Part shown: positions 1 through 42,586 of the stretch, piece by piece
Layout of the letters: each line of letters starts with the position of its first letter
How positions within the stretch are numbered: position 1 is the stretch's first letter
From: Candidatus Pacearchaeota archaeon
GTDB taxonomy: Archaea; Nanobdellota; Nanobdellia; Pacearchaeales; GW2011-AR1
DNA: 42,586 nucleotides
NCBI GenBank assembly: GCA_017609885.1
Contig: JAFCDB010000009.1
Coordinates: 1 to 42,586, forward strand
Direction: 5' to 3'
The notes under the pieces: generated by a model
Databases searched by the model: none
What the model saw: only the letters and a program-made list of their open reading frames with translations
What the model was told of the DNA's origin: nothing
Program-made: the position numbers and the translations under genes

Positions 1-80
1 GCAGATTTCTTGAAACTCAGAAAAAAGAGATGTTGATTAGAATGATCACCTATAATATTGATAGGAAGATTATATTATCT

Positions 81-110
81 GCTTTGGTAATTATAGGATT
101 TCACCAAAGC
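81..110 (-). terminator. Hairpin just downstream of the lhr stop codon
   Basis: GCTTTGGT (81-88) / ACCAAAGC (103-110), perfect 8-bp inverted repeat with 14-nt loop, 1 nt past the minus-strand stop. Confidence 0.4.
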
Positions 111-111
111 C

Positions 112-2697
112 CTATTTCTCTAAACCAATAACCTTAACATGCAATTCATGCATTCTTTTTAAAAACTTCTGCTTATCCTCAATCTTAATCAAATCCGAGT
201 GCCCCTGCAAAATCAAATTCAACGAAAAAGGCGAAGGCAATTTAACTTCTTTAATCTCAATTTTCACTAATCCTTTATCAATCATTTCCAAAACCTTCTT
301 AGCATTATTAATCTCCATAACATCTTCTAAAACTTCCCGCCGCGCCTCATTTAAAATCGGAAACTTCGTAGAAATCTTCCTAACAGCTGCAAGTAAAAAA
401 TGACTTTTCATCTGCTGTTTCCCCACACTTTTCTGTTGCCCTTTGTAAGTCCGCAAAATCATCAATGCCCGTGAAGCACAATGCCTAAATCTCCTCGCTA
501 AAATATCAGTTCGCTCAATTGCTTCTACAACAATCTCGCGAACATTCCCAGCATTCAAAAACTTTAATGCTTTATCAATTTTCAAACTCTCCCCAGCAAA
601 ATAAAATCCTTTGTCATTAATCCCAATTTCAATATCCCGCCCTCCTGCCTGCGCCATCAAATATCCTAAAGCCCGTGACAAAGCATCATTCACCCTTCGC
701 CCATACATTGAATTAACTAAAAGATAATTCCGCTCACCTTTATATTTTTCAATTAAAATTTTTTCTGAATGTGGAATTGCAAAAAACTTATACTGCTCCT
801 TAAAATAATAATAAATCGCTTTAGCAGTTGTCTCAGGAATATAAAGATATTCTTGAATAAATCCAACAATATTTCCCTTTTTCCACTTCGCCTTAAATTT
901 CTCATCCATCAACATCCTGAATTTATTTATTTCATTTGCAGATTCAAAAGAAAGTGGAAGCATCTCTGAAAACCACGACGGAATTGTAGGATTTCTATGG
1001 TTTGCATTTTTAACATAAAGATTCATTCCACGAACATAAGAAAACTCATACTTGCTTCCTCCTAAAACAAAAACATCCCGTGGTTTCATCCTCTCTAAAA
1101 ATCCCTCATCAATCATCCCTATTTTTTCTCCACTCGGCGCAAGTTTAACAGTCACAAAACTTTCTGCAGGAATTGTCCCAATATTTGTCAGATAAATAAC
1201 TCGTGCCAATCTACCGCGCTTCCCAATCATTTTTGTATCTGCATCATACCAAATCTTCCCATAAACATGATTCTTCTCAAGTGCATATTCTCCCGCTAAA
1301 TAACTAATCACATCAAAAAAATCATTCTTAGTAAGTGTAGAGTAACAATAACTTTTCCGAATAGTTTCAAACAAATGCTCAATATCCCACTGTTTATGAA
1401 TCGCCATCCCATAAATCTGCTGCGAAAGCACATCAAGGCAATTCCTCGGAAAATAAACCTTATCAATTTTCTTCTCAACCATTTCTTTCTGAATAACTGC
1501 ACATTCAACTAAATCATCTCTATCAGTTACAATAAACCTTCCCTTAGCAATATTATGAAGTTGATGTCCTGCTCTCCCAATTCTCTGTAACGCTCTCGCT
1601 GACGATTTTGGCGAACCAAGCATAATAACCAAATCAATAAAACCAATATCAATTCCGAGCTCCAAACTTGTCGAACAAACCACCACCTTTAACTCACCAT
1701 TTCTAAGCCGCTCTTCAATATTAAATCTCAAAACTTTCGAAAGAGAACTATGATGCGCCGCAATATTATCATCTCCGTAAATTGTTGGAAACTTATCTTT
1801 AAGATAACTTACAACTCTCTCAGTCCCAGCCCGAGTGTTTGTAAAAATCAGCGTCGTTTTATGTTTTTGAATAAGTTTGTCAATCAATTCATAACTATCA
1901 TGAATTATATTTTCATCCTCAATCAAATTATTAACAGGAGTCAGAACCTTAATATCAATTTGCTTATTCATTGGTACCTCAACAATCTCAACTTTCCTAT
2001 TTTCAGCAATTCCAACAAGATATTTAGCAACCTCCTCCAAAGGAGAAATCGTCGCACTCAACCCAATTTTCACAGGCCAACTCCCTGATAATTCATTCAA
2101 TCTCTCTAAACTCAAACTCAAATAAGTCCCTCTTTTATTATTAAGAGAATGAATCTCATCAACAACACAAAACTCAACCATTTTCAAATATTCTACAAAT
2201 TTCTTTGTAGTTAAAATAATCGCAAGAGATTCAGGAGTTGTCACTAAAATATGCGGAGCTTTCCGCGCCATCCTTGCTCGCTCACTTATCGTCGTGTCCC
2301 CAGTCCGAAGCCCGACCCGAATCTTCTGCAATTTTATTTTTTTACTCTTTGCCAACTCATTAATCTCCTCAAGTGGTTCAACCAAATTCTTATGAATATC
2401 ATTACTAAGCGCCTTCAAAGGCGAAGTATAAACTGCATAAATTCGATTTTCAAGCTCCCCATTTTCAGCAATTCCAACAAGATAATTTAAAATAGACAAA
2501 AACGCAGTCAGGGTTTTTGTCCCGCCAGTTGGAGCTGAAATCAAAATATCTTTCCGCCCCCAAATTGCAGGAACTCCATATTTCTGCGTCAGGGAAAAAT
2601 CCTCAAACTTCGAGAAAAACCATTCTTTAACCAGCGGATGAAGGGTTTTAACTATGTCTTCGCTTTTTCTCTCTAGGGCTTTTACTATTTGAGTCAT
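112..2697 (-). CDS. lhr: Lhr-like superfamily 2 DEAD/DEAH-box ATP-dependent helicase
   Basis: 861 aa; APTGGTKT (Walker A region), VVDEIH box, GLSAT, SSLELGIDIG, QRIGRAGHQ motifs in Lhr order with a long C-terminal domain. Confidence 0.92.
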   Translation of the reverse strand: MTQIVKALERKSEDIVKTLHPLVKEWFFSKFEDFSLTQKYGVPAIWGRKDILISAPTGGTKTLTAFLSILNYLVGIAENGELENRIYAVYTSPLKALSNDIHKNLVEPLEEINELAKSKKIKLQKIRVGLRTGDTTISERARMARKAPHILVTTPESLAIILTTKKFVEYLKMVEFCVVDEIHSLNNKRGTYLSLSLERLNELSGSWPVKIGLSATISPLEEVAKYLVGIAENRKVEIVEVPMNKQIDIKVLTPVNNLIEDENIIHDSYELIDKLIQKHKTTLIFTNTRAGTERVVSYLKDKFPTIYGDDNIAAHHSSLSKVLRFNIEERLRNGELKVVVCSTSLELGIDIGFIDLVIMLGSPKSSARALQRIGRAGHQLHNIAKGRFIVTDRDDLVECAVIQKEMVEKKIDKVYFPRNCLDVLSQQIYGMAIHKQWDIEHLFETIRKSYCYSTLTKNDFFDVISYLAGEYALEKNHVYGKIWYDADTKMIGKRGRLARVIYLTNIGTIPAESFVTVKLAPSGEKIGMIDEGFLERMKPRDVFVLGGSKYEFSYVRGMNLYVKNANHRNPTIPSWFSEMLPLSFESANEINKFRMLMDEKFKAKWKKGNIVGFIQEYLYIPETTAKAIYYYFKEQYKFFAIPHSEKILIEKYKGERNYLLVNSMYGRRVNDALSRALGYLMAQAGGRDIEIGINDKGFYFAGESLKIDKALKFLNAGNVREIVVEAIERTDILARRFRHCASRALMILRTYKGQQKSVGKQQMKSHFLLAAVRKISTKFPILNEARREVLEDVMEINNAKKVLEMIDKGLVKIEIKEVKLPSPFSLNLILQGHSDLIKIEDKQKFLKRMHELHVKVIGLEK

Positions 2698-2759
2698 TTT
2701 AGAAGTTAACTAATTTTAAGAAAAAACAAAGTTTAAATAATTTTATGTTCATTTAAGAA

Positions 2760-3314
2760 TTAATCTTTTCTTAAATCTTTTTTAACAATTTGATAAGCTA
2801 CTGAAATAGAAATAATCGCTGTCAATAATATAATTAAGTAATCAGTAGTTATAGAATTCAAAGAAATCAAGGCCAATTTAATTGCATAAACACTAAAAAC
2901 AAATAAAATAAAATAAAATATAAATAAGGAGAAAAATCCCCCCTCCTTTACTTCGCTTTCTTTTATAATATCTCTTAAATAAACTGCTAAAACAAATCCG
3001 ACAGAAACTATGACAATCGAGGCTGTGAATGCAGGTATAACAATCAAAATATGGTATATAGAATCTGTTAATGCTGGAATTGCCAATCTATTAAGAGCAA
3101 TTAAAACAAAAATAATATAAACAGAAAGTTCAACAATAACTAAAATAAGTGAAACAAAAGTTGGTTTAATGGTTTTTAGGAGGGATAATCTATCAATAAT
3201 TTTTTTAAGAAATTTTTTAATAAGTCTCCCAGTAATTAACCCAAAAATAATTATAGCAAAAGCAATCATAACTCTAATTATAGCTAAATTCAAATCTATT
3301 TCTAATATATTCAT
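2760..3314 (-). CDS. Multi-pass membrane protein (MscS-type TM-helix-like)
   Basis: 184 aa with about four hydrophobic segments; overlaps the start of the downstream-numbered GT4 ORF by 4 nt. Confidence 0.7.
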   Translation of the reverse strand: MNILEIDLNLAIIRVMIAFAIIIFGLITGRLIKKFLKKIIDRLSLLKTIKPTFVSLILVIVELSVYIIFVLIALNRLAIPALTDSIYHILIVIPAFTASIVIVSVGFVLAVYLRDIIKESEVKEGGFFSLFIFYFILFVFSVYAIKLALISLNSITTDYLIILLTAIISISVAYQIVKKDLRKD

Positions 3315-4759
3315 TTTATTAAAGGGCTTTTTTTGTTTATAAATTTATTTACTATCCCTAAGTTTTTCAATCCTTCCCCAAGAGGTTCAACTTTTTTTGA
3401 TTCATCTGACTTGCTGATAATCCTATATAATTCAAGTGTTTTTTCTCCTATTTTCTTCCAATCAAATTGTTTTGATCTATTTATTGATTTTACCATTAAT
3501 TTTCTTCTTTGCTTATCATTGTTAAGTAAAGATAGTATATTGTTTGAAATTATTTTACTATTCACAATTGTTTTAATACCTGAATCACCAACAACTTCTG
3601 GCAATCCTCCCCTATTTGTACATACTACTACATTTCCGCAGGCCATTTCCTCTAAAACGCAAAGTCCAAAGGATTCATAACGCGAAGGTTGAATCCCAAT
3701 TGCACATTTCTTGTAAAGATCTGCCAGTTCCTCCCTGCTAAGTTTTTGATGCCAGATAAATCTATCAGGATAATCTTCAACAAGTTTTTCAAATTTAGTC
3801 TTTACTTTTATTAGTGACTTTGGAATAAACGAATCATCAGCAACAACAAAAAATTTTGTATCACTTGTTTCTTCCAAAATTCTACTCACTATTTTAGGCA
3901 CCAAATCTATACCTTTATCTAAACTAAACCTGCCGACATAAACAATATCTTTAGTATTTGCTAATTTATTTTTTTCATTAAATAAATTTAAATCAACCCC
4001 ATTAGGGATATAAAAAATTTTACTTTTTTTTATGTCCTCAATTTTTTGAACTTCTGATCTTAAGGCTTTTGAAACACAAATTATCGCATTCGTATCTTTT
4101 ACATTACTCTCCATCCAATTTATTATACTAAAATATCTTTTTTCCTCTTTTGACATAAATTTTAGTCTATTTTTTTCTAATGCATGAAATGTGTGAATCC
4201 ACTTGAGATTATTTAGATGTTTTGCAAGAAAAGCTCCAGAAGTAAGATAGCCATGGGTATGGATTATATTAAAAGATTCTTTAGAATTCTCTTTAGTTAA
4301 CTTGCTCATAACTTTATTATCAAATATAAAATAGTTTAGTCTTTTATTTGCTACTAAATCCATTTTGTTTCTTTTATTTCTCGTGGTAATTCTATGTATT
4401 GTAATCTTTCCATTACCTAAATATTGTTTTTTAATCTGTTTTTTTTCTCCCTGAGCAAAAACATGAACATCACAACCTAATTTTGCCAACTCTCTTGATA
4501 AATAATACACATGAATTGCCACACCATTATTACTTTTTAATAAATTATTTGGATAATAATAACTAATCAACCCCACCTTGAATGAACGTTTAAATAAACT
4601 AAGTATCTTATAACTTACTTTATCAAATAGTTTATTAATTGGATTTAAAATAATTTTTCTATAAATTATTTTAAGTATGTTAGTCCCCTCTTTTTTATGA
4701 TTAAATAAATAATTCAAATTAAGCTTAAGATCCGGGTCATCATCAGATTTTTCAGCCAT
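3311..4759 (-). CDS. GT4-family glycosyltransferase
   Basis: 482 aa; GGxxxHVYYLSRELAKLGCDVHVF N-domain, HTHG, VYVGRFSLDKGID, PSRYESFGLCVLEEMACG (E-x7-E). Confidence 0.92.
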   Translation of the reverse strand: MAEKSDDDPDLKLNLNYLFNHKKEGTNILKIIYRKIILNPINKLFDKVSYKILSLFKRSFKVGLISYYYPNNLLKSNNGVAIHVYYLSRELAKLGCDVHVFAQGEKKQIKKQYLGNGKITIHRITTRNKRNKMDLVANKRLNYFIFDNKVMSKLTKENSKESFNIIHTHGYLTSGAFLAKHLNNLKWIHTFHALEKNRLKFMSKEEKRYFSIINWMESNVKDTNAIICVSKALRSEVQKIEDIKKSKIFYIPNGVDLNLFNEKNKLANTKDIVYVGRFSLDKGIDLVPKIVSRILEETSDTKFFVVADDSFIPKSLIKVKTKFEKLVEDYPDRFIWHQKLSREELADLYKKCAIGIQPSRYESFGLCVLEEMACGNVVVCTNRGGLPEVVGDSGIKTIVNSKIISNNILSLLNNDKQRRKLMVKSINRSKQFDWKKIGEKTLELYRIISKSDESKKVEPLGEGLKNLGIVNKFINKKSPLIK

Positions 4760-4806
4760 TTTATTAAAAATAAGTAGTTTTTAGGAGTTTTAAAGCTTTT
4801 GAATTT

Positions 4807-4914
4807 AGGCTTTGGTGAAACCATTAAATTTTTGAACATTTTTCTAAATTCCCTACCCGCCCGCCCAGCATTGCTCGACATGATTTGTCTCGCAATGTAG
4901 ATTTTAAATTGAGA
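4807..4914. repeat. 108-bp structured intergenic repeat, copy 1
   Basis: 106/108 identical to 21538-21645; internal CATTGC...GCAATG hairpin. Confidence 0.9.
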
Positions 4915-4970
4915 AAAATGAATTTAAGGCATTGTCCAGAATGGATTTTTTTATGTGCAATACTTAAAAA

Positions 4971-5282
4971 TTAAACCTCCCCCTCCACCAGCTCCTTAAC
5001 AATCTCCTCCTGCTCACCAGTTATAGCTTCAGTCTCCGGCTCAACAATCTTTTTCTCAACCCTAGAAAGCTCTTTAGCACTCCCAGGCTGCGACTTAATT
5101 TTCTCCAAAAGCACCTGCTTTTCCCCAAGTTCCTTCTTTGAATTATCAAGTTTCTTCTCAAGAAAAGCATTCCCCTTAAACATATTTTCCAAATCATATT
5201 CTGTATTTTTTATCCGCGTTTTCAAATTATCAATTTCTTCTCCTAATTTCTCCTGCTGTGTTTTTTCTTCATCAGGTCTCAT
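4971..5282 (-). CDS. Coiled-coil hypothetical protein
   Basis: 103 aa, charged heptad-like sequence, acidic C-terminus. Confidence 0.55.
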   Translation of the reverse strand: MRPDEEKTQQEKLGEEIDNLKTRIKNTEYDLENMFKGNAFLEKKLDNSKKELGEKQVLLEKIKSQPGSAKELSRVEKKIVEPETEAITGEQEEIVKELVEGEV

Positions 5283-5323
5283 AAATTATCTAAGAAAAAC
5301 ATGTTTTTATATTTTTATGTTTT

Positions 5324-5440
5324 TTACTTACTCCTTTCTCTCCTAACCTTTCGCAGATGCTTGGCCTTTCGAAGTTTCTTACGCTGCCATTTCCAGCGCA
5401 TCTGCCGTTTCTTTTTCCATCTTCTGCTTGAACGTTTCAT
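5324..5440 (-). CDS. rpl41e: Ribosomal protein eL41-like small basic protein (38 aa, or 25 aa from internal Met at 5401)
   Basis: Own translation MKRSSRRWKKKRQMRWKWQRKKLRKAKHLRKVRRERSK*; from the internal Met it is exactly 25 aa and ends RERSK, like eukaryotic eL41 ([25 protein letters not shown]). Confidence 0.72.
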   Translation of the reverse strand: MKRSSRRWKKKRQMRWKWQRKKLRKAKHLRKVRRERSK

Positions 5441-5473
5441 TATAAAATTTTTAGATGAAATTGGTTTATAAAA

Positions 5474-5908
5474 TTATCTGAACCACCCAACAATCTTCGC
5501 CAGGATTTTCATAAAAGCAAATTTAATTTTCTTTCCAAATCCAACTCCAGTATAAGTTATTTTTCCGTCGTTTATAGCGCTCTCAAAAGCCCCAAGAGGC
5601 TCTTCAGAATTTTCAATTTCTTTTAAAGTAGTTTCATCTGTATAAATTAAAAGTGTTGGGTTTGTTAATTCTCCTTCTGTTACACTAGCAAATTTTTTAT
5701 TCTCAGTAATAAGCGAAATCACAATTATTTCTTCTCCTGATTCAACATATAAATTCATTCGCTCATTTCCAAAACTTGCCCCTGCAATTCCAGGTAACTC
5801 CTCTCCTTCAAACTGCTTAAGAAAATTAATTTTTTCATTAACTTGAATTTGTGCACTTGCAAAACTAAATAAAAACAAAATTCCAAAAAGTAAAACTAAT
5901 TTTCTCAT
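5474..5908 (-). CDS. Secreted hypothetical protein with signal peptide
   Basis: 144 aa; N-terminal MRKLVLLFGILFLFSFASAQ. Confidence 0.65.
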   Translation of the reverse strand: MRKLVLLFGILFLFSFASAQIQVNEKINFLKQFEGEELPGIAGASFGNERMNLYVESGEEIIVISLITENKKFASVTEGELTNPTLLIYTDETTLKEIENSEEPLGAFESAINDGKITYTGVGFGKKIKFAFMKILAKIVGWFR

Positions 5909-6240
5909 TTTAAATTTTTATCTATCCACTTTTTTATTTGTTCTTCAGGAATTGCTCCTATAAATTCATCTACAACTTTTCCATTTTTAAAAAATTTCAC
6001 AGAGGGGATACTCCTCACTCCATACTCTTTTGGCTTTTTTTGGTTTCCTTCTACAGAAATTTTTGTGATTATTATTTTTCTTTGATATTCTTCTGCTAAA
6101 CTTTCCAATATAGGTTCCAATATTTGACATGGCCCGCACCATGAAGCTCCAAAATCAACAACTACTGGAATTTCTTTTGATTTTTTTATTACCTCTTTTT
6201 CAAATGTTTCATCTGTAACTTTGATTGTATTTTCTGCCAT
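5905..6240 (-). CDS. trxA: Thioredoxin
   Basis: 111 aa; VDFGASWCGPCQILEPILE and YGVRSIPSVKFFKNGK; 4-nt overlap with the next gene. Confidence 0.93.
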   Translation of the reverse strand: MAENTIKVTDETFEKEVIKKSKEIPVVVDFGASWCGPCQILEPILESLAEEYQRKIIITKISVEGNQKKPKEYGVRSIPSVKFFKNGKVVDEFIGAIPEEQIKKWIDKNLK

Positions 6241-6287
6241 AGTTTAATTAACGAGAATGTGTTTTTAAGTTTCGCGGTTAATGATTT

Positions 6288-7289
6288 TTAAAACAGCGTC
6301 TTCTGCTTCGCCTTCTCCTTCAGCTCCCTCAACCTCTCCAACTGCTTTTCAACACGCTCCTCAGAAAAATCATGCCCCATCATAATTTCTTTAATTTTCT
6401 TCTCATTTACATTAGGAAACTTAATCTCTAAATCTTCTACATTTGGTTTCTTAAACAAATGAAAAATTTCCTGCCAATTAAAATCCAAGCTATCAAATTG
6501 ATTAAAAATATTTAAAGGAGTTTTGTATTTTCTTACTATGTCCAGAGCTTTTTTTTGCCCGATTCCCTTAACACCGCCACGGTTGTAATCTGTCCCAGTT
6601 AAAATTCCCAAACATATTAATTGCTCGTGATTTATCTGCAAATTGTTCAAAACTTTTTCAAGCTCAATTATCGTAGGAAAAATTTCCACAGCACCTGAAA
6701 TTGTTTTTCTTTTTCGCGAAAGAGTTAAATTCTGAATTAGCATTGGAGCTCCAAAAAGCAGACAGTCATAGTCCTGCGAACCAACTGCATAAGCTCTTTT
6801 TACTCTAACTAAATAAGATGCTTGTGCTTCTCCTTCTCCAGGAGCTTGAATTACAGAGATGCCCAAGGCTTCTAAAAGTTCTTTGCTTTCTTTTATTATT
6901 TCATCTGTTAATTTTGCAGTTTGCTGTGAGTATTTCTTCATCATCTCATAATCTTCTTCTTGTTTTGCTCTTTCATAATTTTCCTCTGCAATTTTTTTTG
7001 CTTCTTCGCGCTTTTCTTTTGTTTTTCCTTTTAATTCAGGAGGCTTGCCGTCAAAAACATAAATTAATTTTATTCCTTCTGATAAAAGTGCAATGTTCCT
7101 GTAAAAAAGTCCAGAAAGGTGGCTTGTGACTTTTCCTTTTTTGTCTTTTAGAGGGGTTCCGTCATACTGGCGGATTGTCGAGATAAACTGGTAAAGTGTG
7201 TTGAATGCGTCAACTGCAATTGTCTTGTCTTTTAGTTCTTGAAAGTTTATTTCTTTTTTCGGCACTATGTCTCGTATATTTAATCCCAT
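6288..7289 (-). CDS. fen: Flap endonuclease 1
   Basis: 333 aa; MGLNIRDIVP, AVDAFNTLYQF, VFDGKPPELK, QAPGEGEAQAS, VGSQDYDCLLFGAP, C-terminal PIP-like QKTLF. Confidence 0.96.
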   Translation of the reverse strand: MGLNIRDIVPKKEINFQELKDKTIAVDAFNTLYQFISTIRQYDGTPLKDKKGKVTSHLSGLFYRNIALLSEGIKLIYVFDGKPPELKGKTKEKREEAKKIAEENYERAKQEEDYEMMKKYSQQTAKLTDEIIKESKELLEALGISVIQAPGEGEAQASYLVRVKRAYAVGSQDYDCLLFGAPMLIQNLTLSRKRKTISGAVEIFPTIIELEKVLNNLQINHEQLICLGILTGTDYNRGGVKGIGQKKALDIVRKYKTPLNIFNQFDSLDFNWQEIFHLFKKPNVEDLEIKFPNVNEKKIKEIMMGHDFSEERVEKQLERLRELKEKAKQKTLF

Positions 7290-7319
7290 GTAAAATTAAG
7301 GGGGAAGAAGTATAAATAA

Positions 7320-7727
7320 TTAATCATAGAAGAAAAGTCCAGCATATTCTTCTTTCCAATCAACTCCCTGCGCTTTACAAGCTTCCATAACTTGTTCTGG
7401 ATTTCCTGAACCAATAGCCTCAGAGATTGTTTTGTAATCTCTTCTACCTAAACAATAACTAACTCTTTTACTTTTAGATGTTTTCAATGGTTTTTGAGTA
7501 TTCATTATTTCAAGAGCTTCAACATATTTTTCTCTAACCACAATTTCTAATTCATCACAAGTGCAATTGCAAAGATCTTTTAGCCCAGTTGGAGTATTTA
7601 TCATCGGCGAGCCAATTTCTTTTAAAATATTTTTTAATCCTTTAATTGAATCACAATTTCCAGTATCAACTAATTTTACTAGATTTCTTGCCTGACCAAT
7701 CTTTAAAACTGAATGTTGAATTTTCAT
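7320..7727 (-). CDS. Hypothetical protein (start revised to Met at 7727)
   Basis: ORF 7320-7790; MKIQHSVLKIG.. start avoids overlap with the divergent polymerase gene. Confidence 0.55.
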   Translation of the reverse strand: MKIQHSVLKIGQARNLVKLVDTGNCDSIKGLKNILKEIGSPMINTPTGLKDLCNCTCDELEIVVREKYVEALEIMNTQKPLKTSKSKRVSYCLGRRDYKTISEAIGSGNPEQVMEACKAQGVDWKEEYAGLFFYD

Positions 7728-7834
7728 AAAAAAATAAACTTTTAATCTTATATAAACTTTTCTATTTGACTTACTTGAGAGGGGTGACAAAAGAACTGCG
7801 CAAGACTTTAATATCTTGCAATCCTCCTATTTGT

Positions 7835-10249
7835 ATGGAACTAAACTTTATCCCCCTTGATTACAACTCATTTGATTTTGAGGGAAAAAGCCACATAAAA
7901 ATATTTGGAAAAACATCAACAGGAAAGAGAATTTGCTTAATTGATAGTTGCGACTCTTATTTCTGGGCAATATTAAAACCAAAAACAACCAGCAAAAAAA
8001 TAAAAAAATTAATTGAGAAAATAAACAAAATAAAAATTGAAAATAGCAAAGTCATAAAAACAGAATTGCATGAAAAAAAATTGCAGGGAGAAAATGTAAA
8101 AGCACTAAAAATCCTGGTTTCAAATTCAAGAGACATAAAAAAAATTGCAGAAAAAATTAAATTGTGGGAAATTGAAAAAATCAGGGAAGTTGATTTGAAT
8201 TTTATAACAAGATACATCATTGAAAAAAAACTCGTTCCAGGAAATTGGTATAATATCAAAGGGGAAATTATTGATAATCAGGAGTTAGATGTTGACTTCT
8301 GCATTGGAATAGAGAAAATTGAAAAGATTGAAAGAGAGAAAAAATTTGTCCCAAAAGTTTTGGCATTTGATATTGAAACTGAAGAGTTTGAAATTGGCAG
8401 GGGCGAGATTTTTATGATGTCACTTGTTTCTGAGAATTTTAAGAAAGTTTTGTCATGCAAAAAATGCAGCGAAAAATTAAAATTTGTTGAGTGCTTTTCA
8501 TCAGAAAAACAAATGCTTGAAGCATTTGTGAAATATATAAAAGAAATTTCTCCAGATATTTTAACAGGATATTTTTCAGATGGTTTTGATTTACCTTACC
8601 TAAAAGCAAGAGCTGAAAAAAACAAAATAAAACTCTGCCTTGGACTTGACAATAGCATTCCAAAATTCAGCGGTGGCAGAAACCCTCGAGGAAAAATCAA
8701 AGGAAGAGTTCATGTTGATTTATTCCAATTTATAAAAACAGCTTACTCACAGTATCTTCAGAGCGAAACTCTTGGTTTAGGCGATGTTGCGAATGAACTT
8801 CTTGGAGAAAAAAAATTTGACTACGAATTCAAACAAAAAGAAAAAATGAAAAAAAACGACTGGGAAGAATTTTTCAAATATAATCTTCAGGACTCTATCC
8901 TAACCTATAATTTATTTATGAAAGCTTGGCCAGATATGTTAGAATTTTCAAGAGTAATGCAGGAGCCATTGTTTGAAGTTTCGCGAAACGGAATGAGTGC
9001 AAATGTTGAAAATTATATTATCCACAATCTCGAGAAGTATAATGAAATAATTGAACAAAAACCTACACACGAAATGATTTCAACAAGAAGAGCAAGAGAA
9101 AGATACACTGGAGCGTTTGTATTGCAACCAATTCCAAAGCTTTATGAGAACATTGCAATGTTTGATTTTACAAGCTACTGGCCAAGCATTATTGCAACTT
9201 TTAACTTATCTTCATCAACTTACAGAAAAAATAAAACTACAGAAGCAAGAACAATTAATATTGGAAACAAGAAATTACATTTTTCAAAAAAAATAGGATT
9301 TTTTCCAGACATGCTAAAAGAAATTATTTTGTTGAGAAAAAAATTCAAAAAAGAATATCAGAGTTCTCCATCCCCTATCCTAAAAGCCAGAAGCAACGCA
9401 TTTAAACTTCTTGCAAATGCCTCCTATGGCTACCAGGGATTTTTCGGAGCAAGATATTACTGCCCTGAAGCAAGTGCTGCAACAACTGCAATTTCGCGCG
9501 ATTTTATAAAAAAAGTAATTGATGATTCAAAAAAAGCTGGTTTCAATGCAATTTACAGCGACACAGATTCAATCGCTCTCGAACAAAAAAACAAAACAAA
9601 AAAACAATCCCTTGAATTTCTCAAAAAAATAAATTCAAAACTTCCAGGAATTATGGAGTTAGAGTTAGAAGACTTTTACAAACGAGGAATTTGGGTCACA
9701 ACGCGAAAAGGCGAAATAGGCGCAAAGAAAAAATATGCTCTGATAAATGAAAATGGAAAGATGAAAGTCCGAGGATTTGAAACTGTCCGGCGGGATTGGT
9801 GCGGGTTTGCAAGAAAATTACAAAATGAAGTTTTAGAGAAAATATTAAAAAATGGGAATGAAAAATCTGCACTTGAATTTCTAAAAGAAAAAATAAAAAA
9901 AATAAAAAGCAGAAATATAGAAAAAAAAGATTTGATTATTAAGACGCAGTTGAAAAAACCGCTTTCAGAATACAAAGCAGTAACTCCTCATGTAACAATC
10001 GCAAAAAAAATGCTCGCAATGGAAATACCTGTAAATCAAGGAATGTTAATTCAATATTTTATTGCAGAAAGCAAGGACAAAAAAGCCTTAACACGAGATA
10101 GAGCAGTTTTTCCCGACGATAGCCGGGATTATGACATCAGGTATTATCTGGAAAAACAAATTCTGCCTGCTGTTGAAAATATTTTCCAAGTTTTCAATAT
10201 TAACGTTAATGAACTTTTGGAAAACGACAAGCAAATGAAGTTGTTCTGA
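7835..10249 (+). CDS. polB: Family B DNA polymerase (start revised to MELNFIP)
   Basis: AFDIETEEF (ExoI), YNLQDS (ExoIII), DFTSYWPSII (motif A), KLLANASYGYQG (motif B), YSDTDS (motif C). Confidence 0.95.
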   Translation: MELNFIPLDYNSFDFEGKSHIKIFGKTSTGKRICLIDSCDSYFWAILKPKTTSKKIKKLIEKINKIKIENSKVIKTELHEKKLQGENVKALKILVSNSRDIKKIAEKIKLWEIEKIREVDLNFITRYIIEKKLVPGNWYNIKGEIIDNQELDVDFCIGIEKIEKIEREKKFVPKVLAFDIETEEFEIGRGEIFMMSLVSENFKKVLSCKKCSEKLKFVECFSSEKQMLEAFVKYIKEISPDILTGYFSDGFDLPYLKARAEKNKIKLCLGLDNSIPKFSGGRNPRGKIKGRVHVDLFQFIKTAYSQYLQSETLGLGDVANELLGEKKFDYEFKQKEKMKKNDWEEFFKYNLQDSILTYNLFMKAWPDMLEFSRVMQEPLFEVSRNGMSANVENYIIHNLEKYNEIIEQKPTHEMISTRRARERYTGAFVLQPIPKLYENIAMFDFTSYWPSIIATFNLSSSTYRKNKTTEARTINIGNKKLHFSKKIGFFPDMLKEIILLRKKFKKEYQSSPSPILKARSNAFKLLANASYGYQGFFGARYYCPEASAATTAISRDFIKKVIDDSKKAGFNAIYSDTDSIALEQKNKTKKQSLEFLKKINSKLPGIMELELEDFYKRGIWVTTRKGEIGAKKKYALINENGKMKVRGFETVRRDWCGFARKLQNEVLEKILKNGNEKSALEFLKEKIKKIKSRNIEKKDLIIKTQLKKPLSEYKAVTPHVTIAKKMLAMEIPVNQGMLIQYFIAESKDKKALTRDRAVFPDDSRDYDIRYYLEKQILPAVENIFQVFNINVNELLENDKQMKLF

Positions 10250-10313
10250 CAAAATTATAAAGATTCTAATCTACTATAGAAATATTTTTATAGTTGGAGT
10301 TTGTTGTCAAGGA

Positions 10314-10529
10314 ATGGGAAGTCAAGCATTAATAGAGGATTACAAGAGGAATGCTGGAGAAGGTTATCAAGAAATTTTTACACAATATGGGGGACTTAAG
10401 GGATTTATTCTTCCTCAACTGAAATTAGAAAAATCTTGCAGAGGTGCAGCAGAATTTGCAAGGGCATTGGAAAAATGTCTTGAGATGGCAAAGCATGGCG
10501 ATGTTTTTTTTACTTTGGTTAAAAGATAA
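10314..10529 (+). CDS. Hypothetical small protein
   Basis: 71 aa ORF with ATG upstream of the L7Ae gene. Confidence 0.45.
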   Translation: MGSQALIEDYKRNAGEGYQEIFTQYGGLKGFILPQLKLEKSCRGAAEFARALEKCLEMAKHGDVFFTLVKR

Positions 10530-10611
10530 TAGATTTAAATTTTCCACAGGAAAATTTATAAACCCATTCTTCAATAAATATTCAACCAATGAAGTAAATA
10601 CGGAGGTCAAA

Positions 10612-10911
10612 ATGGACTTCTACACAATTGTTGAAAAAGCAAGAAAAACAGGAAAAATTGAAAAAGGAACTAATGAAGTTACCAAGGCGATTGAGCGGGG
10701 AACTGCTAAGCTTGTAATTGCAGCTGCAGATGTTAATCCGAAAGAGATAACTCAACATTTAGCTATTTTGTGCAAGGAAAAGGGAATCAAATACGGAGAA
10801 GTTGACAGCAAACAAAAATTAGGAATTTCTGTTGGAATTCCAGTAAAGTGTTCAAGTGTTGCAGTTGTTGAAGCAGGAGATGTTGAAAAAGAAATTGCTA
10901 ATTTGAAATAA
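10612..10911 (+). CDS. rpl7ae: Ribosomal protein L7Ae (start revised)
   Basis: Internal start of ORF 10444-10911, preceded by GGAGG; EKGTNEVTKAIERGTAKLVIAAADVNPKEI. Confidence 0.94.
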   Translation: MDFYTIVEKARKTGKIEKGTNEVTKAIERGTAKLVIAAADVNPKEITQHLAILCKEKGIKYGEVDSKQKLGISVGIPVKCSSVAVVEAGDVEKEIANLK

Positions 10912-10924
10912 TGGAGAAATTAAA

Positions 10925-11113
10925 ATGGAAAATGAGAAAAAAGTTCCAGAAGATAAAAAGAGAAAACCTAGAGAGAATTTTGTAGGTTATAGGGCAGGAT
11001 GTGATTCAGTAAAAGATTGTCCTGAAGAAAGAGGAGGATTAATGGAGTATTGTGTAATGAATAAAGATAGAAATTTAGTTGCTGGGATTTCAGGAGAAAT
11101 TAGGACAAAATGA
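10925..11113 (+). CDS. Hypothetical small protein within ribosomal gene cluster
   Basis: 62 aa; three Cys; 13 nt after L7Ae. Confidence 0.5.
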   Translation: MENEKKVPEDKKRKPRENFVGYRAGCDSVKDCPEERGGLMEYCVMNKDRNLVAGISGEIRTK

Positions 11114-11173
11114 AAAGTAAATTAAATTTTGAGATTTTGAAATGAGAAAAATTATTAAGGAGAGGTTAGGATA

Positions 11174-11383
11174 ATGGCGCGATTATTAAATGTTGAGGAG
11201 TGTGTAGAATCTTTTGGAAGTCATGGAGAAGCTTATCCTTATGATTTGACATATTTTGATTTAGGAAAATATCATGAGCAGGAAATGAAAATTGTTCTTA
11301 AAAAATTGAAGCTAGAAGTTGAGGGGGATAATGATTTATATATATTTTTTTCAGTAGATTCTAGAAATGGAGGAGAGGAATAA
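11174..11383 (+). CDS. Hypothetical small protein within ribosomal gene cluster
   Basis: 69 aa; preceded by GGAGAGG; overlaps next ORF. Confidence 0.5.
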   Translation: MARLLNVEECVESFGSHGEAYPYDLTYFDLGKYHEQEMKIVLKKLKLEVEGDNDLYIFFSVDSRNGGEE

Positions 11384-11612
11384 AATGAATCAAGAAAGAA
11401 CATCCATTTTTATGAAAGAATTTTGTCCTTATCATACTTTAAATTCAGGTTTTGATATTTGTGATTCTAAAAAAAACCAAGGATTAAGAGGGAGAGAAAA
11501 ACTATGTGATTGCAGAGGGGATTATAGAGATTGTGAAGTTGGAAAAAGTGAAGATAGAAAAAGAGAACTGAAAGCACTGGGATTAAGTAAATTTTTGCTC
11601 TCATTAATTTAA
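11367..11612 (+). CDS. Cys-rich hypothetical small protein
   Basis: 81 aa; [15 protein letters not shown]; overlaps previous ORF, 1 nt before eS28. Confidence 0.5.
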
Positions 11613-11613
11613 A

Positions 11614-11898
11614 ATGGCGCCACCAAAAAAAGAAAAAAAATCACAGCAAAAAAAGGAGACTATTCGATTTAGTGAGAAAGCTGTTCCTGCTGTTGTTGAA
11701 GAAATTGTAGGCAGAACTGGTTTTAGGGGAGAAGTAACTCAAGTTAAGGTAAAGGTTTTGGAAGGTAGGAACAAAGGCAGAAGTATGAGAAGAAATGTTA
11801 AAGGCAGTGTTCGATTAAATGATGTTTTGATGCTTCGAGAAACTGAAATTGAAGCTCGGAGAATTAGAAGTAAAGTAACTAAGGGGACATATACTTAA
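11614..11898 (+). CDS. rps28e: Ribosomal protein eS28
   Basis: [58 protein letters not shown]. Confidence 0.92.
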
Positions 11899-11899
11899 A

Positions 11900-12196
11900 A
11901 TGAAAGGAAAAAGTGCGCCTGCGATGAAAAGACCTAAAAGATGGGCTAGAAAATCTGAAGCACTTGATTTTTTAGATTCATTTAAATCAATAGAGAATTT
12001 AGTTGGTGATAGAATAGGTGGTTCTTTTACTATTGATTTTAGAGGGATGAGAAATAAAGAAAAATATAGGAAGAGGATAATTCGTGCACTTACTAATAGA
12101 GGATATGGAGTTACTTGGTCATTTAATCATGAACATGAACCTTATGGAGCTTGTGAAATGGGATATGATTTAGTTGGAAAAAGGAGGAACTTGTAG
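11900..12196 (+). CDS. Hypothetical small protein between eS28 and eL24
   Basis: 98 aa, 1 nt after eS28. Confidence 0.5.
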   Translation: MKGKSAPAMKRPKRWARKSEALDFLDSFKSIENLVGDRIGGSFTIDFRGMRNKEKYRKRIIRALTNRGYGVTWSFNHEHEPYGACEMGYDLVGKRRNL

Positions 12197-12201
12197 TCAA
12201 A

Positions 12202-12438
12202 ATGAATTTAGATGTAAGAGAATTTATTAAGGGATTAGAGTCGTTAAGTAGCGGAGAGAATGAAGTGATGTTTGGTCCCTATGTAGCTGACGATGCTATT
12301 GAAATTAATAGAGATATTAAGAGAAAATTTGCAAGAGAGTATGAATCAGATATTTTTCCACTTCCATCAAATGAAAAGGGTCCAAAATATTATAAAATTA
12401 AATACACAAAACCTAAAGGAGAAACTGAAGATGCCTAA
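12202..12438 (+). CDS. Hypothetical small protein
   Basis: 78 aa; stop overlaps eL24 start by 8 nt. Confidence 0.5.
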   Translation: MNLDVREFIKGLESLSSGENEVMFGPYVADDAIEINRDIKRKFAREYESDIFPLPSNEKGPKYYKIKYTKPKGETEDA

Positions 12439-12619
12439 ATGCAGTTTTTGCAAAAAAAATTATGATGTTCCGCATGGAATGACTTTTGTTTTGCCTAATG
12501 GAGACCTTTTGTATTTTTGTTCTTCAAAGTGCCAAAAAAATCACAAGCTTGGTAGAAGAGGCGAGAAAAAAAATTGGGTGAGAAAGAAAAAAAAGATTAA
12601 GAAAATATCTAAGAAATAA
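12431..12619 (+). CDS. rpl24e: Ribosomal protein eL24 (start revised)
   Basis: MPKCSFCKKNYDVPHGMTFVLPNGDLLYFCSSKCQKNHKLGR: four-Cys zinc ribbon. Confidence 0.92.
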   Translation: MPKCSFCKKNYDVPHGMTFVLPNGDLLYFCSSKCQKNHKLGRRGEKKNWVRKKKKIKKISKK

Positions 12620-12691
12620 TTTTATCAAGCTATAACCTTTATTAAAAGAGGAGTAGATAAATTATAAAAACCTCTCCTTCTAATTTTCACC

Positions 12692-13474
12692 ATGGCAAAA
12701 ATAAGATTCGGGCCTGGAGGCTTAGGTCCTGCAAAATATGCAATAGAAAATCTAAAAAGATTTCACAAACAAGGATTAAGAGCTTGCGAAATTGAATTCA
12801 CTCATGGAATTTACATAAAAGAAGAGCAATGCAAAGAAATTTGGAAGGCGGCAAAGAAACTGGATATTAAACTCAGCATACATTCGCAATACTGGATAAA
12901 TTTAAATTCCAAAGATAAGAAAAAAATAGAAGCAAGTAAAAAAAGAATTTTAGATTGCTGCAAAATCGGAGAATTACTCGGAGCATATCAAGTTGTTTTT
13001 CATCCAGGCTATTATGGGAAAAAATCAAAAGAAGAAAGTTATGAAACTATTAAAAATGCGATTTTAGAAATACAGAAAAAAATAAAAAAACAAGGATGGA
13101 AAATTAAACTTTCCGCAGAGACAACTGGAAAGATTAATGTTTTTGGGAGTGTGGAAGAGATTTTGAATTTAGTTGGGGAAACAAGCTGCGATTTTACAAT
13201 TGACTTTGCGCATTTGTTTGCAAGAAATCAAGGAAAACTTTCTTATGAATATTTCATAGAAAAATTAAAACTCTTTAAAAAACTTCACTGCCACTTTTCA
13301 GGAATTGAATTTGGGGAAAAAGGAGAAAAAAGGCATAAACTAACAAAAGAAAAATATTGGAGAGAATTACTTGAAGCTCTAAAAAAAACAAACCACGAAC
13401 TTGTGATAATTAATGAGTCTCCTGATCCTGTTGGAGATGCTGTTTTAGGGCTGAGGGTTTGGGAAAGTTTGTAA
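12692..13474 (+). CDS. nfo: Endonuclease IV-like AP endonuclease (TIM barrel)
   Basis: 260 aa; SIHSQYWINLN, VFHPGYYG, LSAETTGK, CDFTIDFAHLFAR, LHCHFSGI, INESPDP: metal-ligand motif order. Confidence 0.85.
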   Translation: MAKIRFGPGGLGPAKYAIENLKRFHKQGLRACEIEFTHGIYIKEEQCKEIWKAAKKLDIKLSIHSQYWINLNSKDKKKIEASKKRILDCCKIGELLGAYQVVFHPGYYGKKSKEESYETIKNAILEIQKKIKKQGWKIKLSAETTGKINVFGSVEEILNLVGETSCDFTIDFAHLFARNQGKLSYEYFIEKLKLFKKLHCHFSGIEFGEKGEKRHKLTKEKYWRELLEALKKTNHELVIINESPDPVGDAVLGLRVWESL

Positions 13475-13481
13475 TTTATTT

Positions 13482-13746
13482 GTTTGGGGAAGGGGAAAAT
13501 TGTTCGCTTCGCTCAATATATAAAAAATTCTCTCAGGGTTCAGAAATTTCTTAGGAAATAAGTTAATGCAAAAAATCCGACGAAGATTTGCAGATTTGGT
13601 TTTCTTTGAATTTATAGATGCTGTTTTCTTTAGGTTGGATAATTAAGTTATAATCATAGTAAATATTGTTCTAAACATTAGCAGTATTCCCCCGAAGAGT
13701 CGTGCCAAAGGCCGACTTGAAAGTGTCCCCCTCCAATTCTTCCCCT
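13482..13746 (+). repeat. Intergenic repeat family A, copy 1
   Basis: Shares an ordered series of blocks with 16076-16380 (TTGTTCGCTTCGCTCAATATA; TGTTTTCTTTAGGTTGGA; ATCATAGTAAATATTGTTC), same orientation. Confidence 0.7.
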
Positions 13747-14134
13747 AAATTCCCTTCCTCAACTCCCCCAATAATTTCTTATTAATAATCACTTTCGCCT
13801 TTTTTAGTTTATCAATTATCTCACGCTTTTTCTTCACTTCTGCTAAAGGAACAACATCAATCTTATACCTGCCTTTTTCAATTTTCTCCTCAACTTTTGT
13901 AGAAACAGCTAAAATCTCTGCTTTTTTCCCCTGCATTTTAATAAAATAAACTCCTAAAATTTCCTCAAGAATTGGCGCGAGAATTTTCATAACATCTTTT
14001 TTCGGAGCTAAAGGAAGAGTTGCAACAAAAACTCGAACATCAGCCCCTAATAGATATTTTGGCAGTAAAACTCCGCAGCTATTTCCAACTTTTCGCGTCT
14101 TTCTTAAAAATCTTCTTTGTTTTATTTCCTGCAT
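13745..14134 (-). CDS. Hypothetical protein with AbrB/SpoVT-like N-terminal segment
   Basis: 129 aa; TRKVGNSCGVLLPKYLLGADVRVFV resembles a swapped-hairpin AbrB domain. Confidence 0.45.
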   Translation of the reverse strand: MQEIKQRRFLRKTRKVGNSCGVLLPKYLLGADVRVFVATLPLAPKKDVMKILAPILEEILGVYFIKMQGKKAEILAVSTKVEEKIEKGRYKIDVVPLAEVKKKREIIDKLKKAKVIINKKLLGELRKGI

Positions 14135-14319
14135 CTTATTTTACCCTCAATAAAAGTTATTTTTATCTCCTGTTATAACAAGGTTATAACCAGATTTATA
14201 AATTTTTCTGTTTTAATATTTTATTCACCACTTAGTAGTTCTCTTTATTTGTTGTCACCATAAAGTTTATAAACCATTATCAAGTCTAAATTTTAACCTA
14301 AATTTATAAAAAACCAAGA

Positions 14320-15546
14320 ATGAATAACAAATTTATTTTGGGTTTCCTTGTAGCAGTTTTAGCTACTGCATTAGTTGCTAATTTGGCAATTGCAGCTGAA
14401 TTAGATGTTGGCACCCCAACTGTTAGTGTTGATGACATGTCTGTAGGAACTACACATAATGTGTCTGTTGTTGCTGGAGAAACATATCCAGTTGAAGTAA
14501 GATTCACAATGAGTGCAACTGCTGATGAAGCAAGCGATGTAGAAATTTCTGCATGGATCCAAGGCGAAAGAAACGACAGAGTCGACATTGAATTCGAAGA
14601 CCTTTTACCAGGTCAGAGATATGTTGCGAGACTTTCTGTAACTATTCCAGAAGACCTTGATGAAACTGAAGAACAATTAACTCTCTATTTGAGAATTGAA
14701 TCTGATGAAGGCAACTGGGAAGATGAATACACTCTTTATGCACAGAGGCAATCTGATAACCTTGAGTTCCTTTTGATCGACATGGATGACGAAGCAAGAG
14801 CTGGTGAAACAATTCCTGTAACAGTTGTTTTGAAAAACATGGGAAGACAAGATGCAGAAGACACTTTTGTAACTGTTAAAGTTCCTGAATTAGGAATTTC
14901 TCGGTCAGCGTACTTCGAAGACCTTTTTCCAGTAGATGGAACAGGGGACGACGATGATGACGAAGATGCAAGAGAGAAAAGAATCTTCTTGACAATTCCA
15001 GAAAGTGCTGATGTCGGTTCATACGAAGTAGAAGTAACTGCATACACTGATGAAACTGAATCAACTGTTGTTAAAGCTCTTGAAGTTATTGACGCAATGG
15101 TAGAAGGAAATGTTATTGCAAGTCCTTCAAGCCAGACTTTCGCAGTTGGAGAAGAAGTTGTTTATGAGTTGGTATTAGTTAACAGCGGTGAAGAAATCAC
15201 TGTTTACAACTTAGTACCTCAAGGCTCTGATGCATTAAGCATAAGTTTAAGCAACTCTTTTGTAACAGTTCCATCAGGTTCAAGTAGAACCGTGGATGTC
15301 TATGTAAAAGCTAACAGAGAAGGAACATTCAACTTCGCAGTTGATGCAACATCTGACAGTTTTACTGAAACAGCTCAATACAGTGCTACAGCAGAAGGAA
15401 GATCATTTGGTGGAGTAGCAGGCAACAATGTTGTCGCTTTAACAATTGTTTTAGCAATTGTTTTCATCGTATTAGTGATCATCTTAGCAGTATTGCTTAC
15501 AAGAAAACCAGAAAGAACAGAAGAATTCGGAGAAAGTTATTACTAA
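14320..15546 (+). CDS. Secreted/membrane-anchored beta-domain (CARDB-like) surface protein
   Basis: 408 aa; N-terminal signal/TM, repeated beta-rich domains, C-terminal TM NNVVALTIVLAIVFIVLVIILAVLLTRKPE; TATA-like TTTATAAA upstream. Confidence 0.75.
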   Translation: MNNKFILGFLVAVLATALVANLAIAAELDVGTPTVSVDDMSVGTTHNVSVVAGETYPVEVRFTMSATADEASDVEISAWIQGERNDRVDIEFEDLLPGQRYVARLSVTIPEDLDETEEQLTLYLRIESDEGNWEDEYTLYAQRQSDNLEFLLIDMDDEARAGETIPVTVVLKNMGRQDAEDTFVTVKVPELGISRSAYFEDLFPVDGTGDDDDDEDAREKRIFLTIPESADVGSYEVEVTAYTDETESTVVKALEVIDAMVEGNVIASPSSQTFAVGEEVVYELVLVNSGEEITVYNLVPQGSDALSISLSNSFVTVPSGSSRTVDVYVKANREGTFNFAVDATSDSFTETAQYSATAEGRSFGGVAGNNVVALTIVLAIVFIVLVIILAVLLTRKPERTEEFGESYY

Positions 15547-15650
15547 TTTAGTTTAATTTTTCTTTTATTTTTTTATTTTATTTTCTTCTTTTTTCTTTTC
15601 TTTTTTTATGTTACAATAAAATATTTAAGAAGGGGTGAATTGATGGTAGA

Positions 15651-16059
15651 ATGAAACTAAGGAAAATATTATGGACAGGTGAGAATGAAAGAAAAGAGAA
15701 AGTACTGAGAACCAAAATAGGATTAGACTTGGGAATAGCATCTGATTTTGTTAATAATGTAAGAGATGCAATAAAGGAACTTAATTCTAAGAAAAAGTAT
15801 GTAGGATTTTATGTTTCTAACTTATGGATGGATAGTGGAGAAGATTTCGAACTCCCAAAAAGAATCATGAAAGGATTTTTCGATGGAGGATTATACATCG
15901 TTGAATATGCTGTTGAAAAGGAACTTTCCTACTCTTGTTCATTCCCCAGCAACCAGGGAGATGATATTAACTAAAGCAGAGGATTTAGGAGCAGTTATAA
16001 TTCCAGGAGAAACTAAATACCCCTCTCTTTATTTTCAGGAAGTTTTTTTAGGGAATTAA
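15651..16059 (+). pseudogene. Frameshifted hypothetical gene
   Basis: Frame 0 ORF 15651-15974; +1 frame continues ..PTLVHSPATREMILTKAEDLGAVIIPGETKYPSLYFQEVFLGN* to 16059. Confidence 0.5.
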
Positions 16060-16075
16060 TATAATTTTTCTGCTG

Positions 16076-16380
16076 TTTGGGGAAGGGAAGGGGAAAAGAA
16101 AGGGAAAAATTGCTCGCTCCGCTCGATATATTTTGGGAAGGGGAAATAGGGAAGGGGAAGAATTTTTCCCTCGTCGCTCAAGAAAAATTCTAGGGAAATC
16201 TGTTAATGCTGAAAATTCTAGAATGATTTGTAGATACTGTTTTCTTAGGTTGGAATAAAGTAATTTAAATCATAGTAAATATTGTTCCATACATTACCAG
16301 AATTCCTGCGGAGAATCCTGCTGGAAGCGGATTCGAGAGCATTTCCCTTCCCCAAAGAACAAGAGTATTCCCCTTCCCAA
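16076..16380 (+). repeat. Intergenic repeat family A, copy 2, with nested terminal inverted repeats
   Basis: TTTGGGGAAGGGAA (16076-16089) vs TTCCCTTCCCCAAA (ending 16356); TTGGGAAGGGGAA (16133-16145) vs TTCCCCTTCCCAA (16368-16380). Confidence 0.75.
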
Positions 16381-16420
16381 CCACAGAAAAAATTATAAAT
16401 CTTAATTTTCTTAAATTAAC

Positions 16421-16633
16421 ATGGAAGATAAACTTAGTATCACGATAATAATAGAAACAGAAGAAACCAACAATGGAGAGGTTTTTGTAGCTTTAAGTCC
16501 AGAAATTAATGTTCCTGCAGAAGGAAAAACAATTGAGGAAGTAAGGGAAAAATTTATTGAAGGGGTTACATTATATTTAGAAACTTTTCCTGAAGAAAGA
16601 AGATTTCTTGTTAAAGAAGAAAAAAATGTTTGA
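16421..16633 (+). CDS. HicB-like antitoxin-fold protein
   Basis: 70 aa; SITIIIETEETNNGEVFVALSPEINVPAEGKTIEEVREKFIEGVTLYLE. Confidence 0.7.
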   Translation: MEDKLSITIIIETEETNNGEVFVALSPEINVPAEGKTIEEVREKFIEGVTLYLETFPEERRFLVKEEKNV

Positions 16634-16857
16634 AATGCCAATGATATCAAAAATTTTTCTATAGAAATTCATCCTTTGGAATTCCAGTAATTCTGCAAAT
16701 TCTCAAAAAGACTCCAATGGTTGTAATGGCAACACAACGGTTACATGAACCTTTCCATTTGAAAGAGACATATGGTTGCTTTTTCTGCTTTTTATTTCAT
16801 ATTCTTTTTAAAGCAGAACTTTAATAATTTTTTCACCATTTAAAGTTTTAGAAGTTT

Positions 16858-19734
16858 TCATTCTCCTTTCTCCAGCTTCAAACTAATAACCTTACTAATC
16901 CCATTATTCATTGAAACCCCATAAAGAGTATTTGCCCCAGAAATTATAGAATCATTATGCGAAATAACAATATACTGCCCACTTTCCATATATTTCTTCA
17001 ACAAATTTGACAAAAGCTCACTATTTCTCTTGTCAAGTGCCGCATCAATTTCATCAAGAATGTAAAAACTATAAGGATTATATTTCTGAATTGAAAAAAT
17101 AAGCGAAAGAGCAATAAGTGTCTGCTCCCCTCCTGACAGGGACGAAACATCAAAATATTTTCCCTTTCCAACTTTCAAAGTAATCGCAACACCTCCAGAA
17201 AAAATATCTTCTTTATTCTCAATTTCTAAATAGGCCTTTCCTTTTGGACTGAGTTGAGAAAAATTATCTGAAAAAAGTTCATTTATTGCCTTAAAAGTTT
17301 TCATAAATGTTCTTTTTTTCTTAATATCAATTTCTTTGATAATTTCCAAAATATCGTCGCGCTCTTTTTCAAGCTGCTCAACTTTTCCATAAATTTTCTC
17401 ATACTCCCGTTTTATTTTTTCATAAGTTTCCAACGCCCGCAAATTAACAGAACCAATTGTTGCAATTGTCTGTTCACTTTTTCTTAATTTTTCCTCTAAA
17501 AATGCAACAGGGCCTTTGATAAATTCAACACCCTCAAATTCCCTTAATTCATATTCAAAAGATTCTTTCATCGCAGAAATTTTTGCTTTATCAATTTTAA
17601 ATTGGTTCACAATATCTTCAAAACGCGACATTGCATTTTGCTTATTTACTAAAAGAGCATTCAATTGTTTAACATTTTCCTGAATTGTTGTTTTTTCATC
17701 ATACAATCTCTTAAATTTTTTACTAAGTTCCTCCGAAGCTTTTTCCTTTGCTGTTAATTGTTCTTGATTTTCGTTTAAATCATTAGAAAGATGTTTTACT
17801 TCTAAACTAATTTCTTGTTTATCTTTTCCAATATTTTTAATTACATTTTTGATACTCTCAATTTCTCTTTCTTTATATAAAATTGTCGTATCGAGATTTT
17901 CATCTGTTCTCGAAGATATTTCCTGCATTTCAAAAAAAAGCTTGTCATGTTTTTCTTCAATATTTTCAAATGGATTAATAGCTTTTTCTAATTTTTTTTC
18001 CTTTTCTTTTAATTCATTTAACTCAGATTTTATTATTTTTTCATTTTCCAAAATTCTCTTCATCTGCTGTTTTTTCTCACTTAATTGATCTAATTTCACT
18101 AACTCTTGCTGTCTGCCTGAAAGAGAAATTCTCATTGTCTGCAGATTTTTTGTTAAGTCTTGGTATTTTTCTTCAAATTTTTTCCCTGACAAAATAAAAT
18201 TTTTTATCTTACCATTATAAACAGATATTTTTTTATTTGTATCTTCAACAATTTTTTGAATATGCGCTTTTGTTAATTTTGTCTGGCAAATTGGACAGAA
18301 AGTATTTTTAGGAAGGTTCAATTTTAATTTTTCTCTTTTTGCAAGATCTGATTTCAAAATAGAAATTGAGCTTTCTGATGCTATTTTTTTGCTGTTAATT
18401 TTATCAAGTTGTTTTTCAGTTTCTTCTATCTTTAATTTCAAATCATTAATCTGTAATTCGCATTCTTCGATTGTTTCCGACGATAAATTTTCAGAAAGAG
18501 AATTTATCTGCCCAAAAAGGAATTTCGAATCTGCGGAAAGTTTCTGAATAAATTTCTCTTTATCCCTTGTTCTTTCCTTAAGTGAATTAAACTCTGTTCT
18601 CTTTGCATAGAAATTTGAACGCTCTTCCTCAATTTTTCCGAGTTCAGTTTTTTTCTTGGCTAATTCCTCCTGTCTTTTTGAAATAATCGGACTTTTCTTT
18701 TTCAAATCAATCAATTCTTTTTCAGTCTCAACAATGTTCTCCACAAGCTCCTTTTTCCTAACCTCATTTTCAGCAAGTTTCTTTTCAAAATTTTCCTTTC
18801 TTGCTTTGTCTGACGCAATCTTTACATTAAGTTCAGTAATCTCTTCATTTAGTGTTTCTCTTTCAAAGCCAGTTGTTTTTTGAATATGTTCATTTATCTC
18901 CTCAACTCTTTTTTCTTTTTGATTTATTTCACTATTTATTTCTTCTATTTCATTTTTGAATTTATTTTTGTAGTCTGAATTTTTCCCTATTTCTTTTTCA
19001 ATATTTTTAATTTCCTTTGATTTTTCTTCAATATTTCTTTTTATAATTGTTGCCTTGCATTGTTTTATTGACTTTTCTAATTCCTTGAAGCGCAGGGCTT
19101 GTTTTCTTTCCTGCTCTAAATTTTTTAAATAAGAACTTCTTTCTCTTAAAACAGCTCCAACTTCTTTTATTTTCTGTTCTGTTTTTTCAATTTCATGCAA
19201 AGATTTTTGCTTTCGCATTTCATAAACTGAAATTCCTGCAACTTCTTCAATTATTTCACGCCTTTCATCAGAACGCATTTTAACCAGTCGCGAAATTCCT
19301 CCCTGCAAAATTATATTGAAACCGTTTGGGTCAATTCCTGCCTGTGACAAAAGTTCCAAAATTTCCTGCCGCGTTTTTGTTTCGCCGTTTATTTTATACA
19401 AACTTGTGCCCTTTTTTCTGACAATCCTCCTAAGATGAACTTCCTCTGAATCTAAAGAAAATAAGCGCTTGGAATTATCAAAAACCAAATCTACAAATGC
19501 TTCCTTACTTGGTTTTTTTGCCTTTGTTCCCTGGAAAATCAGATTAGATGATTTTGCAGCCCGCATGCTTTTTGCACTTAATCTTCCTAAGACAAAACAC
19601 AGAGCATCTGAAATATTTGATTTACCTGAACCATTTGGTCCAATAATAACATTTATATCCTTGTCAAAAGGAATCTCTGTTTTAGTCGCAAAACTTTTGA
19701 AACCTGAGACCACTATTTTTTTTATATGAGTCAT
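16858..19734 (-). CDS. smc: SMC-type chromosome segregation ATPase with central CxxC zinc-hook motif
   Basis: 958 aa; VSGFKSFATKTEIPF..GPNGSGKSNISDALCFVLG, LSGGEQTLIALSLIFSIQ..FYILDEIDAALD, LYGVSMNNGISKVISL; central NTFCPICQTKLTKAHIQKIVED. Confidence 0.92.
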   Translation of the reverse strand: MTHIKKIVVSGFKSFATKTEIPFDKDINVIIGPNGSGKSNISDALCFVLGRLSAKSMRAAKSSNLIFQGTKAKKPSKEAFVDLVFDNSKRLFSLDSEEVHLRRIVRKKGTSLYKINGETKTRQEILELLSQAGIDPNGFNIILQGGISRLVKMRSDERREIIEEVAGISVYEMRKQKSLHEIEKTEQKIKEVGAVLRERSSYLKNLEQERKQALRFKELEKSIKQCKATIIKRNIEEKSKEIKNIEKEIGKNSDYKNKFKNEIEEINSEINQKEKRVEEINEHIQKTTGFERETLNEEITELNVKIASDKARKENFEKKLAENEVRKKELVENIVETEKELIDLKKKSPIISKRQEELAKKKTELGKIEEERSNFYAKRTEFNSLKERTRDKEKFIQKLSADSKFLFGQINSLSENLSSETIEECELQINDLKLKIEETEKQLDKINSKKIASESSISILKSDLAKREKLKLNLPKNTFCPICQTKLTKAHIQKIVEDTNKKISVYNGKIKNFILSGKKFEEKYQDLTKNLQTMRISLSGRQQELVKLDQLSEKKQQMKRILENEKIIKSELNELKEKEKKLEKAINPFENIEEKHDKLFFEMQEISSRTDENLDTTILYKEREIESIKNVIKNIGKDKQEISLEVKHLSNDLNENQEQLTAKEKASEELSKKFKRLYDEKTTIQENVKQLNALLVNKQNAMSRFEDIVNQFKIDKAKISAMKESFEYELREFEGVEFIKGPVAFLEEKLRKSEQTIATIGSVNLRALETYEKIKREYEKIYGKVEQLEKERDDILEIIKEIDIKKKRTFMKTFKAINELFSDNFSQLSPKGKAYLEIENKEDIFSGGVAITLKVGKGKYFDVSSLSGGEQTLIALSLIFSIQKYNPYSFYILDEIDAALDKRNSELLSNLLKKYMESGQYIVISHNDSIISGANTLYGVSMNNGISKVISLKLEKGE

Positions 19735-19783
19735 GGTTAGTCTAAGTTCAGAAGTTTTTTAAAGCTTTATTTGATAGAGTTTT

Positions 19784-20023
19784 ATGGAAATAAGCACAGA
19801 TTATAATTTAGCTTATCAAGTTTTTCTTAGTGTTTATTCTTCTTTGGCTGTGAATGCGAGATTAAGAAAACCAGAAACTCAGAAAAGGACAGATAAAGTG
19901 ACTCCTATTCCAATTCGTCCTGAAGACAGACATAAAGTATTTCTCTCTCATGACGCTCTTGGAAATCTCGTGGGAACAAGATTAATTTTAACACGCTCGA
20001 AAAAACTAGATTTATATATTTAA
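19784..20023 (+). CDS. Hypothetical small protein
   Basis: 79 aa ORF, divergent from smc, 4-nt convergent overlap with rnhB. Confidence 0.4.
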   Translation: MEISTDYNLAYQVFLSVYSSLAVNARLRKPETQKRTDKVTPIPIRPEDRHKVFLSHDALGNLVGTRLILTRSKKLDLYI

Positions 20024-20691
20024 AATAATTTTTTCTGCGACTTGTGCGACTTATGTTTCTTAATCGTCGCCCAACTCTCCCGAAAAATTCCCTTTCCCTT
20101 AAACTCCCCATAATGTTCATAAATAAATTTTCTTGTGAAAGGATCACTTGGATAACCAGAACCAAAATTAATTCCAATTTTCTCTCTTAATTTTTTAATT
20201 TCATTATCTCTTTCAACTTTTGCAATAATACTTGCTGCTGCAACCACAACATGATTTTCATCTGCTTTGTGTTCACAAACAACATTTAAATTACTTCCAC
20301 CTATGAGAAATTTCTCCATATATTCTTTCCAAGATTTTATATTCGCCGAAGGGCAATCAATTATTACTTTTATTTGCTCTTTTTTCTTATTTAATTTGTT
20401 AATTATCATGCTCGTGGCAATTGCTTCTCTTTGATTTAGATTTAATTTATCGCCTGTTTTTCCGTCGATTTCGTCTACTGATATTTTTACTATGTGGTGG
20501 GTTATTGCTGACTCTTTTATTTTTTTTGCTAAAATTTCTCTTTTTTTTGGGAGGATTGTTTTTGAATCCCTGATTCCAAGTTTTACAAATTCTTTTTTTA
20601 TTTTATCATTGATTAAAACTCCTGCAAGAACCATTGGGCCTATAACCGGGCCTCTTCCTGCGTCGTCGATTCCGAGGATTAGTGTTTTCAT
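20020..20691 (-). CDS. rnhB: Ribonuclease HII
   Basis: 223 aa; LGIDDAGRGPVIGPMVLAGVLI, IRDSKTILPKKRE, HKADENHVVVAAASIIAKVERD, GSGYPSDPFTRKFI. Confidence 0.95.
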   Translation of the reverse strand: MKTLILGIDDAGRGPVIGPMVLAGVLINDKIKKEFVKLGIRDSKTILPKKREILAKKIKESAITHHIVKISVDEIDGKTGDKLNLNQREAIATSMIINKLNKKKEQIKVIIDCPSANIKSWKEYMEKFLIGGSNLNVVCEHKADENHVVVAAASIIAKVERDNEIKKLREKIGINFGSGYPSDPFTRKFIYEHYGEFKGKGIFRESWATIKKHKSHKSQKKLF

Positions 20692-20800
20692 AATTATTTA
20701 AAAAGAGATGGATATAAAAATGTTTATCTTTTATAAAAATTTATTTTCTGCAAAACAACTTTCGAAACTCTTAAAAACAAAGTAATCGTCGAAAATCCAT

Positions 20801-20874
20801 AGCGGAATGGAGCAGTCTGGAGTGCTCGTCGGGCCCATAACCCGGAGGTCGGAGGTTCAAATCCTTCTTCCGCT
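20801..20874 (+). tRNA. tRNA-Met(CAT), probably initiator
   Basis: AGCGGAA..TTCCGCT acceptor, GGG-CCCATAA-CCC anticodon arm (GGG:CCC initiator signature), GGTTCAAATC T loop. Confidence 0.93.
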
Positions 20875-20992
20875 ATTTTTAATATTGATTTGAACCCTTG
20901 GGTTTATGTTTCAAACAAAGTTCGGAATGTAGCGAGCGACTTTGTCGCGACGCCAAATCCCTCTTCCGCTATTTTTTAATATTGATTTGAAC
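20858..20992 (+). repeat. Direct repeat of tRNA-Met 3' end plus downstream flank (att-like)
   Basis: CAAATCCTTCTTCCGCTATTTTTAATATTGATTTGAAC (20858-20895) and CAAATCCCTCTTCCGCTATTTTTTAATATTGATTTGAAC (20954-20992). Confidence 0.85.
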
Positions 20993-21002
20993 TGGAGGTT
21001 TA

Positions 21003-21494
21003 TTAATTCTCAGTATGAATCATTTGATTGACAACTACTTGAGAGAGTTCAGTTGATCCTTTTAATTTTTTCTTATTATATTTTTCTATTTCTTGTTCAA
21101 CAATTTCCTGAAGGTGTGCATACATTTTTTGCACATATTTATTTCCTATATCTAAATGATTGTTTGCATAAACAAACCCCCCTGTTTTATGATTGAACAA
21201 AACTGATTTTTCCCTTGCAAGCTGACTATACTTGTCTTCCTTATCTTCTCGCAAATTTTCTGGAACAGCCATAGCTATATAATTTAATCTCCAGCCTCTT
21301 TCTTCCAGATTTCCTAAAAGGAATTCTTTTCCATCCTTAAATAAAATAATCCAGTCATTATCTTGAGTGTGATATCTGACATTTTCATTAACTGGATTTA
21401 TTCTTCTCGCATCGACTATTTTTCCAATCATGTAAACTGCATCAAAACCAATCACTTTAGGAACATATTTCTTAAAATCCTTCTCTGAAACCAT
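21003..21494 (-). CDS. Hypothetical protein
   Basis: 163 aa uninterrupted ORF. Confidence 0.55.
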   Translation of the reverse strand: MVSEKDFKKYVPKVIGFDAVYMIGKIVDARRINPVNENVRYHTQDNDWIILFKDGKEFLLGNLEERGWRLNYIAMAVPENLREDKEDKYSQLAREKSVLFNHKTGGFVYANNHLDIGNKYVQKMYAHLQEIVEQEIEKYNKKKLKGSTELSQVVVNQMIHTEN

Positions 21495-21537
21495 TAAAAT
21501 ACAAGGAAATCAAAATATAAAAATTTTGTGAGTTTTC

Positions 21538-21645
21538 AGGCTTTGGTGAAACCATTAAATTTTTGAACATTTTTCTCAATTCCCTACCCGCCCGCCCAGC
21601 ATTGCTCGACGTGATTTGTCTCGCAATGTAGATTTTAAATTGAGA
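21538..21645. repeat. 108-bp structured intergenic repeat, copy 2
   Basis: 106/108 identical to 4807-4914; outer stem CTCAATT/AATTGAG. Confidence 0.9.
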
Positions 21646-21696
21646 GTTTTCATAATATTTATATACCTCACCAATCCTTATTAGTAAATAAAGAGG

Positions 21697-22287
21697 ATGG
21701 TATTGCTAGAAGTTGAAACAAAAGTTAGAATTGGTTCTGAAAAGGTTCCTGAGCTTAGAGATAAAGTTAGAAAGATAGCTAAATTTGATAAGAAAGAAAA
21801 GAGAGCAGATGATTATTTTGCTTTGAAAAAAAAATTCAGAAGGCATGGATACCCAAAAAAAGCGTTTAGAATAAGGAGCAACGGAAAAAAGTATGTTATT
21901 AATTTTAAAAAATGGCTGATAAAATATTGGGATAAACAGGTTGTTGTCAAGGAGGAATTTGAATTTGAAACAGAGCATCCTGAAGAATTTCTGGCTTTGA
22001 TGAAAGATTTAGGTTTTGTCCAGTGGATGAAAAAATTCAAGACAACTGAATCTTACAATCATAAAAAAGACAAAAGAATTATTATTGAGATAAACCATGT
22101 GAAGCATCTTGGGTATTTTATGGAAATGGAGTATATTTGCAAAAAAAGCGAGATGAAAAAAGCTAAATCAAAAATCAAAGGAGTTCTCAGTGAATTAGGA
22201 ATTGAACAAAAACAAATCGACAATACAGGATACACAAGAATGTTGTGGGACAGAGGAATAAAGGGAAGAAAACATTGGGTTGATTAA
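21697..22287 (+). CDS. CYTH-domain protein (class IV adenylate cyclase / triphosphatase-like)
   Basis: 196 aa; LEVETKVRI, FRIRSNGKKYVINFKKW, KEEFEFET, IIIEINHVKHLGYFMEMEYI. Confidence 0.8.
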   Translation: MVLLEVETKVRIGSEKVPELRDKVRKIAKFDKKEKRADDYFALKKKFRRHGYPKKAFRIRSNGKKYVINFKKWLIKYWDKQVVVKEEFEFETEHPEEFLALMKDLGFVQWMKKFKTTESYNHKKDKRIIIEINHVKHLGYFMEMEYICKKSEMKKAKSKIKGVLSELGIEQKQIDNTGYTRMLWDRGIKGRKHWVD

Positions 22288-22288
22288 A

Positions 22289-24220
22289 ATGCCAAAAAAA
22301 TATATTGTAAAAAAGCAGGGAAAATATTTTCCAAGCAGGGAAATGAAAGAAATTGCCTGGGTTAAGGACGAGAAAATCTATTCTGATGCTGGGAAAAATC
22401 CAATAAAATTTTGGGAAGAACTTGCAAAGAAAGGAATTAACTGGGAAGGTAATTGGAAAAAGACTTATGAGGAAAAGCTGCCATATTTTTACTGGTTTAA
22501 GGGAGGGAAGTTAAATTTTTGTGCAAATTGCCTCGACAGATGGATTAAAAAAAAAGGGAGCAAAACTGCTTTGATTTGGGTGCCAGAACCAACTTCTGAA
22601 AAAACAATTAAGATAACATACAAGCAACTGCACGACAGGGTTTGCAGATTTGCAAATGTTTTGAAAAAACAGGGCGTGAAAAAAGGCGACATTGTTGCGA
22701 TTTATCTGCCAATGATTCCTGAAGCACTAATTAGCATGTTAGCTTGCACAAGAATAGGAGCAATTCACTCTGTTGTTTTTTCAGCTTTTTCAGCAGATGC
22801 TCTGAAAACAAGGATTGAAGACGGGAAAGCAAAAATTTTGGTGACTTCTGACGGCTATTATAGAAAAGGTAAAAAAGAAGATTTAGTTGGTAAAGCTAAT
22901 GAGGGTGCCGAAGGAACATCAGTCAAAAAAATAATTGTTGTTCCAAGATTCGGAAAAAAGATTTCAGGAAATAAACTACTTGATTTTAATGAGGAAATTG
23001 AAAAAGCCGAAGAGAAATGCGATTGTGAGTTGATGAATTCTGAAGATACTCTGTTTATATTATATACGAGCGGGACAACAGGAAAGCCAAAGGGAATTGT
23101 GCATGACATTGGGGGATATGCTGTTCAGGCATATTGGACTTGCAAATGGAATTTTAATTTAAGAGAGGGTGATGTGATGTGGTGCACTGCTGACGTCGGA
23201 TGGATAACCGGGCATACTTATGCTTTTTACGGACCCTTGTTAAATGGCTCAACTAGTTTAATTTACGAGGGGGCGCCAAATTTTCCTAATGCAGGGAGGT
23301 GGTGGGAAATTATTGAAAAAAATAAAGTTAGTGTGTTTTATACTGCGCCGACTGCAATCAGGATGTTCATGAAATTTGAAGACAAATATTTGAAAAAATA
23401 CAGTCTTGATAGTTTGAAAATTTTGGGCACTGTTGGCGAGCCGATTGATGAAGATGCTTGGAATTGGTATTTAGAAAAAATTGGGAATGGACGATGTCCG
23501 ATTATTGATACTTGGTGGCAAACTGAAACTGGCGGGACTTTAATCAATGTTTTTCCAGGTATTGGACCGTTTGTTCCTACAATTGCCGGGAAAAGTTTTC
23601 CTGGAACAAAGCACATAATTGTAAATAATGATGGAAAGGAAGTGAAAGAAGGGAAGGCAGGCTCTTTGGTTCAGGTCAGCCCGTTTGCTCCTGGAATGCT
23701 TCATGGAGTTTACAAAAATCCTAAAAAATATATTGAAACATATTGGAAAAGATTTGGAAAGTATTATGATACTAGCGACGGGGCGTATACTAAAAATGGA
23801 TTGATAAGAGTTACAGGGAGGACAGATGATATTATGAAAGTTGCAGGGCATAGATTGTCTACAGCTGAACTGGAAAATGCAATAGCTTCTAATGGGAAGG
23901 TCAGGGAGTGCGCAGTTGTTTCGATTCCTGATAAAATTAAAGGACAGGTTCCTGTTGTTTTTGTTGTTTTGAAAAAAGGCAAAGGTGATGCATCTCTTGA
24001 AAAAGAACTTGTGAGTCATGTTGATAAAAAAATAGGGCCGATTGCAAGACCATCTAAAGTATATTTTGTTGAAGACTTGCCTAAAACAAGAAGCGGAAAA
24101 ATTATGAGGAGAATTTTGAAAAATCTTCTTGCAAATAAAGAACCCAAAGGGTTAATGACTTTAGTTAATCCAGAGATTGTCGATAAAATTAAAAAGATTA
24201 TTGATGAAAAGATAAAATGA
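22289..24220 (+). CDS. acs: AMP-forming acetyl-CoA synthetase
   Basis: LYTSGTTGKPKGIVHD, WCTADVGWITGHTY, DTWWQTETGG, GRTDDIMKVAGHRLST, PKTRSGKIMRR. Confidence 0.95.
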   Translation: MPKKYIVKKQGKYFPSREMKEIAWVKDEKIYSDAGKNPIKFWEELAKKGINWEGNWKKTYEEKLPYFYWFKGGKLNFCANCLDRWIKKKGSKTALIWVPEPTSEKTIKITYKQLHDRVCRFANVLKKQGVKKGDIVAIYLPMIPEALISMLACTRIGAIHSVVFSAFSADALKTRIEDGKAKILVTSDGYYRKGKKEDLVGKANEGAEGTSVKKIIVVPRFGKKISGNKLLDFNEEIEKAEEKCDCELMNSEDTLFILYTSGTTGKPKGIVHDIGGYAVQAYWTCKWNFNLREGDVMWCTADVGWITGHTYAFYGPLLNGSTSLIYEGAPNFPNAGRWWEIIEKNKVSVFYTAPTAIRMFMKFEDKYLKKYSLDSLKILGTVGEPIDEDAWNWYLEKIGNGRCPIIDTWWQTETGGTLINVFPGIGPFVPTIAGKSFPGTKHIIVNNDGKEVKEGKAGSLVQVSPFAPGMLHGVYKNPKKYIETYWKRFGKYYDTSDGAYTKNGLIRVTGRTDDIMKVAGHRLSTAELENAIASNGKVRECAVVSIPDKIKGQVPVVFVVLKKGKGDASLEKELVSHVDKKIGPIARPSKVYFVEDLPKTRSGKIMRRILKNLLANKEPKGLMTLVNPEIVDKIKKIIDEKIK

Positions 24221-25740
24221 GATTGAATATTTTAATAGGAGGAAAAGCAGGACAAGGGATAAATAAAATATCAGAGATTGTTTCAGACGTCCTTGTTAAC
24301 TATGGTTATTTTATATTTAATTATCGGGATTATCCATCGCTGATCCGGGGAGGACACAATTTCAATGTTTTATCTGTTTCAGATAAGAAAGTCGGAAGCC
24401 ACGAGAGCAAACTAGACGGGATTATTGCAATGGATAAAAAAACTATTAGATTACATAAAGCTGAATTGAAAAAGCAAGGGTTTGTTGTGGATTTTAAAAA
24501 ATTTGAAAAAGATAATTTAGGAAGAAATTTGAATATTACTCTTGCAGGATGTTTGATTAAGATTTTAGGTATTGATAAAAATGTTTTGATTGATAGAATA
24601 AAAAAAGAATTTGATAATCCTGAAGCAATAAGTGCTGCTGAAAGAGGGTTAAATAGTGAAGAGGAAAAATTTGGATTGAGAAAACTTGCGAGTAAGATAA
24701 ATATTTTAAGCGGAAGTCAAGCAATTAGTTTGGGGGCGATTAATTCTCAGATGAACATTTTTATTGCATATCCTATGACTCCAGCAACAGGAGTTTTGCA
24801 TGAATTAGCTGGAAGGCAGAAAAAATACAAATTCAAAGTTTTTCAACCTGAAAATGAGATTACTGTTGTTAATGCAGGACTTGGCGCGAGTTTTGCAGGA
24901 AGTAAAACAATGATTGGAACTTCTGGAGGAGGATTTGATTTAATGACTGAGGGATTGAGTTTGCAGGGGCAGACTGAAGTTCCTTTAGTTGTTTATTTGG
25001 CGTCTCGTCCTGGACCTGGAACTGGTGTTCCTACATATACCTCACAAGGAGACTTGGATATTGCTCTTCGAGGAGGACATGGAGAATTTCCAAGGATTGT
25101 TGTTGCCCCAGGAGACCCCATTGAAGCAATAGAGAAAACAAACGAGGCGTTTTATTTAAGTGAGAAGTTTGGGAGTTTATCAGTAATTTTATCTGATAAA
25201 CATCTGGCAGAATCTGAATTTTCATCTGACAAAAAACCAAATAAAATTATTCCTGTGAAAATTGATAGAAAAATTCCCGGACAATCAATTGTTAAGGCAA
25301 ATTCTTATGAGCACGATGAGTTTGGGAATACAACCGAAGATGCGGGCTTGACAAAAAAAGGAGCTAATAGAAGAATTAAAAAATATGAAGAAATAAAAAA
25401 AGATGTTAGGAAATTTGAAATGATTAAAATTCACGGAAAAAAAGATAGCGAGAATTTAATTATTGGATGGGGAAGCACAAAAGGAGCAATATTAGATGCT
25501 ATTGAGGGATTGGACTTCAAATTTCTGCAGGTTTTATACATGAAACCTATTTCCGATGAAATTAAAAAAGAAATTAAAAAATCCAAAAAAGTTATTTTAG
25601 TTGAAAACAATGTTACTGGACAGTTAGGGAGATTGATTAGAGAAAAGAGTGGAATAAAAATCGAGAATCGAATTTTGAAATATGACTCAAGGCCTTTCAG
25701 AAGTGATGAATTAAAAAAGGAGATATTAAAAATAAAATGA
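24217..25740 (+). CDS. korA: 2-oxoacid:ferredoxin oxidoreductase, fused gamma-alpha subunit
   Basis: 507 aa; GGKAGQGINKISEIV..RGGHNFNVL (gamma), IAYPMTPATGVLHELA..FQPENEITVVNAGLGASFAG (alpha). Confidence 0.9.
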   Translation: MRLNILIGGKAGQGINKISEIVSDVLVNYGYFIFNYRDYPSLIRGGHNFNVLSVSDKKVGSHESKLDGIIAMDKKTIRLHKAELKKQGFVVDFKKFEKDNLGRNLNITLAGCLIKILGIDKNVLIDRIKKEFDNPEAISAAERGLNSEEEKFGLRKLASKINILSGSQAISLGAINSQMNIFIAYPMTPATGVLHELAGRQKKYKFKVFQPENEITVVNAGLGASFAGSKTMIGTSGGGFDLMTEGLSLQGQTEVPLVVYLASRPGPGTGVPTYTSQGDLDIALRGGHGEFPRIVVAPGDPIEAIEKTNEAFYLSEKFGSLSVILSDKHLAESEFSSDKKPNKIIPVKIDRKIPGQSIVKANSYEHDEFGNTTEDAGLTKKGANRRIKKYEEIKKDVRKFEMIKIHGKKDSENLIIGWGSTKGAILDAIEGLDFKFLQVLYMKPISDEIKKEIKKSKKVILVENNVTGQLGRLIREKSGIKIENRILKYDSRPFRSDELKKEILKIK

Positions 25741-26537
25741 TAGATAAATTGTCTACAAAAAATATAATAACTTGGTGTCCGGGATGTCCAAATTTTATGA
25801 TACTTGCAAGTGTGAAAAAAGTATTTGCTAAATTAATTGATTCTGGGTTAAACCAAAAAGATATTGCTATGGTTACTGGAATTGGATGTCATGCGAAAAT
25901 TTTTGATTATCTGAATGTTTCAGGATTTTATGGTTTGCATGGCAGGGTTATTCCAACTTGTTTAGGAATTAAGTTAGGAAATCCTAATTTGAAGGTTGTA
26001 GGGTTTGCAGGGGATGGAGATACTTATGCAGAGGGCATGGCTCATTTTATTCATGCAGGGAGATACAATGCAGACATGACATTGGTTGTGCACGACAATC
26101 AGAGTTTTTCATTGACAACTGGACAACCGACACCCACAACACAATTAGGATACAAAAGCAAGGCAAGTCCTTTAGGAAATTTTAGTTGCCCAATAAATCC
26201 AATTAAATTAGCTCTTGCATCAGGAGTTTCATTTATTGCCCGAACTAACGCGCGCGATATTTCTCACACTTCTCAAATATTAAGAGCAGCAATTAAACAT
26301 AAGGGATTTTCTTTTGTGGAAATTATTCAAGACTGTTTAATTTTTAATAAAGATATGAATGCCAAGGATAAACTAATGTATGAAGTAAAAGAAAATAGAG
26401 ATAAAAAAACTGCTGAAAAATTAGCTGACGAATGGAATTACAATGATAAAAAAGGGAAAATTCCAATTGGAATTTTGTATCGTGTTGAAAAACCGACTTT
26501 AAATGAAAATATGAGAAAAAATGATGAAGAAAAATAA
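25737..26537 (+). CDS. korB: 2-oxoacid:ferredoxin oxidoreductase, TPP-binding beta subunit
   Basis: 266 aa; TWCPGCPNFMIL, VTGIGCHA, VGFAGDGDTYAEGMAHFIHAGRYN; 4-nt overlap with korA. Confidence 0.92.
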   Translation: MIDKLSTKNIITWCPGCPNFMILASVKKVFAKLIDSGLNQKDIAMVTGIGCHAKIFDYLNVSGFYGLHGRVIPTCLGIKLGNPNLKVVGFAGDGDTYAEGMAHFIHAGRYNADMTLVVHDNQSFSLTTGQPTPTTQLGYKSKASPLGNFSCPINPIKLALASGVSFIARTNARDISHTSQILRAAIKHKGFSFVEIIQDCLIFNKDMNAKDKLMYEVKENRDKKTAEKLADEWNYNDKKGKIPIGILYRVEKPTLNENMRKNDEEK

Positions 26538-27378
26538 TCTCCCTGAAATTGAGCGAGATTTGAAATCGAAAAATGTAAAATTTCTTGCGATGGTTGCGCC
26601 GAGTTTTGTTGCGGAATTTAATTATCCTTCAATTGTTTACAGATTAAAAGAACTGGGTTTTGATAAAGCAACTGAGCTGACTTTTGGAGCAAAAATGATT
26701 AATAGAGATTACCATAGAAAACTAAAAAATTCCAAGAAATTAGTGATTGCTTCGCCATGTCCTGGAATTGTCATGACGATAAAAAATAAGTATCCAAAAT
26801 ATTTTAAAAATTTAATTAGAACCGATAGTCCTGTTGTTGCTACTGGAAAAATTTGCAGAAAACACTATCCACAGCACAAACTTGTCTTTATTTCTCCGTG
26901 CGATTTTAAAAAAATCGAAGCTGAAAACTCTGAGTATATTGATTATGTTATTGACTACAAACAATTAAGAAAATTATTCAGAAAATATAATGTTAAACCG
27001 AAAAAGTGCGAAATTTTGTTTGACAAATTTTACAATGATTATACAAAAATTTATCCCTTGTCTGGAGGGTTAGGTAAAACAGCACATTTGAAAGGAGTGG
27101 TTAAAGAAGAAGAGATTTTGGGTATTGACGGAATTAGAAAAGTTATGAAATTTTTAGATAATCCAGATCCTAAAATAAAATTTTTAGATGTTCTGTATTG
27201 TGTCGGCGGGTGTATTGGCGGGCAGCATACTTCAAAGAAACTGACTGTTGCTCAAAAAAGAAAAAAAGTTTTAGATTATCTGAATTTTTCAAAATCAGAG
27301 GATATTCCTGAAGACAGAAAGGGATTGATAAAAAAGGCAGAAGGGATAAAATTTTCTGGAAAGTGTTGGTTTGATTAA
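26521..27378 (+). CDS. Minimal [FeFe]-hydrogenase-like H-cluster protein
   Basis: 285 aa; H-cluster motifs ASPCPG (P1), SPCDFKKIE (P2), DVLYCVGGCIGGQ (P3); 17-nt overlap with korB. Confidence 0.8.
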   Translation: MMKKNNLPEIERDLKSKNVKFLAMVAPSFVAEFNYPSIVYRLKELGFDKATELTFGAKMINRDYHRKLKNSKKLVIASPCPGIVMTIKNKYPKYFKNLIRTDSPVVATGKICRKHYPQHKLVFISPCDFKKIEAENSEYIDYVIDYKQLRKLFRKYNVKPKKCEILFDKFYNDYTKIYPLSGGLGKTAHLKGVVKEEEILGIDGIRKVMKFLDNPDPKIKFLDVLYCVGGCIGGQHTSKKLTVAQKRKKVLDYLNFSKSEDIPEDRKGLIKKAEGIKFSGKCWFD

Positions 27379-28250
27379 AATACAATTACTAAAACTGCTC
27401 CTGCAATCATGATTGCTGTTGCAACTGCTCTTTGTAGCAGATTATGTTCTTTGAAAATCCGGCCGCCGATGATAATTGCAAAGAAAACTGAAATCCGTTT
27501 TAATGACAAAACTAATGCAACTGGGGCTGTTTTTACTGCGAGTATTTGTGTGTATCTGTAGATTATTGTTACAACAGCGAGGATTATCATAAATTTAAAT
27601 GAGTTCCTAAAAACTGATTTAACTTGATTTGACTTTCCTGTGAAAATTATAAAGGAAAGGAAAATTATTGCGAGAAAAAAATGCTGGAAGCCCATGAAGG
27701 CGTTTACAGGGACATTGAAATTTTTCAAAATTGCCTTGTCAAGTATTGAGGTAATTGTGAATAATATTAATGCTCCTACAATGTATCTGTGTCCTTTTGA
27801 TTTAATAAATGCTCTCCAAGGGTCAAGGAATTTTTGGTTTTGTTTTAATTGAAGAATATAAGTTCCTATTAATAATAAAATCATTCCTAAAATTTCTAAT
27901 TGTGTTAATGATTCTCTAAGAAAAATTAAAGCTCCGATTGCAACAAGGCCTGGAGTTAAAACAAGTAATGGAAGAGCCTTACTCAATTCGAGATTTTTTA
28001 TTCCAATCATCACACAAAGAAAAGCTAATGCACCCAAAATTGATTTAATGAATAAAACAATTAAACCTGAGAAAGTTAGTGTTGAGAAATTGATTAAAAA
28101 GAAAAAAGGAATTGCGAGGACTAAATTGAGCAGGGCGAGAGTTGCTGAAAAACCAAGGGCTCTTTCCTTAAACAAAACTTTTTTCTCGATTATTGCTGCA
28201 GTTGCTGAAAAAAATGCAGAAGTCAGTGCTAAAGAGTACCATTCGATCAT
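27375..28250 (-). CDS. EamA/DMT-family transporter
   Basis: 291 aa, about 10 TM helices in two related halves. Confidence 0.85.
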   Translation of the reverse strand: MIEWYSLALTSAFFSATAAIIEKKVLFKERALGFSATLALLNLVLAIPFFFLINFSTLTFSGLIVLFIKSILGALAFLCVMIGIKNLELSKALPLLVLTPGLVAIGALIFLRESLTQLEILGMILLLIGTYILQLKQNQKFLDPWRAFIKSKGHRYIVGALILFTITSILDKAILKNFNVPVNAFMGFQHFFLAIIFLSFIIFTGKSNQVKSVFRNSFKFMIILAVVTIIYRYTQILAVKTAPVALVLSLKRISVFFAIIIGGRIFKEHNLLQRAVATAIMIAGAVLVIVF

Positions 28251-28330
28251 TTTACTAACAGGAGTTGTAATTTTTTAAATTTAACTGAAGGCAAACCTTT
28301 AAAATATCTTAATTTTTATTAATTTCATAT

Positions 28331-28369
28331 GCCGCCGTCGCATAGTGGTTATTGCACTAGATTGCTAAG
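28331..28369 (+). pseudogene. 5' half of a disrupted tRNA-Ser gene
   Basis: GCCGCCGTCGCATAGTGGTTATTGCACTAGATTGCTAAG; acceptor GCCGCCG perfectly complements CGGCGGC at 34735-34741. Confidence 0.82.
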
Positions 28370-28484
28370 ATAGACCACAAAAGTGTTACACTGGGTAGAA
28401 AACGGCTATAAAATATTAATAATAATCAAAAATCACAATCAACAAGCATAAACTTTAAATTATCAAAAAGAATCATATTCATAT

Positions 28485-28565
28485 GCTCTGGTCGCATAAT
28501 GGTATTGCACGAGATTGCTAATCTCGACCCTTCGGGGTGCGCAGGTTCGATTCCTGCCCAGAGCG
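28485..28565 (+). tRNA. tRNA-Ser(GCT), intact, carried inside the element
   Basis: GCTCTGG/CCAGAGC acceptor, CGAGA-TTGCTAA-TCTCG anticodon arm, long variable arm CCCTTCGGGG, GCAGG-TTCGATT-CCTGC T arm. Confidence 0.95.
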
Positions 28566-28571
28566 TGTCTT

Positions 28572-28853
28572 TTATTTAATTTTTAATTCTTCTTTTAATC
28601 TACTAGCTTCTTTTTTTAACTCTGCCACTTGATTATCATAATCTGGGAGTTCGTCTTTCTTCTTTTCCAAATTTTCAATTTCTTCTTCAATTCCTTTCAA
28701 CATTCTTCTTCTTTCTTTTTGTTCCTCCAACTTAAATCTATTAGAAATTTCCTCATTCTTCTTTATTAAAAAATTAAGAAGTCTTTCCATTACATTCAAA
28801 ATATCTTGTTGTTCTTCCAACACTGTTTTAAATTTCTTATCTCTACTTTTCAT
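28572..28853 (-). CDS. Coiled-coil hypothetical protein
   Basis: 93 aa; 4-nt overlap with upstream RHH-like gene. Confidence 0.55.
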   Translation of the reverse strand: MKSRDKKFKTVLEEQQDILNVMERLLNFLIKKNEEISNRFKLEEQKERRRMLKGIEEEIENLEKKKDELPDYDNQVAELKKEASRLKEELKIK

Positions 28854-28990
28854 TTTTTTAATATCTCCTTAACTTGTTTCATTATTCCCTGTCTAGCTAT
28901 TGATGCGATAGTTCTCATTGATTTTTTCACAGCTCTGTCTAAAAGCTTTCTTTGTTCCTTGTTTACCTTAAATATTATGACCTTGTTCAT
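28850..28990 (-). CDS. Ribbon-helix-helix (CopG-like) small regulator (start revised)
   Basis: MNKVIIFKVNKEQRKLLDRAVKKSMRTIASIARQGIMKQVKEILKK. Confidence 0.55.
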   Translation of the reverse strand: MNKVIIFKVNKEQRKLLDRAVKKSMRTIASIARQGIMKQVKEILKK

Positions 28991-29135
28991 TTTGTATATA
29001 ACTCCTATATTATATATAGTATGCTTGTAATAATATATACCTATATACATTTATAAATGTTTCTCTTCACCTAAATTAATAATATAATGCAATTATTAAC
29101 GTTATATTTATAAACATCATTTTGCTCTATAATAT

Positions 29136-29405
29136 ATGGTTAAAAGAAAGAAAGGTGAGAGAAGTGGCAATGTTTTAAATGAACTTGATTTAGCTGTTCT
29201 TAAAACTCTCAAAAATAATAAAAACAAAGATTTAGGTGTTGGTGATTTACAAAAGATATTAAAACTTACTCACATGAGTTTGAAAGTTCATGTCAGACAT
29301 CTTCTTAAAATAAAATTAATCCAAGACCAAGAAGTTCAAAAACATGGTAAGATTCCATTAAAGATTACAAAAAATGGTGAGTTAATTTTAAAGGTGTTAG
29401 GTTAG
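29136..29405 (+). CDS. Winged-helix transcriptional regulator
   Basis: 89 aa; LDLAVLKTLKNNKNKDLGVGDLQKILKLTHMSLKVHVRHLLKIKLI. Confidence 0.7.
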   Translation: MVKRKKGERSGNVLNELDLAVLKTLKNNKNKDLGVGDLQKILKLTHMSLKVHVRHLLKIKLIQDQEVQKHGKIPLKITKNGELILKVLG

Positions 29406-30328
29406 ATTTTAAATTCTGGATATTCCATTGGTTTTAGTATCTCTTCTTTCTTAGATTGCTTGTGCTTTTCTAATACATAATCTCTAATTCTTCCAGGAAC
29501 AAATGCTAACGGTAATAAATATGGTTTACTAATTGAACTTCCTAAAAGTATTCCTGTTGCTATTGCCATACTACCTCCAGCTAGTAATCTAACTCCTTGA
29601 AATTTTTCACTTGATAAAGAATAAAAAGGCCAACGAGCTTCGAATTGTGCATCAGAATCATGGCTTAATAATTTATCAGTTAAAATTTCAACAGCTCTTT
29701 CATGAATTGCATGTTCAACTTGATATTTTTCAAGTTGTGGTAATTCTTCTCTTATGAATGCATTAACAAAATTTCTTCCTGTTTCTGCTTGGTATCTAAT
29801 AACTAGATAATGTAAAGATTCATGAAAAGTAGTGGATTTTGTTTCAGGAGGAGTTCTATCATTTGGCATTTCAATTATCCCTTCATAACCAGGATATTGT
29901 TTAAACTTTTCAGAAATATCTTCTCTCAATCTTTTGTCTAATGGTTCTTCTCCTTCTTTAGATTTTTCTTTATTCTTTCTTGGTACAGCAGCTATACAAT
30001 GAGCAGCCATAAAATATTCATCATGCAATCTTCTTTTTGAAGGTCTTAAAAAATCAAAAGGCATAAATGTTGTTCTTAAAGCCCACATAAAAGGATACTT
30101 TGAATCTCTAGGAACAAATTTTGGACGTTTCTCATCTGATGCATCTTTTAAAGCTCTATCAAAAGCTTTTCTATCTTCAAAATAATCTTTTGCTTCATCA
30201 GCGTGAGCAATAAAGTCATCATAATATGTTTCTAAATCATGTTCAGTAGCTTTAGGTCTAACTTGAAAAGTAGCTAAATCTAAAATTCGATTTTCTAATC
30301 TTATTTTTCCCTGTGATATTCTTATCAT
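29402..30328 (-). CDS. Putative membrane-associated HExxH zinc metallopeptidase
   Basis: 308 aa; TTFHESLHYLVIRY with downstream HAIHERAVEILTDKLL; C-terminal hydrophobic segment. Confidence 0.6.
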   Translation of the reverse strand: MIRISQGKIRLENRILDLATFQVRPKATEHDLETYYDDFIAHADEAKDYFEDRKAFDRALKDASDEKRPKFVPRDSKYPFMWALRTTFMPFDFLRPSKRRLHDEYFMAAHCIAAVPRKNKEKSKEGEEPLDKRLREDISEKFKQYPGYEGIIEMPNDRTPPETKSTTFHESLHYLVIRYQAETGRNFVNAFIREELPQLEKYQVEHAIHERAVEILTDKLLSHDSDAQFEARWPFYSLSSEKFQGVRLLAGGSMAIATGILLGSSISKPYLLPLAFVPGRIRDYVLEKHKQSKKEEILKPMEYPEFKI

Positions 30329-31008
30329 TTTCTTCTTCTTGTAAAATCAACCATTGACATAGCATTTCTTAAATAATGCCATCCGCAATAAGAATTTCTA
30401 GCTTTAAATAAAAGACTATCTTTTGGTTGTTCAAATTCTTCATCAAAAACATAATCAGGATTTATTGAAAATCTTCCATTTCTTTGCTCAACCATTCCTT
30501 TTTGTCCTAATAGGTTTAGAACTCCTTGATATTCTTTTGCCAATAAATTTTGTGAATCATCAGATTCAAAAATTCTCTTAATAGGTTTTATTCTCCAAGG
30601 TCTTTGAACCCCATAACCTAAAAGATAATTATTCAATGGGTTTAAAACATCAAATTCCTCAACTCCTGCTTTTCTAAATCTAACTAATTCTCTTCTTACT
30701 AATTCTGACTTCATCCTATTAGATATTTCAACACATTTCTCTTCATTATACACAGGAACCATTCTCAAATGAGTGTAAGGATGTCCAACTTCAAATAATT
30801 GTAAAGTAAAAGGATGAATTAAATGAATACTTATATTTGGTTGCATTTCTATAGGTTTATTCTTTGGATTTTGTGATGTTAAAGCAACTAAATCAATATC
30901 AGAATCTTTTCTATAATATCCATTCACATAAGAACCATAAACATAAAGTGCATCAACAGAATCATCTTCAAGCACTCTATCAACACATCTTGAGAGAGTT
31001 TTGTCCAT
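30325..31008 (-). CDS. Pol-beta superfamily nucleotidyltransferase-like protein
   Basis: 227 aa; YVYGSYVNGYYRKDSDIDLVAL (GS..DxD). Confidence 0.78.
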   Translation of the reverse strand: MDKTLSRCVDRVLEDDSVDALYVYGSYVNGYYRKDSDIDLVALTSQNPKNKPIEMQPNISIHLIHPFTLQLFEVGHPYTHLRMVPVYNEEKCVEISNRMKSELVRRELVRFRKAGVEEFDVLNPLNNYLLGYGVQRPWRIKPIKRIFESDDSQNLLAKEYQGVLNLLGQKGMVEQRNGRFSINPDYVFDEEFEQPKDSLLFKARNSYCGWHYLRNAMSMVDFTRRRK

Positions 31009-31012
31009 TTTG

Positions 31013-32203
31013 TTACCTCTTTTTAACCTTTCTTAATTCATTTTGAAGATTATGATATTGTTCTTCATTCCAAACAGATTCTCCTAATACAGTTAATCTT
31101 ACTCCCCCTTTTGTAAATCTATAATATTCTGCTCCATAACTTCCAAAATGTTTCTTATTATGTGGTAGTATATATTCTATCTCCCCCATTCTATCACCAC
31201 CAGATGTAAAAATTAATTCATATTTTGTAGGAATTTTAGGCTCACCTTTGTCTGCATAAAAATCCTCTTGTTTAGGTGTTGTTCTTGGTGCATTTTTGAA
31301 AGGAACTGTAGCAAATGCTAATATTTGTCCTAAATCATTTTTTCTAATTCCTTTAACAGCAACTTGTTTATTTAATGCTCTTCCTATTGCTTCTAAAATA
31401 TTTTCTGTAGTTCTAACTCTTGCATTAGTTCCAGCTGCTAAAAAACCTGCATAATCAATTGAATCTCCCCTCCATCTCATAAACCAAGGTTTACTAACTC
31501 CCTTAAAGTCCGAGTTTCCAAAACTATAAAATCTAGTTACATCATCAAATTGTTTTTTAGGTGGCTTAGTAGGTCTTCCTTGCAAGACTAAAGCGGTATT
31601 AGGGACATAAAAACTTTCTTCAGTATCATCCACTAGCCTATTCCAAACAACATGATACTTCATTCTTCCTTCTCTAATTAAAATTGGAAATTCTTTAGAA
31701 TGTTGGTCATAACCTTGTAAATGAACATCTTCTCTTACTGCAAGTTCAAATCTTCCATCATCTGTTTCACTAATTGTAAATCCTACTTGAGATTGTAATT
31801 TTTCTTTACTTCTATTTGCTAATTCTTTACTCCATTCACCTTCAGAAACAGGAACATATAAGTGCCCTTCTTCTCCTTTATTCTTTCCATCCATACCTTT
31901 TCTAAATCTTTGAGCAATTCCAGTAAATGAAGTTTCGTCATCTACTAATTCGCACATTTTTTCTAAGTCTGGATTTAAAGAATCTACAGAAGGCAATCCA
32001 TTTGGGGATATAGATAAAACTGGTTGAGTTCCATTTGAATTAATATATGTTAAAAAATCTTTTTCTGTTCCAATTACACTTCTCATTTGAGAGTGCATTA
32101 AATGTTGAAAACTTCCTTCATCACTTGCAGAAATTCTTTTATCAACTTCACATTCTAAATGTGCTAAATAATCAAAAAGCTCATTTTCAAAGAGAGTTGC
32201 CAT
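31013..32203 (-). CDS. Element-encoded protein of unknown function
   Basis: 396 aa ORF in tight operon (1-nt gap to upstream ORF). Confidence 0.65.
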   Translation of the reverse strand: MATLFENELFDYLAHLECEVDKRISASDEGSFQHLMHSQMRSVIGTEKDFLTYINSNGTQPVLSISPNGLPSVDSLNPDLEKMCELVDDETSFTGIAQRFRKGMDGKNKGEEGHLYVPVSEGEWSKELANRSKEKLQSQVGFTISETDDGRFELAVREDVHLQGYDQHSKEFPILIREGRMKYHVVWNRLVDDTEESFYVPNTALVLQGRPTKPPKKQFDDVTRFYSFGNSDFKGVSKPWFMRWRGDSIDYAGFLAAGTNARVRTTENILEAIGRALNKQVAVKGIRKNDLGQILAFATVPFKNAPRTTPKQEDFYADKGEPKIPTKYELIFTSGGDRMGEIEYILPHNKKHFGSYGAEYYRFTKGGVRLTVLGESVWNEEQYHNLQNELRKVKKR

Positions 32204-32204
32204 T

Positions 32205-32393
32205 TTAATTTTCTCCTTTTTTCACCTTTATCTCTAAAACTCCCTCCAAAACTGTTCCTTCCAAAAGACCTTCTACAGTTTCATAAAATCTTCCTGCAGC
32301 AGTTTTTAGGCCATTATATAATTCTCTTTCTTCTTCTGTTGGAGTTCCGTCTACTTTCATTTTTCCATCTTTGTATTCTATGTCTATTTTCAT
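32205..32393 (-). CDS. Element-encoded small protein of unknown function
   Basis: 62 aa; 1-nt gaps on both sides. Confidence 0.6.
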   Translation of the reverse strand: MKIDIEYKDGKMKVDGTPTEEERELYNGLKTAAGRFYETVEGLLEGTVLEGVLEIKVKKGEN

Positions 32394-32394
32394 T

Positions 32395-33324
32395 TTATTC
32401 TCCCCTTGTATTTGGATTTAATAACAATCTTCCTTGTGGTTCATGTTTTTGAGATTCTAATTTATAAGAACCATTTGGACTATTCAAATCAGTTTCTAAT
32501 TGCTGAAGAGATGCTCTAAATTCGTTCGAACCATTATCTTTCAAAGCGCACATTTTCTTATATCCTTGAACTAAACTTCTCATTCCATTAATATATGCAG
32601 TTCCATATTGCCTCAATGCTTGCTGACTAGTAATAGATGCTGTTCCACCTCTTCCTAAATTTTGAAGTGTTCTTTGTATTTCTTCCATCCCCTCTCTAAG
32701 TTGAGTTAAATCAAAATAACTTCTAGTCATTCCTCCAACCCATTCACAACCGACAAAACATAATGCATGCATTGATTCTAAGTATTGTTCACTAAGATTA
32801 ACATGTTGTTTAAGCCAACCAAGATATTCTTGCTGTTTTTCTTCTTTTCTTTCTGGTGATAAACGTGAATCAACTTCAGCAAATAAATCTTTCATATCTA
32901 TTTGTTCACCATCTAAAGAAACAACATAATCAATATCAGTATTAGCTTCAATAAACTTAACAAATTCTTGAGGCTCCCATCCCTCTTGAACAGCAGTATC
33001 ATAAATTCCATTTAATTGTGCTATTCTTTCTTTTTCTTCTTGAGCCTTTTTCCCAACTTTAACTAATGAAACAAGAGAATTATTAAGTCCTGTTCTTAAT
33101 TCTGATTCTAAAGAACCCAAAGGTTTAATTGCTCTAACTCTAGTAACAACTCTTCCAACAACAGGCAATCTTCCAACATAACCCATTACACCCATTTTAT
33201 GATTAAGAGACTTAGCTATTTGATAATCTATTTTTCTAGCTTCTTTAAAAGAATCTTCTAATCCCTTACCAATTTCATGAGTAATTTCTCTTTCACGACC
33301 AAAACTAACTGTTGCTGGTAACAT
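32395..33324 (-). CDS. Element-encoded mostly helical protein of unknown function
   Basis: 309 aa ORF, first gene of the operon. Confidence 0.65.
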   Translation of the reverse strand: MLPATVSFGREREITHEIGKGLEDSFKEARKIDYQIAKSLNHKMGVMGYVGRLPVVGRVVTRVRAIKPLGSLESELRTGLNNSLVSLVKVGKKAQEEKERIAQLNGIYDTAVQEGWEPQEFVKFIEANTDIDYVVSLDGEQIDMKDLFAEVDSRLSPERKEEKQQEYLGWLKQHVNLSEQYLESMHALCFVGCEWVGGMTRSYFDLTQLREGMEEIQRTLQNLGRGGTASITSQQALRQYGTAYINGMRSLVQGYKKMCALKDNGSNEFRASLQQLETDLNSPNGSYKLESQKHEPQGRLLLNPNTRGE

Positions 33325-33383
33325 ATAAATTCACAGAAATTTCTCTATTTAAATCTTTCGTTTGTTACCACTTTAAAATAATA

Positions 33384-34607
33384 TTAATAATTCTCAGTAA
33401 CATTCAATCTCCTCATGTTCAAAATAGCCCCTCTCATCTCTTTGACAACCTTGTTGTAATCCTTTGACATATTATGTATTTCAACTACTAACTCTTGATT
33501 CTTATTTTCTAATTCTTCTTGTTTGATTTTATTAAGCTGCTTCTGCTTCTCAAGCTCACCCTTTAATTCTCCTATTTGAGTTCTCTCAAATTTCTCATCA
33601 ATCTCCTTCTTTCCTAAGTCTCTACTAATATAAATATCTGGACATGGTGACCTAAATTTCCACCCATACCGAATACAAAGTTCTTGTCTATTGAGTTTGT
33701 TAGCATAATAAGTTGCTGATGAGTGCCTAAATAAGTGAAAATAAATTGACCTTCCTAAAACTTTGTTTCCTAATCTTTTTAAGAATTTTAATGTGTTTTT
33801 ATAGTTGTTCTTGAAAACTGGCTCATCATTTTGTAGTCCTTCATTAATTCTTTGGTTAAGATAATCTCTAACACCCTCCAAACAATATTTCCAATACAAA
33901 CCAATAGTCCTGCCCTTAGTTTTTGAGTATTCTTCTTTCAAAGTTAATTTCACAAAATTATCTTCTCCTTTAGGCAATTGTAAATCTTCTTTTCTAATAT
34001 TGAAAAATTCTTCAGCTCTAGCTCTACTATCAAACAACATAGCAATCAAGTATCTCTCCTCACTTGTTTTACAAGCCTTATACAATTTCTCAACTTGTTC
34101 TTCTCTCAAATAATCAGGTGTTCTCTCCTTCAATTTTGGTTTAACTTTTAAGATTTTTATTAGTGATGATGATTTATCTCCTATCTTCCAATTTAAATAA
34201 AGTATTGCAGCATTTTTTATTTTAATCTTATCTGTTTCAGAGTATGGTTTTTTATGATGTATTGTTTTTCCATCACTATTTTTCTTCTTAAAAATATACT
34301 TTAGATTATCTTTTAACAAAGCTTCACATAAACCTTCAGTGTCTTTTGGTTTGAGTTGTGAAGTTGGTTTGTTCATAAACTCCAATGCTATTCTCAAATT
34401 TGATAAATAACCTGTTAGAGTTCCTGCACATGGTTGGTTGCCTGTGATTTTACCAATTTGTAAGTCCCTAATATAATCTTTAATTGATTTCTTGTCCTCA
34501 CTACTAATTTTCCAATTTTTAACATTATCCAACTGCTTTTTTATGTTAATTTCTCTAATTGGTATTTTTTCATTATTTGTCATTGTCTTTATCATTGTCT
34601 TTATCAT
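33384..34607 (-). CDS. Tyrosine recombinase/integrase with C-terminal coiled coil
   Basis: 407 aa; RARAEEFFNIRKEDL (Arg), YFHLFRHSSATYYANK (HxxR), RYGWKFRSPCPDIYIS (Tyr); next to attR. Confidence 0.88.
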   Translation of the reverse strand: MIKTMIKTMTNNEKIPIREINIKKQLDNVKNWKISSEDKKSIKDYIRDLQIGKITGNQPCAGTLTGYLSNLRIALEFMNKPTSQLKPKDTEGLCEALLKDNLKYIFKKKNSDGKTIHHKKPYSETDKIKIKNAAILYLNWKIGDKSSSLIKILKVKPKLKERTPDYLREEQVEKLYKACKTSEERYLIAMLFDSRARAEEFFNIRKEDLQLPKGEDNFVKLTLKEEYSKTKGRTIGLYWKYCLEGVRDYLNQRINEGLQNDEPVFKNNYKNTLKFLKRLGNKVLGRSIYFHLFRHSSATYYANKLNRQELCIRYGWKFRSPCPDIYISRDLGKKEIDEKFERTQIGELKGELEKQKQLNKIKQEELENKNQELVVEIHNMSKDYNKVVKEMRGAILNMRRLNVTENY

Positions 34608-34691
34608 AAACTATGATATATTTAATTGCATATAAGAAGTAATATAAGTATTTAAATCTTTCCAGTATAGTGGACATAAAGTTCAACTATC

Positions 34692-34742
34692 TTGCTAAGC
34701 CGTGCCCTTCGGGGTGCGCAGGTTCGATTCCTGCCGGCGGCG
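34692..34742 (+). pseudogene. 3' half of the disrupted tRNA-Ser gene
   Basis: TTGCTAAGCCGTGCCCTTCGGGGTGCGCAGGTTCGATTCCTGCCGGCGGCG: variable arm, T arm, acceptor CGGCGGC + discriminator G. Confidence 0.85.
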
Positions 34743-34781
34743 TTCCTAAAAACTTATAAACTCCTTTCAACTAATTGTACT

Positions 34782-35168
34782 ATGAAAATGAAAGTTTCTC
34801 AAATTATGCGCAAGGCAGTTGTGATTGATGACCACATACTTGTAAGGGATGCTGCAAAAATTATGTCAAAAAAAGATATTGGGAGTTTGATAATTGTAAA
34901 GGATTCTAAGGTTAAGGGAATAATTACTGAAAGAGATGTAATGAGGAATATCAAAAAAATAAATTCAAAAGTTAAACAAGTAATGAGTACAAAAGTTTTG
35001 ACTACTTCGCCTGATGAGGACTTGTCAGAAGTTGCGAATCTTATGACAGCCCACAAAATAAAAAGAGTGCCTGTTGTTGATAAAGAAAAATTAGTAGGAG
35101 TTATAACAATAACTGATGTTCTTGCGCATTCAAGCGGAGATTTCGGAGAGGATTTTTTGATTAATTAA
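34782..35168 (+). CDS. CBS-domain protein (start revised)
   Basis: MKMKVSQIMRKAVVIDDHILVRDAAKIMSKKDIGSLIIV..GIITERDVMR..VPVVDKEKLVGVITITDVL: two CBS motifs. Confidence 0.92.
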   Translation: MKMKVSQIMRKAVVIDDHILVRDAAKIMSKKDIGSLIIVKDSKVKGIITERDVMRNIKKINSKVKQVMSTKVLTTSPDEDLSEVANLMTAHKIKRVPVVDKEKLVGVITITDVLAHSSGDFGEDFLIN

Positions 35169-35931
35169 CCTTCGCTTCCCTCGTCTTCAAAGTTTCCAAA
35201 TCAAATTCTTTTAAAATCTCCAAAACATTTTTTCTCTGCTTAGAATTTCCCAAACCTTTCCAATCAATTAAAAAACAATCAATTTTTTCAGCTGTTTTTG
35301 AAATTGCCTGTTCAATCATTTGTTTTTTTAATGGAAATGCATATTCTGGAATTATGTGGGAAATTGCAAACTTATTTTCTAATTGAATTTGATTGAAATT
35401 AGAGCAATAGTGCGGACCTCCGACTCCAATAGCAACTTTATATTTTCCTTTCTTTTGATTTTTAGTTGATTTTATAATTGTTTTAGCAATAATCTCTCCT
35501 GCTTTTTTATCCTGCCATTGTTTTTTTGTAGAACCAATTTCAATAAACAAACAGGGAGTTTTGACAAATGGGCCGTGATGTGTTACTTCTAAAGAAACTT
35601 CGTAATCTAAATTATTTGTTTTGTTAAGAGTTTGAAAGAAATTTTTTAAGATTAAAGAGCTTGTTGAACAAAGGGTTTGAGCTTTTCCTCCAAATTCTGC
35701 TTTATTCCAGTTTCCAATTGCATGGACTGACAGGGTTTTAATTTCTTTTTGCGACTGGTGTTTTGATGCAAAAATTAGAAAATCAGCATTTATAGTTTCA
35801 TTAATATTTTCTGCAAAAATTATTTCTTTTTCAGTAAAATAAATCGGAAGTTTACAATCAAGTTTTTTTAAATTTTGAATTATATTTAATGCTGCAGGGT
35901 CTTTTTTTGAAGCGACAATTGCAAATTTCAT
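35161..35931 (-). CDS. dtdA: Archaeal-type D-aminoacyl-tRNA deacylase
   Basis: 256 aa; MKFAIVASKKDPAALNI, VTHHGPFVKTPCLFIEIGST, GVGGPHYC. Confidence 0.9.
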   Translation of the reverse strand: MKFAIVASKKDPAALNIIQNLKKLDCKLPIYFTEKEIIFAENINETINADFLIFASKHQSQKEIKTLSVHAIGNWNKAEFGGKAQTLCSTSSLILKNFFQTLNKTNNLDYEVSLEVTHHGPFVKTPCLFIEIGSTKKQWQDKKAGEIIAKTIIKSTKNQKKGKYKVAIGVGGPHYCSNFNQIQLENKFAISHIIPEYAFPLKKQMIEQAISKTAEKIDCFLIDWKGLGNSKQRKNVLEILKEFDLETLKTREAKVN

Positions 35932-35950
35932 TTTAAAAATAAATCATCAA

Positions 35951-37387
35951 TTATAATTCGTAAGTTCCTAAATAATCTTTTATTTCTTCTGTTTCAAGAG
36001 GAGTTTCAGAGAATTTACTCGCAAGGTTTTTTATCCAGCGCATTCTATCTAATTCAATTTCCTCACTAAGGTCTTTTTGACTTTTTGAATAATCATAAGA
36101 ATTTTCAAGCCAGTAGCTGCCAATTTCAAATCTCACAACAAGACGCCCATTGACAACTTCTGACTTTGTAATCTCAACCTCTTTTTCCCCAGTTTTAGCT
36201 TGAAGAACAAAAAGCTCTTCCTGAGTCAAAGTATAATCTGGTAAATCTTCCTCAACAATTGTTTCATTAAATAAAGTTTCATTTGTGGTTGTTTCATTAA
36301 TTTCAGATTCTAATTTGCCTTCAACAAAACTTTCAGGATTTTCACTATCAAGAATTGTAGAAATTGAAACAATCTCTTTAGATTCATAGGTCAAAGAAAC
36401 AACAAAATCCCCTTCTTGAGGAATTATTTCTAAAGAAGATAAATCTATTTCTATTTCATAAGCATATTCTCCTAAAAACTCCTTTCCAAACCCCTGTTCT
36501 ATTTCAAAATAATCTGTTATAATAGTTACTGTGTTTTCTTCAATATTTATCTCAACATCTTGTGATGAAGAAACAATTTCTGCACTCTCGCCCTCTGCTA
36601 ATTCATATGTAAAATAAGATTGCGCATTTGTTGTTCCCTGGATTTCAGAAATTAATTCAGCAACAACACTGCCAGTTATTGGAGATGTTTCAATCTCGCT
36701 CTCGCTTGTTTCACTATCACTTGAACTCTCTTCAGAACTTGACTCTTCGGTTGGAGTTGTCTCTTCTGTAGATTCAGCAGATTCTTTTGTTTCACTTGAA
36801 CTTTCTTCAACTTGTTCTTCAGGAATTTCTTCTGGTTCTTCTGCTATTTCCTCAACAGGTTCCTTGGGAGTTTCTTCGGGAGTTTCTTCGGGAGTTTCTT
36901 CGGGAGTTTCTTCGGGAGTTTCTTCGGGAGTTTCTTCTTCACTTTTATTACCCTCTCCGTCTCCTTCTGAACTCTTACTTGCCTTTACAATTTTCAACTC
37001 AAATTTAACATCAGGATAAACAATTTTTTCCCCAGCAACCCCAAAACCAGATCCTATCCCAGAGATACTTTTTCCCTCAATAAAAAAATCTCCTTCAACA
37101 GTTGACTGTGAAATTAATTCTTCAAGGGCAAATTTATATTGATCTTTTTCTGATGCAACTAAAACCAACGTATCTGCAGGCATTAATTCACCCGACTTCA
37201 TTGAAAGAGAAATTTTTCCTTGGAGCAATTCATTTTCATGGTAAATAGTATTTAATGAAATCGGAACTTTTCCAGTAATTGAAAATTTAAATAAATTAAA
37301 GAAAAAGATTACGAGAATGGCAATTAAAAAAAACATTATTATTGAACCTATTAATTTAAAATTTGTTTTTCTCTTTCTTTTTTTCAT
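35951..37387 (-). CDS. Membrane-anchored surface protein with Pro/Glu repeat region
   Basis: 478 aa; N-terminal TM, (EETP)n tract, Ser/Glu-rich linker. Confidence 0.7.
   Translation of the reverse strand: MKKRKRKTNFKLIGSIIMFFLIAILVIFFFNLFKFSITGKVPISLNTIYHENELLQGKISLSMKSGELMPADTLVLVASEKDQYKFALEELISQSTVEGDFFIEGKSISGIGSGFGVAGEKIVYPDVKFELKIVKASKSSEGDGEGNKSEEETPEETPEETPEETPEETPEETPKEPVEEIAEEPEEIPEEQVEESSSETKESAESTEETTPTEESSSEESSSDSETSESEIETSPITGSVVAELISEIQGTTNAQSYFTYELAEGESAEIVSSSQDVEINIEENTVTIITDYFEIEQGFGKEFLGEYAYEIEIDLSSLEIIPQEGDFVVSLTYESKEIVSISTILDSENPESFVEGKLESEINETTTNETLFNETIVEEDLPDYTLTQEELFVLQAKTGEKEVEITKSEVVNGRLVVRFEIGSYWLENSYDYSKSQKDLSEEIELDRMRWIKNLASKFSETPLETEEIKDYLGTYEL
36866..36937 (-). 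repeat. 12-bp tandem repeat (GGGAGTTTCTTC x6 on + strand)
   Basis: Six consecutive identical 12-nt units, in frame, encoding EETP on the minus strand. Confidence 0.95.
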
Positions 37388-38073
37388 TAGCTTGTTGTTT
37401 CAACAAGAGTAACTGCATTACTCCAGCTCAACTCTCCTTTTTTCTCAACATAAACTGAAATTACATCCCCCGGATTATAATCCAAAACTCTCTCTGACTG
37501 CAAATCATAATCCATTTTTTTACTGTCATCTGAAGAAATCACATTTCTGAATCCTGTATCTTCACCATTAATATAAATTTTAATTTCAAGTTCTCCCTGT
37601 CCTTCAAGATTCAAACTTGTAGAAATTCCTGTGATGCTTCCAGGACGCATCATAACATATCCAATATTTTTATTTCCTTGAACATTGGAACTTTCAAGAT
37701 AAGCTGATTCACTTGAGCTTTCTGCAAATCCAAAATTCAAATAATTAATGTTCTTGTAATCTTCCTTCTTTTCAAATTCATTAGTTGCATAAGTAACTAC
37801 AAAAATTTTGTTTTCCTGATTTTCCTCAAGATAACTTACTTCATAAATTCCAATATTGTTTTCATCAATTTCTTTTATCTCAACTTCATTAGGAAGGTTA
37901 TTTTGATTAATTTCAACAATCTCCTGAATTTCTCCTCGTTCTATTCCCTCTTTTTCAAGAAAAGATTTAACATATTCTCCAACTTCCTTTCCAACATCAC
38001 TGGAAATTGCCTGTGCAAAAACCCCGGTTAATACTAAAAACAATACTATCACAAAAACAGGGATTTTTTTCAT
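37387..38073 (-). CDS. Secreted hypothetical protein
   Basis: 228 aa; signal peptide MKKIPVFVIVLFLVLTGVFAQA; 1-nt overlap with next gene. Confidence 0.7.
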   Translation of the reverse strand: MKKIPVFVIVLFLVLTGVFAQAISSDVGKEVGEYVKSFLEKEGIERGEIQEIVEINQNNLPNEVEIKEIDENNIGIYEVSYLEENQENKIFVVTYATNEFEKKEDYKNINYLNFGFAESSSESAYLESSNVQGNKNIGYVMMRPGSITGISTSLNLEGQGELEIKIYINGEDTGFRNVISSDDSKKMDYDLQSERVLDYNPGDVISVYVEKKGELSWSNAVTLVETTS

Positions 38074-38088
38074 TTTTCCTCTTTAGGT

Positions 38089-38364
38089 TTATTCCTGCAT
38101 TTCAGGTTGAGTTTGTTGTTCTGGAAGTTGTTCTTCAGGAATTTGAGCAGGCACTAAAACTATTTGACTTTCTTCATTGCGAAGCACAACATATCCTTGT
38201 TGTTCCACTCTGTTTATAACATCCTTTATTGCAGATTCATAAGCGTTAACTTGCGTCTTTATCAAATATCCTTGAATCTGTGGCCCAAGAACTGTCAGGT
38301 AAAGAAGGGCAACTACAAGAAGAACAATAACGAGAACAGCAACTTTAAATTTAATATCTTTCAT
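38089..38364 (-). CDS. Single-pass membrane protein (start revised)
   Basis: MKDIKFKVAVLVIVLLVVALLYLTVLGP..; Gln/Glu-rich tail. Confidence 0.6.
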   Translation of the reverse strand: MKDIKFKVAVLVIVLLVVALLYLTVLGPQIQGYLIKTQVNAYESAIKDVINRVEQQGYVVLRNEESQIVLVPAQIPEEQLPEQQTQPEMQE

Positions 38365-38414
38365 TTGACCTCCATACATAAATTAGCATATTAGAGTTTA
38401 AAAATTCTTTGTTG

Positions 38415-39608
38415 TTAAATAACTTCTCCAAAACCAATCAACCGCCAGTGCCCATCGACATTTCTCGCAATCCCCACATTATCTTTTTGAAATGGAACAA
38501 CAGGAGTATTCAAGTTCATTTCAATTTCATTTTCAGAAATTTTCATTATTTTCCCAAGAGTAATAGAAGTGCAGATGCTTAGCATTAAAGTTTCTCCAAC
38601 TTTAAAGTCCTCAACTTTTTTATGACCTTCCACGCCCATAACTTCCTTAAAATTTTCTGCCTTAATTTTCAACTTTTCTGTTATTTCTGGAAGTTTGCCT
38701 TTCAAACTTGCAACAGTCCCTGAAAGATGATCAGTTTTAGTCAGCGCCATATCTAACTCTGTTTCAATTGCTAAACTTCCACCAGGTTCTGCTTGTTTAA
38801 TTTCATAACTTCCCCTATAGATAGAAACAATTTTTGTTTTAACAGTTTTATATATTTCTTTATTTTTCTCGATTTTTTTTATCCCAGGTTTAATCTCAAT
38901 TTCATCTCCGACTTTCAAAATTCCTTTTTTTAATGCTCCTCCTAAAACTCCTCCATGAAGATTATTTATTTTTGTTCCTGGTTTGTTAATATCAAAACTT
39001 CTTGCAACAAAAAATATTGGATCTGCCTTTTTATCTCTTTGAGGAATTTCTATTTCCGCTAATGCTTTGTAAATTAAATCTATGCTCACTCCTTGCTGGG
39101 CTGAAACTGGAATTACTGGGGAATTTTCTGCAATTGTTCCTTTAACAAATTCTTTTATTTTTTTATAGCTTTCAAAAGCTTGTTTTTTCAAAACTAAATC
39201 AATTTTATTTTGAACAATTATAATTTTGTTAATTTTTTTTGCCTGCAATGCAGTTAAATGTTCGCGCGTCTGCGGTTTAATTCCCTCATTTGCTGCAACA
39301 ACGAGAATTGCAGCGTCGATAACTGCAGCTCCAGAAAGCATTGTTGCCATAAGCATCTCATGCCCTGGAACATCAACAAAAGTCAAATACCTAAATGGCT
39401 CTCCATCTTCAACATTGAATTTTTCCCCTTTCTTTTTTAAAACAATATCTGCATATCCAAGTTTAATTGTAATCCCGCGCTTAAGCTCCTCACTATGAAT
39501 ATCTGCGAATTTTCCTGAAAGAGCTTGGAGTAGAGTTGTTTTTCCATGGTCTATGTGCCCAACCATCCCAATATTCAATATAGGCAGTTTTGATATATTT
39601 GTTTCCAT
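38415..39608 (-). CDS. eif2g: Translation initiation factor aIF2 subunit gamma
   Basis: 397 aa; NIGMVGHIDHGKTTLLQALSG, DVPGHEMLMATMLSGAAVIDAAILVVAANE, QNKIDLV, VARSFDINKPGT. Confidence 0.95.
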   Translation of the reverse strand: METNISKLPILNIGMVGHIDHGKTTLLQALSGKFADIHSEELKRGITIKLGYADIVLKKKGEKFNVEDGEPFRYLTFVDVPGHEMLMATMLSGAAVIDAAILVVAANEGIKPQTREHLTALQAKKINKIIIVQNKIDLVLKKQAFESYKKIKEFVKGTIAENSPVIPVSAQQGVSIDLIYKALAEIEIPQRDKKADPIFFVARSFDINKPGTKINNLHGGVLGGALKKGILKVGDEIEIKPGIKKIEKNKEIYKTVKTKIVSIYRGSYEIKQAEPGGSLAIETELDMALTKTDHLSGTVASLKGKLPEITEKLKIKAENFKEVMGVEGHKKVEDFKVGETLMLSICTSITLGKIMKISENEIEMNLNTPVVPFQKDNVGIARNVDGHWRLIGFGEVI

Positions 39609-39653
39609 AAAATTAGTTAGAATGAGGGTTTTTTAAAACTTCGCAATGGGTCA

Positions 39654-40018
39654 TCAATAACTCAAAGCAGAACTTTCTTCCTTAATATTCAGCAAAACAA
39701 TAATGGCTGTTTCAAATTCTGAATCTGTCTTTATTGAAATTTTAATGCTTGCCATGTTCCTGAAATTTGCGACTTCAGTTTTTAGCTCCTGAATCCTATT
39801 CAACTCTAATATTTTTGACATAATTTTAGAAATTGTTTTCGAAGCATTAAGAATTTCAATAGCGATTAATTGTTCGTTTTCATTAAAATCGAAAATAAAA
39901 TTTCCAAGCTCTACAGCTCCAGCTGACTTAGCCCTTTCTAAATAAATAAAGAATCATTTTCCCTGTCATAATCGTATTCAAAGGTTTTCATTTTATCTTT
40001 AAACACCCCAATGTTCAT
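39654..40018 (-). pseudogene. DUF2283-like gene interrupted by a frameshift at a (TTTA)3 tract
   Basis: MNIGVFKDKMKTFEYDYDRENDSLFI* then, in -1 frame, YLERAKSAGAVELGNFIFDFNENEQLIAIEILNASKTISK.. to stop at 39654. Confidence 0.78.
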
Positions 40019-40051
40019 AATTAATTAAAGAATTAGTGAGTTATAAAATTA

Positions 40052-40447
40052 TTATTTCTTTTCCTCAACAACTTCCTTCTTCCCAAAAATATCTTCAAGT
40101 TTTTTCCCACCCTCTTTAATAACTACAGTATTTATCTGCACAGTGTCAGCAGAAATTGTATTTCCTCTAACTGTTTTTTTTCTTCGAAATCCTTTGTGAG
40201 GGGTTTTTTTCATGAATTTTCCCTTTGTTAAAAGTATTTTTCTTAATGCTGTGCCTTCTTCATCATTTTTTCCGGCAAAACCTGACTTGTCGCTTGTCCC
40301 TGTAATTTTAAACTCGTAGTCTTGTAAATCCGGAGAAATTTCTCTGCCTGAAAATGACTTCCCAATTTTTTTTCCAACTAAAACTTCTGATTCAATTTCA
40401 GTTTTGTAAGTTTTGCCTTTTTCTGAAATATTTATTTTAAATGCCAT
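40052..40447 (-). CDS. rps6e: Ribosomal protein eS6 (start revised)
   Basis: MAFKINISEKGKTYK..GKKIGKSFSGREI..EFKITGTSDKSGFAGK..KGFRRKKTVRGNTIS. Confidence 0.93.
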   Translation of the reverse strand: MAFKINISEKGKTYKTEIESEVLVGKKIGKSFSGREISPDLQDYEFKITGTSDKSGFAGKNDEEGTALRKILLTKGKFMKKTPHKGFRRKKTVRGNTISADTVQINTVVIKEGGKKLEDIFGKKEVVEEKK

Positions 40448-40497
40448 GTTATTCAATCATAAAATAGATTTTTAAAGCTTGCTATACAGTTAAAACA

Positions 40498-41229
40498 ATG
40501 GAAAATGAGATTTTGCTTGCGGTTGTCCAGGCAGCGACTGAGTTTTTGCCAATTTCGAGCTCAGGACATTTAGCGCTGATTTCAAATTTAGTTAGTGAAC
40601 CGAATCTTTTTTTAATTACTATCCTGCATTTTGCTTCCTTGCTCGCTGTTTTGATTTTTACAAGAAAAGAAATTTTTGAGTTGTTGAGTTTTAAAAAAGA
40701 AACAAAAAATCTTTGGATTTATTTAATTGTTGCGACAATACCTGCTGCTCTTTTTGGATTTTTTTTCAAGCCCATAATTGAATCATTTTTCAGCTCTTTT
40801 TTATTTATTGGTATTGCTTTTTTATTTACAGGAGCTATTATTTTTCTCACAAAAATTTCTGTTAGAAAAGGAGAATTAAATTGGAAGTCATCTTTAATAA
40901 TTGGTTTGTTTCAAGTGCTTGCGCTTTTTCCAGGAGTTTCAAGAAGCGGGATAACAATTTCATCTGCTCTTTTTTTTGGTGTTTCAAAAGATAAGGCAGT
41001 AAAATTTTCTTTTTTGCTTTTTGTTCCCTTGGTTATTGGAGCAGCGATTTCAGAAATTGGAAATGCGTATTTTAGTTCAAATTTAGTAATTGCATTTTTA
41101 ATTTGCTTTTTTCTGAGCTGGATTTTTCTTCATGCACTTTATTATTTTGTTAGAAAAGGAATGTTTTGGATTTTTTCAATTTACTGTTTTGTTGTCGGAT
41201 TGATTAGTTTGGCTGTTTATTTTACTTAA
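40498..41229 (+). CDS. uppP: Undecaprenyl-diphosphatase (UppP/BacA family)
   Basis: 243 aa; VVQAATEFLPISSSGHLAL and FPGVSRSGITISSALFFGVSKDKAVKFSFLL. Confidence 0.93.
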   Translation: MENEILLAVVQAATEFLPISSSGHLALISNLVSEPNLFLITILHFASLLAVLIFTRKEIFELLSFKKETKNLWIYLIVATIPAALFGFFFKPIIESFFSSFLFIGIAFLFTGAIIFLTKISVRKGELNWKSSLIIGLFQVLALFPGVSRSGITISSALFFGVSKDKAVKFSFLLFVPLVIGAAISEIGNAYFSSNLVIAFLICFFLSWIFLHALYYFVRKGMFWIFSIYCFVVGLISLAVYFT

Positions 41230-41274
41230 AGTTTTAAAAAATTTATCTTCCTGAATAATGTGTTTTCTTAAGAA

Positions 41275-42333
41275 TCAGGAAATTAAAATTATCAGTAAAG
41301 GGATTATAATAAAAATCATCAGGAAATAAAGTGCCTTTTTTCTTGATATATGAATCAAGCGTTTAGAGATGAATTTTGTTGCTCTGAATAGAAGTTCTGT
41401 GTTTGGGAGGAAAATTAATGTCCCAACAACTGCGAATAAAAAATAAGACAAGGCAACTGCGAGTGCAGGAGTTTTTCCAAGTATTACTGACGCTAAAAAT
41501 ATATCTGTGAATGTTCCTAAATTGGCTCCTAATATAAATGGAACTGCTTTTTTTAAATTTATTATTCTTGAAACTGCAAGAGGAACTAAGAGGCCGATTG
41601 TGATGCTTGAAGAGAATAATACTCCCGTTAAGATAACTCCTGTAAAATAAGCCTTATATTTTGATTCAAAATGCCTGTTGATGAAATTTCTCGCTTTTTC
41701 TTCGCCACCGAGAACATCTATGACCGACTTTCCTATATATTTCAATGTGACAATTAGCAGTGCAAACGCAATAATTAGTAAAATTAATTTGTGATTTCTT
41801 GTAAACAATGGTTCAAGAATTGGAGAAGTTATTATTCCAATGAAATCAGGAATTTTTAATATTAATAATTTGTCCTCTAAAAATGATGCGAGAAAAAAAG
41901 ATGTTCTGGAAAAAAGTTTTAAGAAATATTCTAAAGGAAAAATTATTGCCACCAAACATGCGCTGTAAATTGAATAACAAAGTCCTATTTCAAATCCATG
42001 TCTGAAGTCTCTTCTTTTTTTGGCAATTGTTATTATTGAAATTATTATAGCAGTAATTGTTGTTCCAAATAAAGCGCCAATTAAAATAAAAATTGCTGTT
42101 TGCAAGTTTATTAAATTATTCCCTGCGAATGTCACCGCAACTGTGCCAACTGCTCCTGATGACTGGACTATCGAAGTTACAAACCATCCAACTGAAAGAG
42201 CTTTTATAGGAGTCAAGCTTTGCATAAGGAAATCTTTTATATTCGGTGCAAGAAAAAGAGAGCTCTGTTTTATTAATTCAATTGAAAAGATAAATACATA
42301 AATAAATCCGATAAGTTTTAACCACTTTTTCAT
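41275..42333 (-). CDS. Na/Pi-cotransporter family protein
   Basis: 352 aa; TSIVQSSGAVGTVAVTFAG and GALFGTTITA; second repeat LFSSSITIGLLVPLA..GANLGTFTD. Confidence 0.85.
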   Translation of the reverse strand: MKKWLKLIGFIYVFIFSIELIKQSSLFLAPNIKDFLMQSLTPIKALSVGWFVTSIVQSSGAVGTVAVTFAGNNLINLQTAIFILIGALFGTTITAIIISIITIAKKRRDFRHGFEIGLCYSIYSACLVAIIFPLEYFLKLFSRTSFFLASFLEDKLLILKIPDFIGIITSPILEPLFTRNHKLILLIIAFALLIVTLKYIGKSVIDVLGGEEKARNFINRHFESKYKAYFTGVILTGVLFSSSITIGLLVPLAVSRIINLKKAVPFILGANLGTFTDIFLASVILGKTPALAVALSYFLFAVVGTLIFLPNTELLFRATKFISKRLIHISRKKALYFLMIFIIIPLLIILIS

Positions 42334-42586
42334 GTTTTAGCATAGTAATAATAGGTTATAAATTTTTTGAAAGGATGTAAAAATAAAGAGGCAAAAAACC
42401 GAAGTTCTTTACCCCTACCAACCGAAGTTGGCAATAATCTAGAGATAATGAAGTTTATAAGGTTTTTGGTTCTGGCAGTATCTCCGCAGACAGCTCTTTC
42501 AAAGCTGTTTGATTAAGCTAATATAAAACAAATCATTATATAATTCTCCAGATAAATTCAATAAATCATCACCAATAAATAAAAAT

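What the first reader, a model, noticed from the sequence alone, without database searches (positions are those of the whole stretch)
28485..28565. Element carries an intact tRNA-Ser(GCT) that could replace the tRNA it destroys
The complete tRNA-Ser(GCT) lies inside the element, about 120 bp from attL. It reads the same anticodon (core TTGCTAA) but has a different acceptor stem (GCTCTGG vs GCCGCCG), so it is not a simple duplication of the target. A cargo tRNA complementing the disrupted gene would make the element hard to lose (addiction by an essential tRNA). The rescue/addiction role is inference.
Basis: inference. Interest (0 to 1): 0.82.

Follow-up and report, generated by a model that had tools for sequence, protein, structure and literature searches.

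The report
Mobile element replaces tRNA it breaks
In a tiny archaeon, a 6.3-kb mobile DNA element has cut the cell's tRNA gene for serine AGC/AGU codons in two and carries its own complete copy of that tRNA; related elements do the same in three other archaeal genomes, once with a lysine tRNA, so a trick proven so far in mycobacterial phages appears to be used in Archaea too.

Summary
Confirmed. An intact tRNA-Ser(GCT) at 28485-28565 lies 116 bp inside a 6,330-bp element that splits another tRNA-Ser(GCT) gene at its 7-bp anticodon loop (5' half 28331-28368; 3' half 34692-34742; acceptor stems pair 7/7). The element encodes a tyrosine integrase (33384-34607). The host is a Pacearchaeota draft genome (750 kb, 89% complete) with no other intact tRNA-Ser(GCT).

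The same architecture occurs in G002 (Ser), G077 (Ser, over two contigs) and G059 (tRNA-Lys(CTT)). G002's split gene, joined, is identical to the only tRNA-Ser(GCT) of G001; G005 has the window's site uninterrupted. Splitting integrases form one clade, apart from homologues beside intact tRNAs. The cargo tRNA has a TATA box at -31, like host tRNAs.

It works like "tRNA-dependent lysogeny", proven in mycobacteriophages (PMC10865867); I found no archaeal report in the library searched. One refinement: in G002 clean excision would restore the tRNA, so the cargo mainly makes integration survivable. In this window the host halves no longer match in the anticodon stem, so the element is probably locked in. 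Expression and rescue are inferred.

The parts
28331..28368 (+). 5' half of the host tRNA-Ser(GCT), ending in the anticodon loop core TTGCTAA (28362-28368); attL
   Evidence: sequence; single place in genome; acceptor GCCGCCG pairs with CGGCGGC of the 3' half
28369..28373 (+). GATAG, left inner arm of the inferred attP (CTATC-TTGCTAA-GATAG)
   Evidence: sequence; longer dyad symmetry not above chance in this element
28454..28459 (+). TATA box TTTAAA at -31 of the cargo tRNA
   Evidence: same place and sequence as in the genome's other tRNA genes
28485..28565 (+). cargo tRNA-Ser(GCT), intact, acceptor GCTCTGG/CCAGAGC
   Evidence: 94% identical to the G002 cargo tRNA
28572..28853 (-). element gene, small coiled-coil-like protein
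   Evidence: ORF; only a sub-threshold Pfam hit
28850..29050 (-). element gene, 66 aa, unknown, small basic protein
   Evidence: ORF; no family
29136..29405 (+). element gene, winged-helix-like regulator, shared with G002 (41% identity) beside its integrase
29402..30328 (-). element gene, 308 aa, unknown, contains HESLH motif
30325..31008 (-). element gene, nucleotidyltransferase-fold protein (PF18765, PF01909)
   Evidence: weak MntA-like match
31013..32203 (-). element gene, 396 aa, unknown
32205..32393 (-). element gene, 62 aa, unknown
   Evidence: ORF
32395..33324 (-). element gene, 309 aa, unknown
33384..34607 (-). tyrosine integrase, 407 aa
   Evidence: PF00589, phrog_1, weak XerA-type match; homologues; tree
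34687..34691 (+). CTATC, right inner arm of the inferred attP
   Evidence: sequence; same ACTATC-TTGCTAA in G002
34692..34742 (+). 3' half of the host tRNA-Ser(GCT), beginning with core TTGCTAA; attR
   Evidence: acceptor CGGCGGC pairs with the 5' half at 28331
34781..35931 (.). host flank: CBS-domain gene and D-aminoacyl-tRNA deacylase gene, syntenic with the uninterrupted site in G005

Best explanation
This is an integrative element of a Pacearchaeota archaeon that uses whole-tRNA replacement. Its tyrosine integrase recombines a 7-bp core (TTGCTAA) of attP with the same bases in the anticodon loop of the host's only tRNA-Ser(GCT). attP carries no tRNA half, so integration leaves two dead halves (shown by the sequence). 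The element carries a complete tRNA-Ser(GCT) with its own archaeal promoter next to attP (shown). That copy should take over reading of AGC and AGU codons and so make integration survivable (inferred). In the circular form the order would be integrase - attP - tRNA, one compact module (inferred from the two ends). After integration the cell depends on the element's tRNA; precise excision could undo this while the halves still match (G002, G059), but in this window they no longer match in the anticodon stem, so the element is probably locked in (inferred).
For: Split target with matching acceptor stems and a whole tRNA inside the att boundaries. Same plan in G002, with a 94% identical cargo tRNA but a different broken host gene. 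G002's broken gene, joined, equals the intact sole tRNA-Ser(GCT) of G001, and the left flanks match at 91-92%. G005 has the window's site uninterrupted: tRNA-Ser(GCT), CBS, deacylase. G077 is the same with Ser. G059 is the same with tRNA-Lys(CTT) on one contig. Splitting integrases are one clade, 96/96. Cargo TATA box at -31 like host tRNAs. 114 of the 125 family genomes that match the tRNA-Ser(GCT) pattern match it once. AGC/AGT codons occur in 23 of 23 host genes checked.
Against: The genome is 89% complete, so a further tRNA-Ser(GCT) could be missing. No expression or charging data. The window's host halves have mismatched anticodon stems, which a single insertion does not explain. In G059 a further tRNA-Lys(CTT) with a group I intron is in the bin, so need is not shown there. 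In G077 the halves are on two contigs.
Confidence: 0.88

Rival explanations
1. Ordinary tRNA island: the intact tRNA is the host gene restored at attL by a tRNA half carried in attP, and the half at 28331 is an unrelated relic of an older insertion.
For: This is what most tRNA islands do (PMC4383910; PMC8371274), and homologous integrases in the same family sit beside intact tRNAs.
Against: The displaced 3' half has acceptor CGGCGGC, which pairs with the half at 28331 and not with the intact tRNA (CCAGAGC). In G002 and G059 the two halves match each other in both stems and not the intact copy.
Confidence: 0.05
2. The second tRNA is a host tandem duplicate that stood there before, and the element merely inserted into one copy.
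For: Cargo and target are related genes of one isotype (82% identical) lying 116 bp apart.
Against: The intact copy lies inside the element boundaries in four genomes. Cargo copies of G000 and G002 resemble each other (94%) more than their neighbours (82%, 77%). Relatives G001, G004 and G005 have one tRNA-Ser(GCT) and no cargo-type copy. In G059 it happens with another isotype.
Confidence: 0.04
3. The two halves are a trans-spliced split tRNA, as in Nanoarchaeum equitans, and are still functional.
For: The sequences after the 5' half and before the 3' half are complementary in G077 and G096 (0 of 1000 random pairs as good). No intact tRNA-Ser(GCT) was found in G096. Relatives have introns at the same place.
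Against: In the window the anticodon stems do not pair and flanking complementarity is only 5 bp. Both halves carry the same seven loop bases, which by inspection do not give the four-base-pair core of a bulge-helix-bulge splicing motif. An intact copy exists here. The complementarity is explained as attP symmetry.
Confidence: 0.03

Closest known systems
tRNA-dependent lysogeny of mycobacteriophages such as Fionnbharth (Guerrero-Bustamante and Hatfull 2024, PMC10865867)
   Same: Tyrosine integrase; attB in a single-copy host tRNA gene; short common core (about 10 bp there, 7 bp here); tRNA not rebuilt; the element carries a diverged tRNA of the same isotype with its own promoter.
   Different: Archaeal host; no virion gene recognised in the window element; serine here (lysine CTT in G059, lysine TTT in Fionnbharth); the cargo tRNA lies beside attP (about 50-116 bp) in all four cases, whereas Fionnbharth's overlaps a protein gene (gene 37); need for the tRNA proven there, inferred here; host halves altered in this window.
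Classic archaeal tRNA islands with SSV-type or pNOB8-type integrases (reviewed in PMC8371274; Islander PMC4383910)
   Same: Tyrosine integrase, crossover in the anticodon loop, integrase gene left whole as in the pNOB8 type.
   Different: Those rebuild the target tRNA from a half carried in attP; here attP carries no half and the element brings a whole tRNA.
Caldiarchaeum tRNA-Thr(GGU) locus (Sugahara et al. 2012, PMC3293823)
   Same: A 5' tRNA fragment and an intact tRNA of the same isotype separated by a recombinase-bearing insertion in an archaeon.
   Different: Explained there as rebuilding with gain of an intron; the fragment and the intact gene form a direct repeat at the two ends. Here both halves of one broken gene flank an element that holds a third, whole gene.
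Lj965 prophage of Lactobacillus johnsonii (as cited in PMC10865867)
   Same: tRNA not rebuilt at the junction; the prophage has a cognate tRNA.
   Different: Bacterial prophage; known to me only through that citation.

Membership tests
tRNA-dependent lysogeny / integration | Element encodes a tyrosine integrase | tested here: met
   PF00589 E 8.5e-9, phrog_1 E 7e-14
tRNA-dependent lysogeny / integration | attB in a host tRNA gene; common core too short to rebuild it | tested here: met
   7-bp core TTGCTAA shared by both ends; both halves of the host tRNA left apart
tRNA-dependent lysogeny / integration | Element carries an intact tRNA of the same isotype with its own promoter | tested here: met
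tRNA-dependent lysogeny / integration | Disrupted tRNA is otherwise the only one of its isotype | tested here: met
   no other tRNA-Ser(GCT) in the 89% complete assembly; the family norm is one copy
tRNA-dependent lysogeny / integration | Element tRNA is required for viable integrants | not testable with these tools
   needs a genetic experiment
tRNA-dependent lysogeny / integration | The element is a temperate phage | tested here: inconclusive
   no credible virion gene recognised in PHROGs, no integrase relative in IMG/VR; several genes unknown
Classic tRNA island | Intact tRNA rebuilt at one junction, fragment at the other | tested here: not met
   the halves at the two junctions pair with each other and not with the intact tRNA
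Trans-spliced split tRNA | Halves pair into one complete cloverleaf | tested here: not met
   anticodon stem CTAGA/GCCGT does not pair; joined fold is not a cloverleaf

The most novel reading that the evidence does not exclude
Elements of this clade repeatedly and permanently take over essential decoding in Pacearchaeota: the host tRNA is broken and decays, and the element's tRNA becomes the species' only copy even after the element erodes. Support: mismatched host halves in the window; in G068 the only intact tRNA-Ser(GCT) found is 94% like the G077 cargo tRNA (and has an intron), with a native-type 3' half left 1.9 kb downstream; a chimeric tRNA in G070.
Probability: 0.4. Interest if true: 0.75.

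Novelty: new variant of a known kind. Interest (0 to 1): 0.66.

Why it matters
tRNA-dependent lysogeny was proven in 2024 in actinobacteriophages, and its authors left open how common it is elsewhere and how it relates to the ordinary kind that rebuilds the tRNA. This finding puts the same logic in Archaea, with two different tRNAs, and with a sister group of integrases beside intact tRNAs in the same archaeal family, so the order of events can be studied. It also offers a route by which an essential tRNA gene can be replaced horizontally, and a source of broken tRNA halves in very small archaeal genomes, where each decoder is usually single-copy.

Tried and rejected
A classic island rebuilt at attL was rejected by the acceptor pairing; a host tandem duplication by G002, G059 and relatives without the element; a trans-spliced split tRNA, for this window, by the mismatched stems. 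Long attP symmetry is strong in G077 and G096 (0/1000) but not above chance in G000 and G002, so it is not claimed for this element. The similarity of the stretch between left core and cargo tRNA in G000 and G002 only equals the best of 500 shuffles, so it is supporting evidence only. Viral origin: no IMG/VR relative of the integrase. G076's tRNA looked cargo-like, but its short contig shows no split half. The introns of G028, G013 and G033 at the same position look like ordinary archaeal tRNA introns. The integrases of G003, G070 and G137 lie in the splitting clade, but no target was found. A flank match of about 20 bases suggests G066 as the uninterrupted relative of G077, but no longer synteny was seen, so it is not used as proof.

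Full report
What is there. The window is contig C29 of a 750-kb, 89% complete draft genome. A scan of genome contigs names its relatives Candidatus Pacearchaeota; G002 is JAGVWP010000028. A complete tRNA-Ser(GCT) lies at 28485-28565. Upstream, 28331-28368 is the 5' half of another tRNA-Ser(GCT), which stops being tRNA exactly after the anticodon loop TTGCTAA. At 34692-34742, just beyond the start of an integrase gene, the 3' half begins with the same TTGCTAA. The acceptor strands of the two halves pair over 7 bp (GCCGCCG/CGGCGGC). The DNA between the two cores is therefore a 6,330-bp insertion into the anticodon loop, and the whole tRNA sits 116 bp inside its left end. The integrase (33384-34607) is a tyrosine recombinase (PF00589; nearest solved structure XerA).

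Is the whole tRNA cargo? Yes, by comparison. G002, of the same genus, has the same plan: 5' half (GCCCAGA...CAAGG-TTGCTAA), whole tRNA-Ser(GCT) at 1482-1564, then an integrase 57% identical and the 3' half, over 11.2 kb. The two cargo tRNAs are 94% identical to each other, but only 82% and 77% identical to the gene that their own element broke. The DNA between the left core and the cargo tRNA is partly alike as well, though that resemblance alone is borderline against shuffles. Otherwise the two elements share only the integrase and a winged-helix gene; G002 carries a primase-helicase-like protein and a sodium symporter.

Is the broken gene the host's? Yes. G002's halves, joined, are identical to the intact tRNA-Ser(GCT) of G001, and stretches of the left flanks of the two loci are 91-92% alike. 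For the window itself, G005 has an uninterrupted tRNA-Ser(GCT) followed by the same two genes, CBS and D-aminoacyl-tRNA deacylase, that follow the 3' half here. G001, G004 and G005 each have one tRNA-Ser(GCT) and none of cargo type. Over 187 genomes of the family, 125 match the tRNA-Ser(GCT) 3'-half pattern and 114 of these match once; the rest include the split cases.

Does it generalise? G077 (another genus) has a split tRNA-Ser(GCT) with perfectly matching halves, on contigs C1 and C10, and a whole tRNA-Ser(GCT) 52 bp from the 3' half and next to the integrase. G059 has a split tRNA-Lys(CTT), core CTCTTAA. Its 5' half is followed after about 73 bp by a whole tRNA-Lys(CTT), and about 19.5 kb from the 5' half come the integrase and the matching 3' half, all on one contig. 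G096 is split too, but its intact copy was not found, perhaps in the gap between contigs. In a maximum-likelihood tree the splitting integrases (G000, G002, G077, G096, with G059, G003, G070 and G137) form one group (96/96), and the homologues beside intact tRNAs fall outside it. G059 was unlabelled when that tree was made and was only afterwards found to be a splitter.

How it most likely works. Shown: the 7-bp core, the two dead halves, the whole cargo tRNA, its TATA box at -31 in line with the genome's other tRNA genes, and AGC/AGT codons in all 23 host genes checked. Inferred: the integrase joins attP and the anticodon loop; the cargo tRNA keeps the cell alive; the circular form carries integrase-attP-tRNA as one module. 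In G002 and G059 clean excision would give back a perfect tRNA. In the window the halves differ in the anticodon stem (CTAGA/GCCGT), so clean excision should leave a defective tRNA (joined fold). Why the stem differs is not explained; serial insertions that mix halves are one possibility, since a chimeric tRNA is seen in G070.

What is known. tRNA islands normally rebuild the target; Islander and the review of archaeal tyrosine recombinases both state this (PMC4383910; PMC8371274). The exception is tRNA-dependent lysogeny in mycobacteriophages, where the phage tRNA was proven necessary (PMC10865867). That paper does not mention archaea, and none of the 18 library papers that use the term is about archaea by title. 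The library lacks most subscription journals, so an earlier archaeal report cannot be excluded. A Caldiarchaeum tRNA-Thr locus is the nearest archaeal case but was read as rebuilding with an intron gain (PMC3293823). So this works like tRNA-dependent lysogeny. It is not filed as a phage lysogen, because no virion gene was recognised.

Limits. Draft genomes; no expression data; need for the cargo tRNA not proven; in G059 a further tRNA-Lys(CTT) with a group I intron is in the bin.

Noticed in passing
window 28357-28361 and 34699-34703: The anticodon-stem strands of the two host tRNA halves do not pair (CTAGA against GCCGT) although the acceptor strands pair perfectly; a single insertion does not explain this.
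   Followed up: partly
L017 (G000:C36:32106-32187, minus strand): A tRNA-like gene with a serine-type long variable arm and G73 but an apparent GAT (isoleucine) anticodon loop CTGATGC; ARAGORN does not call it, and another Ile(GAT)-like tRNA with an intron is present (L020).
   Followed up: no
L244 554-850 (G059:C3): A tRNA-Lys(CTT) gene with a group I intron (RF00028, 59.5 bits) in its anticodon loop, the same place that the related integrase targets.
   Followed up: partly
L187 and L188 (G068:C19:36895-43940): Three displaced tRNA-Ser(GCT) 3' halves with different acceptor ends lie within 7 kb downstream of an intron-bearing cargo-type tRNA-Ser(GCT): apparent relics of serial insertions.
   Followed up: partly
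L196 (G070:C22:about 436, minus strand): A chimeric tRNA-Ser(GCT)-like sequence whose 5' and 3' halves match in neither stem, joined at TTGCTAA: a likely recombination scar.
   Followed up: partly
L114 (G001:C23:791-14902): In G001 the CBS and deacylase genes of the window's site lie on the same contig about 12 kb from its tRNA-Ser(GCT), with a distant integrase (29% identity) beside the intact tRNA: possibly an ordinary island at the same site; no displaced 3' half was found.
   Followed up: partly
L163 646 (G062:C46): A lone tRNA-Ser(GCT) 3' half preceded by an inverted repeat (TAAGGTAA...TTACCTTA), probably one more split case.
   Followed up: no
window 36836-36943: 12-bp tandem repeat (TTCTTCGGGAGT) in gene 35951-37387, encoding a run of PEET units in a predicted membrane-anchored protein.
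   Followed up: no
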